From Adlercreutzia caecimuris B7 (GTDB lineage Bacteria; Actinomycetota; Coriobacteriia; Coriobacteriales; Eggerthellaceae): a DNA stretch of 64,000 nt. The notes below the pieces were generated by a model. The model did not search any database, was not told where the DNA came from, and was given only the letters and a program-made list of their open reading frames with translations. Location: the NCBI RefSeq assembly GCF_000403355.2, contig NZ_KE159646.1, forward strand, positions 452,424 through 516,423, written 5' to 3'. Position 1 is the first letter of the stretch. The number at the start of each line of letters is the position of its first letter. Below are positions 1-64,000 of the stretch, one piece after another. The position numbers and the translations under genes were made by a program.

Positions 1-67
1 TATGACCGTGTGCGTCATTTTAACGCTGCGCGGCCGAGAGGGTAACGTCGGGTCAGCGCTTTTCGAC

Positions 68-73
68 TACAAT
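68..73 (+). promoter_or_regulatory. candidate -10 box of the DUF917/hydantoinase/nitrilase operon
   Basis: A TACAAT hexamer lies 40 bases before the ATG at 113, with a purine-rich AAGGGGA ribosome-binding stretch in between. No convincing -35 is visible. The call rests on the hexamer and its position only. Confidence 0.35.
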
Positions 74-112
74 CTCACTCAAGTATGTAACGACCGAAGG
101 GGACATGCCATT

Positions 113-1210
113 ATGAGACGCTTTATCGGAGTCGATGAAATCGAGGATATGGCCCTGGGCGCCACGGTGCTGGGCGCCGGCGGCGGGGGAGACCCGTATG
201 TGGGCAAGCTTATGGCCATCGAGGCCATTCGCAAGTACGGCGACGTGGAACTGATCACGCCGGACGAGGTGCCCGACGATGCCGTCGTGGTGGTGTCCCA
301 GATGATGGGCGCCCCCACCATCATGGTGGAGAAGATCTGCAGCGGCCTGGAGCCCATGGCCACTTACGACGAGATGGTGAAGGAGCTGGGCGTGGAACCC
401 TACGCCATCTACGCCGTGGAGGCCGGCGGTGTGAACTCCACCATCCCGTTCATTCTCGGCGCCACCCGCCGCATCCCCGTGGTGGACTGCGATCTGATGG
501 GCCGCGCCTTCCCCGAGCTGCAGATGACCACGCTGGGCATCAACGGCGTGAAGGGCCAGCCGGCGGTGCTTGCCGATGAGAAGGGCAACACCGTCACTGT
601 GCGCGCCATCGACGATCGCTGGCTCGAGCGCATCGCCCGCCAGGCCACCTCGGTCATGGGCGGTTACACCATTCTGGCCTCCTACATGTGCACCGGCCGC
701 CAGCTGAAGGACTTCGCCATTCCCGGCACGCCCACGCTGTGCGAGAAGATCGGCCGCACCCTGCGCGAGGCCCGTGAGATGCACGCCGACCCCATCGCCG
801 CCGTGCTCGAGGTCACCCGCGGGCACCGCCTGTTCAAGGGCAAGGTGGTCGATGTTGAGCGCAACACCGACGGCATGTTCGTGCGCGGGCGGGCCGTGGT
901 GGCCGGCCTGGATGACGACAAGGGCCGCGAGCTGGTCATCGAGTTCCAGAACGAGAACATCATCGCCCGGGCCGACGGCCGGGCCCTGTGCACCTCGCCG
1001 GACCTCATCATGTCACTGGATATGGAATCCGGCACGCCGGTGACCACCGAGGGCCTGAAGTACGGCGCCCGCATCGTGGTGGTGGGCATGCCCTGCGACG
1101 ATCAGTGGCGCACCCCCGAGGGCCTGGCGGTCGTGGGGCCGCGCGCCTTCGGCTACGACTTGGACTACGTGCCCGTCGAGGAACTAGTGGCGACGGAAGG
1201 AGGCCGATAA
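113..1210 (+). CDS. DUF917 family protein (S-methyl-thiohydantoin desulfurase-type domain), copy 1
   Basis: A 365-residue protein of the DUF917 family. These proteins are usually encoded beside hydantoinase/oxoprolinase-like ATPases, and the exact reaction of most members is unknown. A glycine-rich motif, GAGGGGDP, lies at residues 21-28, and a conserved stretch with VDCDLMGRAFPELQ follows near residue 125. I chose the ATG at 113 because it follows an AAGGGGA sequence and starts at the conserved MRRFIGVDEIED block; the longer open frame upstream has no family match. The stop overlaps the start of the next gene (TAATG), so the two are probably translationally coupled. A clear paralogue lies at 6805-7908. 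Its role in degrading a cyclic amide or ureide is inferred from its neighbours. Confidence 0.85.
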   Translation: MRRFIGVDEIEDMALGATVLGAGGGGDPYVGKLMAIEAIRKYGDVELITPDEVPDDAVVVVSQMMGAPTIMVEKICSGLEPMATYDEMVKELGVEPYAIYAVEAGGVNSTIPFILGATRRIPVVDCDLMGRAFPELQMTTLGINGVKGQPAVLADEKGNTVTVRAIDDRWLERIARQATSVMGGYTILASYMCTGRQLKDFAIPGTPTLCEKIGRTLREAREMHADPIAAVLEVTRGHRLFKGKVVDVERNTDGMFVRGRAVVAGLDDDKGRELVIEFQNENIIARADGRALCTSPDLIMSLDMESGTPVTTEGLKYGARIVVVGMPCDDQWRTPEGLAVVGPRAFGYDLDYVPVEELVATEGGR

Positions 1211-2790
1211 TGGCAGAGGAGAAGCGCACCTGGCGCTTGGGCATCGATGTGGGCGGCACCAACACCGACGCCGTGATCATCGACGGCGACCTGAACCTGG
1301 TCGCCTCTACCAAGAGCCCCACCACCGAGGACGTCATGGGCGGCATCAAGGCCGCCATGCACGAGGTGGTTTCCCAGATCGGCCTCGAGGCCGCGGCGAA
1401 CATCGGATTTGCCATGCTGGGCACCACCCACTGCACCAACGCCATCGTGGAGCGCCGCCGCCTGAACAAGGTGGCCGCCCTGCGAATCGGGGCCCCGGCC
1501 ACTACGGCCATCAGCTGCATGGCCGACTGGCCCGAGGAGCTGAAGAGCGCCATGCGCGTGCGCGACTTTCTGGTGCACGGCGGCCACGAGTTTGATGGCC
1601 GCGAGATCAGCGCGCTTATCGAGGACGAAATCCGCGAGGTGGCCCGCGTGGTGCGCGAGGAGGGCTTCGAGTCCGTGGCGGTCACGAGCGTGTTCTCGCC
1701 GGTGTCCGATGCCCACGAGCGCCGTGCCGTGGAGGTGCTGCGCGCCGAGCTCGGCGAGGAGTTCCCCATCTCGGTGTCCTCCGAGATCGGCTCGCTCGGC
1801 TTTCTGGAGCGCGAGAACGCCTCCATCCTGAACGCCGCGCTGGTGGACGTGGCCCGCACCACGGCCGACAGCTTCGAGGAGGCGCTGGCCGCCGAGGGTA
1901 TCGTGGATGTGGCCGTGTACCTCGGCCAGAACGACGGCACCCTCATGTCGGTGGACTACGCCAAGCGCTATCCCATCTTCACCATCGCCTGCGGTCCCAC
2001 CAACTCCATCCGCGGAGCGTCGTTCCTCACCCAGGAGAAGGACGCCATCGTCGTGGACATCGGCGGCACCACCACGGATGTGGGCGTGCTGTCCCACGGT
2101 TTTCCCCGCGAGTCCATGGTGGCCGTGGAGATCGGCGATGTGCGCACGAACTTCCGCATGCCCGACCTGGTGAGCGTCGGGCTCGGCGGCGGCTCCATCG
2201 TGCGCCGCGCCGAGGACGGCTCGGTCACCGTGGGCCCCGATTCCGTGGGCTTTCGCGTGACCCGCGCCGCGCTCGTGTTCGGGGGTGATGTGGTCACGGC
2301 CACCGATATCGTGGCAGCCCGGGGGTTGGCGCCCGAGGTGGGCGACGCGTCGCTCACATCCTCGCTCGACGCCGATCTGGTGGAGCGCGGCTATGCCGAG
2401 ATCGTCCGCATCATCGAGGATGCCGTGGACGCTATGAAGACCTCGGCCGGCGACGTGAAGGTGGTGCTCGTGGGCGGCGGTTCCATCCTGGCGCCCGAGG
2501 CCCTGGAAGGGGCGAGCGCGGTGCTGCGTCCGCCGCACTTCGGCGTGGCCAACGCCATCGGCAGCGCCATCGCCCAGGTGTCGGGCCAGATCGCCAAGGT
2601 GTTCTCGCTGTCCGAGACGCCCCGCGCCCAGGCCATCGAGGAGTCGAAGCGCCGCGCTTGCGACGAGGCTATCGCCGCCGGCGCCGATCCGGCCACGGTG
2701 GAAGTGATCGAAGTCGAGGATATCCCCATGGCCTACCTCGGCGATGCCCTGTGCATCCGCGTGAAGGCCGTGGGCGATTTGATGCTGTGA
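1210..2790 (+). CDS. hydantoinase/oxoprolinase (HyuA-like) family ATPase, copy 1
   Basis: A 526-residue member of the hydantoinase A/5-oxoprolinase family, within the acetate/sugar kinase-Hsc70-actin fold. The N-terminal phosphate motif LGIDVGGTNTD is at residues 10-20, and a second nucleotide-binding motif, DIGGTTTDVG, is near residue 283. A third glycine-rich segment, VLVGGGSI, is near residue 418. Known relatives open five-membered cyclic amides such as hydantoins or 5-oxoproline with ATP. The ATG at 1210 overlaps the stop of the DUF917 gene. The protein is collinear and clearly homologous with the one at 7913-9475, including identical GPTNSIRGAS and RTNFRMPD blocks. Substrate is not determinable from sequence. 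Confidence 0.87.
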   Translation: MAEEKRTWRLGIDVGGTNTDAVIIDGDLNLVASTKSPTTEDVMGGIKAAMHEVVSQIGLEAAANIGFAMLGTTHCTNAIVERRRLNKVAALRIGAPATTAISCMADWPEELKSAMRVRDFLVHGGHEFDGREISALIEDEIREVARVVREEGFESVAVTSVFSPVSDAHERRAVEVLRAELGEEFPISVSSEIGSLGFLERENASILNAALVDVARTTADSFEEALAAEGIVDVAVYLGQNDGTLMSVDYAKRYPIFTIACGPTNSIRGASFLTQEKDAIVVDIGGTTTDVGVLSHGFPRESMVAVEIGDVRTNFRMPDLVSVGLGGGSIVRRAEDGSVTVGPDSVGFRVTRAALVFGGDVVTATDIVAARGLAPEVGDASLTSSLDADLVERGYAEIVRIIEDAVDAMKTSAGDVKVVLVGGGSILAPEALEGASAVLRPPHFGVANAIGSAIAQVSGQIAKVFSLSETPRAQAIEESKRRACDEAIAAGADPATVEVIEVEDIPMAYLGDALCIRVKAVGDLML

Positions 2791-2799
2791 GGAGGTCCC

Positions 2800-3633
2800 A
2801 TGACTGAATCTCGTCCGGTGCGACTCGCCCTCATCCAGTTCGAGTCCGAGCTGGGCAACCCCGCCAAGAACACCGAGCGCGCCTGCCAGATGATCGCCGA
2901 GGCCGCCGAGGCCGGCGCCGATTTGGTGCTGCTGCCCGAGCTGTTCTCCACGGGCTACCAGCTGAACGCCATCGGGCCCATCCTGGGCGACCTGGTGGAG
3001 CCGGTGGACGGCCCCACGGTGCGCGCGCTGCAGGAGGCGGCCCGGGCCGGCGGGTGCTACGTGGCCGCCGGCGTGGCCCTCACCCGCGAGCTGACCGCCG
3101 TGCCCTACAACAGCTCGGTGTTCATCGATCGGGAGGGCAACCTGCTGGGAACCTACGACAAGCAGCACCTGTGGGCGCTCGAGCGCTTCTACTTCCGCGG
3201 CGGCAACGGCGGCGGCGTGTTCGACACCGACTTCGGACGTGTGGGCGTCATGATCTGCTACGACATGGGTTTCCCGGAGACTGCCCGCATGCTGGCTCTG
3301 AAAGGGTGCGATCTGGTGCTGTGCCTGGCCGCTTGGTGCAAGGAGGACATGGACGGCTGGTATCTCAACGGCCCCTCCCGTGCTTTGGAGAACACGGTGT
3401 ATACGGCTTGCGTGAACCGCTACGGTGTAGAGGACGATCTGGTGATGCCGGGCCATTCCTATGTGAGCAATCCGCGCGGTCACATCATCGCTGAGCTGGA
3501 GGGGGAGGCCGAGGGCGTCCTTGTCGCCGACATCGACCTGGCGGATGTGGCTGCGGGCCGCATGGACGGCCGCTACCCGCCCTACCTGCGCGACCGTCGC
3601 CCCGAGCTCTACGACGACGTGCTGCTGCCCTAG
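2800..3633 (+). CDS. nitrilase-superfamily carbon-nitrogen hydrolase
   Basis: A 277-residue enzyme with the full nitrilase-superfamily triad: Glu in LLPELFSTGY (about residue 46), Lys in YDKQHLW (about 121) and Cys in MICYDMGFPE (about 154). The family hydrolyses amide or carbamoyl C-N bonds. The sequence fits the omega-amidase/N-carbamoyl amidohydrolase branch better than true nitrilases, but the substrate is open. A GAGGAGG ribosome-binding site lies in the nine bases after the hydantoinase stop, so it is the third gene of that operon. In context it could cleave the N-carbamoyl or amide product of ring opening; this is inference. A strong convergent terminator follows at 3669. Confidence 0.88.
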   Translation: MTESRPVRLALIQFESELGNPAKNTERACQMIAEAAEAGADLVLLPELFSTGYQLNAIGPILGDLVEPVDGPTVRALQEAARAGGCYVAAGVALTRELTAVPYNSSVFIDREGNLLGTYDKQHLWALERFYFRGGNGGGVFDTDFGRVGVMICYDMGFPETARMLALKGCDLVLCLAAWCKEDMDGWYLNGPSRALENTVYTACVNRYGVEDDLVMPGHSYVSNPRGHIIAELEGEAEGVLVADIDLADVAAGRMDGRYPPYLRDRRPELYDDVLLP

Positions 3634-3668
3634 GCGGGCGGCTCGTTTTTCTGCCCCATCCCATAAAG

Positions 3669-3702
3669 AAAGGGCGCCGGAAATGCTTCCGGCGCCCTTT
3701 TT
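3669..3702 (+). terminator. intrinsic terminator, probably bidirectional
   Basis: A perfect 14-bp stem (3669-3682 with 3687-3700) closes on a four-base ATGC loop and is followed by T residues. A-rich sequence on the other flank gives T residues on the minus strand. It lies between the convergent nitrilase and permease genes and can serve both. Confidence 0.9.
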
Positions 3703-3723
3703 GCGCGTGCGGTGCGCTGCGGC

Positions 3724-5127
3724 TTACAGCACCTCGTCGGTCTCCTTGAAGGTGATGTTCTGCACGCCCTTGATGCGGGCGGCCACTACCATGACGACCC
3801 AGTACAGCAGGCCCGCCAGGATGAGCGAGTTCAGGCCCGGGATACCGATGGCGTAGATGCTGGACACCTCGCCGATGCCGAAGCCCACGAGCCAGCAGAT
3901 GATGGTGATGGGGTTCCAGTTCTCCACGCGCCGGGGCAGGATGCCTTCCTTGCGGGTCTCCTCCAGGACGGCGCGGCTGCGGCGCAGGAAGAAGTAGTCC
4001 ACCACCATGATGCCGGCCACGGGCGGGATGGCCACGCCGAGCAGGGTGAGGAAGCTCGTGAAGTAGTTGATGATGCCCACCACCGACAGCACGGTGCCCA
4101 CGATGCCGAGGGCCCACACCAGGGCGTTGCGGTTGGACACCTTGTTGAACAGGGCGTTGATCATGGTGGCCAGGCCGAGGCTGGACGAGTACAGGTTGAT
4201 GTCGTTCAGCTTCACGGTGGAGGCGACCACGATGATCACGCCGATGATGCCGGAGGTGCCCATCATGATGTCGACGACGTTCTCGGTGCCCATGGCGTTG
4301 GCCAGAAGCACGGCCAAGAGATTCATGCCCAGCTCGCCCAGGAAGGTGCCGATGAGCGTCATCCAGAACACCTGGTTGCCGTTCTTCAGGAAGCGGGCGT
4401 AGTCGGGGGTGCAGATGGCACCGGCGATAAATCCACCGGCGACCATGGTCGTGCCAGCGCCGATCGACAAAGCCGGTCCCGGAGGAGCCGCGGCGATGAG
4501 CTCGCCGATGGAGTGGCCCTGCAGCACGATGGCGGCGGCCACGATGACCACGATGACGAACAGCGGCACGAAGATGGTGGCGAAGTTAGCGATGGCCTTG
4601 ATGCCGAACACCACGAGCAGGGTGATGGACAGGCCCGTGATGATGGCCCACAGGATGTACTCGCCGGTCACGCCGGGAATGATCTCCTCGGTGCCGAGGA
4701 AGTCGGTGAAGGGCACGATGGAGGCCATGCCCTGGCCGAACACCGAGTTCTGCACGCCGAACCAGCCGACCATGGAGATGGCGACCACGCCGCCGAACAG
4801 GGCCGAGCCGCCCTTGCCCAGACCGCACCAGCGGGAAAGAAGGCTGGTGGACAGGCCCTCGTGAGCCGCGGCGGTACCGAGCGCCCAGCTGACGACCTGC
4901 AGCAGCACCGAGCCGAGCATAGTGCAGACGAAGGCGTCGAAGAACGTCATGCCGTAGCCGAGGGCGGCGCCCAGCATCAGCTGGGACACGCAGCAGATGG
5001 CGCCGATACGGATGAAGAGGATGCGCCAGAACGGCTGCTTGGCGCTGGCGGGAACGCGCGACAGCGAGTAATCGATGTCGCGGTTCTCGGCCTCGGCGGC
5101 CTCTTCGAATTGCTTTTCAGTTGTCAT
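3724..5127 (-). CDS. NCS1-family permease (cytosine/purine/hydantoin type), copy A
   Basis: A 467-residue integral membrane transporter of the nucleobase-cation-symport-1 family, with about 12 hydrophobic segments. The start DYSLSRVPASAKQPFWR leads into the first helix as in CodB-like cytosine permeases, and a VDYFFLRRS motif sits near the C terminus. I chose the ATG at 5127 because GAGAGAAGGA precedes it at good spacing; the longer frame to 5289 has no family match. It is divergent from a second NCS1 permease at 5393. NCS1 proteins import cytosine, allantoin, hydantoins or similar rings, so import of the substrate used by the flanking genes is a reasonable inference. A cytosine-specific role cannot be excluded. 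Confidence 0.85.
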   Translation of the reverse strand: MTTEKQFEEAAEAENRDIDYSLSRVPASAKQPFWRILFIRIGAICCVSQLMLGAALGYGMTFFDAFVCTMLGSVLLQVVSWALGTAAAHEGLSTSLLSRWCGLGKGGSALFGGVVAISMVGWFGVQNSVFGQGMASIVPFTDFLGTEEIIPGVTGEYILWAIITGLSITLLVVFGIKAIANFATIFVPLFVIVVIVAAAIVLQGHSIGELIAAAPPGPALSIGAGTTMVAGGFIAGAICTPDYARFLKNGNQVFWMTLIGTFLGELGMNLLAVLLANAMGTENVVDIMMGTSGIIGVIIVVASTVKLNDINLYSSSLGLATMINALFNKVSNRNALVWALGIVGTVLSVVGIINYFTSFLTLLGVAIPPVAGIMVVDYFFLRRSRAVLEETRKEGILPRRVENWNPITIICWLVGFGIGEVSSIYAIGIPGLNSLILAGLLYWVVMVVAARIKGVQNITFKETDEVL

Positions 5128-5392
5128 AGGCAATCCTTCTCTCTCAAAAGCGGCGGCGCGGCGTCTTTCCCCATCGGACCGGCGCTGCCGATACATGTGC
5201 TTCTGCTGAATGCAGAATGGAGAAATAATATCTTGCTTGCTTTTCATTTGTGTTTCCAATGGGAAAGGAATCCGTCTGCCTGGTTCCACCCGTCGCTAAA
5301 CGGCGGTTTCCGCGCCGCGATGGTATGCTGGCAGAGTTTGATTCGCGCCGTGGGGACGGTGCGCGAGAGATTGGAAAGGGGATGCGCCCGCC

Positions 5393-6808
5393 ATGGAATC
5401 GAAGGGACTCGGCGCCGATCTGTATGTCGACGAGGCGGACCGCAAGGATTGGAAGTCCATCGCCGTCATCCGCGCCGGGGGCATGTTCAGCGCCCCGACG
5501 CTGATGGTGGGAGCGGCTTTGGGGCTGGGCCTGGGCCTGGGCGGCTCGGCTTTGGTCACCTTGGCGGGCTTCGGCTTCATCGTCATATATATGTGCTTCG
5601 TCTCGATGCAGGCGTCGGATACCGGCGCGCCGACGGCGCTGCTGGCGGCCCCGGCCCTCGGTGTTGGCGGGGCGCGCTGGGTCGTGTCGCTCATCGTGGG
5701 CGTGGTGACCGTGGGTTGGTTCGGTGTGCAGACGGCCGTGTGCGGCGCGTCGCTGTCGCTTATGCTGGCGGCCACCTTCACTGTCGCGGCTCCCGAATGG
5801 GCCTGCGCTTTGGGACTGGGGCTGCTCATGCTGGTCACGGCGGTGATTGGCTTCTCGGGGCTGCGCTGGCTGTCCACCGTGGCGGCGCCCTTCCTCATGA
5901 CAGTCTGCCTCTACGGGGTGGCCGCATCTTTGGCTGGTGAGGGCGGGGTGGGGCCCCTGGTTGCTTTTGCCCCTGCGCCCGCCGACGCCATCGGCTTTCT
6001 GACCGGGGTGAACCTGGCCATCGGGCTGTTCGCCTTCGCGGGGTTCACCGCCGGCGACATCGCGCGCTTCGCGCGCACGCGCCGCGACGCGGTGCTGTCC
6101 TGCGTGGTGGGAGTGCTGCCCGCAGCCCTGGTGGCGCTCGCCTGCGCAGCGGCTTTGGCCATCGTGACCGGCGAGGGGGACGTGGCGGTGCTCATGAACT
6201 CCATCGGCCTTCCTGCGGTGGGACTTCTGGCCCTGGTACTGTCGGCCTGGACGGTGAACGCGAGCAACGTGTACTCCGCCGGTCTCGGCTTTGCCGTCAT
6301 GCTCGGCCGCGACGAGAGCGGCAGCAAGGTGACGACGCTCGTGGCGGGCATCGCCGGCATCGCGCTGGCCTTGGGGGGCATCTTGGGGCAGTTCGAGATG
6401 TTCCTGTCGTTTCTGTCGGCAACGGCCCCGGCCCTGGCCGGCGCGGTGGTGGCCGACTACTGGATCGTGCGCCGCGCGCGGCCCGAGAACGTGGAGCTCG
6501 TCGAAGGCTTCTCGGTGCCCGGTGCGGCGGCCCTCGGGGCGGGTGTGATCGTGGGTCTGGTCACGGGCGGTGCCTTCGCCGAAGTGCCGGGGCTGGCCTT
6601 TCTCAGCTTGCCCTTCTTCCTGGGGCCGGTAAACGCGCTTGCAGCCTCGATACTTTCCTATACCCTGGTCTACTACGCCACGGGCCGGCGCCGCTTCACG
6701 GGGCCGGTGCGCTGGCGCACCCCCGATACCTCTACGGCCCACGGCGCCGAGCGTGCCGCGGCCTGCGATACCGTTGCGAACTTCGAACCTGAGAGAGGGG
6801 CTTTATGA
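5393..6808 (+). CDS. NCS1-like permease, copy B
   Basis: A 471-residue polytopic membrane protein, hydrophobic almost throughout and alanine/glycine-rich, with about 12 predicted helices. It shares the NCS1 layout: a charged N-terminal tail to about residue 25, a GWFGVQT block near 107, and AGAVVADYWIVRRARPEN near 348, like the VVDYFFLRRS block of copy A. It is divergent from copy A across a 265-base gap. Its stop overlaps the ATG of the second DUF917 gene (ATGA), so it leads the second cassette operon. Whether the two permeases differ in substrate cannot be seen. Confidence 0.8.
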   Translation: MESKGLGADLYVDEADRKDWKSIAVIRAGGMFSAPTLMVGAALGLGLGLGGSALVTLAGFGFIVIYMCFVSMQASDTGAPTALLAAPALGVGGARWVVSLIVGVVTVGWFGVQTAVCGASLSLMLAATFTVAAPEWACALGLGLLMLVTAVIGFSGLRWLSTVAAPFLMTVCLYGVAASLAGEGGVGPLVAFAPAPADAIGFLTGVNLAIGLFAFAGFTAGDIARFARTRRDAVLSCVVGVLPAALVALACAAALAIVTGEGDVAVLMNSIGLPAVGLLALVLSAWTVNASNVYSAGLGFAVMLGRDESGSKVTTLVAGIAGIALALGGILGQFEMFLSFLSATAPALAGAVVADYWIVRRARPENVELVEGFSVPGAAALGAGVIVGLVTGGAFAEVPGLAFLSLPFFLGPVNALAASILSYTLVYYATGRRRFTGPVRWRTPDTSTAHGAERAAACDTVANFEPERGAL

Positions 6809-7908
6809 GAGAGATCGGCCTGAACGACATCGAGGACATCGCCCTGGGCGCCACGCTGCTGGGCGCCGGCGGGGGCGGCGACCCCTACATCGGCAAGCTG
6901 ACGGCCATGGCCGCCGTGCGCGAGTGCGGACCGGTGCGGCTTATCGGCGCCGACGAGCTGCCCGACGACGCCTTCGTGGTGCCGAGCGCGTCCATGGGCG
7001 CGCCCACCATCCTCACCGAGAAGGGCGTGGGGGCCCACGAGTTCCATCGTCTCTTCGACATGGTGGGCATGTTCTTCAACCGCCCGGTCTACGCCACCAT
7101 GCCCGCCGAGGCCGGCGGCGTGAACTCCATGCTGCCCATCGCCTGCGCCGCGCGCCTCGGCATCCCCATGGTGGACGCCGACGGCATGGGCCGCGCCTTC
7201 CCCGAGCTGCAGATGGCCACCTTCGCCATCGGCGGGGCCAGCGCGAGCCCCATGGCCTTCATCGACGAGAAGGGCAACGCCGGGGTGCTGTCCACGGTGA
7301 CGAACAAGTGGACTGAGGACATCGCACGGGCCGCCACCACCACCTGCGGCGGCACGCTGACCATCGCCCTGTACTGCATGGATGCCCCCACGGTGAAGGC
7401 CTACGGCGTCCACGGTATCGTGACGCGGTCCCAGAAGCTGGGGCATGCCATCCGCACCGCCAAAGAGGGCGCCGCGGCGGCCGGCATGACCCCCGAGGAG
7501 TACTTCCTGCACTTCACCGGCGGGTTCAAGCTGTTCAAGGGCAAGATCGCCGATGTGCTGCGCGAGACGCGGGGGGCCTTCAACTTCGGCCGAGCCGTGC
7601 TCGAGGGCATCGGCGAGTACCGCGGCAGCCGCGCCTTCGTCGACTTCCAGAACGAGAACTTGCAGTGCGTGGTGGACGGCGAGGTGCGCGCCACGGTGCC
7701 CGACCTCATCTGCCTGGTGGACCCGGAGACGTTCATTCCCGTGCCCACTGATGCGCTCAAGTACGGCAAGCGGGTGCTGGCCGTGGGGCTTACCTGCTTC
7801 GATATGTGGCGCACTCCGCGCGGGCTCGATCTGGTGGGGCCGCGCTATTTCGGCATCGACGTGGATTACGTGCCCGTGGAAGAGCTCTGCGGGCAGAAGG
7901 GGGAATAG
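6805..7908 (+). CDS. DUF917 family protein (S-methyl-thiohydantoin desulfurase-type domain), copy 2
   Basis: A 367-residue paralogue of the protein at 113-1210. The same IEDIALGATLLGAGGGGDP block is at the N terminus, the same MGRAFPELQM block near residue 130, and a matching FKLFKGKI segment near 240. The ATG overlaps the permease stop by four bases. The HyuA-like gene begins four bases after this stop. Retention of two divergent copies in one locus suggests different substrates or subunits, not a recent duplication. Confidence 0.85.
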   Translation: MREIGLNDIEDIALGATLLGAGGGGDPYIGKLTAMAAVRECGPVRLIGADELPDDAFVVPSASMGAPTILTEKGVGAHEFHRLFDMVGMFFNRPVYATMPAEAGGVNSMLPIACAARLGIPMVDADGMGRAFPELQMATFAIGGASASPMAFIDEKGNAGVLSTVTNKWTEDIARAATTTCGGTLTIALYCMDAPTVKAYGVHGIVTRSQKLGHAIRTAKEGAAAAGMTPEEYFLHFTGGFKLFKGKIADVLRETRGAFNFGRAVLEGIGEYRGSRAFVDFQNENLQCVVDGEVRATVPDLICLVDPETFIPVPTDALKYGKRVLAVGLTCFDMWRTPRGLDLVGPRYFGIDVDYVPVEELCGQKGE

Positions 7909-7912
7909 GGCC

Positions 7913-9475
7913 ATGTACAAACTCGGCATCGACGTGGGCGGCACCAACACCGACGCCGTGCTCATCGACGAGCAGGATGCGGTGGTGGCCGCGGTGAAGC
8001 GGCCCACATCCGACGATATCTACACGGGCATCATGGATGCGGTGGATGCGGTGCTGGAGGCCAGCGGGGCCGACCGCGCCCTCATCGGCCGGGCCATGCT
8101 CGGTACCACCCAGTGCACCAACGCCATCGTGGAGCGCCGCAACCTGGCGAGCGTGGCCGTGCTGCGCGTGGGCGCGCCGGCCTCGGTGGGCATCCCGCCC
8201 ATGGTGGACTGGGCCGACGACCTGGCCGCGGTGAGCCGGGGGTCGGCCATCATCGAGGGCGGCTTCGAGTACGACGGCCGTCGCCTGGCCGTCTTCGACG
8301 AGGGGGCCTGCCGGGCCTTCTTCGAGGGAGTGCGCGGCAAGGTGGACGCCGTGGCCCTGTCCTGTGTGTTCTCCACGGTGCGCGATGATGACGAGCGTCG
8401 CGCCGCCGAGGTGGCCCGCGAGGTGCTGGGCGATAAGGTGCACCTTTCGGTGTCCAGCGAGATCGGTTCCATGGGCCTGGTGGAGCGCGAGAACGCGACG
8501 ATTCTGAACGCGGCGTTGAACGAGGTGTCGCGTCGGTTTACCGAGGGCTTCGCCGAGAGCCTGGCCGCCAAGGGCATCACCGAGGCCGAGGTGTACCTGT
8601 CCCAGAACGACGGCACCCTCATGACCATGGAGCACGCGCGGCGCTATCCCATCCTCACCATCGCCTGCGGGCCCACCAACTCCATCCGCGGGGCGAGCTA
8701 CCTGACCGGGGTGGACGACGCCATCGTCATCGACGTGGGCGGCACCACCACCGATTTGGGCATCCTGTCGAACGGTTTTCCGCGCGAGAGCGGGGTGGCG
8801 GTGAACATCGGCGGCGTGCGCACGAACTTCCGCATGCCCGACGTGCTGTCCATCGGGCTCGGCGGCGGTTCGGTGGTGCGCGTGAGCGAGAGCGCCGACG
8901 GCACCGTGAGCGCCACGGTGGGCCCCGATTCGGTGGGTTATCGGATCGCCGAGCGGGCGCTCGTGTTCGGCGGTGACACGTGTACGGCCACCGACGTAGC
9001 CGTGCGCCTGGGGATGGCCGAGGTGGGTGATGCGTCGCTTGTGGCCGGGCTGCCCCTGGCTCATGCCGAGGCCGCCATGGAGACCATCCGCGCCATGGTG
9101 GAGGATGCCATCGACGTGATGAAGGTATCGAGCGATCCCATCGACGTGGTACTCGTGGGCGGCGGCGCCATCGTGCTGCCCCAGGATCTGGCCGGCACCC
9201 GCCAGGTGCTCGCTCCCGAGCACGCCGGCTGCGCCAATGCCATCGGCTCGGCCCTGTCGAAGGTGAGCGGTACCTACGAGGAGCTGGTGGACTACGATGC
9301 CGTGCCCCGCGACGAGGCTCTCGCCGCCGCCCGCGCTGCCGCCATCGAGGCCGCCGTGGCCGCCGGAGCGGTGCCCGAGACCGTGGTCGTGGTGGACGTG
9401 GAGGATGTGCCCCTGGCCTATTACCCGGGTCACACCAATCGCGTCAAGGCTCGTGCTGCGGGCGATTTGGCCTAA
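7913..9475 (+). CDS. hydantoinase/oxoprolinase (HyuA-like) family ATPase, copy 2
   Basis: A 520-residue paralogue of the protein at 1210-2790. LGIDVGGTNTDAV is at residues 4-16, DVGGTTTDLG near 277, and VLVGGGAI near 415. I chose the ATG at 7913 because it places the phosphate motif at the very N terminus, as in copy 1; the longer open frame from 7553 only overlaps the DUF917 gene. It is the last gene of the second cassette (permease, DUF917, hydantoinase). This cassette has no nitrilase, so if the two work together the single nitrilase at 2800 would be shared. Confidence 0.87.
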   Translation: MYKLGIDVGGTNTDAVLIDEQDAVVAAVKRPTSDDIYTGIMDAVDAVLEASGADRALIGRAMLGTTQCTNAIVERRNLASVAVLRVGAPASVGIPPMVDWADDLAAVSRGSAIIEGGFEYDGRRLAVFDEGACRAFFEGVRGKVDAVALSCVFSTVRDDDERRAAEVAREVLGDKVHLSVSSEIGSMGLVERENATILNAALNEVSRRFTEGFAESLAAKGITEAEVYLSQNDGTLMTMEHARRYPILTIACGPTNSIRGASYLTGVDDAIVIDVGGTTTDLGILSNGFPRESGVAVNIGGVRTNFRMPDVLSIGLGGGSVVRVSESADGTVSATVGPDSVGYRIAERALVFGGDTCTATDVAVRLGMAEVGDASLVAGLPLAHAEAAMETIRAMVEDAIDVMKVSSDPIDVVLVGGGAIVLPQDLAGTRQVLAPEHAGCANAIGSALSKVSGTYEELVDYDAVPRDEALAAARAAAIEAAVAAGAVPETVVVVDVEDVPLAYYPGHTNRVKARAAGDLA

Positions 9476-9555
9476 GGAAGGTAAAGTGGGGCGGGGCGCT
9501 CGGCGCCCTCGTTCCGCCCGAGTTCGGGTTCGGGAAAAATTTCTTGAATTTTGAC

Positions 9556-9584
9556 TTGCGCACAATGATCGTTGCGCGTATACT
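9556..9584 (+). promoter_or_regulatory. tRNA-Asp promoter
   Basis: TTGCGC at 9556-9561 and TATACT at 9579-9584 are separated by 17 bases and lie 18 bases before the first tRNA. An overlapping TTGACT at 9551 is too far from the -10. Confidence 0.65.
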
Positions 9585-9602
9585 ATACAGGCTGCTTGAG
9601 AC

Positions 9603-9679
<77 letters not shown>

Positions 9680-9701
9680 TTTTTCTCAAGCGTGACACCA
9701 C

Positions 9702-9778
<77 letters not shown>

Positions 9779-9790
9779 TTCTAAATGAAG

Positions 9791-9818
9791 AATCGCCGCC
9801 CCTCGGGGCGGCGATTTT
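9791..9818 (+). terminator. terminator of the tRNA-Asp pair
   Basis: An 11-bp GC-rich stem (9791-9801 with 9806-9816) with loop CTCG, followed by a short T run. Confidence 0.85.
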
Positions 9819-9918
9819 GCTCTGGACCGGAAAGCGGCTGCCTGATACGCAAAAGTGGCGCAAAAGGCGGGTTTGGTTCCCAAGGGCGAAGTTGCTCTCG
9901 GGGCGGTGGCGCGGCACG

Positions 9919-11226
9919 CTACTTCTCTGCCAGCATTTCCAAGATGAGTTGGCAGCGGGTGCCGATGGGGGTGGTGTTGGCGTCCAGGAAGGCTCGGATC
10001 TGGTGGCGGGGAAGCACGAAGGGCTCGATGATCTCGGCAGCTTCGGGGGCCGCCGCGCCACCCGGCTCCACGTGGGCGAACACGACGTGCACGTTCTCCT
10101 CGGCGAGGCCGGTGGACGAGAATCCCGGTTGGGGAAGCGGGCGCACGGGCGCGTCCACGTCATCGCGCAGGCGGTAGCCCGTCTCCTCGTACAGCTCGCG
10201 GGCCACGGCCTCTTCCAGCGACTCGCCGGCATCCACGAGGCCGGCGGGAAGCGAGATGCACCAGCTGTTCAGCGGATAGCGGAATTCCCGTTCCAGAAGC
10301 ACCGAGCCGTCGGGCAGGATCGGCACGATGCACACGGCATCGGGCGTGGGAGGCTCGCCGGCGCCGAGCGCGTCAAGCGCCGCGCGATAGGCCTCGGGCC
10401 CCTTGCGCGAGACGCCCTCGTAGGCGTAGGGGCGCCCGTCGGGCATCGTGTAGTGCAGGTGATACTTGTTGATCCAGCCCGTGGAGACGGTCTCGATGGA
10501 GGCGAGGCGGGGAGTGGGGGCGGCGTCGAAGGAGGGAAGGGCCTCGCGGGGCTCGGTCGCGTCTTTGGACGTGGCGCTGGCCGCCGCCGCGGTCTGCCGG
10601 GCGGGGGAGGTAGCCGCTGCGGCGCCCTCGACATCTGAGAGACTCGCCGTTCCCGTTGCCGCCAGCTCGTCAGCGGTCAGAATCTGCACCCCGACGTGTG
10701 CCATATCCGCCAGGTTCGCCCGCTGCACTTCCGGCGTGCGCGACGAGGTGGCGTCGGCGAGCACGGCCACGTTGTAGCCGAGCGCCATCCCGTCGTAGGC
10801 CGTCGAGCGCACGCAGTTCGGTGTCGTGGTGCCCGCGAGCACGATGGTGCCGATGCCGCGTGCCTGCAGACGCTCGTGCAGATCGGTGCCGAAGAAGGCC
10901 GACCAGCTCGGCTTCGCGATGACAGGTTCGCCCTCGCGTGGCTCCAGTTCGGGTGGGCAGGCGAGGCTCTCGGGCCATGCGGCGGACAGCGGCCGGCCGC
11001 CTTCCGCCCACGTCCCGTGGCGCACCGCTTCCACGTCGCTTCCGTCGGCGGCGTATTCCCGGCGCACGTGGTAGACGGCCAGCCTGTGGTCTCGCGCTGC
11101 GGCAAGCGCGCGCTCGCAGGCGGGGATTGTGGCGGCGGCGCCGGCGATGCATAGGGGCGAGGTGGTATCGATGAAGCCCCTCTGCATGTCGATGAGGATC
11201 AGCGCGGTGCGGGCGGCGTCGGTCAT
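9919..11226 (-). CDS. isochorismatase-family cysteine hydrolase fused to a Nudix hydrolase
   Basis: A 435-residue two-domain protein. Residues 1 to about 195 are an isochorismatase-like cysteine hydrolase with Asp13 (LILIDMQRGF), Lys about 104 (IAKPSWSAFF) and Cys about 137 (TTPNCVRST). The DxHxxxH metal site of nicotinamidases is absent. An alanine-rich linker spans about 195-260. The C-terminal part carries a perfect Nudix box, G-x5-E-x7-RE-L-x-EE-x-G, at about 326-348, preceded by SLPAGLVD as in ADP-ribose pyrophosphatase-type enzymes. The ATG at 11226 follows AAGGAGTTCC; the frame upstream runs into an inverted repeat and is not coding. The combination suggests nucleotide or NAD-related salvage, but neither substrate can be read from sequence. 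Confidence 0.88.
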   Translation of the reverse strand: MTDAARTALILIDMQRGFIDTTSPLCIAGAAATIPACERALAAARDHRLAVYHVRREYAADGSDVEAVRHGTWAEGGRPLSAAWPESLACPPELEPREGEPVIAKPSWSAFFGTDLHERLQARGIGTIVLAGTTTPNCVRSTAYDGMALGYNVAVLADATSSRTPEVQRANLADMAHVGVQILTADELAATGTASLSDVEGAAAATSPARQTAAAASATSKDATEPREALPSFDAAPTPRLASIETVSTGWINKYHLHYTMPDGRPYAYEGVSRKGPEAYRAALDALGAGEPPTPDAVCIVPILPDGSVLLEREFRYPLNSWCISLPAGLVDAGESLEEAVARELYEETGYRLRDDVDAPVRPLPQPGFSSTGLAEENVHVVFAHVEPGGAAAPEAAEIIEPFVLPRHQIRAFLDANTTPIGTRCQLILEMLAEK

Positions 11227-11261
11227 GGGAACTCCTTCTTTCAACGGCGTCAACGCGTAGA

Positions 11262-11363
11262 GGAAGTGCGGGGCGCCCTGACCGAGCGAGTTCCGCAGCC
11301 GGAACATGCACAGCATGTTCCGGGCGAGGACTGTCTGAGCGAATCAGGGCGCCCCGCACTTCC
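11262..11363. repeat. nested inverted repeat (outer 20 bp, inner 11 bp)
   Basis: Bases 11262-11281 are exactly complementary to 11344-11363. Inside lies a second perfect inverted repeat, 11299-11309 with 11313-11323, around a three-base loop. The 102-base unit sits between divergent genes and has no T run. It could fold as a long cruciform or RNA hairpin with side loops. Candidates are a REP or MITE-like dispersed element or a structured RNA. Only one copy is in this window. Confidence 0.85.
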
Positions 11364-11436
11364 GACCGGCGACAAGTACGGGAGTGTTATACTGCCACCA
11401 ATATTCTCACCGCGCAACTGAGAGAAAGGGAACCCC

Positions 11437-12375
11437 ATGATCCTCCTCGGCATCCTCATCGTGCTGCTGGTGCTGCTCGCACCGCAGATCTTCTTCATCG
11501 TGCCTCAGCAGAACGTCTACATCATCGAGCGGCTCGGCAAGTTCAACCGCACCGTGGGCGCGGGCCTGAACATCAAGATCCCGTTCTTCGAGACCGTCGC
11601 CGCCAAGGTTGACATGCGCACGCGCCAGGAGCAGTTCACCATCGACGCGAAGACCCGCGACAACGTGACCGTCACCATGGCCATCGCCGCCCAGTACCGC
11701 GTGAGCGCCCAGCCGGCCGCCCAGGGGCAGCCCTCGGGCGTGTGGCGCAGCTACTACATGCTGGCCAATCCCACGGCCCAGATGCGCTCCTACCTCATCG
11801 ACGCGCTGCGCTCCAGCGTGCCCCAGTACACGCTGGACGAGGTGTTCGACAAGAAGGACGCCATCGCCTCGGATGTGAACCAGACGGTATCGGGCCTCAT
11901 GGTGGCCTACGGCTACGATGTGGTGAGCACGCTCATCACGGCCATCGACCTGCCGGCCGACGTGGAGCAGTCCATGAACCGCATCAACTCCGCCCAGCGC
12001 GAGAAGGAGGCGGCCCAGTCGCTCGCCGAGGCCGAGCGCATCAAGGTGGTCACCGAGGCCCGCGCCCGCGCCGAGGCCATGGAGCAGGCCGGCCGCGGCA
12101 TCGCCGCCCAGCGCAAGGCCATCGCCGACGGCATCTCCGAATCGCTTGCGGTCATCAAGAGTTCGGGCGTGTCGGCGGCCGAGGCCAACCAGCTGTTCAT
12201 CTTCACCCAGTGGACCGACATGATGAGCGAGTTCGCCCGCAACGGCCGCCAGTCCACGGTGGTGCTGCCGAGCGACTTCTCCCAGACGGCGTCCATGTTC
12301 GAGCAGATGCTCGTGGCCCAGGAGACGGAAGGCGAAGACGAGTTCGTCATCGTGGAGGAGGAGTCGCGCGCCTAG
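11437..12375 (+). CDS. SPFH/band 7 (stomatin-like) membrane protein
   Basis: A 312-residue protein. Residues 2-20 form one membrane anchor, followed directly by the band-7 domain signature VPQQNVYIIERLGKFNRTVGAG and the block around DMRTRQEQ. Residues about 185-240 are Ala/Glu/Arg-rich, with AEAERIKVVTEARARAEAME, typical of the oligomerising coiled coil of slipins. The length fits the prokaryotic stomatin family. GAGAGAAAGGG precedes the ATG. No NfeD-type protease gene sits beside it, so the usual partner must be elsewhere or absent. Expected role: membrane microdomain scaffold. Confidence 0.9.
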   Translation: MILLGILIVLLVLLAPQIFFIVPQQNVYIIERLGKFNRTVGAGLNIKIPFFETVAAKVDMRTRQEQFTIDAKTRDNVTVTMAIAAQYRVSAQPAAQGQPSGVWRSYYMLANPTAQMRSYLIDALRSSVPQYTLDEVFDKKDAIASDVNQTVSGLMVAYGYDVVSTLITAIDLPADVEQSMNRINSAQREKEAAQSLAEAERIKVVTEARARAEAMEQAGRGIAAQRKAIADGISESLAVIKSSGVSAAEANQLFIFTQWTDMMSEFARNGRQSTVVLPSDFSQTASMFEQMLVAQETEGEDEFVIVEEESRA

Positions 12376-12467
12376 GTCGGCGCCGTCGTTTTCCGCCGAC
12401 GCGGACCGTCTTGCCGTGGGCCCGTGCCGTTCGCGTGAATTTTCGCCAGGGAAAGGGAAAAAGGCTC

Positions 12468-12496
12468 TTGCACGGGACGGGGTGTGGCGATATACT
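12468..12496 (+). promoter_or_regulatory. rplS promoter
   Basis: TTGCAC at 12468-12473 and TATACT at 12491-12496 with exactly 17 bases between. It gives a leader of about 60 bases before the rplS ATG. Confidence 0.75.
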
Positions 12497-12561
12497 GTCA
12501 AATCGCGTCTTTACCAAGATGATTCATAAGACCGAATGTGAGTATAGAGTAGGAAAAGGCA

Positions 12562-12909
12562 ATGGATATCATTCGCGCTATCGAGCAGCAGCAGATCAAG
12601 CAGGACCTCCCCGAGTTCAACGTGGGCGACAACGTTAAGGTCCACTACCGCATCAAGGAGGGCAACCGCGAGCGTATCCAGGTGTTCCAGGGCGACGTGA
12701 TCCGCCGCCAGGGCGCCTCGGTCCGCGAGACCTTCACCGTGCGCAAGATCAGCTTCGCCGTGGGCGTGGAGCGTACCTTCCCGGTGCATTCTCCCAAGAT
12801 CGAGAAGATCGAGGTCACCCGCAAGGGCGATGTGCGTCGCGCCAAGCTGTACTACCTGCGCAACAAGGTGGGCAAGGCTGCCAAGATCAAGGAGAAGGCG
12901 TTCCGCTAG
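12562..12909 (+). CDS. rplS: 50S ribosomal protein L19
   Basis: A 115-residue protein matching L19 over its whole length: N-terminal helix [13 protein letters not shown], the barrel block [19 protein letters not shown], then [29 protein letters not shown] and the basic tail [21 protein letters not shown]19 sits at the 30S-50S interface near bridge B8. It has its own promoter and a terminator directly after it. The usual trmD/rimM neighbours are not upstream here. Confidence 0.99.
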
Positions 12910-12929
12910 GCCTTACTTCGTTGTATTGC

Positions 12930-12955
12930 AAAGGGCTCCTTCGGGGGCCCTTTTT
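12930..12955 (+). terminator. rplS terminator
   Basis: A 10-bp stem (12930-12939 with 12944-12953, one G-T pair) around a TTCG tetraloop, followed by T residues. Confidence 0.9.
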
Positions 12956-13021
12956 CGTGGATGAGCCCCGACGACGTGCTTGAAAGCGCAGCGGGGAAGA
13001 GGAGCAGGGAGAGGAGCCGGC

Positions 13022-13813
13022 GTGATCGATCTGACGGTCCCCGAGATTCGGCGTAAGCTGCAGACGGCTTCGGCTGAAGAGTTCGCGGTGCTCGAGCGCT
13101 CGCTCGTGGCCGATACGCGCAAAGGCGTGCGCCAGGCAGTGGAGGTGGCTCGGCGTCGTTTGGAGGCCGAGGCCGCCGAGGCGGCCCGGCTGGCGGGGAT
13201 GTACGCCTTCGAGCGCGAGCTGGCCGCCGAGCGGGGCGGCAGCGTGGTGCTGGGGCTCGACGAGGTGGGCCGCGGTCCTTTGGCCGGGCCGCTGGCCGTG
13301 GGCGGCGTGGTGCTCGACCATGCCGACGTCATTGCGGGTCTGAACGACTCCAAGCAGGTGGCACCTGATGATCGCGCGGCCGTGGCCGCGGCGGTGCGCG
13401 AGCGGGCGCGGGCCTGGACGGTGCAGTACGTGGAGCCTGCGGATATCGATCGCATGGGCATGACGGCGGCCCTGCGCGAGGCCTTCGGGCGAGCTATTGC
13501 CGCCGTGGAGGAGGCGGGCGTGGCTGTGGACGTGGTCCTCCTGGACGGCAACCCGCTCCATGTGGACGAGCGGGAGGTGAACGTGGTGAAGGGGGACGCG
13601 AAGTGCGCCTCTATCGCCGCGGCGTCGCTCGTGGCCAAGGTGGCCCGCGATGCGCTCATGGAGGAGTACGACGCGCAGTACCCCGGTTACGGCTTCGCGA
13701 GCAACAAGGGCTACGGATCGGAGGGGCACATGGAGGCCATTCGCCAGAAGGGGCTCACGCCGCTTCACCGACGCAGCTTCTGCACCGCTTTCACCCAGGA
13801 GTCCCTGTTCTGA
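13022..13813 (+). CDS. rnhB: ribonuclease HII
   Basis: A 263-residue RNase HII that nicks RNA-DNA hybrids and embedded ribonucleotides. The catalytic carboxylates are visible: DE in GLDEVGRGPLAGP (about residues 80-92), Asp in LLDGNPL (about 178) and Asp in KGDAKCASIAAASLVAKVARD (about 196). The C-terminal YPGYGFASNKGYGSEGH block is typical. I prefer the GTG at 13022, which follows GAGAGGAG; an in-frame alternative lies further upstream at 12980. About 70 residues precede the catalytic core, an N-terminal extension seen in some actinobacterial and Firmicute enzymes. Confidence 0.93.
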   Translation: MIDLTVPEIRRKLQTASAEEFAVLERSLVADTRKGVRQAVEVARRRLEAEAAEAARLAGMYAFERELAAERGGSVVLGLDEVGRGPLAGPLAVGGVVLDHADVIAGLNDSKQVAPDDRAAVAAAVRERARAWTVQYVEPADIDRMGMTAALREAFGRAIAAVEEAGVAVDVVLLDGNPLHVDEREVNVVKGDAKCASIAAASLVAKVARDALMEEYDAQYPGYGFASNKGYGSEGHMEAIRQKGLTPLHRRSFCTAFTQESLF

Positions 13814-13861
13814 TTTGGCCGCGATGAGCGCGCCGCTGGGACATTGTTTGCTCTGCAGATT

Positions 13862-13898
13862 GAAACCGCAGGTCATCGCGATCTGCGGTTTCTTCTTT
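13862..13898 (+). terminator. rnhB terminator
   Basis: A 10-bp stem (13862-13871 with 13883-13892), an 11-base loop and a T-rich tail. Confidence 0.8.
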
Positions 13899-13953
13899 TA
13901 AGGCCTGTTGCCGGAAAGGTGTCGGTGCGATGCGATTGCGGTGCGGTTCGGGG

Positions 13954-14017
13954 ACGGCGCGCCGACGTGTCCCGGACGGCTCGTCGACGGTTCGGGGGCG
14001 GTGCCCGGACGGCTCGT
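13954..14017. repeat. short imperfect tandem repeat in the rnhB-yraN gap
   Basis: The 14-base word CCCGGACGGCTCGT occurs at 13971 and 14004, and CGGTTCGGGG occurs twice with a similar offset, giving a roughly 33-base imperfect tandem unit. There is no gene in the gap (13899-14091). Function unknown. Confidence 0.5.
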
Positions 14018-14091
14018 TTCGGGACATTCCCGATATCGTTTGACGGTTTTGCGGCAGTAGGCTTGCTCCATCGTTGAAAGGAGCAGCTGAT

Positions 14092-14655
14092 ATGGCGAAG
14101 AAGAGCAAGAAGCTAAAGAACGAGAAGCGCGCGTCGCGCGGCGGGGTGCTCGTCGAGAAGGCTCGGGCGCAGGACAAGCGCCGGAAGAAGCAGAAGAGAG
14201 AAGGAGGAGGAAAGGGAAAGAAGAAGGAGCGGGTGAAAAAGGGGAAGGGGGCCGGCGTGGGTGCAACCGAGAGCGTGTCGATGCCGCGGGGCAAGAGGAA
14301 CAAGGCTCTGGGCGCGCGAGGGGAGGAAGCTGCCGAGCGCTTTCTCCGCCGCCACGGCTACGAGATACTCGAGCGCAACTGGGTGTGCTTCGCGGGCGAG
14401 GCCGATATCATTGCGGCGGATGATCGCGCGCTCGTGTTCGCCGAGGTGAAGACGAGGCGCGGTATCGGCCACGGTTTTCCTGGGGAGGCGGTCAACCAGG
14501 CGAAGCGCGAGCGATACGAGCGCATTGCCCTGGCCTATGTCCAGGATCACTGCGTGGGCGAGGTGACGGTGCGCTTCGATGTGATCTCCATCGTGGTGAT
14601 CGCCCCCGATCGCGCCCTCGTGCGCCATCATCTGGGTGCCTTCTCGGCGGCGTAG
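14092..14655 (+). CDS. YraN/UPF0102 family putative endonuclease with a lysine-rich N-terminal extension
   Basis: A 187-residue protein. The C-terminal 120 residues are a YraN domain with restriction-endonuclease-like fold: GARGEEAAERFLRRHGYEILERNW, then GEADIIAADD and FAEVKTR, which supply the Glu/Asp/Glu-Lys metal site. Residues 1 to about 62 are almost only Lys, Arg, Glu, Gly and Ala, probably disordered and nucleic-acid binding; ordinary YraN proteins are about 120 residues. The ATG at 14092 has AAAGGAG at good spacing. The gene precedes comM and dprA with a four-base gap, the usual yraN/comM/dprA arrangement, which points to DNA processing or uptake. Confidence 0.87.
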   Translation: MAKKSKKLKNEKRASRGGVLVEKARAQDKRRKKQKREGGGKGKKKERVKKGKGAGVGATESVSMPRGKRNKALGARGEEAAERFLRRHGYEILERNWVCFAGEADIIAADDRALVFAEVKTRRGIGHGFPGEAVNQAKRERYERIALAYVQDHCVGEVTVRFDVISIVVIAPDRALVRHHLGAFSAA

Positions 14656-14659
14656 CGCC

Positions 14660-16162
14660 ATGCAGTTCGGACAGTGCGCTGTGACGAGCGCGACGGTGCG
14701 CGGGGTCGAGGTGATTCCCGTCACCGTGGAGGTAGTGGTCTCGGGAGGCTTGCCGGGTATGGCCATTGTGGGCATGCCCGATGCCGCCATCCAGGAGGCC
14801 CGCGAGCGAGTGAAGGCGGCCATACGCGCCGCGGGGTTCACCGTGCCCAACGAGAAGATCGTGGTGAACTTGGCCCCGAGCGGCCTTAAGAAGGCCGGGT
14901 CGGGGTTCGACCTCCCCATTGCCCTGGGTATCTTGGCGGCAACCCAGCAGATAGATCCGGCTTGGACCAAAGGCGCGCTGTTCGTGGGCGAGCTTTCCCT
15001 CGACGGGCGCGTGAGGCCGGTGGCGGGCGCGCTCGCGTGCGCCATCTGCGCGCGCTCCCTCGGCCTCGATTTTGTATGCGCCTCCGAGAGCGATCCGGTG
15101 CCCTTAGATGACGTGCGTATCTTCGCCATAGGACATTTGGGGAGCGCAGCGCATGAGGGCGGGGCGGCTGCATGTCTCTCGCGGCATCGTCGTGCGCGCG
15201 ATGTCGCGAAAGCGGCCGCGCCGCTCGATTATCGAGAGGTGGCCGGCCATGAGGTGGCGAAGCGCGCTTTCCAGATTGCCGCCGCCGGCGGTCATGGGTT
15301 GCTCATGATGGGGCCTCCCGGCTCGGGCAAGACGATGCTCGCCTCGCGCATGGCATCGATCTTGCCGCCTCTGGCGCCCGACGAAATGCTGGAAGCGGCG
15401 GTGGTGCACTCGGTGGCGGGGGAGCCTATCGAATCGCTGATAGGAGGCGCGCGCCCATTTCGCCGTCCCCACCACAGCGCCTCTCTGGCGGGGTTGGTGG
15501 GAGGAGGTAGCCCCATTCGGCCGGGCGAGATATCGCTCGCCCATCACGGGGTCCTGTTCCTCGACGAGCTGGCAGAGTTCAAATCGTCGGTTCTCCAGGG
15601 TATTCGGCAGCCGTTGGAAGCGGGTACGGTTACCCTCACCCGAGCCGACGGCAACGTGGTGTTCCCGGCGCGGTTCATGCTGGTGGCAGCCAGCAATCCG
15701 TGCCCGTGCGGCTACTACGGCGACGACGATCACGCGTGCACGTGCACGGTGCCCCAGATTCGCACGTACCAGAACCGCATCGGCGGTCCGCTTATGGACC
15801 GTATCGATTTGCATCTGGATGTACGGCGCATACCGCCGGCCCAGGTGCTTGCCTCGGGGACGGGCACGAGCTCTGAGGAGCTGCGTGCAGGTGTCTTGCG
15901 GGGTCGGGCGTTCGCTTCGCGGCGTCGTGCCGCGGAAGGAGATGCTTCGGGTCGCGGATCGGCGCGCTGTCGCATGACCGATGCCGCCCAATCGTTTCTG
16001 GTGTCGGTAGCAGAGCTGCACTCGATGAGCGGGAGGGCGATCGTGCGCACGTTGTCGGTAGCCCGCACGATCGCCGATATGGCCGAATCGGAAACGGTAG
16101 GCGAGGAGCATGTGGCCGAGGCGGTGGGCTACCGCGTCCGGGATGGAATAGGAGGATGTTGA
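14660..16162 (+). CDS. comM: ComM/YifB family AAA ATPase (Mg-chelatase-like)
   Basis: A 500-residue protein. An N-terminal ChlI-like domain (SGGLPGMAIVGMPDAAIQEARERVKAA, about residues 25-55) is followed by an AAA+ module with Walker A GPPGSGKT near 217, Walker B VLFLDELAEF near 298, and a cysteine cluster NPCPCGYYGDDDHACTC near 340 as in YifB. The C-terminal Mg_chelatase_C block is complete. ComM is a hexameric helicase for branch migration during natural transformation. The start at 14660 lies four bases after yraN, and dprA follows one base after its stop. Confidence 0.94.
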   Translation: MQFGQCAVTSATVRGVEVIPVTVEVVVSGGLPGMAIVGMPDAAIQEARERVKAAIRAAGFTVPNEKIVVNLAPSGLKKAGSGFDLPIALGILAATQQIDPAWTKGALFVGELSLDGRVRPVAGALACAICARSLGLDFVCASESDPVPLDDVRIFAIGHLGSAAHEGGAAACLSRHRRARDVAKAAAPLDYREVAGHEVAKRAFQIAAAGGHGLLMMGPPGSGKTMLASRMASILPPLAPDEMLEAAVVHSVAGEPIESLIGGARPFRRPHHSASLAGLVGGGSPIRPGEISLAHHGVLFLDELAEFKSSVLQGIRQPLEAGTVTLTRADGNVVFPARFMLVAASNPCPCGYYGDDDHACTCTVPQIRTYQNRIGGPLMDRIDLHLDVRRIPPAQVLASGTGTSSEELRAGVLRGRAFASRRRAAEGDASGRGSARCRMTDAAQSFLVSVAELHSMSGRAIVRTLSVARTIADMAESETVGEEHVAEAVGYRVRDGIGGC

Positions 16163-16163
16163 G

Positions 16164-17123
16164 ATGCCGGTGAGATCGATGAAGTTGGCTGGCGAGCGGT
16201 TCGAGCTTACCGCCCGCGATGCAGCGTTTCCCGAGTTGCTGCACACCATTCCGAAACCGCCTGCTCGCTTGTACGGCGTGGGCGATCCGGCGGCGCTCAA
16301 GGCGGGGCTGGCGGTTGTGGGCGCCCGTCGGGCGACACCCTACGGGCGCGGCGCGGCGAAGCGTTTCGCATCCATGGCGGCGGCGCGGGGCATTGTCGTT
16401 GTGTCCGGCGGCGCTCGCGGGTGCGATGCGGTGGCCCATGAGGCAGCCCTGGCCGAGGGTGCGCCGACGGTGGCGTTTCTCGGGGGAGGGTGCGACCAGG
16501 TGTATCCGGCCGAGAACGTCGGTCTGTTCCAGCGCATCGTCGATGGAGGAGGGGCGGTCGTGTCGGAGCGGCCCTGGGATTTCCCGCCCCAGCCCTATAC
16601 TTTCCGCGAGCGCAACCGGCTCATCGCCGGCATGTCTCGCGCGACGCTCATTGTGGAGGCGGGGCTGCCGTCCGGCACCTTCTCCACTGCTGACGAGGCT
16701 CTCGCGGCCGGGCGCGAGGTGTGGGTCGTGCCCGGCTCCATCACCTCGGAGAACTCGCGGGGCGCGAACCGGCTGCTGTACCAGGGCGCGCTGCCCATCG
16801 TGGACGACGACGCTTTTGCAGATGCGCTGTTCACCACGTACGGCTGCCTGAAGGAGCCTGTCGTTGGCGCAGGGGAGCCGGGGAGAGAATCGGGAGGGGC
16901 GGCGCTTACGCCCGAGGAGGAGCTGCTGGCGGCTTTGAGCGCCGAGCCTCTCGGCATGGAGGCGCTCCGCGGTCTCGCGAGAGCGCATGGGCCTGCGGAG
17001 GGAGACAGTCTTACTTGGCTTATGGTATGGCTCACCAAGGCGCAGCGCGATGGGCTCATCGCGCAGTACCCCGATGGCCGCTACGGGCCTCGGGTCGCTG
17101 TGGCGGCAAGGAGGGAGCGATGA
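16164..17123 (+). CDS. dprA: DNA-processing protein DprA
   Basis: A 319-residue DprA. The Rossmann-like domain has VVGARRATPYG (about residue 51), VVSGGARGCDAVAHEAAL (about 78), FLGGGCDQVYPAEN (about 104) and FRERNRLIAGMS (about 147). The final 70 residues form a small winged-helix domain after a variable linker. DprA loads RecA onto incoming single strands. The N-terminal SAM domain of longer homologues is short or absent, as in many actinobacterial DprA proteins. It is adjacent to comM in a probable operon. Confidence 0.93.
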   Translation: MPVRSMKLAGERFELTARDAAFPELLHTIPKPPARLYGVGDPAALKAGLAVVGARRATPYGRGAAKRFASMAAARGIVVVSGGARGCDAVAHEAALAEGAPTVAFLGGGCDQVYPAENVGLFQRIVDGGGAVVSERPWDFPPQPYTFRERNRLIAGMSRATLIVEAGLPSGTFSTADEALAAGREVWVVPGSITSENSRGANRLLYQGALPIVDDDAFADALFTTYGCLKEPVVGAGEPGRESGGAALTPEEELLAALSAEPLGMEALRGLARAHGPAEGDSLTWLMVWLTKAQRDGLIAQYPDGRYGPRVAVAARRER

Positions 17124-17204
17124 ATCGTGCGGTTTCCGCGTCGTGGGGCCCTCAGGCCCGATTGACGGGCGTGGCGGTGCCGTTGTTTGGTATCCTTCTG
17201 GGCT

Positions 17205-18569
17205 ATGACTTACCATGTGACCATAGTCGGCGGGGGACTCGCCGGCAGCGAGGCAGCGCTCGATCTTGCGAACCGCGGGATAGCGGTGCGTCTGCTGGAG
17301 ATGAGGCCGCAGCGCCAAACTCCCGTGCACCATACCGACGGCCTCGCGGAGCTCGTGTGCTCCAACTCGCTCAAGAGCACCAAGCCCGACAGCGCAGCGG
17401 GTCTGCTGAAACAAGAGCTCACGGCCCTGGGATCGCCTCTCATGAAGGCGGCGCAGGAGTGCGCTGTGGCAGCGGGCGGGGCGCTCGCGGTGGATCGGTT
17501 ACTGTTCTCCCGTGCGATTACGGCCCAGATCGAGGGGCATCCCTTGATCGAGCTGGTGAGGGAGGAGGCGCGCGATGTGGGGTCGCTGGCGAGCGGCACC
17601 GACGCCCTCGTGCTCGCGAGCGGCCCGCTCACCTCCGACGCCTTGTCGTCCTCGCTTATGGGCCTGACCGGGAGGCATGCCCTGGCTTTCTACGACGCCG
17701 CGGCTCCGGTGGTGATGGCGGATTCCATCGATTTCGAGAAAGTGTTTCGCCAAAGCCGCTACGAAGAAGCGGCCTCGGGCGGCGACTACCTGAACGCTCC
17801 TTTCACGAAAGAGGAGTACGAGCGCTTCGTCGACGAGCTGCTCGGCGCCGAGCGCGTCATCGCGAAGGACTTCGAGACCCGCGAGCTGTTCCAGGCGTGC
17901 CAGCCGATAGAGGAGATAGCCCGATCCGGCCGGGACGCGCCGCGCTTCGGCAGCCTGAAGCCGGTGGGACTGACCGATCCGCGCACGGGACGCCGTCCCT
18001 GGGCTGCCCTGCAGCTGCGTGCGGAGGATGCGTGCGGTCAGAGCTACAATCTGGTGGGCTTTCAGACCAACCTCACCTTTCCCGAGCAACGGCGCGTGTT
18101 CCGGATGATTCCCGGTTTGGAGCAAGCGGAGTTCGCGCGTTACGGCGTCATGCACCGCAACACGTTCATCGATGCGCCGCGATTGCTCGACGCGCGGGGT
18201 CGCCTGCGAACTCCCCAGGCCGCCGCGCTCGGAGTGCCGGTGTACGTGGCCGGTCAGCTTGCCGGCACCGAGGGCTATTGCGAGGCCATTCGCTCGGGCC
18301 TGCACGTCGCCGTCGCCGTGACGGCCGATTTGCAGGGCGTCGAGCTTCCCGCGTTGCCTCCTGAGACGGTGTACGGGGCGCTCATGGCCTACGCGACCGA
18401 TGAGGCAACTGCCGACTACCAGCCCATGCACGTGAACTTTGGCATCATGCGTCCGCTCGATCCGCCGGTGCGCAACAAGCGCGAGCGCTACGGCGCCTAT
18501 GCTGTGCGGGCCGATGCGGCGCTCGTGGGCTATCGCCGAGCCCTCGAGGCTGCGGGGCTGATGGCCTGA
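17205..18569 (+). CDS. trmFO: methylenetetrahydrofolate-tRNA-(uracil-5-)-methyltransferase
   Basis: A 454-residue flavoprotein that makes 5-methyluridine at tRNA position 54 using methylene-THF. The FAD-binding IVGGGLAGSEAA is at residues 7-18, followed by the family block VRLLEMRPQRQTPVHHTDGLAELVCSNSLKS; GVPVYVAGQLAGTEGYCEA is near 344. The ATG at 17205 starts at the beta strand of the FAD motif. No strong ribosome-binding site is visible, and a TTG 18 bases upstream is an alternative. The stop overlaps the Xer start (TGATG), a pairing also known in Firmicutes. Confidence 0.95.
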   Translation: MTYHVTIVGGGLAGSEAALDLANRGIAVRLLEMRPQRQTPVHHTDGLAELVCSNSLKSTKPDSAAGLLKQELTALGSPLMKAAQECAVAAGGALAVDRLLFSRAITAQIEGHPLIELVREEARDVGSLASGTDALVLASGPLTSDALSSSLMGLTGRHALAFYDAAAPVVMADSIDFEKVFRQSRYEEAASGGDYLNAPFTKEEYERFVDELLGAERVIAKDFETRELFQACQPIEEIARSGRDAPRFGSLKPVGLTDPRTGRRPWAALQLRAEDACGQSYNLVGFQTNLTFPEQRRVFRMIPGLEQAEFARYGVMHRNTFIDAPRLLDARGRLRTPQAAALGVPVYVAGQLAGTEGYCEAIRSGLHVAVAVTADLQGVELPALPPETVYGALMAYATDEATADYQPMHVNFGIMRPLDPPVRNKRERYGAYAVRADAALVGYRRALEAAGLMA

Positions 18570-19585
18570 TGGATCGCAAAGACGTCGCATCGGCGCCGGC
18601 GGGCGCCCATGCGGCTCGCGCCGATGCCGATTCGCCCGCACAGGAGGAGCTCGTGACCGATGCGGCGATCCCGGGAGCTTGCGATGTCGAGGACTTTTGC
18701 GAGTCGCTGACCGTGGAGCGAGGGGCGTCTCCCCATACGGTGCGGGCCTATCGCGACGACATCTTCGCCTACCTGCGGTGGGCGCAGCGATGCGGGCACG
18801 AGCCCTATACGGTGACTTATCGCCAGATGAGGCGCTATCTGGCCGAGCTCGATCAGGCGCGGTACGCGCGCACGACCATCAAGCGGCATCTGTCGGCTCT
18901 GCGATCCTTCTTCCGATGGCTTAACAAAACGGGTCGGGCGAACACCGACCCGGTGAGCGTGGTGCAGGCTCCCAAGGGGGAGCGCCATCTTCCGAAGACC
19001 ATCTCGGGAGCCGATATGGTGACGCTGCTCGGCGTGTTCGGCGAGGAGGATGCCTTTGGCGAGCCGCGCGAGCAATCGGCGGCTGATATGCGGGATCAGG
19101 CCATTTTGGAGTTCCTGTTCTCGTGCGGTGCCCGCGTATCCGAGGCATCGGGCCTCTTGGTCAAGTGGGTCGACTTCCCCTCCTTGGAGGTGAAGGTGTT
19201 CGGCAAAAGGTCCAAGGAGCGTATTGTGCCGTTATCGCGCACCGGTGCGGCCGTTATGGAGCGCTACCTGAGCGAGGCGCGTCCGCAGCTTCTGGGTAGC
19301 AAGGAGAGCGAGTTTTTCTTCGTGTCGAATCGGGGCAACCAGATGAGCGCCGACTCTATGCGCAAGATGTTCAAGCGGGCTCTGCGCGAGGCAGGCCTCG
19401 ACGAGAGCCTGTCGCCCCATGCGATGCGGCACACCTTCGCCACCGATATGCTCGAAGGGGGAGCGGACCTTCGCAGCGTCCAGGAGATGCTGGGCCACGC
19501 AAGTCTTTCCACCACCCAAATCTACACCCATGTGAGCCCGGATCGCCTGAAGCAGGTGCACGGCCTGGCCCATCCTCGGGCCTAG
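18569..19585 (+). CDS. Xer-type tyrosine recombinase (XerC/XerD)
   Basis: A 338-residue tyrosine recombinase with all active-site residues: Arg in CGARVSEA (about 188), Lys in FGKRSKERIVP (about 213), HxxR in PHAMRHTF (about 284-287), His in LGHASLSTTQ (about 310) and Tyr in IYTHV (about 319). The N-terminal SAM-like domain (about 40-130) is complete. Residues 1-38 are an extra Ala/Asp-rich tail not usual in XerC/D. Overlap with trmFO and the lack of phage genes nearby favour a chromosome-dimer-resolution role. Sequence alone does not separate XerC from XerD. Confidence 0.9.
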   Translation: MDRKDVASAPAGAHAARADADSPAQEELVTDAAIPGACDVEDFCESLTVERGASPHTVRAYRDDIFAYLRWAQRCGHEPYTVTYRQMRRYLAELDQARYARTTIKRHLSALRSFFRWLNKTGRANTDPVSVVQAPKGERHLPKTISGADMVTLLGVFGEEDAFGEPREQSAADMRDQAILEFLFSCGARVSEASGLLVKWVDFPSLEVKVFGKRSKERIVPLSRTGAAVMERYLSEARPQLLGSKESEFFFVSNRGNQMSADSMRKMFKRALREAGLDESLSPHAMRHTFATDMLEGGADLRSVQEMLGHASLSTTQIYTHVSPDRLKQVHGLAHPRA

Positions 19586-19645
19586 GAACGCCTGCGCTCG
19601 CGTCAGATAGGATTGCGCGGCTCGGGCCGTCCTCGGGCCTAGGAA
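19573..19645. repeat. 16-bp direct repeat at the 3' end of the Xer gene
   Basis: TCCTCGGGCCTAGGAA occurs at 19573-19588, spanning the Xer stop codon, and again at 19630-19645. The copies are 57 bases apart start to start. It looks like a small duplication of the gene's end. The remaining gap to 19889 holds no gene that I can see. Confidence 0.8.
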
Positions 19646-19889
19646 TGGCAAGGCTTTCAGGGCGGTTGCGGCCGTGCCGCGGCTGTCTTCTTGCTTGCCG
19701 CCTTGGGCGCGTGCGGCTAATTTACGTCGTGCCAACGGGGATGTTCCGCCTTGCTTTCAACCTTGTGGCGCCCTTGCTACAGTTGACGTTCACGCCCAAC
19801 GTTGACGGAAATCCCATGGGAAAATCTCCCTGTAGGTTCTTACCGGGGGCCGACCAGTGCGGCGGCCGCCCTTACCGAAGGGAGGAGCC

Positions 19890-19988
19890 ATGAGTCGCAA
19901 GAAGGCAAAGATGCTGTTCTGGGCAGCGCTCGTCGTGCTCGCCTACATCCCTTACCTCATGCAGTCGGCCGGCCACGTCATTATGTGA
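19890..19988 (+). CDS. 32-residue predicted single-pass membrane peptide
   Basis: A short open frame starting MSRKKAKM, with four basic residues, then a hydrophobic helix FWAALVVLAYIPYLM (residues 10-24) and a short tail. It fits a small membrane protein with its N terminus inside by the positive-inside rule. A strong ribosome-binding site, GAAGGGAGGAG, lies 2-12 bases before the ATG. There is no overlapping gene on either strand. I do not recognise the family. It could be a regulator of a membrane partner or a leader peptide; the next gene is convergent. Confidence 0.6.
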   Translation: MSRKKAKMLFWAALVVLAYIPYLMQSAGHVIM

Positions 19989-20072
19989 TCCTTCTTTGTG
20001 GCCGACGATTTCGCTTGAAGGGCATTTAACAGAGCATTTCTCATTTGCCTTGCGTTGTAATGCGCGAGCTGA

Positions 20073-20303
20073 TTACGTGAGAGCTGAAGCAATTTCGCAG
20101 ACAAGGTTCTCGGCGGATACGCCGAGTGCTTCAGCGTACTCAAACACTTCGCTAAAATGTAGGGATTGCTCGCCGGATTCGATCTTCGAGACAAATGATT
20201 GCGGGCGTCCCAGTGAAGCTGCAAGCTGGCCCTGTGTACGCCCCTGCCGAACCCGCACATCTCGCAGGCACTGCCCGATTACTCTGTTAGCCTCGACATT
20301 CAT
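20073..20303 (-). CDS. small XRE-family DNA-binding protein
   Basis: A 76-residue single-domain helix-turn-helix protein. GQCLRDVRVRQGRTQGQLAASLGRPQSFVSKIESGEQSL (residues about 10-48) is a classic Cro/CI-type HTH. I chose the ATG at 20303, which gives a typical single-domain length; a longer frame reaches 20528 but its extra 75 residues resemble nothing known. Local GC is lower than in neighbouring housekeeping genes, suggesting acquisition. An inverted repeat just upstream (20329-20353) is a probable operator. It lies opposite the following envelope operon and may control it, which is inference. Confidence 0.8.
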   Translation of the reverse strand: MNVEANRVIGQCLRDVRVRQGRTQGQLAASLGRPQSFVSKIESGEQSLHFSEVFEYAEALGVSAENLVCEIASALT

Positions 20304-20328
20304 TGCCGAGAACGATACGGTAACCTTG

Positions 20329-20353
20329 ATAATATCCCAATTTAGGATATTAT
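20329..20353. promoter_or_regulatory. inverted-repeat operator upstream of the XRE gene
   Basis: A perfect 9-bp inverted repeat, ATAATATCC at 20329-20337 and GGATATTAT at 20345-20353, with a 7-base spacer. On the minus strand it contains TATTAT, a possible -10 for the XRE gene. Dyad size and position suit a dimeric HTH autorepressor. Confidence 0.6.
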
Positions 20354-20592
20354 TTCCGTGGGAGGTTGCTGCGAGATAAATGCTCAACGACGATGCAACT
20401 GCTTCGTGTCGCCGGAAAAGCAGTCTCGGATGGTGCTGGCATTTATGCTTGACGACACCTGGCATCAATCGCAATGTCTCGCGCTTTGCCAACGGGATGT
20501 AGAAGCGTGATGAGGCATGCCAAAGCACTTGTGGGGGTTGAGGCTAAACGTGAGAGTTGTTCGGGAAACGAGATGAAAGGGAGATGAGGGTT

Positions 20593-20982
20593 ATGAAGGA
20601 AAGTCTGGAGAAACGCATTGAAAACGAAGGCCGGCTCCTTCTCGGGATTGTGGGGATTGTTCTGGTTTTTTTGGTATTACTGGCCCTTGTTCCTGTTGCT
20701 CGCATGCCAGTCGCTCCGATTGCCGCCCTATTGGTTTTTTTCACGGAAGGACCGGGGTTTATCGCACTGCTCCTTCTTTGCCTTACTGCGTGGTTGCTGT
20801 CCACCTATGTGTTCCTCGAGATAATTCGCAGCAAGGGATATTTTCGCAAAAAGGGCGGTGGCTGGCTATGGTTCATTGGGGTATTTGCGACGCCCATCGT
20901 CCCTGGAATTATTGCGATAGCTTTGCCCGAGAAGACGAGTGATGAAGGTCCTGTTGTGTCTGATGACCTTCCGGACTTTTAG
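20593..20982 (+). CDS. small polytopic membrane protein, unknown function
   Basis: A 129-residue protein with a charged N-terminal segment (KESLEKRIENEGR), then about three hydrophobic helices (about 15-35, 40-75 and 92-112) and an acidic C terminus. The ATG at 20593 has AAGGGAG nine bases upstream; an ATG at 20584 abuts that site and is less likely. It is the first gene of an operon with the YARHG protein (nine-base gap, AGGAGG between) and the amidase. No family recognised. Confidence 0.75.
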   Translation: MKESLEKRIENEGRLLLGIVGIVLVFLVLLALVPVARMPVAPIAALLVFFTEGPGFIALLLLCLTAWLLSTYVFLEIIRSKGYFRKKGGGWLWFIGVFATPIVPGIIAIALPEKTSDEGPVVSDDLPDF

Positions 20983-20991
20983 GAGGAGACA

Positions 20992-22881
20992 ATGACTTCC
21001 GATTTCAAAGTAGTCCTTAGGGATTACTTCAACTCCGATAGTACTTGTTTGCGGTGGGAAGAGGGTTGCCCCGTTGTTCCTGCAGCCGTTCAAGTGTCAC
21101 GAAACCGGGGAACAAGCGAAGAGCATTTACAGCTGCGGTTTCGCAACATCTCTTCCAAGATAGTGAATGAGTTCACCTGGGAAGCGTCTATCTCCTTTGC
21201 CGACGGAACGGTTCAGGAGCTGCGTGAGACCCATCTTGATGCCGATATTCGTCCTGGAGCGGTTTTCGACGTTAACCCAATAGTTCTTGAGAACGTGAAG
21301 ACAACGTCGGTCGAGGTGCGAATTGTCGCCGTAGAGTCGGGACGCAAACATTGGACCGCTGAAGGTCAGCTTACATCACTGCTTCCTCGTGCGACTCTCG
21401 GGTGGGATGAGGAATTGCTTGCGCAACGATATGCTTATCTGTGCAAGGGAAAAGGCCTCGACGCCAAGGGCTCGCAGGTGCGTTGGACATGCTCGTGCGG
21501 CGGCTCTGGCGTGGGTATGCAGTCTTGTTGCGCGTGCGGCAAGCAGTCACCCTTGGCTGCCGCTCTTTTGGATGGCAAGGTGCAGGAACGTGAGTGCTAC
21601 TGGTTGTGCGCTTGCGGCGAGCCGAATGTTGAGAGGGATCGATGCTGGTCATGTGAATACCTCAAAGATGATCTTGTCGAATCGGAGTCGATTGATCGCG
21701 TCCGAACATTTGCGGCGCAGCGGGTGGCTGAGACGCAACATCGCCGAAAAAAAGCCGTTACGATCGGGGTGTCGGTGGTTACTGCACTCGCTATCGTCGG
21801 AGTGGTGTTTTTCGCCATTGTGAATCCGATCATTCAGAAGAACGACGCCTATCAGGCGGCTCGTCGCCACATGGCCCAGTCGAATTATGCGACCGCTGCT
21901 GCGTTGCTAGAGGGATTGGAGTGGCAGGACTCTGAGGAGCTCTATCGGATGTGTTCGTATGAGGTGGGCATCAGGGATGAGGCCAGTGATCGTCCTGAGT
22001 CGGCTTTGGATGCCTTTCGCGCTGCTATTCCCTATAAAGACGCCGAGGCTCGTGCTGAGCAGTTGGAGATCGCCCTGGCTCAGACGGGGGAAGATGCTGC
22101 CGACGATACTGGCAAGGGGGATGGATCGGCTGAGAGCACAGTTGAAAACGAAACTTCTGGAACTGCGGAGGACTCGAAGGAACCGAAGGCGAAGAGTGCG
22201 CAAGGCGATGCAATAGAGACCCCGTATTACTCTGTCGACTTGAGCAAGATATTTTCTGAAAGCGAAATGAGCGATGTGACCTACGAATATGCAAGTGGCT
22301 ATGCGTTCCAAGAGCCTGGCGTTATGGGCATGGGATATGGGCTCAGAGTATGGGATGGCGACCGGACGCTCTTTTATGTGGGCTGTTTCAGCGAGGATTG
22401 GGGGCCGCAGGGCGAGTACGAGTCGATGGTCGTGGGCCGCGTCGAGTCTCCTGACTACGGTGCTATGCAGGTGTATTTGTACGTTCCCTATGATATTAAT
22501 GCAGTTGAGGGCACCGATCTTGCCCGGCGGGCGGCGGACGAGCTGCGCGCATACATGGACGGCGTGAGTGTCAAGGGAGGGGTTTCCTCGGAGGTCGACT
22601 ACATCCTTCCCGAAAGCGATTCGCGAAAGTATGCGCGTTCGGAGCTTTCGTCGTTGTCGACGTGGGAGTTGTATATCGCCCGCAATGAGATATTCGCCCG
22701 ATACGGCCGAAGATTCAACAATGCCGATCTCGCGGAGCACTTCAACTCGAAGAGTTGGTATAGTGAGACGTGGAGCGCCGAAGAGTTCGATGAATGGTTC
22801 TCTCCGAATGAGTACGAGAAGGCAAATGCCGATTTGATTATGGAGTTGGAGCGCGATGCAGGTTCGCCGTACCTATCCTAA
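20992..22881 (+). CDS. zinc-ribbon/transmembrane protein with C-terminal YARHG domain
   Basis: A 629-residue mosaic protein. Residues about 1-130 form a beta-rich domain. About 165-225 hold paired cysteines (CSCGG, CCACG, CACGE, CWSC), likely two zinc ribbons. A single helix lies near 260-285, and a repeat-like helical segment (about 290-355) resembles TPR. An acidic low-complexity linker (about 360-405) follows, then an extracytoplasmic domain ending in a YARHG domain near 545-620 (ARNEIFARYGRRF). YARHG domains are found in cell-wall-associated proteins. The layout suggests a cytoplasmic sensor joined to an outside wall-facing domain. Its 3' end overlaps the amidase lipoprotein gene by 26 bases, so the two are coupled. 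Confidence 0.8.
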   Translation: MTSDFKVVLRDYFNSDSTCLRWEEGCPVVPAAVQVSRNRGTSEEHLQLRFRNISSKIVNEFTWEASISFADGTVQELRETHLDADIRPGAVFDVNPIVLENVKTTSVEVRIVAVESGRKHWTAEGQLTSLLPRATLGWDEELLAQRYAYLCKGKGLDAKGSQVRWTCSCGGSGVGMQSCCACGKQSPLAAALLDGKVQERECYWLCACGEPNVERDRCWSCEYLKDDLVESESIDRVRTFAAQRVAETQHRRKKAVTIGVSVVTALAIVGVVFFAIVNPIIQKNDAYQAARRHMAQSNYATAAALLEGLEWQDSEELYRMCSYEVGIRDEASDRPESALDAFRAAIPYKDAEARAEQLEIALAQTGEDAADDTGKGDGSAESTVENETSGTAEDSKEPKAKSAQGDAIETPYYSVDLSKIFSESEMSDVTYEYASGYAFQEPGVMGMGYGLRVWDGDRTLFYVGCFSEDWGPQGEYESMVVGRVESPDYGAMQVYLYVPYDINAVEGTDLARRAADELRAYMDGVSVKGGVSSEVDYILPESDSRKYARSELSSLSTWELYIARNEIFARYGRRFNNADLAEHFNSKSWYSETWSAEEFDEWFSPNEYEKANADLIMELERDAGSPYLS

Positions 22882-23773
22882 AGACTACGGGAAGTGGTTG
22901 AACGTCGCCTTTGCGGCGGTGCTCGCATTCGGACTTGCCGGCTGTCAGGCGGGCGGTGCGGGTCATGGGGATGCGTCCTCGAAGGAACAGGTGCTCGCCG
23001 AGCCTGTGAGCGAGGAGACGATGGAATCGTTGCGGGAGATCTCGGGGGAGGGCGCTGCCTCGGATGTTCCCGTAGCCCCTGCTCCCGACATCGAGGTCGC
23101 TCCTGATGTCACGTCCGCCGCGGATGACGAGGCGGAGAAGGGCGTTGCGGAGTCGGGCGAGTCCGACGAAGCCGTCTCTAGCGACGAGGGAAAGGGCGGG
23201 CTTCCATCTGCTGCTGACCTGTCCATTGTCGAAGACTACCGAGCCGGGTTCGACCATGGCCCGAAGCCGGCCGCCTTCCAGAAGTATATCGTGCTGCACG
23301 ATACGGAGAGCGATTCCGATGCAGCCGCCATCATCGATTGGTGGGATGGCAACGGCAACCAGGTGGCTGCGCATTTCATCGTGAACCGCGACGGCACCAT
23401 CTGGCAGTGCGTGCCGCTCGATCGCATCGCGCACCACGCAGGCTATGGCGATACGGGCCATAACGACCGCTACGGCATCGACGAGGACGGCCGCGACGAC
23501 ATGGCCGGCTCGACACCCATCGGCGGTGATTTCGCCGATTACGCCATGAACGCCTGGTCGGTGGGTATCGAAATGGTGCACGTGGGCGGCGAGGGCGACT
23601 ATCCCGAGGAGCAGCTTCGGGCGGTGGATGATCTGATCGCCTATATCGACGCCTCTTTCGGCTTCGAGAGCGAGATCATCGATCACAAGGCGTGGCGCTC
23701 GGGCAATTCCGACACCTCTGCCGAGTTCGCCGATTATTTGGAGAGCTATCGCGCCACGCGAAAGCACGCGTAG
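22856..23773 (+). CDS. lipoprotein with N-acetylmuramoyl-L-alanine amidase (Amidase_2/PGRP) domain
   Basis: A 305-residue protein. The N-terminal signal ends in the lipobox FGLAGC with Cys at about 30, so it should be a membrane-anchored lipoprotein. An acidic Ala/Glu-rich spacer (about 30-125) follows. The catalytic domain from about 135 has YIVLHDTES, AHFIVNRDGTIWQCVP, AHHAG and SVGIEMVHVGGE, the Amidase_2 zinc-amidase pattern with zinc-binding histidines. It would cleave the amide between MurNAc and L-Ala. The ATG at 22856 lies inside the end of the YARHG gene, so joint control of wall hydrolysis with that protein is a reasonable inference. Confidence 0.88.
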   Translation: MQVRRTYPKDYGKWLNVAFAAVLAFGLAGCQAGGAGHGDASSKEQVLAEPVSEETMESLREISGEGAASDVPVAPAPDIEVAPDVTSAADDEAEKGVAESGESDEAVSSDEGKGGLPSAADLSIVEDYRAGFDHGPKPAAFQKYIVLHDTESDSDAAAIIDWWDGNGNQVAAHFIVNRDGTIWQCVPLDRIAHHAGYGDTGHNDRYGIDEDGRDDMAGSTPIGGDFADYAMNAWSVGIEMVHVGGEGDYPEEQLRAVDDLIAYIDASFGFESEIIDHKAWRSGNSDTSAEFADYLESYRATRKHA

Positions 23774-23979
23774 GCTTTGGGGCACGGACGGTTTCCGCAG
23801 TCGGTCGGCGGCGGTGAATCGCCTGCGTGCCGACGGTTTGCGGGGCTGTTTCATCGCTGAGCGGCAAACTTCTCATTCCCTCTTGAATTCCCTGGGCGCG
23901 GGGTTCATACTGCTCGCACCATCTCGGGTACGACCCGTGGAAGGCGACAGGCTGGCTCGTCGATTCATGGAGGAAGAGG

Positions 23980-25287
23980 ATGCACAAGGCTCAGCTCACC
24001 AATGCGCAGTCGCTGCGCGGTTTTCTGCTCGCGACCTTCGCGTTTCTGGCTATTTTCGCCTCGACGGCGGTGCCCATTCCGCTGTACGCCGACTACCAGG
24101 CGACCATCGGGCTCACCACGGCCGATATCTCCAATACCATGTTCACCTACCTTACCGGCGTGACCCTCACCCTGCTTCTGGCCGGGCGCATCTCGGACTC
24201 CTTCGGGCGGGTGCCGGTGACGAGCCTCACCATCATGCTCGCCATCTTCGGCTGCATCCTGTTCCTGCGCGCGGAAAGCGGCGTCGATGTGCTCGCTGCC
24301 CGCTTCGTGCAGGGCCTCGCGGCCGGCTTCGGCATGAGCGCCGTCTCCTCCCTCGTCATCGACTGCGTGGGGGAGCGCCACCTCAGCTGGGGTTCCACTG
24401 TGGCCAGCTGCGGCGCCATGTTCGGCATCATGATCGGCTCAGTGGGCGTGGGCGTGCTCTACGGCATGGTTCCCGACCTGACCGTTGTCTACGGCACGAT
24501 GATCCTCGTCTTGGCCGTGTGCCTGTTCCTCGTGAACTTCGTCCACGAGCCGCTGGACCGCACCGCCTCGCTGCGCGCCACCATTCGCCCGCGCGTGTTC
24601 GTGCCCCGGGACTGTCGGCGCCTGTTCGCGGCGGTGGCCGTGGTGTACCTGTCCACCTGGATGGTGAGCTGCTTCTTCCAGTCCTTCGCATCGCCCATCG
24701 CCTATACCTGCTTCGGGGAGACCTCGCCTCTGGCCGGCTCCGTCATCCTGGCCCTCGTCATGGCACCGAGCGTGCTCGGCGGCCCCCTTGTGCAGAGGCT
24801 CGATCCGCGCCGTGCGCTCGCGGCGGCCATGATGATCTCGCTCGGCTGCACGGCCGCCCTCGCGCTGGCAGTGGGCGCACGGGCGGAGCTCGCCTTCATG
24901 GGGGTCTGCGCGGTGTTCAGCGTGGCTTCCGGCGCGGCGCTCGCCACGGCGCTGCGCATGCTGCTCTTGGAAGTGAACGTGCTGCAGCTGTCGGCCATCC
25001 TGTCCTCGGTGAACCTCGTGGCCTATGCCGGCTCGGCGGTGACGGGGCTCGTGTGCGGCGCGCTTCTGGGCGCGACGTCCTACGCGGCGGTGTTCGCCGT
25101 CATGGCCTTCGTGCTGGCGGCGGCCTGCGTCTTCGTGTTCTCCGCGGCGCGCACCGCGCCTGCGCGCCGGAAGTCGAAGCGGCTCACCTTGGCCCATTTC
25201 CACCGGAAGCGCGGCACGGCGATGCCGGCGTCCGAGGATACCTCTGCTGGCGCCTCTGAAGACCTCCCGGTGCCGATGCTCTCCTGA
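23980..25287 (+). CDS. major facilitator superfamily transporter
   Basis: A 435-residue MFS permease with about 12 hydrophobic segments and a charged C-terminal tail of about 40 residues. The signature GRISDSFGRVPV between helices 2 and 3 (about residue 68) is the MFS motif A, and VQGLAAGFGMSAVSSLV (about 108) fits helix 4. It resembles drug or metabolite exporters; the substrate cannot be told. GGAGGAAGAG precedes the ATG. It appears to be a single-gene unit, with 206 empty bases before it and 214 after. Confidence 0.85.
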   Translation: MHKAQLTNAQSLRGFLLATFAFLAIFASTAVPIPLYADYQATIGLTTADISNTMFTYLTGVTLTLLLAGRISDSFGRVPVTSLTIMLAIFGCILFLRAESGVDVLAARFVQGLAAGFGMSAVSSLVIDCVGERHLSWGSTVASCGAMFGIMIGSVGVGVLYGMVPDLTVVYGTMILVLAVCLFLVNFVHEPLDRTASLRATIRPRVFVPRDCRRLFAAVAVVYLSTWMVSCFFQSFASPIAYTCFGETSPLAGSVILALVMAPSVLGGPLVQRLDPRRALAAAMMISLGCTAALALAVGARAELAFMGVCAVFSVASGAALATALRMLLLEVNVLQLSAILSSVNLVAYAGSAVTGLVCGALLGATSYAAVFAVMAFVLAAACVFVFSAARTAPARRKSKRLTLAHFHRKRGTAMPASEDTSAGASEDLPVPMLS

Positions 25288-25364
25288 TAGGCTTTCGCTT
25301 GCAGGCAGCTCTGGCGGCTTCGGCTCTGCCGGAGGGCGAACAGACTGCGAAGATTCCATGAAGG

Positions 25365-25378
25365 CGAACAGAAGTTCC
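25365..25378 (+). promoter_or_regulatory. LexA (SOS) box upstream of uvrA
   Basis: CGAACAGAAGTTCC fits the Gram-positive LexA consensus CGAACRNRYGTTYC with one mismatch. A possible -10, TAAAAT, follows at 25411. The same core (GCGAAC, four bases, GTTCC) occurs before the Y-family polymerase at 32906, which supports both calls. Confidence 0.75.
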
Positions 25379-25440
25379 CTTTAGGGCTGGCGTTTCTGTG
25401 CGCGGCCCCCTAAAATAACCTGCGAAAACAAGAATCAATG

Positions 25441-25470
25441 CAGCGGGTGGCCCCTCGGGGGCGCCCGCTG
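25441..25470 (+). other. stem-loop in the uvrA leader
   Basis: Bases 25441-25454 pair with 25457-25470, with one mismatch and one G-T, giving a very GC-rich hairpin. No T run follows. It lies 32 bases before the uvrA ATG and could affect mRNA stability or translation. Confidence 0.5.
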
Positions 25471-25501
25471 TGTTACGTCCGCGAAGGAAACGAAGCGATC
25501 C

Positions 25502-28417
<2,916 letters not shown>

Positions 28418-28584
28418 GGCCGGGGTTCTCTCCGGCCCGTGTGGGGCAACCGGGGATGCCGGTATCGGGAAATGCGGGACAGTTCTACCGGGTAGGGCTG
28501 CCTCGCTTTGCGTGGGGCGGAAGGTCGCTCCTGTTCAGATATGGAGCCTTGGGCCCCGTCGCGAATGCCGCGGCGGGGCTTCGC

Positions 28585-28590
28585 TATAAT
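28585..28590 (+). promoter_or_regulatory. -10 box of an apparently leaderless gene
   Basis: A perfect TATAAT ends eight bases before the ATG at 28599, so transcription would begin at or next to the start codon. No ribosome-binding sequence is present. No clear -35 is visible. Confidence 0.55.
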
Positions 28591-28598
28591 GGTGCGCT

Positions 28599-29324
28599 AT
28601 GAAGAAGCGTACCCGGGAAAAAGTGGCCCTGCTGGTATTCGCGCTGCTCGTCGTGTTGGGGGGCAGCGTGCTCTTGCGCTATTTCGAGACCGGGCGCACC
28701 TTCAACGTGGCCGCCACCGGGGTGGACGATGTGTTCGGCCAGATGCAGGGCTATACCGCCATCGTCTTCGACGGCACCTACGATCCCATGGACGCCCTAA
28801 GGCCCGCGGTTGATGTTACGAGCGAAGGGGAGGAGGCGCCCGCGAGCGTGGGGGCCATGGTGCTCTCGGAGCTCTCGCGCCTGCCGCTGGCCCTGCGGGA
28901 GCGGCCGGTGTACGCCTCCGATGTGCGCAGCCTGTACCTGGACAAGGGCGCCGGCGTCGTCACGCTGGACATCGCCGATCCCTCCCGGTACGAAAAGCCG
29001 GTGATTCTCATGGCGGGCGACCGCAAGGTGGGCGTGGTGTACGTGGATTACTACGCGTCAAAGAAGCGTCTTGCCGCCCTGCAGAAGGAGATGACCGACG
29101 CCGGCGCCCAGTCGCTTATCTGTCTGGTGCCCCGCCTGTCGTGTCTGGCCACGCCCGACGGCTTCCAGACGGTCATCGTGACCGACGACTCGCAAGCCGA
29201 GCCCGGCTCGGGCGAAGGGAGCGAGGGCGTGCACATCATGTACGCCCCCGAGCGCGAGCAGGTGGGCGTGGTGCTGCTCACAGCTCTGAACGTGTCCTCC
29301 TCGAAGGTGTACTCGGCGTTGTAG
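28599..29324 (+). CDS. membrane-anchored protein of unknown function
   Basis: A 241-residue protein with a basic start (MKKRTREK) and one hydrophobic segment (about 9-27). The rest should lie outside the membrane and has alternating beta-type strands, for example YTAIVFDGTYD (about 52), AGVVTLDIADPS (about 118) and DRKVGVVYVDYYASKKRLAAL (about 140). A CLVPRLSCLA stretch near 178 holds two cysteines. A trehalose-phosphatase or HAD-like fold might be guessed from VFDGTYD, but the other HAD motifs are missing. I do not recognise the family. Its start appears leaderless. Confidence 0.75.
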   Translation: MKKRTREKVALLVFALLVVLGGSVLLRYFETGRTFNVAATGVDDVFGQMQGYTAIVFDGTYDPMDALRPAVDVTSEGEEAPASVGAMVLSELSRLPLALRERPVYASDVRSLYLDKGAGVVTLDIADPSRYEKPVILMAGDRKVGVVYVDYYASKKRLAALQKEMTDAGAQSLICLVPRLSCLATPDGFQTVIVTDDSQAEPGSGEGSEGVHIMYAPEREQVGVVLLTALNVSSSKVYSAL

Positions 29325-29456
29325 GGAAGCGCTTCGCGCTCCGATCCCCCTCTGACTGCTTGTCATCCGGCGCCGTCTGCTGGTTGATCGCGGCGTCTCG
29401 CTCGGGTCTTTGTTTCGGCTCAGTTAATAACTCATCGTTTTGGAAAAGCCGCGTCC

Positions 29457-30856
<1,400 letters not shown>

Positions 30857-30894
30857 GGGTTCTGCCCGAGCGGCTCCGTTGATAGCATGCATGA

Positions 30895-30921
30895 GAAAAG
30901 CCCTGTTGATCGGGGCTTTTC
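30895..30921 (+). terminator. gdhA terminator
   Basis: GAAAAGCCC (30895-30903) pairs with GGGCTTTTC (30913-30921) around a 9-base loop. Confidence 0.75.
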
Positions 30922-30944
30922 CTGCGTTTCGGCTCGTTTTGGAA

Positions 30945-31391
30945 CGCGAGGGCGTCAGGCGGCTGCGTCGGCCGCTGTGGCCGAGCATTCCAGCATGCAC
31001 CAGTACGCCGCTGGTCGGTCCGATGCGCTTGACGACGCCCGCATCGCCGAGCTTATCGGCGCGGTGCGTTCTGCACTCGACGAGGGCTGCGCCGCAGAGG
31101 CGCCTTCGGTGCCCGGGAAGCGGCCCTACGTGAAGGAGGGCGCGGTGCCGCTCGCGCCCAAGTACGCGGAATCGTGCCGCCGCTGCGGGCGCTGCGTGGA
31201 GGCGTGTCCCGTTGAGGCAGTGGACGCGACGACCCTCAAGACCGACAAGGGTACCTGCATCGCCTGCATGGGCTGCGTGGCGGTATGCCCTGATCGCGCC
31301 CGCACGGTGAACGGCCTTCAAGGCGGCGGCGCTGGCCATCAAGAAGCAGGAAGGGGGCCGCAAGGAGGCCGAGCTGTTCTCGGTTGCGTGA
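30945..31391 (+). pseudogene. remnant of an EFR1-type flavodoxin-ferredoxin protein
   Basis: The readable part starts at about AAVAEHSSMHQYAAGRSDALDDAR, the linker that normally follows the flavodoxin half. It continues through two 4Fe-4S motifs, CRRCGRCVEACP and CIACMGCVAVCP. The flavodoxin half (about 150 residues) is missing. After RTVNG near 31318 the frame is wrong: shifting one base restores FKAAALAIKKQEGGRKEAELF and a stop at 31389-31391, the normal ending of this family. A 5' truncation plus one frameshift makes it a pseudogene. A sequencing error could explain the frameshift but not the missing half. It lies directly behind the gdhA terminator with no promoter of its own. Confidence 0.75.
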
Positions 31392-31463
31392 GCCTAGCTC
31401 CCTGCACGCCTGTGATGCAATGACGCGTTCAATAGGGCCGGCTCTCTCTGTCGTTGCGAATGG

Positions 31464-31482
31464 TAAAATGTTCCTTAAGGAA
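31464..31482 (+). promoter_or_regulatory. -10 box and palindrome upstream of the MntA-HepT-like operon
   Basis: TAAAAT at 31464-31469 is followed at once by the perfect 12-bp palindrome TTCCTTAAGGAA (31471-31482), a likely operator at the transcription start. The first ATG is 35 bases further on. Confidence 0.5.
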
Positions 31483-31517
31483 AGTGCTCGCGCGGATAAT
31501 GAGACGAGGAGGCAGCT

Positions 31518-31805
31518 ATGCTTGCAGTCGCCGAAATCGCTGATGGAGTGAAGGAAGTTGCCGCAGATTACCCCGTCGAGCGCATCGAGCTTTTCGGTTC
31601 ATATGCGCAGAATCGCGCTACCGACAACAGCGATGTCGACCTGCTGGTCGAGTTTACTTCGCTGGCGGTCTCTCTGCTGACGCTTTCGTCCCTTCGGCGA
31701 AATCTGGAGAACAGACTCGGTGTCTCGGTCGATCTTGTTCATCTTCCCTTGCCCGAGGGGTCTTTTCTCGATGTGGGCGAGACGGTGATGCTCTATGAGC
31801 GATGA
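31518..31805 (+). CDS. MntA-like nucleotidyltransferase antitoxin
   Basis: A 95-residue minimal nucleotidyltransferase. It carries the full GSx10DxD signature (GSYAQNRATDNSDVD, residues about 28-42) of MntA antitoxins, which AMPylate their HEPN toxin partner in type VII systems. GAGGAGG lies before the ATG. The gene overlaps the HEPN gene by 11 bases, the standard pairing. The function call rests on family, motif and partner. Confidence 0.85.
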   Translation: MLAVAEIADGVKEVAADYPVERIELFGSYAQNRATDNSDVDLLVEFTSLAVSLLTLSSLRRNLENRLGVSVDLVHLPLPEGSFLDVGETVMLYER

Positions 31806-32163
31806 GAATCTCGTTGTTCTTAAGAAGATCCTCGAAGAAATGAGCATCGCGCACTCGCTTCTCGGTATGCACGACGTTGACTCTTTCATGGAAGACGAGA
31901 TGGCAAAGCGAGCTGTGTGCATGACGGTTATCAATGTCGGCGAGCTTATCAAGAATCTCGACATGGATTTTCGAGCCGACAATCCCGAAGTGCCGTGGAG
32001 GGACATGGCGGGCTTCCGCGATATCGCTGCCCACAAATACCAGACGTTGAGAATGGACGATGTGTATGTGACCGTGGCCGACGAGTTCCCCTCCATTGCG
32101 GAAGATATTCGGATGATTTGCGAAAGAGCCGAGGGGGAGGACGAGGCGAGGGACGATCGATGA
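31795..32163 (+). CDS. HepT-like HEPN-domain ribonuclease toxin (DUF86)
   Basis: A 122-residue all-helical protein of the DUF86/HepT group. The HEPN active-site motif RX4HXY is intact (GFRDIAAHKYQTL, about residues 74-86), so RNase activity is expected. The N-terminal helices and FMEDEMAKRAVCMTVINVGE fit the family. It overlaps the antitoxin upstream and shares its stop region with the AlkD-like gene downstream (ATGA), so all three should be made together. Confidence 0.87.
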   Translation: MSDENLVVLKKILEEMSIAHSLLGMHDVDSFMEDEMAKRAVCMTVINVGELIKNLDMDFRADNPEVPWRDMAGFRDIAAHKYQTLRMDDVYVTVADEFPSIAEDIRMICERAEGEDEARDDR

Positions 32164-32855
32164 CGATTCAGGAGGATATCGAGGCGTTCCTCGCCTTACA
32201 TGCCGATGAGGGCTACCGCGCGTTTCAGGCGAAGCTCATACCGAATATCGACCCTGGTTCTATCATAGGCGTGCGCACGCCCGATCTGCGGAAGTTCGCG
32301 AAGAGGCTCGCCCGGCGCTCCGACGTGGACGAGTTTCTGGCGATGTTGCCCCATCGCATTTTCGAGAAGGCGCAGCTGCACTCGTTCGTCATCGTGCAGG
32401 AGCGCGACTTCGGTCGGCTGGTTGCGCAGATGGAGCGCTTCCTGCCCTTTGTGGACAACTGGGCCACGTGCGACCAGCTGTCCTGCCGCGGGCTTGCCGT
32501 CGACCCCGATGCCGCGCTGGCGAAGGTTCGCTCGTGGCTGGAAAGCGACCGCGAGTACACGGTGCGCTTCGCCATCGGGGTGCTCATGCAGCTGTTCCTC
32601 GACGAGCGGTTTCGGCCAGAGCACTTCGCATGGGTCGTCGGAGTTTCTCGCCCGGAGTACTACGTGAACATGATGCGGGCGTGGTACTTCGCCGAGGCGC
32701 TGGCGAAGCAACCTGCCGCCGCCGAGGAGGTTATCGTCTCGGGAGTTCTCGACGTATGGACGCACAACAAGGCCATCCAGAAGGCCGTGGAGAGCCGCCG
32801 CATTTCCCCCGAGCAGAAGGAGCGTCTGCGCGCCCTGAGGCGGCGGCTCTCTTGA
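32160..32855 (+). CDS. AlkD-like DNA alkylation repair protein (HEAT-repeat fold)
   Basis: A 231-residue protein of the DNA alkylation repair family: PNIDPGSIIGVRTPDLRKFAKRL (about 25), HRIFEKAQLHSFVIVQ (about 63), FLPFVDNWATCDQLS (about 90), and WTHNKAIQKAVESRRIS near the C terminus. AlkD enzymes remove cationic alkylated bases without base flipping. Here the conserved WATCD block gives the Asp expected at the active site. The ATG overlaps the HEPN toxin stop, an unusual coupling of a repair gene to a toxin-antitoxin pair. Confidence 0.85.
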   Translation: MTIQEDIEAFLALHADEGYRAFQAKLIPNIDPGSIIGVRTPDLRKFAKRLARRSDVDEFLAMLPHRIFEKAQLHSFVIVQERDFGRLVAQMERFLPFVDNWATCDQLSCRGLAVDPDAALAKVRSWLESDREYTVRFAIGVLMQLFLDERFRPEHFAWVVGVSRPEYYVNMMRAWYFAEALAKQPAAAEEVIVSGVLDVWTHNKAIQKAVESRRISPEQKERLRALRRRLS

Positions 32856-32906
32856 GCGGACGGGCTTCCGCGTGCGCCGCGCCGAAATACCCGAGAATAT
32901 GAGAAG

Positions 32907-32930
32907 CGAACCGATGTTCCATGGTATACT
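32907..32930 (+). promoter_or_regulatory. LexA box and -10 of the Y-family polymerase gene
   Basis: CGAACCGATGTTCC at 32907-32920 fits CGAACRNRYGTTYC with one mismatch. TATACT at 32925-32930 ends six bases before the ATG at 32937. A LexA dimer here would block the promoter. Confidence 0.8.
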
Positions 32931-32936
32931 GCGGTC

Positions 32937-34268
32937 ATGGAACAAGAGCGCACATACGTTTGCATCGATCTGAAGAGCTTCTACGCCTCGGTGGAGTGCG
33001 TCGCGCGCGGGCTCGACCCCATGACGACCAAGCTCGTGGTGGCCGATCCCACGCGCTCGGAGATGACCATCTGTTTGGCGGTAAGCCCCGCTATGAAGGC
33101 GGCCGGCGTGCGTAATCGCTGCCGGCTCCACGAGATTCCGAAGGGGATGGAGTTCATCACCGCGCGCCCGCGGATGCGCGCCTACATGGCCGCCTCGGCC
33201 GACATCTACGGGGTGTATTTGCGCTACGTGAGCCCCGATGACATCCACCCGTACTCCATCGACGAGTGCTTCATCGACGCGACGCCCTATCTGGAGCTCT
33301 ACGCCGTGGACGCCCGCGGCTTCGCGAACACGCTGCGGGACGCCGTGCGCGCCGAGACGGGCATCCCCGCCACCGTGGGCATCGGGCCGAACCTGTTCCT
33401 TGCGAAGGTGGCCCTCGATATCGCGGCGAAGCACGCGCCCGACGGCATCGGCGAGCTGGACGCGCGCTCCTTCCGCGAGCAGATCTGGCCGCACCGGCCC
33501 ATCACCGACATCTGGAACATCGGGCCGGGCATCGCGCGGAGGCTGGCAAAGTACCGCGTGTTCGACCTGCGCGGCGTGACCGAGGTGGATCCCGATGTGC
33601 TCTACGGCGAGTTCGGGGTGAACGCCGAGTACCTCATCGACCATGCCTGGGGCCTGGAGCCCTGCACCATTGCCGAGATAAAGGCCTACGAGCCCGAGAC
33701 GAGCTCGCTCATGAACGGGCAGATTCTGCCCTGCGGCTACAGCTTCGACGACACCCTCGTGGTCCTGCGCGAGATGGTGGACGACACGGTACTCGATCTG
33801 GTGGACAAGCACCTGGTGACCGATCATATCTCGCTGCATGTTAGCTATAAGCGCGACGCCCAGCGCGATGGCGAGGCCGCAGGCGAGCTTTTCGAGGGGG
33901 GCCACGGCCTGCGGAGGGCCGACGGTCGCAGCGGGCCGCACGGGGGAGGGTCGCGCAAGATTCCCGAGCGCACGAACTCCTTCGCGAAGCTGTTCGGGTG
34001 CGTGGAAGCACTCTTCCGCGAGACGGTGGACCCGGCGCGTACCATGCGCAAGATCAGCGTCGGGTTCGGCAACCTGGTGGACGAGGACCTGGCCACGGTG
34101 GATTTGTTCACCGACGTGGAGGCCGCTGCCCGCGAGCGGCGGCGCCAGGAGGCGGTGCTGGCTGTGAAGGGGAAGTTCGGGAAGAACGCCCTTATCAAGG
34201 GCACGAGTTTGAGGGAGCACGCCCTTGGCCGCGAGCGCAACGAGATGGTCGGAGGACACCATGGCTAG
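32937..34268 (+). CDS. Y-family (UvrX/UmuC-like) translesion DNA polymerase
   Basis: A 443-residue Y-family polymerase. Motif I is VCIDLKSFYASVECV (about 6-20), and the catalytic pair is in YSIDECFIDATPY (about 105). The helix-hairpin-helix segment is at ITDIWNIGPGIARRLAKY (about 189). It lacks the highly conserved DinB start and resembles the UvrX/YqjW type found in Firmicutes and their phages, which pair with YolD. An acidic-basic loop (about 305-340) interrupts the little-finger region. A LexA box overlaps its promoter, so it should be SOS-induced. No ribosome-binding site is present, and the message appears leaderless. Confidence 0.88.
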   Translation: MEQERTYVCIDLKSFYASVECVARGLDPMTTKLVVADPTRSEMTICLAVSPAMKAAGVRNRCRLHEIPKGMEFITARPRMRAYMAASADIYGVYLRYVSPDDIHPYSIDECFIDATPYLELYAVDARGFANTLRDAVRAETGIPATVGIGPNLFLAKVALDIAAKHAPDGIGELDARSFREQIWPHRPITDIWNIGPGIARRLAKYRVFDLRGVTEVDPDVLYGEFGVNAEYLIDHAWGLEPCTIAEIKAYEPETSSLMNGQILPCGYSFDDTLVVLREMVDDTVLDLVDKHLVTDHISLHVSYKRDAQRDGEAAGELFEGGHGLRRADGRSGPHGGGSRKIPERTNSFAKLFGCVEALFRETVDPARTMRKISVGFGNLVDEDLATVDLFTDVEAAARERRRQEAVLAVKGKFGKNALIKGTSLREHALGRERNEMVGGHHG

Positions 34269-34722
34269 GGAAGAGGCCGCTGCGGCGAGGGGGGAAGCGG
34301 CCTTCGCGGGGCTCGTGTGGGAGGAGGTGGACGGCGATGCGGCGGACGGAGGCGCCGTGGGAGAAGGCTCGCCGCAGGGCCTCGACCGACCCGTCCCCGC
34401 GGGCTTGGGCCGTCCGCATCCCGACCGCGCCCGGCAGTTCTCGCCCTTCGCTGCCTTGCGGGGCTACTACGACCTCGTGCACGAGCGGGAGCGGGTGATC
34501 GAGCCCCGCCGCCCTCTTTCCGAGGAGGAGGCCCGCGCGCTGGATGCGACCATCGCGAACCTGCAACGCGGCGTCATGGTGCGGGCGGTCTTCTACGAAA
34601 AAGACGCTTGCCGAACCATTGTCGGGACAGTGAGTCAGGTTGATATGATCTATCATGACCTATGGATTGTACGGACGCGCATTCCGTTTGCGAGCTTGTG
34701 CGCCTTGGAGGCGCTCTCCTGA
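34261..34722 (+). CDS. YolD-like protein partnered with the Y-family polymerase
   Basis: A 153-residue protein. Its C-terminal 105 residues fit the YolD-like family: ARQFSPFAALRGYYDLVHERERVIEPRRPLSEEE, then LQRGVMVRAVFYE and a final IPFASLCALE strand. Members are encoded next to UvrX-type polymerases and are thought to modulate them. The first 50 residues are Ala/Gly-rich and probably disordered. The ATG at 34261 overlaps the polymerase stop by eight bases. Confidence 0.75.
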   Translation: MAREEAAAARGEAAFAGLVWEEVDGDAADGGAVGEGSPQGLDRPVPAGLGRPHPDRARQFSPFAALRGYYDLVHERERVIEPRRPLSEEEARALDATIANLQRGVMVRAVFYEKDACRTIVGTVSQVDMIYHDLWIVRTRIPFASLCALEALS

Positions 34723-34732
34723 AAGGACGACG

Positions 34733-36334
34733 ATGAACGAGATTAAATGCCCCCATTGCGGCGAGGTCTTCACGGTAGACGAGAGCGGGTACGCCGCTAT
34801 CCTCAGCCAAGTGCGCGACCAGGAGTTCCGGCGCGAGGTGGATGCCCGCGTTTCCCTGGCCGAAAAGTCCCGCGAGCAGGAGGTGGCCCTCGCGGTGACC
34901 AAGGCCGAGGAGGCCCTGCGCGCCCAAATTGCCGAGCGCGATGGACAGCTGGCCGCCCAGACCGAGCGCTTCAAAGCCCAGGCGAAGGACTTCCAGATAA
35001 CGGCACAAACCGAGAAGGCTGAGCTGGAGAAGCAGGTAGAGGCCCTGCGCGCCCAGCTGGCGGCGCAGGAGGAAACGCTTCGCCTGACCGCCGCGGCCGA
35101 CCAAACGGCGCTGGTCAAGGAGCGCGACGAGCTCCGGGCGAAGCTGTCCGCCCAGGCGAGTGAGGCGGAGATCGCCCGCAAGCTGGCGGTGAGCGAGGCC
35201 GAGGCCGCCGGCGCCGAGCAGCTGCGGGCCGCCGAGCGCGAGCGCGATGAGCTGGCCCAGAGGCTGGAGAGCCAGCGGCAGCAGGCTTCTATGGAGACCC
35301 AGCTGGCGGTGCAGCAGGCCAACGCCGCCGCCAAAGACGCTCGCGTGGAGGTGGAGCGCGAGCGCGACGAGCTGCGCGCCCAAGTGGAGCGCGAGCGCGA
35401 GGCGCTCTCCCGGGCCGAGGCGGAGCACAAGGTGGAGCTCGCCGAGAAGCTGAAGATGAAGGACGAGCAGATCGCCGACCGCGAGCGGGAGATCGAGCGC
35501 ATCCAGGACATGAAGGCGCGCCTGTCCACGAAGATGCTCGGCGAGACGCTGGAGCAGCACTGCGAGATCGAGTTCAACCGCCTGCGCCCCACAGCCTTCC
35601 CGCGCGCCTATTTCGAGAAGGACAACGAGGTGGTGGAGGGCACCAAGGGCGATTTCGTCTTCCGCGACTTCGACGAGGAGGGCAACGAGATCGTCTCCAT
35701 CATGTTCGAGATGAAGAACGAGGCCGACGACTCCACGCACCGGAAGACCAACGAGTCGCACTTCAAGAAGCTCGACGGCGATCGCACGAAGAAGGGCTGC
35801 GAGTACGCGGTGCTCGTGTCGCTGCTCGAGCCGGACAACGAGCTGTACAACGCCGGCATCACCGACGTGTCCTACCGCTACGATAAGATGTACGTCATCC
35901 GCCCGCAGTTCTTCATTCCGCTCATCACGCTTCTGCGCAACGCGGCGCTCTCGTCGCTGCAGTACCGCCGCGAGCTCGCGCTCGTGCGCCAGCAGAACAT
36001 CGACGTGACCAACTTCGAGGATCAGCTGGCCGACTTCAAGGACAAGTTCGGTCGCAACTACCGCATCGCCTCCGATAAGTTCCGCAAGGCCATCGAGGAG
36101 ATCGACAAGTCCATCGATCATTTGCAGAAGATCAAGGACAACCTCATCGGCAGCGAGAACCAGCTGCGCCTTGCCAACGACAAGGCCGAGGACCTCACGG
36201 TGAAGAAGCTCACCCGCAAGAACCCCACCATGAAGGCCCTGTTAGATGAGGCCCGCGATGCGAAGGCGGCTGACCGCGCCGACGAGGCGCCCGATGGCGA
36301 GATCGTAGACGCCCAGCCCCTGGACGAGGATTAG
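34733..36334 (+). CDS. DUF2130 family protein with N-terminal zinc knuckle and coiled coil
   Basis: A 533-residue protein. The N terminus has a CPHCGEVF knuckle (about 6-13). A long Glu/Ala/Gln/Arg-rich coiled coil follows (about 25-255). The DUF2130 domain starts near 262 with TKMLGETLEQHCEIEFNRLRP and continues through KGDFVFRDFDEEGNEIVSIMFEMKNE and YEYAVLVSLLE-type blocks, and has been suggested to be a PD-(D/E)XK-like nuclease fold. GAAAGGACG precedes the ATG, 10 bases after the YolD-like gene, so it may belong to the SOS operon. Function experimentally unknown. Confidence 0.85.
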   Translation: MNEIKCPHCGEVFTVDESGYAAILSQVRDQEFRREVDARVSLAEKSREQEVALAVTKAEEALRAQIAERDGQLAAQTERFKAQAKDFQITAQTEKAELEKQVEALRAQLAAQEETLRLTAAADQTALVKERDELRAKLSAQASEAEIARKLAVSEAEAAGAEQLRAAERERDELAQRLESQRQQASMETQLAVQQANAAAKDARVEVERERDELRAQVEREREALSRAEAEHKVELAEKLKMKDEQIADREREIERIQDMKARLSTKMLGETLEQHCEIEFNRLRPTAFPRAYFEKDNEVVEGTKGDFVFRDFDEEGNEIVSIMFEMKNEADDSTHRKTNESHFKKLDGDRTKKGCEYAVLVSLLEPDNELYNAGITDVSYRYDKMYVIRPQFFIPLITLLRNAALSSLQYRRELALVRQQNIDVTNFEDQLADFKDKFGRNYRIASDKFRKAIEEIDKSIDHLQKIKDNLIGSENQLRLANDKAEDLTVKKLTRKNPTMKALLDEARDAKAADRADEAPDGEIVDAQPLDED

Positions 36335-36367
36335 AACTGGAGCAGGTCTCACCTGGAGCAGTATGTC

Positions 36368-36416
36368 TTGCATTGATCTACAGAAACAGGTTAAAATTAG
36401 CCGATTACTGTAGATC
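36368..36416 (+). promoter_or_regulatory. AbiE promoter with inverted-repeat operator
   Basis: TTGCAT at 36368 and TAAAAT at 36392-36397 are 18 bases apart. A perfect 9-bp inverted repeat, GATCTACAG (36375-36383) and CTGTAGATC (36408-36416), has one arm in the promoter spacer and the other at the likely transcription start. AbiEi antitoxins repress their own operon through such repeats. Confidence 0.7.
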
Positions 36417-36424
36417 GGAGTGAC

Positions 36425-36961
36425 ATGAAACTGTTGGAGGCAGAAAAGCGGCTGCGTGCTTTCGCGGGTAAAAAACGCGCCTTCAGATCGCGGGAACTTG
36501 GGCGTGTTTTCGACGAGGACGGGGAGGCGCTGAGAAGCACCATAAGAAGATTGGTGGATTCGGGGCTTTTGATGCGGATGGCGAGAGATCTCTACTGGAT
36601 CGACTCGCTGTCGAATAAGGGAATCCCCGCCATCGAGGAACTGGCGGCAGCGTTAAGGGCAGGAGAGTTCAACTACATCGGGCTGGAGAGTGCCGCTTCG
36701 CTTTGGAGTGTCATTTCGCAAATTCCCGTTGATCGTATCACGGTTGTCACAACGGGAAGAGAAGGGGAGTTCAAGACGCCTTTTGGGGTTATCGAATTTA
36801 CCCACACCGCGGTAAGCCCGAACGAGATTTTGGCCAACACCGTTGACTACCCTGGACATGGGCTGCGATTGGCCACCAAGGAGTATACCGTGCGAGGGCT
36901 TCTGCGCGCCCGACGCTCGACACATCTTATCGACTGGGAGGAAGTGGAAGATGACGATTAG
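36425..36961 (+). CDS. AbiEi-like antitoxin (winged-helix transcriptional regulator)
   Basis: A 178-residue protein of the AbiEi type. An N-terminal winged helix (about 15-60, with FRSRELGRVFDEDGEALRSTIRRLVDSGLLMRMARDLYWI) is followed by the C-terminal domain typical of these antitoxins (SLWSVISQIPVDRITVVTTGREGEF near 95). In type IV systems AbiEi opposes AbiEii without a stable complex and represses the operon. The stop overlaps the AbiEii start. Local GC is lower than in flanking genes, a sign of transfer. Confidence 0.82.
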   Translation: MKLLEAEKRLRAFAGKKRAFRSRELGRVFDEDGEALRSTIRRLVDSGLLMRMARDLYWIDSLSNKGIPAIEELAAALRAGEFNYIGLESAASLWSVISQIPVDRITVVTTGREGEFKTPFGVIEFTHTAVSPNEILANTVDYPGHGLRLATKEYTVRGLLRARRSTHLIDWEEVEDDD

Positions 36962-37835
36962 TTTCAAGGAGTTCGCCCGAAGCGTTGCGCGAGATAACGG
37001 TGTCGAGTCGTTGCTGCCCGTTGTGGAGAAGGAACTGATTCACTACGACATTGTCAGAGCGCTCGACGAGTCGAAATGGCTCGATCGGCTCACGTTTCAG
37101 GGCGGCACCTGCTTGCGTCTATGCTATGGGGCGCCCCGATATAGCGAGGATCTCGATTTTACTATTGCCGAGGATTTGACCGAAACGGACCTCGCGGGAT
37201 TTCGCGAGGTTGTTAGCAGGGAGCTGGAAAAGAAGTACGATGTGCATGTTCGGGTGAAAGAACCCAAAAAGATCAAGGCGTTTGAGGGGGGCGCCACCAT
37301 GAAGCGGTGGCAAGTGGTGGTTGACACTGCTCCGGCTCGCCCTGACCTGCCGTCGCAGAAGATCAAAATCGAGATTGCGCACGTGCCTTCCTACACTTGC
37401 GATCTGCGTATCTTGCAGGAGAACTATCCTGAAATTGAGGGAATAAACTCTCAGCCAATTGCTCGATGCCAGTCGCTTGACGAGATTCTTGCGGATAAGA
37501 TCGTGTCGTTCTCGCAGCAAACACTCGCTCCGCGTTATCGCGATATTTGGGATATTCCCTGGATTGCCTCGCAGCCAAAGCGAGATATGGGCAGTGTGGC
37601 CGGAATGGTTTCAAGAAAACTCGTTGACTACCGTGCTCAAGGTTCTGAGAAGGATATTCTGGGTTCTGGGTTGTCGCGCGCGGTCGAGTTGCTGGAGGGA
37701 GATGTTTTTGCTGGCGAGATGAAGCGCTTCCTTCCCGAAAGAATTCTTTCTCGTACGGTGGAACGTCCTGAGTATCGTGAGGCTATGGCGCACAAAATTG
37801 AAGACGTGTTCGAGTTCGTCGCGGATCGTTTTTGA
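36951..37835 (+). CDS. AbiEii/AbiGii-like nucleotidyltransferase toxin
   Basis: A 294-residue protein of the AbiEii family. The nucleotidyltransferase core is intact: FQGGTCLRLCYGAPRYSEDLDFTI (about 43-66) gives the GGT motif and the DxD metal pair, and KIKIEIAHVPSY (about 140) supplies the third acidic position. The segment RCQSLDEILADKIVSF follows as usual. Homologues attach nucleotides to tRNA acceptor ends to stop translation. Overlap with the antitoxin by 11 bases fixes the start at 36951. Confidence 0.85.
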   Translation: MTISFKEFARSVARDNGVESLLPVVEKELIHYDIVRALDESKWLDRLTFQGGTCLRLCYGAPRYSEDLDFTIAEDLTETDLAGFREVVSRELEKKYDVHVRVKEPKKIKAFEGGATMKRWQVVVDTAPARPDLPSQKIKIEIAHVPSYTCDLRILQENYPEIEGINSQPIARCQSLDEILADKIVSFSQQTLAPRYRDIWDIPWIASQPKRDMGSVAGMVSRKLVDYRAQGSEKDILGSGLSRAVELLEGDVFAGEMKRFLPERILSRTVERPEYREAMAHKIEDVFEFVADRF

Positions 37836-37913
37836 TATCGCCTTCGGTCGTCGCCCTGCGGTAACTACGTGATAGGGGATCGTTGATGTAGAGTGACCCG
37901 CTTTGCAAGGCCT

Positions 37914-38168
37914 CTATCCCCGCAGCTTGAGGGCGGCGGCGAGGCGGCGGCCCTTGCCGCATTTGGGCTTCGCGAGCGGGCAGTGCTTCTTGCAGCAGGT
38001 GCAGCACTCGATCTTCAAGGCCGTCTTCGCCTTCTCGCAGCCCTTGCAGCCCGCGGCGCCCTTCTCGCCCTTGCAGCCGGCGTGCTTCTTCTTGCGCTTG
38101 AGCGTGGCGGCCTTCTTGTCGCTCTCGGCCTTGCGGTGCTTCTTGTCTTTCTTCTTGGAATCCTTCAT
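37914..38168 (-). CDS. small lysine- and cysteine-rich protein
   Basis: An 85-residue protein with a strongly basic N-terminal half (KDSKKKDKKHRKAESDKK) and nine cysteines in the second half, in the patterns CKGEKGAAGCKGC, CCTCC, HC and KC. The cysteine clusters suggest metal binding, and the Lys-rich part suggests nucleic-acid or acid-polymer contact. The ATG at 38168 has GGAG nine bases upstream; an in-frame ATG at 38228 would add 20 residues. I do not recognise the family. It is isolated, facing the AbiE pair and divergent from the HIRAN gene. Confidence 0.6.
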   Translation of the reverse strand: MKDSKKKDKKHRKAESDKKAATLKRKKKHAGCKGEKGAAGCKGCEKAKTALKIECCTCCKKHCPLAKPKCGKGRRLAAALKLRG

Positions 38169-38370
38169 GGGGGGCTTCTCCTCGTCATCGGGCGCGGTTG
38201 CCTGTTTGAGTGGCGGGCAGTGTACCATGGGTTCCGCCTGACAATCAACTGTGGCTAACAATATGATGCCGTCTTGGCATAAGGATTCGTATCTGTACCA
38301 GAAAAGGGACACGCTAGACGAGGCTGCGGCGTAAGATGCCCTCAACGCATTCGACGAAACGGAGGACGCC

Positions 38371-38697
38371 ATGGCAAACACAGCATCATCGATCTGCGTC
38401 GTGGAAGAGACGACGGTGGCGGGTACGAGGCACGTGCCCGGAGTGGCCGAGATGGCCGAGGGCTATGCGAAAGGCGAGCGCTTCTCGCTTGTGCGCGACG
38501 CCGCGAACCGGTTCGACCCCTGGGCCGTGGAGGTGCGCGACGGGCAGGACCGGCGCATCGGGTATGTGTCCTGTGAGTGCAACGAGTTCGTGGGGCGCCT
38601 GTTGGACGGCGGCAAGTCGGTGGAAGGGCGCCTCACATCCCGCGAGCAGGTGGGCGCCTGGTGCCGCCTGGTAATGGAGGTGCATCTCAATGACTAG
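38371..38697 (+). CDS. HIRAN-domain protein
   Basis: A 108-residue single-domain protein. The HIRAN core is ERFSLVRDAANRFDPWAVEVRD followed by RRIGYVS (about 30-68). HIRAN domains bind DNA ends or single strands and usually sit in repair helicases; stand-alone forms are common in bacteria. GGAGG precedes the ATG. The gene overlaps the Sel1-like gene by eight bases. Confidence 0.82.
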   Translation: MANTASSICVVEETTVAGTRHVPGVAEMAEGYAKGERFSLVRDAANRFDPWAVEVRDGQDRRIGYVSCECNEFVGRLLDGGKSVEGRLTSREQVGAWCRLVMEVHLND

Positions 38698-39640
38698 CGC
38701 TGTCGCTACCTTGGAGCGCCGGGACGGCGCCATCACGCTCGCCCAGCGCACCGCCCGCGCCGTGTTCGGCTCGCCGAGCGTCCGCCGGGCCAACGGCGGG
38801 GCGAAGACGAGCTTCGTGCCCCAGGTGCTGCGCGGTCCCCGCTGGCGCCGGCGCCAGGCGGATGCGGGTGTGTTCGCGATCGACCGGCAGGGCGCGGAGG
38901 TCGCCGAGCGCCTGCCGCGCATCTGGGTGAGCGAGCCCGCCCAGGAAGGCCCCGGCCGGGTGTTCACAGCGTCTTATCCCGCCGGTCCCGACCGGGGCGG
39001 CTGGCGCGCCATGGAACTGGCCGAGGCGTGCTTCGCCGAGGCGCTGGGGCTGGTGGGGCAGGAGCACCGCCGCCGTCGCGTCGACTGCTACCGGGCGGCG
39101 GAGATCCTGCTTCTGCACGCGGCGGCCCGGGGCAGCGTGGGGGCCCACTGCCGGCTCGGCATCATCTACGCCGACAACCTGTGCGAGGGCGAGTACTGGC
39201 GCGGGCTGCTGGAGTGCCGGGCCCTCCACGCCGCCGACACGCCCCTGGACGAGCGGGCCTACCGCCACTTCACCTTCGGCGCCCTGCACGGCCACGGCGA
39301 GTGCGCGTGGCGCCTCGGCGAGTTGGTGGCGGCCGGGCGCGGGTGCGCGGCCGACGAGGCCCGGGCGCTTTCGCTGTACCGCCAAGCTTTCGATATGGAG
39401 AACGGGCGCATCGACGAGGACCGCGCCCAGACGGGCAACGCCGCCTTGCGCCTGGCCCGGGCCTTCGAGCGCGGGCTCGGCTGCGAGCAGAGCTTCCGCC
39501 GCGCGCGCACATGGTACCGGGTGGCGGCCGTGGCCCTCGGGGCTGCCTTCGACGCGGGGCAGTGGCACTTCAAGCGCGAGCGCCTGGAAGCCCGTCGGGG
39601 CGTCGCCCGCATGGCCCAGGAGCTGGCCGGCTGCTACTGA
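38690..39640 (+). CDS. Sel1/TPR-like repeat protein
   Basis: A 316-residue protein. Residues 1 to about 95 have no recognised domain. From about 105 on, helical repeats of Sel1/TPR type are seen: AAARGSVGAHCRLGIIYADNLC, GALHGHGECAWRLGELVAAGRGCAADEARALSLYRQA and NAALRLARAFERGLGCEQSFRRARTWYRVAA. Sel1 repeats build protein-binding solenoids. It is translationally coupled to the HIRAN gene, and AddB follows 164 bases later. The pairing hints at an adaptor, with no catalytic residues visible. Confidence 0.75.
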   Translation: MTSAVATLERRDGAITLAQRTARAVFGSPSVRRANGGAKTSFVPQVLRGPRWRRRQADAGVFAIDRQGAEVAERLPRIWVSEPAQEGPGRVFTASYPAGPDRGGWRAMELAEACFAEALGLVGQEHRRRRVDCYRAAEILLLHAAARGSVGAHCRLGIIYADNLCEGEYWRGLLECRALHAADTPLDERAYRHFTFGALHGHGECAWRLGELVAAGRGCAADEARALSLYRQAFDMENGRIDEDRAQTGNAALRLARAFERGLGCEQSFRRARTWYRVAAVALGAAFDAGQWHFKRERLEARRGVARMAQELAGCY

Positions 39641-39764
39641 GCGCGCGAGGGCCGCCGCGGGAAAGCGACGGTCGGGAAGACGCGCCGCGCGCATCGCCGC
39701 GCCCTCACGTCGGCTGCGCGGGTTCGCGGGAGGAGGGGAGTGCCGAGACGGCTCGCGGTTGGGG

Positions 39765-39770
39765 TACAAT
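39765..39770 (+). promoter_or_regulatory. candidate -10 box of addB
   Basis: TACAAT preceded by GGTTGGGG, 35 bases before the addB GTG. Nearly the same context (GGTTAGGGG then TACAAT) occurs before serC at 55649. Confidence 0.45.
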
Positions 39771-39804
39771 GGGCGGTCGGAACACCTACGAGGAAGGAAC
39801 GGGC

Positions 39805-42534
39805 GTGCGCGAATCCGTTACGGAGCTCTATGCGACCATCGAGAAGGCCCATGGGGCCGCCAAGCGCGCCGCAGCTGTCGGCGAGGCGGCATCGCTCGGC
39901 ACCGCCCGGGCGACGCCGACCACGCTCGTGGCCGAGCTGTGGGAGCTGTGGGGCGACGGGCGCGCGCTCGTCGGCCGTGCGCAGCGGGAGCTGCTCGTGG
40001 GTACCGCGCTGCGGCGCCAGGAAGCCTTGGTAGCCTCGGCGGGAACCTCCGAGCTGCTCGCGCGGTTCTTCGCCCGGTACGGAAGCGCCCTGGCCCGCTG
40101 CGGCGAGGGCGCCTCCCTGACCGAGCGGGAGTGCGCCGTGCTGCGGGTTGGCGCCGACTACCGCGCCGTCCTGGGGGAGGCCGCCCTCGTCGAAGCCGAC
40201 GAGGCGGCGTTCCTGCTCGCGGAGGCAGCCCGCACAGGCGAGGTGCGCCTGCCCTCCGTCGTCGCTGCCGATCCGGTGGATGCGGGGCCGGGCATGGCGG
40301 CGCTTTTGCGTCAATGCGGCTGCGCGGACGCGGCCGGCGGCGAGCCCTTTGCCGTCGGCGGCCTGCCTGCGGAAACCGAGCTTTCGGTGCTTCTGGCCGC
40401 CGGTTCGGCGGCTGCGCCGGCGCTCGTGCTGGACGAGCTGCGCCGGGCGCGGGGGGAGGGCGCGGCGACGGCCCTCGTGTGCGGCCCGGATGCCCGCTCG
40501 CTCTACGATCTGCTGGCGCCGTCCCTGGTCGCTGACGGCGCGGGCTGCGACCTCCGCTGCGCCGTGCCGTGGGGGGAGACGCTAGTTGGGCGGGCGTGGA
40601 CCGCCGTGGGCCGCCTCGGTTCCTCGGCGCGCCCCGCCGCAGCGGCCACCGATTTCGCCTACAACGCGCTCTCTGGCATGGACGGCGCGGGCGCCCGCCG
40701 CCTGAACGGCGCGCTGCGCGGCGATCGTCTTGCCGACGGAGCGGCCGCCGCCGCGCTTCTGCGTGCGGCCTCTCCGACTTTCGCCGTCTTCGAGCGCCTG
40801 CAACGCGCCTTCTCCGCCAGCGGCGACGCTGCCGGACGCACGGCCATCGCCGCCGACCTCCAGGTGCTCGCGCAGGCGGTGCGCGAGGCGCGGGGGCTCG
40901 CGCCCGTCGAGCGCTCGCGGGAGCTCGCTTCTGCCGCCGCCGTTGCCGAACTGGCCGAGGCTGCCTGGTCCCTCGGCGTTCCGCTCGCCGATGCCGGCGC
41001 CCTCCTCGCCTCTCGCCAGGTTTCCGTGAACGCTCGCGCTGCGGGGCGCGACGGCGTGCGCGTGGAGTTCGCCGAGCTCGATCGTCTGGCGTCGCTTCTG
41101 CCGAAAAGCTACGACGCGGTGATTCTGGCCGATACGACCGACGCCGCCTTTCCCGCCGCCCAGACGCGGACGGCGCTGGACGGCCTGGCCCGCAAGCTGG
41201 GGTTGCCCACGCCGGCCGATGCCCTGGAACGGCAGCGCCGCCGTTTCCGCGCCGGGAAGGACGCCGCGTGCCATCACCTCGCCCTCGTCGTGACCCAGCG
41301 CACGGCGGAGGGGGAGGAGGCCTATCCCGCCTTCCTTCTGAAGGAGTTCGCCGAGGCGGTGGCCGACGATGCCCGCGCGGCCGCCCGGGCTGCGGGGAAT
41401 GTCGACGAGGCGGCCGCCTGGGACGAGTGCGACGAGGACGCCTTCGGCCTTCCCGTTCTCCTTCTGCGTGGCGCGCGCCGTCTCGGCGAGGACGATCTGC
41501 CGGTCTCGGTCGGCGCCGCCTTCGCACCTGTTGCAGGGCGCGTGTCCCTGCGGGCGGTGCGCCGCGGCCGCCTCGACAGGCTCGATCTGGCGCGCTTCCT
41601 GCGCACGGCCGACGAGGAGGGGCGCGCCGTCATCGTGCTGTCCCCCTCGGCGCTCGAGCTGTACGTGGGCTGCCCCTACGCGTGGTTCCTGGAGCGGCGC
41701 GTCGGCGCGGATGCCCCCGACGAGGAGTTCGGCCCCTTGGAGAAGGGCAGCTTCGCCCACAGCGTGCTGGCGCGTTTCTACGACGAGGCTGCCCGGCGCG
41801 GCATCGCCCGCCTTGACGACGCCTGCGCCGCGACATGGGAGCCGCTGTTCGAGGCGACCTTCGACGGGGTAGCGGCCGAGCAGGACACCCTCGAGCCGGG
41901 AAGCGGGCGCTTGGTGGCGCTTACCGAGGCCGAGGGACTGGAGCTTGCGCGTTTGCGGTCGCAGCTGCGCGAGAGCCTGCACCGCCAGGCCCGTTTCGCG
42001 CCGTCGTTCGCGGTGCGGGCCCACGAGCACGTCATCGCCGCGGAAGACGGCGTGGACTATGCCGGCGTGCGCGTGAACGGCCGCGTGGACCGCATCGACG
42101 TGGACGAGGCCGCCGGCCGTTTCGCCGTCATCGACTACAAGGGATCGGCGGGTGCCGAATACGCCGCGGCCATGGGCGACGATGCCGAGGCGCCCCCGTT
42201 GCCCAAGCGCATCCAGGGGCTCGTCTACGCCCAGGCGCTGCGCCCCACCCTTGCGGGCCTGCACTGCGCCGGCGCGCTGTATCTGGCCTATCGCGCTCGC
42301 ACCGACAAGGACATGGTGGCGGGCGCTGCCGACGCGGCGGTCTTCGGCGAGGAGCCCTTCGTGGGCCGCTCCTCGGTGGTGCCCATGAACTTCGACGCCT
42401 ACCTGGATGCCGTGGAGGCGCTCGTGACCGAGCGGGTGCGCCGCCTGTACGCGGGGGACATCGCCCCCGACCCGCGCTTTTCCGGCATCTGCTCCTACTG
42501 TCCGGCCGTGGGCTGCGAAAGGAGGCTCGCATGA
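39805..42534 (+). CDS. addB: AddB-like PD-(D/E)XK nuclease subunit of a helicase-nuclease
   Basis: A 909-residue protein. No intact Walker A is seen in the N-terminal part, as expected for an AddB-type inactivated helicase. The C-terminal nuclease domain has RVDRIDVDEAAGRFAVIDYKGS near 755-777 (Asp and DYK of PD-(D/E)XK). A cysteine in GCPYAWFLERR (about 622) plus three in CSYCPAVGC (about 896-904) match the iron-sulphur staple of AddB nucleases. The GTG at 39805 follows AGGAAGGA and gives a plausible N terminus; the open frame upstream overlaps the Sel1 gene in another frame. The stop overlaps the addA ATG. Divergent from model AddB, so the symbol is by role and context. Confidence 0.82.
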   Translation: MRESVTELYATIEKAHGAAKRAAAVGEAASLGTARATPTTLVAELWELWGDGRALVGRAQRELLVGTALRRQEALVASAGTSELLARFFARYGSALARCGEGASLTERECAVLRVGADYRAVLGEAALVEADEAAFLLAEAARTGEVRLPSVVAADPVDAGPGMAALLRQCGCADAAGGEPFAVGGLPAETELSVLLAAGSAAAPALVLDELRRARGEGAATALVCGPDARSLYDLLAPSLVADGAGCDLRCAVPWGETLVGRAWTAVGRLGSSARPAAAATDFAYNALSGMDGAGARRLNGALRGDRLADGAAAAALLRAASPTFAVFERLQRAFSASGDAAGRTAIAADLQVLAQAVREARGLAPVERSRELASAAAVAELAEAAWSLGVPLADAGALLASRQVSVNARAAGRDGVRVEFAELDRLASLLPKSYDAVILADTTDAAFPAAQTRTALDGLARKLGLPTPADALERQRRRFRAGKDAACHHLALVVTQRTAEGEEAYPAFLLKEFAEAVADDARAAARAAGNVDEAAAWDECDEDAFGLPVLLLRGARRLGEDDLPVSVGAAFAPVAGRVSLRAVRRGRLDRLDLARFLRTADEEGRAVIVLSPSALELYVGCPYAWFLERRVGADAPDEEFGPLEKGSFAHSVLARFYDEAARRGIARLDDACAATWEPLFEATFDGVAAEQDTLEPGSGRLVALTEAEGLELARLRSQLRESLHRQARFAPSFAVRAHEHVIAAEDGVDYAGVRVNGRVDRIDVDEAAGRFAVIDYKGSAGAEYAAAMGDDAEAPPLPKRIQGLVYAQALRPTLAGLHCAGALYLAYRARTDKDMVAGAADAAVFGEEPFVGRSSVVPMNFDAYLDAVEALVTERVRRLYAGDIAPDPRFSGICSYCPAVGCERRLA

Positions 42535-45500
42535 ATCTCGATCGCTGCACCGAAGGCCAGCGCGCCGTGGTGACGACACTCGACGCGCCGCTCATGGTGT
42601 CGGCCGGCGCTGGCTCCGGCAAGACCTTCACCCTCACCCAACGGGTGGCCTTCGCCCTTTCTCCCGAGGCGGGAGGGGCCGGCCTCACGTCGGTGGACGA
42701 GCTTCTGGCCATCACCTTCACCACCAAGGCCGCCGCCGAGCTGAAGGGGCGCATCAAGGGGCTCCTTCTGTCCGAGGGGCTTGAGGCCGAGGCGCTGAAG
42801 GTGGACGACGCCTGGGTGTCCACCATCCACGGCATGGCCGCCCGCATCCTGCGCGAGCACGCGCTGGAGGTGGGGCTCGATCCGGCCTTCCAGGTGATCG
42901 GCGAGGTGGAGGCCGACGAGCTTCTGGCCGAGGCGGCCGAGCGCGTGGTGGCCCGGGCACGCGAGGCGGCCGCCGGGCCGGTGCACGAGCTCCTCTCCCG
43001 CGAGAAGCTTTCGGGCTCCTCGTTCAACGACCGGGGGGCGGTGGATTTCGCCCTGGCCGTCGCCGAGCGCGTGCACGCCATGCCCCGCGGCTTCGAGGGG
43101 CTCGTCGAAGCGCCTGATCCCGTCTCGCCCTCGCTCGTGGTGCGCTGCGTCTGCGAGGCCGCCGCCGAGATGCGCGCGGCCGCCGAGGCGTGGTCGAAGC
43201 CGTCGAAGACCAAGGTGGCCTTCCTCGAGCGCCTGGAAGCGGCTGTGGAAGCCGCCGAGGCGTGGCTCGCGGATGCGCCCGCCGCCGGTTTCGCCGATGC
43301 GGGCTTCGACGCCGACAGGTTCAGCGCCGTCTTCTACGGCTTTCCCCTGACCACGGGGGCGGCCGTGGGCAAGGCCGACGCGCCGGCCTTCGAGGCGTGG
43401 CAGACCGCCATGGTGGAGATAGAGCGCGAGGTGCGGGCGGGCCTCTCGGTGCGCTGGCAGGCCGCGGTGACCATGCTCGCCCGCGAGATCGAGGAGGAGT
43501 TCGCCCGCGTCAAGGGGCCCTCGCGCCTCGACAACGGCGACTTGCTCACGCGCTGCGCCGCGGCGCTTTCCGAGCACCCCTCCATCGCAGCGAGCTTGCG
43601 GGCGCGTTTCAAGATCATCATGGTGGACGAGTTCCAGGACACCGACCGTTTGCAGGTGGATATCATCGGCCGCATCGCGCGGCCCGGGTTCGCGAACGTG
43701 TGCACGGTGGGCGACGCCCAGCAGTCCATCTACCGGTTCCGCGGCGCCGATGTGAACGTGTTCACCGAGTACCGCTCGGATCTGAGGGCGCGGGCCGGGC
43801 AAGAGGCCCTCGTGCAGCTCGATTGGAACTTCCGCAGCCACGGCGACGTGCTGGCCTTTGTGGAGCGCATCTTCTCCCAGCCGACGGTGTTCGGCGACGA
43901 CTTCCTGCGCCTGGAGGCGAGAGGCGCGGTCAACAAGGAGCCCGACGCGCTCTTCGACGGCGGTGCCCGCCCCCGCGTTTCCCTGTCGGCGGTGCACTAC
44001 CCGGCGCGGGGCTTCGACGCCTCCCGGGCGCGCGACGCCGGTGCCGAGGCGGTGGCCGAGCACTTCGCCGAGCTTGCGGCCGCCGGGGCTCGCCCTGGCC
44101 AGATGGTCATCCTGCTGGGGAAGATGACCCACGCCCATCGCTATGCCGCAGCCCTGCGGGCGCGCGGTATTCCCTCCATGATCGCCGGCGGCTCGGTGTT
44201 CTCGCGCCTGCCCGAGCCGGCGCTTGTCTCGGCGCTGCTGCGCTGGGCCGTGAATGCGACGGACGATGAGGCGCTCTACCAGGTGCTCGCCTCGCCGCTG
44301 TTCGCCGTGTCGGACGATGTGCTCTTGGCACTGGCATCCTCGACAGACGACGACGGCTCTGTGCATCGCCGGCGGCTGGCGGCGGGCTTCCTCTCTCCGC
44401 AATGGGACGACGAGGCCCGCGCGCTCGGGCTCTCGGAGAACGACCTGGCCGCCTTCACCATGGCCCGGCGTCAGCTTCTCGCCTTCGCCCGCCGCGCCCA
44501 CACCGGCGATGCGACCGGTGCCCTGCGCGGGCTGCTCGTGGGGTCGGGGCTGCTCGACCGTTTGCAGGACGCGGGGGTGGACGGCCTGGCCCAGGGCGCG
44601 AACCTCGCCAAGGCCCTGCGCCTTGCGGCCGACATGGAAGCGGCAAGCCAGGGCATCGCCTCGCTGTCCGCTGCCTTCGACGCGCACCTGGCCTGCGCCA
44701 AGGAGGCGCCGGGCGCGCTCGCCGCCGCCGAGGGCGACTTCGTGCGCATCATGACCGTGCACGCCTCCAAGGGCCTGGAGTTTCCCCATGTGGCCGTGGC
44801 CGACCTGAAGGACGGCCGAGAGAGCGCCGGGCCCCTCGTGGTGGAGAACGTGGGCACGTTCAGCTTCGCGGCGGCGAGCCGCGTGCCCGAGGGCGCGTTC
44901 GCCGATGCGGCGGCGAAGTACGACCGTCAGGCGAAGAAGCTCGGGTGCGACGATGACGAGCTGCTCGCGCTCTTCGAGGACGCGGCGTCGGCCCCCGATC
45001 GGTTACGGGCGCTTACCTGCGGCCGCCGCTACGGGGCCTTAGCGGCCTACGCGCGCGCCCAGGCGCTCGCCGAGGCGCGACGCCTGCTGTACGTGGCGCT
45101 CACCCGTGCGAGCCGCTCGCTGTTCGTGTCCATGGTGTTCAAGCGCGATCCGGCCAAGGGCTACGGGGATACGGGCATCTTCGAGGATATTCACGACGCG
45201 CTGCCCTGGGGTTGCGAGGGTGCGCGGGCGGTAAGCGAGCTCGACTACGGCGGAAGCGCCCCGGCCCGGGTGGTTTTCCGCCAGCTCGGCGCTGAGGAAG
45301 ACGCGGAAGGCACGGAAGATGCGGACTCGTCGGCGGATGCGGGCGACCTCGGCGATCCCGGCGCCTACGGCGGGGGAGAGGCCGTCGACAGCACTGGTGA
45401 AGGTGAAGGCGGCGGCAGCGGCGAGGATTCCGGCGGTTCCTTCGTCGTTGCCGTGCGCGAGGAGCTGCCGGCGCCCGCGCTGCTTCCCTACAACTTCGCT

Positions 45501-46259
45501 CGGGCGCAGCTGTACTCCTACACGTCGCTCTCGGGCACCCATGCCCACAGCGACGAGCCGGCAACCGAGGACGAGGGGGGAGACGCCGTGCCCGCTCCTG
45601 CGCCCGCATCCGAGGCGATCGCGGGACAGGAGGGGAATGCCACCCCCGAGAGCGCCACGGCCTTGGGCACCGCCTTCCACCGGCTCGCCCAGCAGGCCAT
45701 CGAACGAAGCGAACAAGGGGCACTCTTCACGCCGGGAGAGGCGGCCATAGCGGCTCAGATCCAGAAGGAGGGCCTGTCGGCCGGCCAGCAGGAGCGCCTG
45801 CGGCAGGCGCTCGACCGCTGGCTTGGAAGCGACGAGGCCGCCCGCTTCGCCGCCTACGAAAACCGCGCCGCCGAGGTGCCCTTCATCGTGCGGGTTCCCG
45901 CCTCCCCCTCCGACGGTTCGGCCGCCGGGGTGGGGGAGAGCTTCTTCCTGGAAGGCGAGATCGACGGCTTGGCCGACAATGGGGGCGGCGCCGCCTTTCT
46001 CATCGACTACAAGACCGGCGGCCGCGACGACGAGACCGACGCGGAGCTGGACACCAAACACCGCTTGCAGGCCAGCTGCTACGCCTATGCTCTCATGCGC
46101 GCGGGCTACACCTCGGTCGAGGCCCACTTCCTGCGCATCGAGCGTCCCTCGGCCGAAAACCCCCGCGATCCGCAGATCGTGCCCTACCGTTTCGAAACCG
46201 CCGACCTGCCCGCCTTGGAAGCCCTTATAATCGGCAGGCAGAAAGAGGCGACAGCCTAG
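42531..46259 (+). CDS. addA: AddA-like UvrD-family helicase-nuclease
   Basis: A 1242-residue SF1A helicase with a C-terminal nuclease. Walker A is SAGAGSGKTFTL (24-35), motif II is MVDEFQDTD near 364, motif III is GDAQQSIYRFRGAD near 390, and motif V is HASKGLEFPHV near 743. The nuclease motif FLIDYKTGG is near 1156. An acidic Glu/Gly/Asp insert (about 920-970) precedes the nuclease part. With AddB it should resect double-strand breaks and load RecA. The ATG overlaps the addB stop by four bases. Confidence 0.9.
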   Translation: MNLDRCTEGQRAVVTTLDAPLMVSAGAGSGKTFTLTQRVAFALSPEAGGAGLTSVDELLAITFTTKAAAELKGRIKGLLLSEGLEAEALKVDDAWVSTIHGMAARILREHALEVGLDPAFQVIGEVEADELLAEAAERVVARAREAAAGPVHELLSREKLSGSSFNDRGAVDFALAVAERVHAMPRGFEGLVEAPDPVSPSLVVRCVCEAAAEMRAAAEAWSKPSKTKVAFLERLEAAVEAAEAWLADAPAAGFADAGFDADRFSAVFYGFPLTTGAAVGKADAPAFEAWQTAMVEIEREVRAGLSVRWQAAVTMLAREIEEEFARVKGPSRLDNGDLLTRCAAALSEHPSIAASLRARFKIIMVDEFQDTDRLQVDIIGRIARPGFANVCTVGDAQQSIYRFRGADVNVFTEYRSDLRARAGQEALVQLDWNFRSHGDVLAFVERIFSQPTVFGDDFLRLEARGAVNKEPDALFDGGARPRVSLSAVHYPARGFDASRARDAGAEAVAEHFAELAAAGARPGQMVILLGKMTHAHRYAAALRARGIPSMIAGGSVFSRLPEPALVSALLRWAVNATDDEALYQVLASPLFAVSDDVLLALASSTDDDGSVHRRRLAAGFLSPQWDDEARALGLSENDLAAFTMARRQLLAFARRAHTGDATGALRGLLVGSGLLDRLQDAGVDGLAQGANLAKALRLAADMEAASQGIASLSAAFDAHLACAKEAPGALAAAEGDFVRIMTVHASKGLEFPHVAVADLKDGRESAGPLVVENVGTFSFAAASRVPEGAFADAAAKYDRQAKKLGCDDDELLALFEDAASAPDRLRALTCGRRYGALAAYARAQALAEARRLLYVALTRASRSLFVSMVFKRDPAKGYGDTGIFEDIHDALPWGCEGARAVSELDYGGSAPARVVFRQLGAEEDAEGTEDADSSADAGDLGDPGAYGGGEAVDSTGEGEGGGSGEDSGGSFVVAVREELPAPALLPYNFARAQLYSYTSLSGTHAHSDEPATEDEGGDAVPAPAPASEAIAGQEGNATPESATALGTAFHRLAQQAIERSEQGALFTPGEAAIAAQIQKEGLSAGQQERLRQALDRWLGSDEAARFAAYENRAAEVPFIVRVPASPSDGSAAGVGESFFLEGEIDGLADNGGGAAFLIDYKTGGRDDETDAELDTKHRLQASCYAYALMRAGYTSVEAHFLRIERPSAENPRDPQIVPYRFETADLPALEALIIGRQKEATA

Positions 46260-46304
46260 CGCAACCCCGTGGGCGCAAGCCCCGCGACAGACAAGGAGGC
46301 CCCC

Positions 46305-46610
46305 GTGGCCCGTGAGCATACCGGAACCAACCGCGAGCGCAGCGAGTACTACGGCGCGCTCCAGGACATCGTGGACGCGCTGTTCGCGCAGTACGGCGAT
46401 ATGGACCCGACCATCGCCGAGGCCATCGGGGCCAAGGTGCGCCGGCTCGATGTGGTGGTGGCCGCCGAGGCGGCCGATCTGCCCGAGGAGCTGTACCGCA
46501 TCGTCACCCTGCTGCCGCCCGGCGACTACACCCGCGCCCGCCTGTGCACCCAGCTGAACAGCGCTATCGCCGGACATGCCTGGGGCCAGGTCTACGGCAC
46601 GGTGGAATAA
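46305..46610 (+). CDS. conserved small protein of unknown function
   Basis: A 101-residue protein starting with GTG at 46305, seven bases after AAGGAGG. It is mainly helical: YYGALQDIVDALFAQYGDMDPTIAEAIGAKVRRLDVVVAAEAADLPEELYRIVTLLPPG. No membrane segment or cysteine cluster. It lies 45 bases after addA and may be in the same transcript. I do not recognise the family. Confidence 0.75.
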   Translation: MAREHTGTNRERSEYYGALQDIVDALFAQYGDMDPTIAEAIGAKVRRLDVVVAAEAADLPEELYRIVTLLPPGDYTRARLCTQLNSAIAGHAWGQVYGTVE

Positions 46611-46724
46611 AACCTCCCATTTCAATCCCCATATTTTGTCGCAGTGTCACAAAACGGCCCTCTCGTTCGTATTGTCTGGTGAGTGGCAGATGACGAGAAA
46701 TACGACGAGAGGAGATGTGTGCCT

Positions 46725-47297
46725 ATGGAGCTGCCGGAGAAAGGTCCAAACAGGGCGCGGCGAAGGCCTCCAGAAAAGATCGAGCGGTGGGTTGAGGAGT
46801 ACGCCGATGACGTGTACCGCCTGGCCTTCACGTATCTGAAGTCGGCGCACGATGCCGACGACATGGTGCAAACGGTTTTCTTGAAGGCGCTCTCGAAAGC
46901 CCCCGATTTCGAAGATTCGACTCATGAGAGAGCTTGGTTCATTCGGGTGACGGCCAATGCCTGCAAAGACGCCCTGCGGGGGCGCCGCCGGCATCCGATG
47001 GCCGCCGGCAGTTCGCAAGACATAGCGGACGTAGCCGACGCGCAGGGCCGTTCCGCCGTGTCTGGCGGCGCCTCATTCGCACCGCGAGAGGGAGCGGCGC
47101 CCGGGCCTGTGACCGAGGCGGTGCTCAGTCTTTCCGCCGACTACCGAGAGGCAGTGTTCCTCTACTACTACGCGGGATACTCCACGCGGGAGATAGCCTC
47201 TCTGACCGAAAGCACCGAAGTGACGGTGCGGGCAAGGCTCTCCCGTGCCCGCAAGAAGCTGCGAATCCTGCTGAAAGGGGGTTCCAATGAATGCTAG
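46725..47297 (+). CDS. ECF-type RNA polymerase sigma factor
   Basis: A 190-residue group IV sigma factor. Region 2 is YADDVYRLAFTYLKSAHDADDMVQTVFLKAL (about 25-55), and RAWFIRVTANACKDALRGRRRH follows. An Ala/Gly-rich linker (about 95-128) leads to region 4, SADYREAVFLYYYAGYSTREIASLTESTEVTVRARLSRARKKLR. The start is uncertain: the ATG at 46725 and the GTG at 46719 both follow AGAGGAG. The stop overlaps the next gene by 11 bases, a membrane protein that is probably its anti-sigma factor. Confidence 0.88.
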   Translation: MELPEKGPNRARRRPPEKIERWVEEYADDVYRLAFTYLKSAHDADDMVQTVFLKALSKAPDFEDSTHERAWFIRVTANACKDALRGRRRHPMAAGSSQDIADVADAQGRSAVSGGASFAPREGAAPGPVTEAVLSLSADYREAVFLYYYAGYSTREIASLTESTEVTVRARLSRARKKLRILLKGGSNEC

Positions 47298-48849
47298 GAA
47301 GACGTCGGGAGATGTTCTCGCCGACATGTACATTCGAGAGATGGACAGCGTGCGTTTGACGGAAGAGAGGAAGCGACAGCTCGCTCTTTCGCTCGGGAAG
47401 GCCTTGGAGTCCGATGGAGAGGCTGCTTCTAGCGGCGGGGAGGGGGCGGATCGGCCTCCGCTTCGCTCGGCGAAGACCCCGTATTTCGCGGAAGCCGTTC
47501 CGGCCAACGGCGGTCGGTCGAGTCATTTTCGCAAGGTTCGCCGAACCGCGGTGTTTCTGGCCGCCGCCTTTATCGTGCTCTGCGGTTTTGTTACGGCCCG
47601 CTACGGCCAGGAGGTATGGCGTGAGTGGTTCGGTACCGATGCGGCCGCCGACCGCTTGGAATCGGTGTCGGCCGCGGCTGATTACGGAAGCGTCCATATG
47701 GAGGTGCCCTCGGTGGTGGCCGACGCCAACGGGTTGTATCTGCTGCTGCAGATACGGGACGCCGAGGGGCGCATCGACGGACCTGTGGACTTGTTTTCCG
47801 TCGGCACATGGGTGAACGGGGAGAACCCCTCGTCCGAGGAGCAGACGGTGAGCTTCGATGAGGGGACGGGGACGGCGAACGTGGTGCTCAAGATCGACGG
47901 GGAGTTTCCCGTCGGGGCTGAGGGAGAGGTCACGCTGACCAACATTCGAGATGCGCCTCGAAACCAGGAGTGCTCCGTGGACATCGGGTCGCTTGCCGCC
48001 GTGCCCGACGTGGGAGCGTCGGCGTTCGCCAAGCGCCCCGATCGCAGCGATAGCCTGCCGCTCGATCAGCTTGAGGGCTTGATCGAGTGGAGCGCCGCCA
48101 TGCCGGAGCCTGGGGACGACGCCTCGGTGCAGGAGCTGTTCGTGGCACAGACTATGGAGGTGCCTATCGCTGGCGACGAGCGTCTCAGCGTTGTCGGGGC
48201 GGGCTATCGCGATGGCGAGCTTCACGTGCTGGTGCGCAACAAGGCCGAAGGCCTGACGTTCGCCCAGTTGCTCTTGCGCTCTCAGGAGAGCGGCGAGTGG
48301 CTCTGGCCTGCTTTCGGCATCGACTACTGCTATGGCGAGGACTGGCCGGTACGCGAAGTGCGCCCCGATGACGTATACGAGGTTCCGGAGAAGATGTACA
48401 GCGATTTCACCTTCAAGGTCGATAAGGAGGATTTGGCCGACTACGACCTATGGGCTCAGGTCACGCTGGCCGATTGGGAGATTTGCGGGCAATGGAAGGC
48501 GACTTTCACGGTGCCCGAGATTTCTCCTTCCGATGTGCTGACCGCCTCGGCTGCTGTTCCCGACGAGGTTCTGGGCACCATCGACCGGGTAACGGTCACG
48601 CCTTTTTCCGTAGGTTTGCACGGCGAGCATCTGGTAGAGTGGACCGATTTCGCGCCGGAAGTGGCATTTGCGTATCGGGATGGCGCCGTGAGGCCCTACA
48701 GCGGCATCTTCGACAGTTACTCGCAGACTTCGGAGGAGCTGGCGGAGGATTCGTCGGCTGCCACGCTTTCGGCGATAGGGAAGATTGAGGACTTTGAGGA
48801 GATTGTCGCCATCGAGGTGAACGGTGCGCGCATCAATCTGAAGGACTGA
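47287..48849 (+). CDS. membrane protein, probable anti-sigma factor (DUF4179-like)
   Basis: A 520-residue protein. A soluble N-terminal region of about 85 residues, with RLTEERKRQLALSLGKAL, faces the cytoplasm. One helix follows (about 86-104, VFLAAAFIVLCGFV) and then a large outer region rich in beta strands (GLYLLLQIRDAEGRID, LSVVGAGYRDGELHVLVRNK). This layout and the overlap with the sigma gene match membrane anti-sigma factors of Firmicutes and Coriobacteriia. The anti-sigma role is inferred from context; the outer signal is unknown. Confidence 0.78.
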   Translation: MNARKTSGDVLADMYIREMDSVRLTEERKRQLALSLGKALESDGEAASSGGEGADRPPLRSAKTPYFAEAVPANGGRSSHFRKVRRTAVFLAAAFIVLCGFVTARYGQEVWREWFGTDAAADRLESVSAAADYGSVHMEVPSVVADANGLYLLLQIRDAEGRIDGPVDLFSVGTWVNGENPSSEEQTVSFDEGTGTANVVLKIDGEFPVGAEGEVTLTNIRDAPRNQECSVDIGSLAAVPDVGASAFAKRPDRSDSLPLDQLEGLIEWSAAMPEPGDDASVQELFVAQTMEVPIAGDERLSVVGAGYRDGELHVLVRNKAEGLTFAQLLLRSQESGEWLWPAFGIDYCYGEDWPVREVRPDDVYEVPEKMYSDFTFKVDKEDLADYDLWAQVTLADWEICGQWKATFTVPEISPSDVLTASAAVPDEVLGTIDRVTVTPFSVGLHGEHLVEWTDFAPEVAFAYRDGAVRPYSGIFDSYSQTSEELAEDSSAATLSAIGKIEDFEEIVAIEVNGARINLKD

Positions 48850-48869
48850 GGCATTTCCGCTACAAGAGA

Positions 48870-48910
48870 CTCCACGGGTGGCACGTGCCGCTCCGTGCCA
48901 CCCGGTGGAG
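48870..48910 (+). terminator. strong stem-loop after the sigma/anti-sigma operon
   Basis: A 16-bp stem (48870-48885 with 48894-48910) with one bulged G and an eight-base loop. No T run follows, so it may act as a transcript end stabiliser or a Rho-assisted terminator. Confidence 0.6.
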
Positions 48911-48929
48911 CAAGAGCCCTCTGCGTATC

Positions 48930-48963
48930 TTGATTTTACTGTAAATACGCTGTATATTTGCAG
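48930..48963 (+). promoter_or_regulatory. promoter and operator of the Phd/RelE-type pair
   Basis: TTGATT at 48930-48935 and TATATT at 48953-48958 are 17 bases apart. CTGTAAATA (48939-48947) and TATTTGCAG (48955-48963) form an inverted repeat with one mismatch across the spacer and -10, ideal for autorepression by the antitoxin. Confidence 0.7.
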
Positions 48964-48982
48964 TGAATCATAGGAGGTGCCC

Positions 48983-49273
48983 ATGCCGCAGATTAAATCG
49001 TTGTCTGAATTCAATAGAAGCCAGAACGCCATGATCGACGATTTGGAGAAATCCGGCGAGCCGCTCTATCTCACGCGCAACGGATCGGCTTGCATCGTGG
49101 TCATGGACTCGGCTGCTTTTGACGCGGCGATGTCCTTCCGCAACGAGGTCTACGAGCAGGAGATGCGAACGTATCATGGCATCATGCGCGGGTACCAGGA
49201 ATACCTCGACGGCGACGTTCACGATGCCGAAGACGTCATGGCGGACCTTCGGGCTCTGCGAGGTTGGGAGTAA
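48983..49273 (+). CDS. Phd/YefM-family antitoxin
   Basis: A 96-residue protein with the Phd/YefM fold: IKSLSEFNRSQNAMIDDLEKSGEPLYLTRNGSACIVVMDSAAFDAAM (about 4-52), then a toxin-binding helical tail. AGGAGG lies five bases before the ATG at 48983. The stop overlaps the toxin start (TAATG). It should bind the operator at 48939-48963 and neutralise the toxin. Confidence 0.85.
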   Translation: MPQIKSLSEFNRSQNAMIDDLEKSGEPLYLTRNGSACIVVMDSAAFDAAMSFRNEVYEQEMRTYHGIMRGYQEYLDGDVHDAEDVMADLRALRGWE

Positions 49274-49581
49274 TGGGCGCAGCCGACGAGCCCATGAAGG
49301 TTCTCTTCACCAGCTCCGTGAGGCAGTTCATTCTCGAGAATGTATACAGCGAGCGGGTGGCGGCCGCTATTGATCGGCAGCGGGAGATGCTGGCCCTCTT
49401 TCCTGAAATGGGCCGACGATACGATCCGATATACGAGGCGGCTTTTCCGCCGTTCCCATGTCGGTGGATTGCCATTCCCGACACGCCGTTCACGCTCTAC
49501 TACACCGTGGATACCGGAAAGAACGAGGTCGTCGTCTTTTATATCGAGCACCAGCGCATGAATCCGCGTAAGCGATTCTGA
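49273..49581 (+). CDS. RelE/ParE-family toxin
   Basis: A 102-residue protein of the RelE/ParE superfamily: KVLFTSSVRQFILENVYSERVAAAIDRQREMLALFPEMGRRYDPIYEAAFPPFPCRWIAIPDTPFTLYYTVD, ending VVVFYIEHQRMNP. The beta strands ending YYTVD and VVVFYIEHQR match the family core. It is coupled to the antitoxin by a one-base overlap. Target (ribosome or gyrase) cannot be told. Confidence 0.83.
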   Translation: MGAADEPMKVLFTSSVRQFILENVYSERVAAAIDRQREMLALFPEMGRRYDPIYEAAFPPFPCRWIAIPDTPFTLYYTVDTGKNEVVVFYIEHQRMNPRKRF

Positions 49582-49620
49582 CGATTGCGATTAACGAGAA
49601 AACGCTCGTAGCCTTTTCTT

Positions 49621-49854
49621 CTCTCGGAATATGCGACTAAGACCGAGCTGCAGGAAGCGGTGCCGGATCTTTCGGACTACGCCACCAAAGAGTACGTGAC
49701 CCAGAACATGCCTGATGTGTCCGCGTTCGTAACACAGGAAGGGCTTACGGCAGCGTTACCCGACATGAGCGGCTATGTCACAAGCGCCGAGTTGTCCACT
49801 GCCGTGGATGATGCGCTGTCGAATCTGATGAACCTTGAGGAATGGAATTACTGA
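49621..49854 (+). pseudogene. 3' fragment of a phage tail-fibre-like gene
   Basis: About 77 codons with a repeated motif typical of phage fibre shafts: YATKTELQEAVPDLSDYATKEYV, then TQNMPDVSAFVTQEGL and ALPDMSGYVTSAELSTAV. The frame is open only from 49612 and has no ribosome-binding site; the GTG at 49660 is the only internal start. It appears cut at the 5' side, and the cut is a candidate left boundary of the prophage remnant. The stop overlaps the next start (TGATG), as in an intact tail operon. Confidence 0.65.
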
Positions 49855-50911
49855 TGGCCATACCAAGCGGAATTGCCTCCACTCATACCCTGACAGACAT
49901 CGCCAATGCGATCCGCTACCAGAGCGGAGAGAACCGAAGGTGCATGCCCGGAGAAATGGCGGATGCGGTAGAGGCATTGGATGGCACCCAGGAGAAGGGC
50001 GGCATGCAATACCCCTACGAAGCACCCCACTTCGGCAAGATGACAGTTCTGCCTTACATCTCGATTGCCAATGCGATACGTGGACAGAACGGCGAGCTGC
50101 GTGAGTACAAGCCCTGCGAGATGGCGCAAGCGATTCGTGATCTTGAATGGGAAAAGCCCTCGAAGGCATACGCGCTGCTGATGTATCTGTCGGACGGTGA
50201 AACCAAGTAAAAGCTGTGGTTCATCCGAGCAACGGAAGAACCACAGCCCATGACGTTCTATAACAGTCGGCCGATAGCTGCGGTTTACTCGGGGTTCGAG
50301 GAAACGATCTACACATCGATCAGCCTCTTTGGTAAGAAACACCGCTTGTCAGCAATATGAAGTACTGCTTCTACTATTGCTAGAAGCTTGAATCGCTGGA
50401 CGTGCGTTATATGAGCTCAGCCAGTGTGACCGACTTCACCGAGTGCTTCCGAGGGTGCTCTGCGCTCACTGATCTGAAGGGCCCTGAGACTTGGACAGTG
50501 ACCAGCGTATGCACCACGGCTAATAGCATGTTCAATGGATGTACAAAGCTTGAGAAGCTGAAGCTAGGGACCTGGAACATGACCGGTGTTGGCACCGCGA
50601 CCTATATGTTCCAGGGAATGAGCGCAGTTACCGAGATTGACATGAACGGGCTTACTTGGGGCAGCGCGACGACCAATATCAACAGCATGTTCAATGGCAA
50701 CGGTAAGCTCGTGATGATCTATGAGAAAGTCGGGACCGCTCTTGCCGGCGCGATATCATCAACGAGCGTTTTCTATAACTGCTATAACCTGAAGGGCGGA
50801 TCCGGATCGGCGCTCAACAACTCCACGAGCGTGAATAACTCCTATATTGGCGGTGCTTATGCGCGCGTTGATGGGGTGGGAGGACTGCCGGGGTACTTCA
50901 CGGCGAAGTAA
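49854..50911 (+). pseudogene. decayed BspA-like leucine-rich (DUF285) phage-associated gene
   Basis: The first 118 codons (49854-50210) are open and carry two copies of a motif of the form IANAIR-x-Q-x-GE, ending PxEMAxA. In intact relatives this leads into a DUF285 repeat domain in the same protein. Here a TAA at 50208 stops the frame. The same frame continues with WFIRATEEPQPMTF and AAVYSGFEETIYTS until TGA at 50358. The reading then moves to another frame with KYCFYYC, an in-frame TAG at 50381, and finally an open DUF285 part (50402-50911, with MFNGCTKLEKLKLGTWN). Three lesions make it a pseudogene. The 118-codon 5' part may still be made. Confidence 0.7.
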
Positions 50912-51262
50912 TCAGAAACATTTGTTGAGAATTGCTTTATAGATCTTATCGTCAACTTCCAAAACGCTGCGTTTGCCATCTATGAACTGGATGCCCACTG
51001 TGTGAATGCCGTTTCGCTTCGCCGTAGCCGCAGCCACGAGCCCAACAGGACCCAGCAGTAATTCACCTACGAGACCGCGCATCGCCGCGCTTGCAACGCT
51101 GACCTGGTTGTCGTCATCGAGGGGGACGACGCTTTCCACGGTGGAGTGATCGAGATAAACGAACTTCGTGAGCGCTAGCGATATGAAGGGGCTGCCAAGG
51201 CTGCCGCCTACAAGTTTGCCCTTGTAATCACTGGCGATCACCTTATTTTTAGCGCGCGCCAT
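50912..51262 (-). CDS. small protein of unknown function (prophage segment)
   Basis: A 116-residue protein. The middle holds a glycine-rich hydrophobic stretch (AAMRGLVGELLLGPVGLVAAATAKR, about 60-85) that could insert into a membrane or form a glycine-zipper hairpin. It is followed by a beta-type tail, HTVGIQFIDGKRSVLEVDDKIYKAIL. Similar small proteins occur in Firmicutes, with no known function. The ATG at 51262 overlaps the end of the upstream gene by 14 bases. It is the last gene of a three-gene minus-strand operon. Confidence 0.7.
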   Translation of the reverse strand: MARAKNKVIASDYKGKLVGGSLGSPFISLALTKFVYLDHSTVESVVPLDDDNQVSVASAAMRGLVGELLLGPVGLVAAATAKRNGIHTVGIQFIDGKRSVLEVDDKIYKAILNKCF

Positions 51263-51605
51263 GAGGTTCCCCAAGTTCTGGATGTGATTCGTAAATTTGG
51301 CGAAGGAGCATCGGTAGTTCAGGGTGATCATTGAACATGCGATCGGAGTTGGCGATGATCTGCAGGGCATCGCCGGCATATCCGTTGTTGATCAGCCGAA
51401 TCATGCAGCCGACACGCGTTGTCGTGCCGGAAAGGTTCTTGTCGAAGCCCTCTTCGTAAAGGTCGTCAATCAGAGCTTTCTTGTTATCTTTACGGGAATG
51501 CACTTCTTCAAAGTATTTTGCGAAGAACCATTTGCCTGTCGAAGCAAGAAGACGGCGAACCTGCTTGTCTGTCATGGGTTCCGTTTGCGTGTCGATGCTT
51601 TTCAT
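51249..51605 (-). CDS. hypothetical protein (prophage segment)
   Basis: A 118-residue, mostly helical and charged protein: MTDKQVRRLLASTGKWFFAKYFEE, then KKALIDDLYEEGFDKNLSGTTTRVGCMIRLINNGYAGDALQII. It has no recognised domain. AAAGGAAG lies before the ATG at 51605, and it follows the HTH-bearing gene after 16 bases. The repeated helices could form a small protein-binding bundle, which is speculation. Confidence 0.7.
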   Translation of the reverse strand: MKSIDTQTEPMTDKQVRRLLASTGKWFFAKYFEEVHSRKDNKKALIDDLYEEGFDKNLSGTTTRVGCMIRLINNGYAGDALQIIANSDRMFNDHPELPMLLRQIYESHPELGEPHGAR

Positions 51606-51621
51606 GCTTGCTTCCTTTCGA

Positions 51622-52455
51622 TTAATCCTGAGGACGTTTCCTGACGGGCTTCTGCTTGCGTGGTTTCCCCCGTGTAGGTTTCTTGCCACCATGATTCTTT
51701 ATGTATTCCAGCCTCTGGTCGACCGATGACGACGTGATCAGAAGCTTGCTACCGAATTTGTACCCGTCGAGCAGACGATCATCCACCATCTGCTTGATGC
51801 GCTGCAGACTGACGCCGAGCTTTTCGGATGCTTCCTTACTGGTGAGAAGCCCCTCTATGTCCATCTGGGCTTCGATAAGTGGGCTGTTGATGTCTGGGAT
51901 GTTGTGGTAGTAATCGTACAATTCCTGCTTCAGGTCGAAGTCGTCTTCCCAAATGACGTTTTCGAGCTCAAGGAGCACGTGATCACGTATGAAAGCCTCA
52001 CGTCCGTACTTTTCTGTGAGCTCGCGTTCGTCTTCTGGATAGCACTCGTATATGCACATTCCCAAGGGCCGGATGAAGCCGAACTCGTAGTCTTTAAGGT
52101 AGAGCGCGTAGACATCTCCAAGATCTTGGATCAAGAGCTTGATGCCGCTGTAGTCCCGCAAGTAGTCGATTTCCTTGCCGCGAAGGTGCCCTTTCTCGGA
52201 ATATTCACCTTTGGCGAGGAATAGCCGAGCATAGTCATTGAAATCCACTTCATAGAAATCTGCTCTATGGAAGGAATCACGGTCGAGCAGCGTTCCGGTA
52301 TCCATCTGGTCGAGCAGGTTGACCTTCACCAGTGCGGATGGGTCGTTCTCGATCTTCTTCCAAAGAGAGGCGCGATTGTTGGGGTCTTCTTCGAAGTCGG
52401 ACCAGAACCAGGAACTATCCAGCAGTTCCTGCACTGTTACATCTTCAAGCTTCAT
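51622..52455 (-). CDS. protein with C-terminal excisionase-type helix-turn-helix
   Basis: A 277-residue protein. Residues about 1-190 are acidic and helical, with no family I recognise (LWKKIENDPSALVKVNLLDQMDTG near 30, YALYLKDYEFGFIRPLGMCIYECYPEDERELTEKYGREAF near 116). Residues about 205-262 are an excisionase/MerR-like HTH: LLTSKEASEKLGVSLQRIKQMVDDRLLDGYKFGSKLLI. The last 15 residues are very basic. AAAGGGG precedes the ATG at 52455. Two near-identical 13-bp palindromic sites lie upstream (52475 and 52535), probable operators for this protein. It leads the minus-strand operon. Confidence 0.75.
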   Translation of the reverse strand: MKLEDVTVQELLDSSWFWSDFEEDPNNRASLWKKIENDPSALVKVNLLDQMDTGTLLDRDSFHRADFYEVDFNDYARLFLAKGEYSEKGHLRGKEIDYLRDYSGIKLLIQDLGDVYALYLKDYEFGFIRPLGMCIYECYPEDERELTEKYGREAFIRDHVLLELENVIWEDDFDLKQELYDYYHNIPDINSPLIEAQMDIEGLLTSKEASEKLGVSLQRIKQMVDDRLLDGYKFGSKLLITSSSVDQRLEYIKNHGGKKPTRGKPRKQKPVRKRPQD

Positions 52456-52474
52456 CGTTCCCCTTTCGTTTCTA

Positions 52475-52547
52475 TTGATATTCAAGACTTTAATTGCATC
52501 ATACTCAACTTCCGACTATTGTCAAAACAAAATCTTGATAATCAAGA
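52475..52547. promoter_or_regulatory. paired 13-bp operator-like sites
   Basis: TTGATATTCAAGA at 52475-52487 and TTGATAATCAAGA at 52535-52547 differ at one base and are 60 bases apart, close to six helix turns. The second lies in the perfect dyad ATCTTGAT-A-ATCAAGAT. They bracket the likely promoter of the minus-strand HTH gene and reach towards the holin gene on the other strand. Confidence 0.65.
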
Positions 52548-52616
52548 TAAACGGTATTTGTGACACCTCCATAACCTTGCGTTGTTGGAAAACGCGAGAA
52601 TTGGAGGTGTTTCACT

Positions 52617-53096
52617 ATGGATTTCCATGTTCTTCTTATCACGTGCGTGATGATCGTGCTGGACGTCGTTTTCGGCTTCGCTGGCGCCATCAAGCAGAAG
52701 GATGTGCAGTCCAGCAAGCTGCGTGACGGGCTCTGGCACAAAGCCGGTTTCATGGGGCTTATTACCCTTGCCTATGTGATCCAGTACACAGCGCAGCATG
52801 CAGAGCTCGGCTTCGATGTGCCGAGTGTCATGGCGGTGTGCGTGTACGTGATCGTGACCGAGGTTGTGTCGGTTTTCGAGAACCTGTGCGTACTGAATCC
52901 CAACCTGGTTGATAGCCCGCTCGGGGCGATCTTTCGCAAGGCCCCCAAGGTAGAAGCTGCTGAGTTGGAGAGCGCCAACGCGGTTGCGGGCGTTTCTTCG
53001 GCCGAGGTTGCTGCCGGAGGCGTTTCGCAGGATGCAAGCAGCGAGAAGTGGATTGGCGCTGAGTTCGCAGACGTTGCGGGCGGTGATGCCGAGTGA
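52617..53096 (+). CDS. phage holin
   Basis: A 159-residue protein with the phage-holin/toxin-secretion family layout: an N-terminal helix (about 3-22), the block AIKQKDVQSSKLRDGLWHKAGFM (about 25-47), then two or three more helices to about 95 and LVDSPLGAIFRKAP. The tail after about 110 is Ala/Ser/Glu-rich and longer than usual. GGAGGTG lies before the ATG. The endolysin follows with a four-base overlap (GTGA), the normal lysis-cassette order. Confidence 0.85.
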   Translation: MDFHVLLITCVMIVLDVVFGFAGAIKQKDVQSSKLRDGLWHKAGFMGLITLAYVIQYTAQHAELGFDVPSVMAVCVYVIVTEVVSVFENLCVLNPNLVDSPLGAIFRKAPKVEAAELESANAVAGVSSAEVAAGGVSQDASSEKWIGAEFADVAGGDAE

Positions 53097-54049
53097 CGGC
53101 GTATATCGGCCAGGCATCGTGCGACGAGCGAGGCAAGTACGTTGGCGGTCAAGCTGGGAATCAGACCGGGACCGAGCTCAATACTCGCGCGGCCTATCTC
53201 TATAGCTGGCACACGCTGATCCGTTTCAACGATCCAGGTATGGCTACAAAGTGCGGTCAGGCTATGGCGGACGCCGCGGCCAACATGCGCATCGGGTAGG
53301 ACCAAGGCGAGCGCAGCAGCATCTTGCCGCTTGCGCGTGCTGCAGGTTGGAATCTCGCTGCAATCACCCAGGCATACGAGTGTGACTGCTCAAGTCTCGC
53401 CGGTGTGTGCGGCATTGCTGCAGGTGCTCCAGAAAGCGTGATCTTCCGAGGCGGGAACCTCTGCTATACCGGCAACATCGCAGCGCGTTTCAAGGCAACC
53501 GGGCTGGTAAGTATCTTCACTAGCTCCGATTATGTGGGGTCCACCGTGAAGTGGCGCGTTGGCGACATCCTCGTTTCAAACACGCACGCAGTTGTTGTGG
53601 TTGCGGGTGCGGCTGCTGGTGGCACCGGAGTAGCGATTGCAGTTTCTGGAAGCATTGAAGAGCTTGCGCGGGCCGTTATCGCCGGACGCTATGGCGTAGG
53701 CGACGCGCGGCGTGCGGCCCTCGGCGACAAGTATGCCGCTGTGCAAGCGCGCGTGAATGAGCTACTGTCTGGCACGGCGAATGCTGCAGGAACTTCTACC
53801 GGCACCGCCAGGATCATCGCTGGCGAGTACAAGGTTGTGTGCAGCAAGCTCTACGTTAGGAGCACGCCATCGAGGAAGCTTCAGCCCGTGGCGGACTATT
53901 CCAACGGTCAGAGGATCTATAGCGTGGCTGCTGATGTTGTAGAAGCTGAGGGGTATGTGTGGGCTCACTACACGGCTTACAGTGGTGCCACGAGATACGT
54001 TGCGATTGGTACTGCTGATGGTAGTGAAAAGTTTTTGGTGAAGGTCTGA
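53093..54049 (+). pseudogene. endolysin (NlpC/P60- or CHAP-like plus SH3b) interrupted by one TAG codon
   Basis: A 318-codon reading frame starting GTG at 53093 and broken only by TAG at 53297-53299. The same frame continues at once (DQGERSSILPLARAAGWNLAA). Before the stop is the lysin N terminus YVGGQAGNQTGTE; relatives carry Tyr where the TAG stands (MRIGY-DQG). The catalytic Cys lies in CDCSSLAGVCG and His in NTHAVVVV. An Ala/Gly/Thr linker leads to an SH3b-like cell-wall-binding domain (CSKLYVRSTPSRK to the end). One base change explains the loss. Read as TAG-suppressed it would be complete; as standard code it is a pseudogene. The stretch from 53324 alone lacks the N terminus. Confidence 0.72.
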
Positions 54050-54152
54050 TGCCGTAAATTGCGGTGTTTTACGCGGTAAAAGCTACAATCTAGTGAGAAG
54101 AAAACGAGAAGAACTATCAAAATTGGCGGGTTTTAAGTTCTTTCGTTTGAGA

Positions 54153-54223
54153 TTGAGGGGAATTGAAAATGTCACTTGACCTTGGTGCTCTTCTTTAGGT
54201 CAGTTGCTATCAATCCCCCTCAA
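54153..54223. repeat. long inverted repeat at the right edge of the prophage remnant
   Basis: Bases 54153-54166 pair with 54210-54223 with one mismatch; a second inner pairing (TGACC with GGTCA) extends the structure. There is no gene in 54050-54250. It could be a terminator for the lysis genes, a structured RNA or part of an element end. Confidence 0.6.
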
Positions 54224-54250
54224 AGTGCTTGTTTTTACTCAGAGAAAGAA

Positions 54251-54274
54251 GAAGGAGCCCCGCGGGGCTCCTTC
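54251..54274 (-). terminator. terminator of the DDAH-like gene
   Basis: A perfect 11-bp stem (54251-54261 with 54264-54274) with a two-base loop. On the minus strand it is followed by TTCTTTCTCT. Confidence 0.85.
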
Positions 54275-54297
54275 GTGCGTTCGGACTCTTCTTGCTT

Positions 54298-55074
54298 CTA
54301 GAAGCGCAGGCTCAGGCAGGACAGGCCGCCGTCGACCTTGCGGTACTCGGAAGTGTCCACCACAAGCGTCTTGTAGCCGAGATCCTGCACCGCCTTCAGC
54401 ACGGTGGGATAGCCCTCGGGCACGATGACGGTGCCGTTCACCCAGATGCAGTTGGCGCCGTAGGCCTCGTCCTCGGGCACGATCACCTTGTTGTACTCGG
54501 CGAAGTCGGGCTTGTCGATGAACTCGCCGGACACGAGCATGTTGCCGTCCTCCAGGTAGTTCACGCCGGTCTTCAGGTGCAGCACCTCCTCGAGCGGCAC
54601 CTCGGAGCCGGACAGGCCCCAGCCCTCGAGGATCTCGATGAACTGGCGGATGCCCTCCTCGTTGGTGCGGGCGGAGCGGCCCACGAAGAAGTGGTCGCCC
54701 ACCATCATGACATCGCCGCCGTCGAGCGTGCCCGGGGCCACGATGTGCGCCACGTGCTCGTCGTCGAAGAACTGGCGGATGGTCGGCTCGATCTCGTCCT
54801 TCTCGCCGTTGCGCGTGTCGGCGCCGGGGTTGGTGATGATGGCGCCGCAGCGGGTGATGACCGCCGGGTCCTCCACGAAGCAGGAGTCCGGGTAGGCCTC
54901 CAGGGCCGGCAGCTCGGTCACTTCCACGCCGCACTGCTTCAGGGCGGCGATGTAGTCGTCGTGCTCCTCCACGGCGCGCTCGTAGATGGGCTGGCCCAGC
55001 TCCGGGGCGCTCGTGATGCCGTCGCACAGCGAGCGGCCCGGCTTGCGGACGATGACGTTGGTGAACTTGGTCAT
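54298..55074 (-). CDS. dimethylarginine dimethylaminohydrolase (DDAH)-like amidinotransferase-family enzyme
   Basis: A 258-residue guanidino-modifying enzyme. PDSCFVEDPAVI (about 70) and HIVAPGTLDGGDVMM (about 118) give the substrate and His/Asp positions. The nucleophilic Cys is in GGLSCLSLRF at the C terminus (about 253). Length and C-terminal motif fit DDAH, which turns methylated arginines into citrulline plus methylamines, better than arginine deiminases of about 400 residues. Action on free arginine or other guanidines remains possible. AAGGAG precedes the ATG at 55074. Confidence 0.85.
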   Translation of the reverse strand: MTKFTNVIVRKPGRSLCDGITSAPELGQPIYERAVEEHDDYIAALKQCGVEVTELPALEAYPDSCFVEDPAVITRCGAIITNPGADTRNGEKDEIEPTIRQFFDDEHVAHIVAPGTLDGGDVMMVGDHFFVGRSARTNEEGIRQFIEILEGWGLSGSEVPLEEVLHLKTGVNYLEDGNMLVSGEFIDKPDFAEYNKVIVPEDEAYGANCIWVNGTVIVPEGYPTVLKAVQDLGYKTLVVDTSEYRKVDGGLSCLSLRF

Positions 55075-55169
55075 AGCTGACTCCTTGTCTTCGCGGAACA
55101 CGCCTCCGTGCGTGTGTAAGACAGTGTATCCCTAACAGGGGGTCAGCGGGGGAGAATCTTCCTTACTTT

Positions 55170-55424
55170 TTAGCCTTCCTCGCGCTCGATGATGAGGTCG
55201 CCCAGAAAGCGGATGATGTCGTCGGACTCGAACATCGGCTCGCCGTCCACCACCAAACACGGCACCTGGCCCTTGCCGGCGAGGCGCATAAGATCGTCCT
55301 TCACACCGGGTTCCAGCGTGTCGCGCATGGGCATCGCGATGTCCTCTTCCTCCATGAAGGCGAGCACCTTCTGGCAGAACGGGCAGGTGGGCTTGTAGTA
55401 CAGCACCATGTTGTCGAAGTACAT
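55170..55424 (-). CDS. glutaredoxin-like protein
   Basis: An 84-residue thioredoxin-fold protein with the redox motif CPFC (residues 14-17, after LYYKPT), the cis-Pro motif QVPCLVVDG (about 53-61) and ESDDIIRFL (about 66-74). It may work as a small thiol-disulfide carrier or resemble the N-terminal domain of GST-like proteins. AAAGGAG lies six bases before the ATG at 55424. It follows a divergent 306-base gap shared with serC; apart from the serC -10 box I see nothing definite there. Confidence 0.85.
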   Translation of the reverse strand: MYFDNMVLYYKPTCPFCQKVLAFMEEEDIAMPMRDTLEPGVKDDLMRLAGKGQVPCLVVDGEPMFESDDIIRFLGDLIIEREEG

Positions 55425-55648
55425 GATCGCTCCTTTCCTCGGGATGGCCGCTTGCGCGCTTTCGTCACGTGATCGAGTTGCGTGCTGCTCGATGGCGCGA
55501 GAAGCATGATAAGCGAGCCGCTTTCGGTCGTTTTCAGATCTGGAATCAGGTTGATAGATCGTAAAGCTCGTGAATCTCGATGGATATGAGGCGCGTCCTG
55601 CCCCGACCGCTCGGCCCTTACGTGGGGCGACGGGCTCATGGTTAGGGG

Positions 55649-55654
55649 TACAAT
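55649..55654 (+). promoter_or_regulatory. candidate -10 box of serC
   Basis: TACAAT in the context GGTTAGGGG-TACAAT-GG, 77 bases before the serC ATG and shared with the addB promoter context. The leader contains CCCG/CGGG pairing segments but no riboswitch that I recognise. Confidence 0.45.
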
Positions 55655-55730
55655 GGCCCCGTTAACTCAAGAAAGCCCGCGGATGAGCCCGGACAGGGCG
55701 CTTCGGGCTTGCGACGAAGGAGAACCGCCC

Positions 55731-56813
55731 ATGACTCGCGTCTACAACTTTTCCGCCGGTCCCGCCGTGCTGCCCGAGGAGGTGCTGCGCCAGGCGGCCG
55801 CCGAGATGCTCGACTACAACGGCTGCGGTATGTCCGTCATGGAGATGAGCCACCGCTCTAAGCCCTTCGCCGAGATCATCGAGACCGCCGAGGCCGATCT
55901 GCGCGAGCTTTTGTCCATTCCCGACAACTACCAGGTGCTCTTCCTCCAGGGCGGTGCCACCCAGCAGTTCGCGGCTATCCCGATGAACCTCATGCGGAAC
56001 AAGAAGGCCGACTACATCGTGTCGGGCTCCTGGTCGAAGAAGGCTTTCAAGGAAGCCCAGCTCTACGGCGAGGCGCGCTGCGTGGCCTCCTCCGAGGACG
56101 AGAACTTCTCCTACGTGCCCGACGTGGCGGGCCTTCAGTTCGACCCCCAGGCCGACTACGTCTACATCTGCCAGAACGAGACCATCTACGGCACCACCTA
56201 CCCCGCGCTGCCCGACACCGGCGACATCCCGCTCGTGACCGATGTGAGCTCCATGTTCCTCTCCGAGCCCATGGACGTGTCGAAGTTCGGCCTCATCTAC
56301 GGCGGCGCCCAGAAGAACATCGGCCCGGCCGGCGTCACCATCGTCATCGTGCGCGACGATCTGGTGCGCGAGGACGTGCTGCCCTTCACCCCCTCCATCA
56401 TGCGCTATACCACCCAGGTGAAGGCCAAGTCGCTCTCCAACACGCCGCCGGCCTACGGTATCTACATCTGCGGGCTCGTGTTCAAGTGGCTGAAAGGTTT
56501 GGGCGGCCTTGAGGCCATGGCCGAGCGCAACCGCGAGAAGGCGGCGCTCCTGTACGATTACCTGGACCAGAGCAAGCTCTTCCGCGGCACCGCCCGCAAG
56601 GAGGACCGCTCTCTTATGAACGTGCCCTTCGTCACCGGCTCGGACGAGCTGGACGCCCTGTTCGTGGCCGAGGCGAAGAGTCACGGCATCGAGTCCATCA
56701 AGGGCCATCGTTCGGTGGGCGGTATGCGCGCGAGCATCTACAACGCCATGCCGAAGGCCGGCGTGGAGGCGCTCGTGGCCTTCATGGGCGAGTTCGAGCG
56801 CAACAACGCGTAG
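55731..56813 (+). CDS. serC: phosphoserine aminotransferase
   Basis: A 360-residue class V PLP aminotransferase for the second step of serine synthesis (3-phosphohydroxypyruvate to phosphoserine). RVYNFSAGPAVLPEEVL is at the N terminus, LFLQGGATQQFAAIPMNL near 68, and the PLP lysine is in YGGAQKNIGPAG near 195. GHRSVGGMRASIYNAM near the C terminus binds phosphate. I chose the ATG at 55731, with GAAGGAG upstream and the conserved N terminus; the longer frame is leader. serA follows after 49 bases. Confidence 0.97.
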   Translation: MTRVYNFSAGPAVLPEEVLRQAAAEMLDYNGCGMSVMEMSHRSKPFAEIIETAEADLRELLSIPDNYQVLFLQGGATQQFAAIPMNLMRNKKADYIVSGSWSKKAFKEAQLYGEARCVASSEDENFSYVPDVAGLQFDPQADYVYICQNETIYGTTYPALPDTGDIPLVTDVSSMFLSEPMDVSKFGLIYGGAQKNIGPAGVTIVIVRDDLVREDVLPFTPSIMRYTTQVKAKSLSNTPPAYGIYICGLVFKWLKGLGGLEAMAERNREKAALLYDYLDQSKLFRGTARKEDRSLMNVPFVTGSDELDALFVAEAKSHGIESIKGHRSVGGMRASIYNAMPKAGVEALVAFMGEFERNNA

Positions 56814-56862
56814 GGAAAGACTCCCCAGGGAGACGGCAGGGCGAAAGGCGAAAGGACGCGCC

Positions 56863-58440
56863 ATGGCGAAGAAGATTCTGGTCACAGAGGACTTGGTGCA
56901 GGAGGGCATCGACGCGCTCGTCGAGCAGGGCTACGAGGTGGATGTGCTCATCGACCCGACAGCCGATGAGCTGATGGCGGCCATCGCGCCCTACGACGCG
57001 CTCATTGTGCACCCGAACACGGTGGTGGACGCGGCCCTGCTCGACGCGGCGAAGAACCTGAAGATCGTGGGCCGTGCGGGCGTCACGGTGGACAACATCG
57101 ATGTGGAGGCGGCCTCCGAGCGCGGCGTCGTTGTCTGCAACGCGCCCACCTCCAACGTGATCAGCGCCGCCGAGCACACCATGGCGCTTCTGCTGGCCGC
57201 CGCCCGCCGCATTCCCGAGGCGAGCGCCTCCATGCACGCCGGCCAGTGGCGCCGCGGCGACTTCATGGGCAGCGAGCTGTACGGCAAGACGCTCGCCATC
57301 TTCGGTCTGGGGCGCGTGGGAGGACTCGTGGCCGAGCGGGCAGCGGCCTTCGGTATGAACCTCATCGGGCATGACCCCTACTGCTCGCCGGAGCGGGCGC
57401 TGCATCTGGGCGTGACCCTCTACGAGGATATGGCCCCCGTGCTCGCCCAGGCCGACTTTATTACCGTGCATCTTCCGCGCACGGTGAGCACCCTGGGCAT
57501 GTTCGGTGCCGACGAGTTCGCCGCCATGAAGGACGGCGTGGTGCTCGTGAACGCGGCCCGCGGCGGCATCTTCAACATGGAGGCCCTGGCCGACTTCGTG
57601 GCCGCCGGCAAGGTGGCGGGCGTGGCCATCGACTCCTTCGAGAGCGAGCCGTGCACTTCGTCGCCGCTGCACGAGTTTGCGGGCGCCATACTGACCCCGC
57701 ACTTGTCGCCCATGACCCACGAGGCCCAGCGCCGTGCCTCCACTCAGATCGCGGAGTACGTGGCGGCGGGCTTGGAGGGCGGCATGGTGGCCACGGCGGT
57801 GAACCTCGCGCCCTTGCCGCCCGAGGCCTTCGACATTGTGGGACCTTATATCCACGCCTGCAAGATGCTCGGATCGGTGGCAAGCCAGCTGCTCGGGCAT
57901 ACGCCGAAGAACCTCAAGCTTGAGCTGGCCGGCGCCATCGCCGACGCCGATCCGGCTCCGCTTCTGGCCGCCGTGCTCGACGGGGGGCTGTCCTACCGCC
58001 GCCTCGGCGCGTTCTCGGCCGCCAACGCCGAGTCGGTAGCCTCGCGTCATGGCATCTCCGTTACCACGGCCTCGGTGCTCGACGCTCAGGAGTACGCGAG
58101 CTCGGTGCGCGTCGTGGCCGATGAGGTGGAGGTGGCCGCCACCTTGTTCGGCACCGAGCACACCCCGCGCATCATCTCGCTGCTCGATTACAAGATCGAC
58201 ATGGCGCCCGGCACCACGTCGCTCGTCTTCGAATACGTGGATGCTCCCGGTCGCATCGGCACCATTGGCACCATCCTCGGCGAAGCTGGCGCAAACATCA
58301 CCACCATGCAGATCGGCACCAAGCCTGCGGAATCCTGCGCGCTTGTGTACATGAACGTGGAGGGGGATGTGGGCGAGGCGGTGCTCGATCGGCTGCGGGA
58401 TGCCATCGACCTGCGCAATCTGTGGAAGATCGTGCTATAG
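56863..58440 (+). CDS. serA: D-3-phosphoglycerate dehydrogenase
   Basis: A 525-residue type 1 PGDH, first step of serine synthesis. The NAD motif GLGRVGG is near 150. Catalytic residues are visible: Arg in NAARGG (about 233), Glu in DSFESEP (about 262) and His in TPHLSPMTHEAQ (about 281). An ASB domain (about 315-445) and a C-terminal ACT domain (about 450-525, VDAPGRIGTIGTILGEAGANITTMQIG) are complete, so feedback by serine is likely. It is in an operon with serC; serB is not in the window. Confidence 0.97.
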   Translation: MAKKILVTEDLVQEGIDALVEQGYEVDVLIDPTADELMAAIAPYDALIVHPNTVVDAALLDAAKNLKIVGRAGVTVDNIDVEAASERGVVVCNAPTSNVISAAEHTMALLLAAARRIPEASASMHAGQWRRGDFMGSELYGKTLAIFGLGRVGGLVAERAAAFGMNLIGHDPYCSPERALHLGVTLYEDMAPVLAQADFITVHLPRTVSTLGMFGADEFAAMKDGVVLVNAARGGIFNMEALADFVAAGKVAGVAIDSFESEPCTSSPLHEFAGAILTPHLSPMTHEAQRRASTQIAEYVAAGLEGGMVATAVNLAPLPPEAFDIVGPYIHACKMLGSVASQLLGHTPKNLKLELAGAIADADPAPLLAAVLDGGLSYRRLGAFSAANAESVASRHGISVTTASVLDAQEYASSVRVVADEVEVAATLFGTEHTPRIISLLDYKIDMAPGTTSLVFEYVDAPGRIGTIGTILGEAGANITTMQIGTKPAESCALVYMNVEGDVGEAVLDRLRDAIDLRNLWKIVL

Positions 58441-58588
58441 GGGAGAGGCCGCTGCCGAGCGCCTGTCCGCGCTTTCGCGGGCTGCTTCGGTCGGAGGCGC
58501 GAGCGTCATCGGGCGCGCCGATGATAGGCCATCGAAACTTTTAACTGCTTTTGGCGGCGCCATCGCGAGGTCGCGCCGCTCGTTTTGC

Positions 58589-58594
58589 TATGAT
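58589..58594 (+). promoter_or_regulatory. candidate -10 box of leuA
   Basis: TATGAT 63 bases before the leuA ATG. No clear -35, and no leader peptide with a leucine run was seen. Confidence 0.4.
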
Positions 58595-58656
58595 GCTCTC
58601 GGTCAGTTTTGCCCGCGCCGCGCGACGCGGGGCCACGGAAAGAAAGAAGGAACGGC

Positions 58657-60177
58657 ATGACACGCAAGATCGACATCTTCGACACCACGTTGCGCGACGG
58701 CGAGCAGTCGCCCGGCGCTTCCATGAACACCGAGGAGAAACTGGTCATCGCGCGTGAGCTCCTTCGCCTGAACGTTGACGTCATCGAGGCCGGCTTCCCC
58801 ATTTCCAGCCCGGGCGACTTCGAGAGCGTGCGCCGCATCGCCGAGCTGGCAGGTGATGCCGCCACGGTGTGCGCCCTCACCCGCGCGGTGGAGAAGGACA
58901 TCGACTCGGCCGCCGATGCGCTGCGCTACGCCAAGCGCCCCCGTATCCACACCGGCATCGGCGTGTCGCCCTCGCACATGCGCGACAAGCTGCGCATCAC
59001 CGAGGACGAGTGCGTCGAGCGCGCCGTGAAGTGCGTGAGCTACGCGAAGAAGTTCGTCGAGGACGTGCAGTTCTACGCCGAGGACGCGGGTCGTTCCGAC
59101 TTCGCCTTCCTGGCGCGGGTCATCGAGGCGGTCGTCGCCGCCGGCGCCACGGTGGTGAACATCCCCGACACCACGGGTTACTCGCTGCCCGAGGACTTCG
59201 GCGCGCGCATCAAGTACCTCATGGACCACGTGAAGGGCATCGAGAACGTCACGGTGTCGGTGCACTGCCACAACGATCTGGGCATGGCCACGGCGCTGTC
59301 GCTCGCGGGCGTGCGCAACGGCGCCACGCAGATCGAGTGCACCATCAACGGCCTGGGCGAGCGTGCGGGCAACACGGCCATGGAGGAAGTGGTCATGGCC
59401 ATGCGCATGCACGGTGCCGAGCTGGATGCCCACACCGACATCAACACCCGCGAGTTCATTAAGGCGAGCCGCCTGGTCAGCTCTATCACGGGCATGAACG
59501 TGCAGGCCAACAAGGCCATCGTGGGAGCCAACGCCTTCGCGCACTCCTCGGGCATCCACCAGGACGGCGTGCTGAAGAAGCGCGATACCTACGAGATCAT
59601 CGACCCGGCCGAGGTGGGCGTGGGGGCCAGCCAGATCGTGCTGACGGCCCGCAGCGGGCACGCGGCCTTGAAGCACCGCCTGGAGGAGCTGGGCTATGTC
59701 TACGAGGGCGATGAGCTCGACCGCATCTATACCGCCTTTCTGGATGTGGCCGACAAGAAGAAGGAAGTCTATGACGAGGATCTGGAGGCCCTCGTCAACG
59801 AGAGCGACCGCGAGCTGACGGCGCTCTACACCCTGGAGGGCGTGCAGGTGAGCTGCGGCTTCCCGCTGAAGCCCACGGCCACCGTCACCCTGCGCGGGCC
59901 CGAGGGCGACGAGCGCACCGTGTGCGACTGGGGCACCGGCCCCATCGATGCGGTGTACAAGGCCATCGACCAGATCGTGCAGGTGGACAACGACCTGTCC
60001 GAGTTCGCGGTGACGGCCGTTACCCGCGGCATCGACGCGCTCGGCGAGGTGACCGTGCGCGTGAAGGCTGCCGGCGGCGAGGTGTACGTGGGCCGCGGTG
60101 CCGACGGGGACATCATCGTGTCCTCGGCCAAGGCCTATCTGAACGCGCTCAACCGCCTGCTTGCCGAGAAGCGCTAG
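58657..60177 (+). CDS. leuA: 2-isopropylmalate synthase
   Basis: A 506-residue LeuA, first committed step of leucine synthesis (acetyl-CoA plus 2-oxoisovalerate). The catalytic signature [17 protein letters not shown] is at 5-21, the metal motif [12 protein letters not shown] is near 203, and the second family signature is [15 protein letters not shown]. The C-terminal LeuA dimerisation (allosteric) domain, about 385-506, is present and rules out a simple HMGL-like lyase. Re-citrate or citramalate synthase activity cannot be fully excluded. AAAGAAGGAA precedes the ATG at 58657. leuB, leuC and leuD are not nearby. Confidence 0.93.
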
Positions 60178-60223
60178 GGCGCGGCGCGGTCGCGCGCCGG
60201 AAAGCGCGCCCCTTGGCTCCGCG

Positions 60224-60256
60224 AAGCCGACGGCCCGTCCGTCGGCTTCTTCTTTT
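60224..60256 (+). terminator. leuA terminator
   Basis: A perfect 10-bp stem (60224-60233 with 60239-60248), a five-base loop and a C/T-rich tail ending in TTTT. Confidence 0.88.
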
Positions 60257-60272
60257 CCCAGGTGTTTTCGTG

Positions 60273-60278
60273 TATGAT
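60273..60278 (+). promoter_or_regulatory. candidate -10 box of the XRE-cupin/acyl-CoA ligase operon
   Basis: TATGAT 29 bases before the ATG at 60308, with a GGAGAAGGAGAG ribosome-binding stretch in between. Confidence 0.5.
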
Positions 60279-60307
60279 ACGCCGATACCCTAGGAGAAGG
60301 AGAGGCT

Positions 60308-60886
60308 ATGGCTGAGGACAACAAGCTCGGGCGCAAGATCACGACCCTGCGCGAGGCGCATCACCTGTCGGCCCAGGATCTGGCCGATCGCTGCGGCTGC
60401 GACGTGGCGCTCATCGAGCAGCTGGAAGGCGGGGAAGTGCCCGCGTCGCTCGCGCCCCTCATCAAGCTGACCCGCGCCCTCGGGGTGCGCCTGGGTACCC
60501 TGATGGATGACGACGAGGACTTCGGGCCGGCCTATATCAGCGCCGAGGCCATGGCCGAGGTGGAGCGCGTGAAATCGCTCCAGACTGCCAAAGATGCTGG
60601 CGACCTGGCCTATTTCAGCTTGGCCGCGGGCCGTCCGTCCCGCCATATGGACCCCTTCATCATCACGGTGACCCCCACCGGCGAGGCCACGCACAAGCTG
60701 GATTCCCATGAGGGGGAGGAGTGGCTCTACGGCATGGAGGGCTCCATCGAGATCGAGTACGGCAGCGAGACCTACGTGCTCGGCCCCGGCGAGTCCATCT
60801 ACTACGACTCCATCGTGCCCCACCAGGTGCGCGCCCACGCGGGCCAGAACGCGAAGTTCCTGGCTTGCGTATATACCCCTTTTTAG
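60308..60886 (+). CDS. XRE-family regulator with cupin sensor domain
   Basis: A 192-residue two-domain protein. Residues about 8-65 are a Cro/CI HTH ([38 protein letters not shown]), and about 110-190 form a cupin ([43 protein letters not shown]) with metal-type His/Glu residues. XRE-cupin regulators sense small ligands and often control the next gene, here the acyl-CoA ligase after eight bases. Confidence 0.9.
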
Positions 60887-60894
60887 GAGGCGCG

Positions 60895-62586
60895 ATGACT
60901 GAAGAGCAGAACGCCGCGCCGGTGCCCGGGTCGCCGGATTATCCGCTGCACTCGGAGCTGACCCTTGGCGCCTATCTGAAAGAGCAGGTGGCGAAAGACC
61001 CCGACCACGAGTTCGTGGTGTACCCCGACCGCGACCTGCGCTGGACCTACCGCGACTTCGACGAGCGCACCGACAACCTGGCCAAGGGCCTCTTGGCCAT
61101 CGGCATGAAGCCGGGCGATCACTTGGGCGTGTGGGCGCGTAACATCCCCGACTGGCTCACCTTCATGTACGCTTCCGCCAAGATCGGCGTGGTCATGGTG
61201 ACGGTGAACCCGGTGTACAAGTCCCACGAGCTGGACTACGTGCTGAAGCAGTCGGATATGAAGGCGCTGTGCGTCATCGATGCCTACCGCGACGTGGACT
61301 ACCTGAAGATCATCCGCGATCTGGTGCCCGAATCGCTCAATGTGCAGCGCGGGTTCCTGCGCTCGGAGGAGTATCCCTTCCTGGAGAACCTCATTTACAT
61401 GGGGCCCGAGAAGCACCGCGGTTTCTACAGCGTGCCAGAGCTTCTGCTGCTCGGCCAGCACAAGCCCGACAGTTCCCTGGAGTGGGCCCAGGGCCAGTTC
61501 GACAACAACGACGTGGTCATGATGCAGTACACGAGCGGCACCACGGGCTTCCCCAAGGGCGTCATGCTCACCCACCGCAATATCCTGAACAACGGCTTCT
61601 ACATCGGCGAGGGGCAGAAGCTGGGCGCGTGCGACCGCGTGTGCCTGCCGGTGCCCTTCTTCCACTGCTTCGGCTGCGTGCTGGGGGTCATGGCCTCGCT
61701 CACCCACCGCTGCACCATGATCATCGTGGAGGATTTCGACGCGGGGCTCGTGCTGCAGGCCCTGCACAAGGAGCGCGCCACGGCGGTCTACGGCGTGCCC
61801 ACCATGTTCATCGCCGAGCTGAACCACCCGGATTTCGACTCCTTCGACCTGTCCCATCTGCGCACGGGCATCATGGCCGGCAGCCCCTGCCCGCCCGAGA
61901 CCATGCGCGAGGTGATGGAGCGCATGAACATGCGGGATGTGACCATCTGCTACGGCCTCACCGAGACGAGCCCCGTGTTCACCCAGACCTCGGTGGACGA
62001 CGACATTCCCCACAAGTGCGAGACCGTGGGCCGGGCGCACCCGCCTGTGGAGGTGCGCATCCTGGACCCGAACGACGGCCACATCTGCGCCCCCGGCGAG
62101 CACGGCGAGCTGTGCTGCAAGGGCTACAACGTCATGAAGGGCTACTACAAGATGCCCGAGGAGACGGCCAAGGCCATCGATGCGAACGGCTTCCTCCATT
62201 CCGGCGACATGGGCACCGTTGACGAGGACGGCTACTTCCGCGTCACGGGCCGCATCAAGGACATGATCATCCGCGGCGGCGAGAACATCTACCCCCTTGA
62301 GGTGGAGAACTTCCTGCTCACCATGCCCGGCGTGCTGGATGCCCAGGTGGTGGGCATCCCCGATGCGAAGTACGGCGAGATCGTCGGCGCCTTCATTCGC
62401 GTGCGGCCGGGCCACGAGGCCATGACCGAGGATGACGTGCGCGAGTATGCCATCCCGCGCATCGCCCGCTACAAGGTGCCCAAGCGCGTGTTCTTCGTGG
62501 ACGACTTCCCCATGACCCCTTCCATGAAGGTGCAGAAGTTCAAGCTGCGCGAGATGGCCGAGGAGCTGGTGAAGGCAGGGCAGTAG
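60895..62586 (+). CDS. AMP-dependent acyl-CoA synthetase
   Basis: A 563-residue adenylate-forming ligase. The P-loop-like motif [12 protein letters not shown] is near 212, YGLTETSP near 354, [15 protein letters not shown] near 402, [22 protein letters not shown] near 445, and the catalytic Lys region is in the C-terminal [11 protein letters not shown] block. It should activate a carboxylic acid to its CoA thioester; long-chain or medium-chain fatty acids are likely but not certain. TTAGGAGG lies before the ATG at 60895. It is co-transcribed with the XRE-cupin regulator. Confidence 0.9.
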
Positions 62587-62700
62587 GGAAGTGGTAAATT
62601 CGCTCCCTTCGGCGAAAGCCGCTCCTGTGGAGCCGACGTTCGGGTACACTCGTCATGTGGCCCGCCGCACGCCATTGCGGCCGTAAGAAAAGGAGCCGTC

Positions 62701-63195
62701 GTGAAACGTGCGCTTACTCCCGGTACCTTCGATCCCATCACCGTGGGTCATCTCGACGTTATAAGCCGCGCGGCCCAGCTGGTCGACGAGGTCGTCGTCG
62801 CTGTGGCCGTTTCCGCCAAGAAGCAGCCGCTGTTCTCGCTGGAAGAGCGCGTGCGGCTGGCTCGCGAGGCAACGGCTCATCTGGCGAATGTGCGCGTAGA
62901 GCCCTTCGATGAGCTGCTCGTTGATTTTGCCCATCGAGTGGGCGCTCAGGCGGTAGTGAAGGGCCTGCGCGCCATTACCGACTTCGAGTACGAGTTTCAG
63001 ATGACGGCGCTCAACTACCAGCTGGACAAGGAGCTCGAGACCCTGTTCATTATGTCCACGCCCCAGCACATGTACCTCTCCTCGTCCATTGTGCGCGAGA
63101 TCGCCTCGCTGGGGGGCGATGTGTCCCAGTTCGTCAGCCCTTGTGTGGAGGAGGCCCTGCGCCGACGTTACGCGGAAATAGCTGCCGGGAAGTAG
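62701..63195 (+). CDS. coaD: phosphopantetheine adenylyltransferase
   Basis: A 164-residue CoaD, fourth step of CoA synthesis. The nucleotidyltransferase motif TPGTFDPITVGHLDVI (residues 5-20) includes TxGH. KGLRAITDFEYEFQM (about 87-101) binds phosphopantetheine, and YLSSSIVREIASLGGDVSQFV is the ISSTxVR-type block. It starts with GTG at 62701 after AAAAGGAGCC. A TACACT element at 62645 is a possible -10. Confidence 0.97.
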   Translation: MKRALTPGTFDPITVGHLDVISRAAQLVDEVVVAVAVSAKKQPLFSLEERVRLAREATAHLANVRVEPFDELLVDFAHRVGAQAVVKGLRAITDFEYEFQMTALNYQLDKELETLFIMSTPQHMYLSSSIVREIASLGGDVSQFVSPCVEEALRRRYAEIAAGK

Positions 63196-63219
63196 GCTGC
63201 CGGACACGTAATGCAACGA

Positions 63220-63253
63220 GAGAGGGCGCCTCAACTGGGGCGCCCCCTCTTCT
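63220..63253. terminator. bidirectional terminator between coaD and the flavin reductase gene
   Basis: A GC-rich hairpin (5' arm ending 63230, 3' arm 63239-63250, small bulge) followed by TCTTT, between convergent genes. Confidence 0.65.
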
Positions 63254-63289
63254 TTCAGCCTCCGCAGTGCCGGGAGGTGCAGTTAGCGT

Positions 63290-64000
63290 TTAGGCCAGCG
63301 CGTACTTTGCGGCGTTGGTGCCGGCATTGCGGCCGAAGGTCATGCAGTCGGCGATGGCATTGCCACCCAGGCGGTTGCTTCCGTGGATGCCGCCCGTGAC
63401 CTCGCCGGCGGCGTAGAGGCCGGGGATGACCTTGCCGTCGGCGGAGACCGCCTCGGACTCCACGTTCACATGGATGCCGCCCATGGTGTGGTGCACCGTG
63501 GGCACCTTGCGGCAGGCGTACCAGGGGCCGTCCACCATCTCGGCGTCGGCGGTGTTGTCGGCCACGAAGCCGAACTCGTCTTCCGCGCCGCCCACCACGG
63601 CGTTGTAGGCGTCGATGGAGGCCTGCAGGTTCGCGGCATCCACGTCCATGGCCTTGGCGAGCTCGTCGACGGTCTCGCCGGTCACGATGTGCTGCAGGGC
63701 CAGCATGTTGTTGATGGTGGCGCCGTTGGCGTCGGGCTCGTCGGGATCGGGGTAGCGCAGGGTGTTCACGACCACCCAGTAGGTGCCGTCGGGCTGGGCG
63801 AAGATGTTCTTGCACAAAACGTCGCGCTCGGCGCCCTCGTTCACGAAGCGCTTGCCCTCCTTGTTCACGAAGATGCGGTTGCGGCCGGAAGTGCGGATGT
63901 CCTCCATGAGGCCCGTGCCCGGGGTGCCGCAGGGGTGCAGCTGGATGTCGGACAGGCCGATGAGCTCGGCACCGGCCCCTTCGGCGAGCGCCAGGCCCTC
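63290..64000 (-). CDS. FAD-binding flavocytochrome-c/fumarate-reductase-type oxidoreductase (C-terminal part)
   Basis: The last 236 codons of a larger gene that runs off the window. Blocks seen: IQLHPCGTPGTGLMEDIRTSGRNRIFVNKEGKRFVNEGAERD, then WYACRKVPTVHHTMGGIHVN and the FAD-domain ending GLYAAGEVTGGIHGSNRLGGNAIADCMTFGRNAG. These match the catalytic and FAD-binding parts of fumarate/urocanate-reductase-like flavoproteins, a greatly expanded group in Eggerthellaceae. The electron acceptor it reduces, and whether it has heme or FMN domains or a Tat signal, lie beyond the window. Confidence 0.88.
   Translation of the reverse strand, partial: EGLALAEGAGAELIGLSDIQLHPCGTPGTGLMEDIRTSGRNRIFVNKEGKRFVNEGAERDVLCKNIFAQPDGTYWVVVNTLRYPDPDEPDANGATINNMLALQHIVTGETVDELAKAMDVDAANLQASIDAYNAVVGGAEDEFGFVADNTADAEMVDGPWYACRKVPTVHHTMGGIHVNVESEAVSADGKVIPGLYAAGEVTGGIHGSNRLGGNAIADCMTFGRNAGTNAAKYALA

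Follow-up and report, generated by a model that had tools for sequence, protein, structure and literature searches.

Two DUF917-HyuA gene sets with NCS1 permeases in Adlercreutzia caecimuris B7, candidate systems for the uptake and opening of small cyclic ureides or amides

The window analyzed here is the whole stretch of 64,000 nucleotides from Adlercreutzia caecimuris B7 (contig NZ_KE159646.1, positions 452,424 to 516,423), and the locus under study lies at its left end (Table 1). The DUF917, HyuA, nitrilase, and NCS1 genes named in an earlier sequence-only reading are all present where that reading placed them, as seven open frames free of internal stops with Pfam matches above cut-off. The stop codon of DUF917-A and the ATG with which HyuA-A starts overlap, and HyuA-A is separated from the nitrilase gene by 9 bases; NCS1-2 likewise overlaps the ATG of DUF917-B, and a gap of 4 bases lies between DUF917-B and HyuA-B. 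Because the genes overlap or lie 4-9 bases apart, they are read as two operons, at 113-3633 and 5393-9475. Direct reading of the sequence that separates operon A from the convergent NCS1-1 gene reveals a perfect 11-bp inverted repeat with a 4-base loop and a T run; a terminator consensus scan listed 3624-3642 and not this site, and its six matches are little in excess of the shuffle mean of 4.1. A promoter scan of the locus found none. To the left of the window, set A continues with a DUF1177 gene and an M29/NicX-like gene.

Table 1. Genes and features of the two sets, in positions of the window.
Feature	Position	Strand	Pfam match or remark
DUF917-A (S-Me-THD superfamily), 365 aa	113..1210	+	opens operon A; PF06032 181 bits, PF20906 244 bits
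HyuA-A, 526 aa (short); A subunit of the hydantoinase/oxoprolinase type, ATPase motifs present	1210..2790	+	PF05378 131 bits, PF01968 112 bits
Nitrilase-superfamily amidohydrolase, 277 aa	2800..3633	+	closes operon A; PF00795 192 bits
Probable terminator between operon A and convergent permease	3672..3702	.	read from sequence
NCS1-1 permease, set A	3724..5127	-	PF02133 96 bits
NCS1-2 permease	5393..6808	+	opens operon B; PF02133 97 bits
DUF917-B, 367 aa	6805..7908	+	PF06032 178 bits, PF20906 207 bits
HyuA-B, short (520 aa)	7913..9475	+	PF05378 120 bits, PF01968 106 bits

The former DUF917 is named S-Me-THD_N/C (PF06032 and PF20906) in Pfam, and both window proteins, with 178-244 bits against a cut-off of 27, belong to this superfamily. 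An AlphaFold2 model of DUF917-B (pLDDT 91.5) matches the structure 2o3i with a Z score of 38.8 and an rmsd of 2.3 over 334 residues. Residues 56-195 of DUF917 also match the cobalamin protein ChiG weakly (Z 5), which may reflect a common arrangement. The sequence-only reading had described the reaction of DUF917 as largely unknown, and this is too sweeping: NCBIfam names two branches of the superfamily thiohydantoin desulfurases, and the neighbors of three such genes resemble ergothioneine catabolism. These desulfurases have in common with the window proteins a core of residues (G22-G25, G65-P67, D124, R130-A131, N283-E284, and P299-D300), whereas in the eight desulfurases W, Q, and T are fixed in place of the D26, E102, and D126 of the window type. 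Eight neighboring proteins in total, from three of the eight desulfurase loci, were scanned; a thiourocanate hydratase was found in two loci, a HutH-like lyase in two, ErtE in one, and an ErtD-like hydantoin-5-propionate amidohydrolase, scoring below its cut-off, in one. These neighbors fit ergothioneine catabolism, a pathway reportedly described by Beliaeva in 2021.

HyuA-A carries the ATPase domains and the motifs DVGGTNTD, DIGGTTTD, and GLGGGS, the phosphate and adenosine motifs of such ATPases. In these features the window proteins are like the HyuA/HyuB hydantoinases, 5-oxoprolinase, and the caprolactamase CapAB; CapA gives their best NCBIfam matches (104 and 96 bits), and the closest solved relative of HyuA-B by sequence is the 5-oxoprolinase 6yra (75 bits). 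They differ from these enzymes in being about 520 rather than about 690 aa long. The C-terminal HyuA domain PF19278 has no match at E 0.001 in HyuA-A, HyuA-B, or two other short HyuA, whereas it is matched by two long HyuA, 677 and 687 aa in length. The HyuB subunit (PF02538) has no match in the genome, in a search that was positive in 6 of 14 controls, and on this result a HyuB partner encoded elsewhere in it was rejected; DUF917 occupies the place of the partner. No HyuB-type chain appears among the 50 matches listed in either DUF917 fold comparison, so if DUF917 does replace HyuB, the replacement is probably by an unrelated protein. A fused DUF917-HyuA gene, which could have served as proof of a complex, was found nowhere among the open frames searched and was dropped as an argument.

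The association of the two genes was examined across 100 loci, with window-type DUF917 defined as at least 200 bits to the DUF917 of the window or its homologue. In 117 of 119 window-type cases, a HyuA gene of the same strand lies no more than 1.5 kb away; these cases are mutually related (94 belong to loci selected for their likeness to the window, 25 to hand-chosen loci). One exception (L048, at 9932) has its HyuA upstream beyond 1.5 kb and the other (L105) lies at a contig end; loci L001-L033, short and mostly repeats of longer loci, and the L163 row, with short flanks, were left out of the count. In contrast, none of the eight thiohydantoin desulfurases has a HyuA beside it, nor was any HyuA match found in their loci of 12-13 kb. 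Three far DUF917 were counted apart from the 119, and one of them has a HyuA. Beyond the window type, 12 of about 28 matches of a middle class and 20 of the many that scored lower were chosen by hand. The middle class goes with DUF1177 and often with an M29-like gene; HyuA is near in 2 of 11 cases, and both of these adjoin another DUF917-HyuA set. Since the middle class has no HyuA of its own, DUF917 can evidently act independently of HyuA, on a substrate that is not known to be a thio compound, which counts against the reading preferred below. Between DUF917 and HyuA, the distance matrices of 107 pairs show a correlation of 0.906, against a maximum of 0.13 in 1000 permutations; in 71 operons, the correlation is 0.947 for DUF917-HyuA, 0.843 for DUF917-permease, and 0.818 for HyuA-permease. 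A similarity search confirmed at least 259 stretches, and the 80 best of them include loci of Eggerthellaceae, Lachnospiraceae, Oscillospiraceae, lactobacilli, Spirochaetes, and some archaea.

Of 138 Eggerthellaceae genomes, 29 have DUF917, and precisely these 29 have a close HyuA (E up to 1e-40). DUF1177 and the set A nitrilase share one group of 28 genomes, all of them among the 29 with DUF917, and DUF1177 is found in 0 of the 109 others. Fisher tests of this co-occurrence treat the genomes as if they were unrelated; presence or absence refers here to close homologues at hand-chosen cut-offs (nitrilase 1e-60, HyuA 1e-40, M29 1e-20). The gene order of set A also proved to be conserved in other Eggerthellaceae when the neighborhoods of related loci were compared. 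The paralogues are 48% (DUF917), 55% (HyuA), and 28% (permeases) identical. The two sets had been called a duplicated locus, but the tree places set A within an Eggerthellaceae clade and set B inside a clade of mostly gut-Firmicutes NCS1-DUF917-HyuA operons, and local tandem duplication was rejected on this ground. The eight nearest relatives of NCS1-1 (0.76-1.0 identity) are found in A-type loci, and this permease is accordingly assigned to set A. One genome, G080, has a single DUF917 copy, of the B clade, with DUF1177 absent and no close match to the set A nitrilase, and DUF1177 is absent from 24 of the 25 genomes behind B-type loci; A and B are therefore probably two separate systems.

Both window permeases are closer to CodB (144 bits, identity 0.29) than to Mhp1 (43 bits, 0.22-0.23). 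In contrast to this overall likeness, the contact residues are those of Mhp1. Among 88 of 94 permeases of these loci, six being set aside for their length, the equivalent of Mhp1 Trp117 is present in 88, that of Gln121 in 87, and that of Asn318 in 88, both window proteins included, whereas the equivalent of CodB Gln105 is present in none, its place being taken by Met in one window permease and Thr in the other. The roles of these residues in Mhp1 and CodB are described in PMC4195764 and PMC9379551, and the former adds that equivalents of the Mhp1 contacts also matter in some purine/cytosine NCS1 members. In the nitrilase, E47, K121, and C153, as well as E128, are invariant in all ten aligned sequences, that of the window included. 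Glu-Lys-Cys is the catalytic triad of the amidases and carbamoylases of the nitrilase superfamily; carbamoylases also have carboxylate-binding arginines. Eleven NCBIfam models match the protein, none reaching its cut-off, and its best solved relatives are archaeal nitrilases. In its fold, the model of DUF1177 matches metallo-hydrolases of the M28/M17/M42/M20 type (Z 16-17, about 220-276 residues aligned), the same type of fold to which hydrolases of N-carbamoyl compounds such as ErtE belong.

The import of small cyclic ureides or amides and the opening of their rings, the role proposed by the sequence-only reading, still fits these genes best. Our tentative reading, which stands close to the balance of probability, is that the locus encodes two separate systems of this sort, for hydantoin-like rings. 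The NCS1 permease would import the ring, and the short HyuA would use ATP to phosphorylate its carbonyl oxygen, giving an activated imidate. DUF917, in the role that HyuB has in ordinary HyuA/HyuB enzymes, would then catalyze the attack of water on the activated carbon, and the ring would open. The last steps on the linear product of set A would fall to the nitrilase and to DUF1177, a hydrolase with a metallopeptidase fold whose gene adjoins the set. The desulfurase relatives may perform the same attack of water with sulfur or S-methyl as the leaving group. The observed basis consists of gene content, spacing, the pairing with HyuA, the search for HyuB that found none, the joint presence and absence of four genes, the motifs, and the permease contacts; from these we infer the phosphorylation, the division of labor, the substrate class, and the later steps. 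A broader generalization, to be held more loosely still, is that short HyuA and DUF917 form another architecture of ATP-dependent cyclic-amide hydrolase, of which the desulfurases would be the ATP-free branch, with sulfur in the role of phosphate, and that the Eggerthellaceae pathway includes DUF1177.

Two alternatives rest on the named relatives of these proteins. The window DUF917 might themselves be desulfurases that act on thiohydantoin or its S-methyl derivative in a pathway of the ergothioneine type, and both are indeed homologous to the two named families at 84-108 bits. These scores (DUF917-A 83.7 and DUF917-B 88.5 bits to NF058529, cut-off 440; 97.4 and 108 bits to NF058532, cut-off 450) are less than a quarter of the cut-offs, however, and the residues replaced at D26, E102, and D126 and the lack of HyuA in all eight desulfurases also make this assignment very improbable. 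Moreover, the genome has no match to the urocanase family PF01175 (thiourocanate hydratase), seen beside the desulfurase in two of the three scanned loci, and on this and the low scores the ergothioneine route was rejected. Ordinary nucleobase salvage, with permeases that take up cytosine or purines amid unrelated flanking genes, could appeal to CodB as the best solved relative and to cytosine permease as the best NCBIfam match of both permeases (NF008241, 173.9 and 166.5 bits), but the cut-off of 326 bits is not reached. A permease gene, furthermore, accompanies 69 of 81 DUF917 loci, those of Firmicutes, Spirochaetes, and archaea included. On the contact residues, Mhp1-like and devoid of CodB Gln105, cytosine salvage was rejected, and salvage in general is hardly credible.

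Two others concern the chemistry. HyuA alone might open the ring, with DUF917 responsible for another step (a second hydrolysis, a hydration, or an isomerization) and no two-part enzyme. The HyuA-free desulfurase and most middle-class loci, together with the lack of a fused gene among the searched frames, are in line with this, but the short HyuA lacks the C-terminal domain of the two long ones, and the genome search found no HyuB. DUF917 and HyuA, moreover, occur together almost without exception, and of the three combinations theirs has the strongest distance correlation, so that a solitary HyuA appears improbable. Set A, or perhaps all window-type pairs, might instead open cyclic dipeptides (diketopiperazines) or other cyclic amides, with DUF1177 and the M29-like protein as dipeptidases that cleave the linear product. 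This is consistent with the peptidase-type fold of DUF1177, with its confinement to DUF917 genomes of the family, and with a passage of PMC11055893 in which cyclodipeptide oxidase clusters are enriched in DUF917, PF01177 racemases, and peptide transporters. N-carbamoyl hydrolases have this fold too, however, and it therefore cannot tell the two cases apart; the Mhp1-like contacts would suit ureides with five- or six-membered rings no less, and the nitrilase would suit a carbamoyl or amide end. Cyclic dipeptides are the less likely substrates, set behind the hydantoin-like ring of the two-system reading, but a serious alternative to it.

What is new here is the pairing of HyuA with window-type DUF917 and not with desulfurases, the genome search in which no HyuB was found, and the joint presence and absence of the genes; in the open-license literature searched, we found no described joint reaction of HyuA and DUF917, nor a substrate or biochemistry of this branch. 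If the broader generalization is true, two domains once of unknown function, DUF917 and DUF1177, would be placed in one gut pathway. Pairs of DUF917 and HyuA are common, both in gut anaerobes and elsewhere. The HyuA-free desulfurases would offer a natural control for the division of labor, and with this control and a four-gene set present or absent together, the reactions of DUF917, short HyuA, and DUF1177 could be settled with few purified proteins.

Among other genes of these loci, a PucR regulator gene is found in 42 of 81 and a PF01177 racemase-family gene in 13 of 81. The present genome has two PF01177 matches, both far from the locus, and one of them may be a cell-wall glutamate racemase. 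A racemase-family gene beside some relatives of the window sets is a feature also of hyu gene clusters. Such clusters, which include the hydantoin permease Mhp1, have in common with the window an NCS1 permease with the hydantoin contact residues (for those of Mhp1, PMC4195764), whereas the window permeases are closer to CodB in their body and the window's hydantoinase-like proteins belong to the HyuA type. The cyclodipeptide oxidase clusters, in the passage of PMC11055893, likewise join DUF917 and PF01177 genes as some window relatives do, but the transporter of the window is of the NCS1 type. In Clostridioides difficile, CDR20291_1615-1617 are a permease, a DUF917, and a hydantoinase gene, the same three kinds under consecutive numbers, and they appear in a table of regulated genes in PMC12915319, in a passage that gives them no function.

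The sequence-only reading had described seven genes between positions 113 and 9475, and open reading frames and Pfam matches confirmed all of them, arranged as two sets, A and B, with the permease NCS1-1 assigned to set A. The window covers positions 452424-516423 of its contig. Set A extends past the left edge of the window into a DUF1177 gene (PF06675, 414 bits) and a second gene, presumably of the M29 type on account of its sequence features, which had no match in Pfam or NCBIfam. A close homologue of this M29-like gene in Adlercreutzia muris matches the 2,5-dihydroxypyridine dioxygenase NicX (7cn3, E 1.3e-12). The best segment of DUF917-A is a 100% match to contigs of A. muris and A. mucosicola, which places this genome close to those two species. 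The isochorismatase family, to which carbamoylsarcosine amidase belongs, is represented by a NUDIX fusion protein, which had no counterpart among the open reading frames searched at other DUF917 loci.

Features in and beside the window (L003 is the locus covering the left flank)
Feature	Position	Strand	Remark
DUF1177 and M29/NicX-like gene	L003:14016-15984		just left of window position 1; divergent, 128 bases from the DUF917-A start and pointing away
Operon A: DUF917-A, HyuA-A, nitrilase	113-3633	+	
Hairpin, perfect 11-bp with T run	3672-3702		between operon A and NCS1-1; read from sequence
NCS1-1 permease	3724-5127	-	convergent to operon A
Operon B: NCS1-2, DUF917-B, HyuA-B	5393-9475	+	
tRNA-Asp	9603-9679		3' of operon B
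tRNA-Asp	9702-9778		tandem to the preceding, all 77 bases identical
Isochorismatase-type hydrolase fused to NUDIX domain	9919-11316	-	

DUF917 is named S-Me-THD in current Pfam, and its superfamily holds two NCBIfam equivalogs, thiohydantoin and S-methyl thiohydantoin desulfurase, against which the window proteins score 84-108 bits while 440-450 are required. When pairing was defined as a HyuA gene on the same strand within 1.5 kb, it was found in 117 of 119 cases of window-type DUF917 (at least 200 bits to a window protein or homologue; 100 loci), in contrast to none of eight thiohydantoin desulfurases and two of 11 members of a third, middle class. The paired HyuA proteins have a median length of 520 residues, and the PF19278 C-terminal domain, present in two long HyuA proteins examined, had no match in the window's two HyuA proteins or in two other short ones. 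A genome search found no HyuB, the usual partner subunit of HyuA. Across 107 pairs, distances among the DUF917 proteins track those among their HyuA partners with a matrix correlation of 0.906, a value owed in part to common descent.

The thiohydantoin desulfurase cut-off was passed by eight proteins in 398 Bacilli genomes. A scan of eight neighbouring proteins from three desulfurase loci (L153, L155, and L157) revealed, in L153, thiourocanate hydratase and a protein near ErtD hydantoin-5-propionate amidohydrolase but under its cut-off. Thiourocanate hydratase was also present in L155, HutH-like lyases were encoded in both L155 and L157, and L157 additionally had ErtE N-carbamyl-L-glutamate amidohydrolase; one open reading frame had no match. 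With such neighbours, a role of this branch in ergothioneine use fits. In a desulfurase, water would attack the sulfur-bearing ring carbon and sulfur would depart; with oxygen in its place, the ring would be missing a good leaving group. HyuA-type ATPases such as 5-oxoprolinase phosphorylate the ring oxygen. As the simplest account of the contrast in HyuA pairing, we infer that HyuA would create the leaving group at the expense of ATP and that DUF917, perhaps in a complex with it, would hydrolyse the activated ring of a putative substrate. The chief difficulty for this proposal is the middle class, which lacks HyuA. Components and gene pairs like these are already present in public annotation, and PMC11055893 has proposed that DUF917 proteins are hydantoinases. 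The open-licence literature searched for DUF917-HyuA reactions yielded neither the idea of a HyuB replacement nor the desulfurase contrast nor the DUF917-HyuA-DUF1177-nitrilase set.

The local duplication implied by the sequence-only reading was not upheld, since a tree of 126 DUF917 rows (109 different) groups DUF917-A with Eggerthellaceae and other related loci of the A type (clade support 100/100) and DUF917-B with genes that come mostly from Firmicutes (100/98). Among 81 mapped loci (the window's own and the best 80 of 259 confirmed stretches), the usual order is permease, DUF917, HyuA, with a permease gene in 69, a PucR regulator in 42, and a PF01177 racemase-family gene in 13, and B adjoins A solely in our genome, L034, and L035. 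The 14 A-clade loci with long flanks (our own and L034-L046, counted from gene maps; L037 stops early) contain DUF1177 in 13, the M29-like gene in 12, the nitrilase in 11, and a permease in 10. Five loci (L045, L049, L053, L054, and L102) have one HyuA per two DUF917 genes, which may point to mixed dimers of DUF917 or to two different substrates.

DUF917 occurs in 29 of the 138 Eggerthellaceae genomes searched, and exactly those 29 have a close HyuA at E of 1e-40 or lower. DUF1177 and the nitrilase (the latter at E of 1e-60 or lower) share 28 of them, 17 of which also carry the M29-like gene at E of 1e-20 or lower; the sole DUF917 genome with neither DUF1177 nor the nitrilase, G080, has a single B-clade DUF917. 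Within the genus, three of nine genomes hold all these genes and six none, and PF06032 and PF06675 matched in the same two of 14 control genomes (Haloferax volcanii and Sulfolobus acidocaldarius). Fisher values for this co-occurrence are too small because the genomes are kin. In five genomes (G098, G102, G104, G109, and G133), DUF1177 and the nitrilase lie on contigs other than that of DUF917, near each other in the first four, so the DUF917 neighbourhood alone cannot yield the co-occurrence. DUF1177 was found in only one of 25 genomes picked from B-type loci. Together with the presence pattern, this indicates that the nitrilase and DUF1177 go more with set A than with set B, with an exception in locus L090 and genome G037, where a B-clade DUF917 is adjoined by both. 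L090, from an uncultured Eggerthellaceae, is a mixture of A and B. The middle-class genes of Bacilli genomes (L162-L172) have no HyuA of their own and mostly DUF1177 on the 3' side; DUF1177 is in 10 of the 12 middle-class loci retrieved, and the M29-like gene is frequent.

The nitrilase triad is intact in 10 of 10 aligned sequences, and no NCBIfam equivalog scored above its cut-off. A model of the A. muris DUF1177 (11 sequences, pLDDT 78.6) gave Z 16-17 at 6-15% identity, among the matches listed, to M28, M17, M42, and M20 metallo-hydrolases, so that DUF1177 is predicted to be a metallopeptidase-fold hydrolase for which a dipeptidase role would fit. This fold is also compatible with a carbamoyl hydrolase.

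Both window permeases are overall nearer the cytosine permease CodB than the hydantoin permease Mhp1. Among 88 permeases of these loci (87 distinct; six of 94 excluded for length), the equivalents of the Mhp1 hydantoin contacts are kept at Trp117 (88/88), Gln121 (87/88), and Asn318 (88/88, its position relative to CodB hinging on the aligner's gap placement), and none has CodB's cytosine-binding glutamine; these residue roles are as described in parts of PMC4195764 and PMC9379551. Equivalents of the Mhp1 contacts also matter in some purine and cytosine carriers, according to a passage of PMC4195764. Tempered by these points, the retained contacts suggest no more than a ring that presents a hydantoin-like edge.
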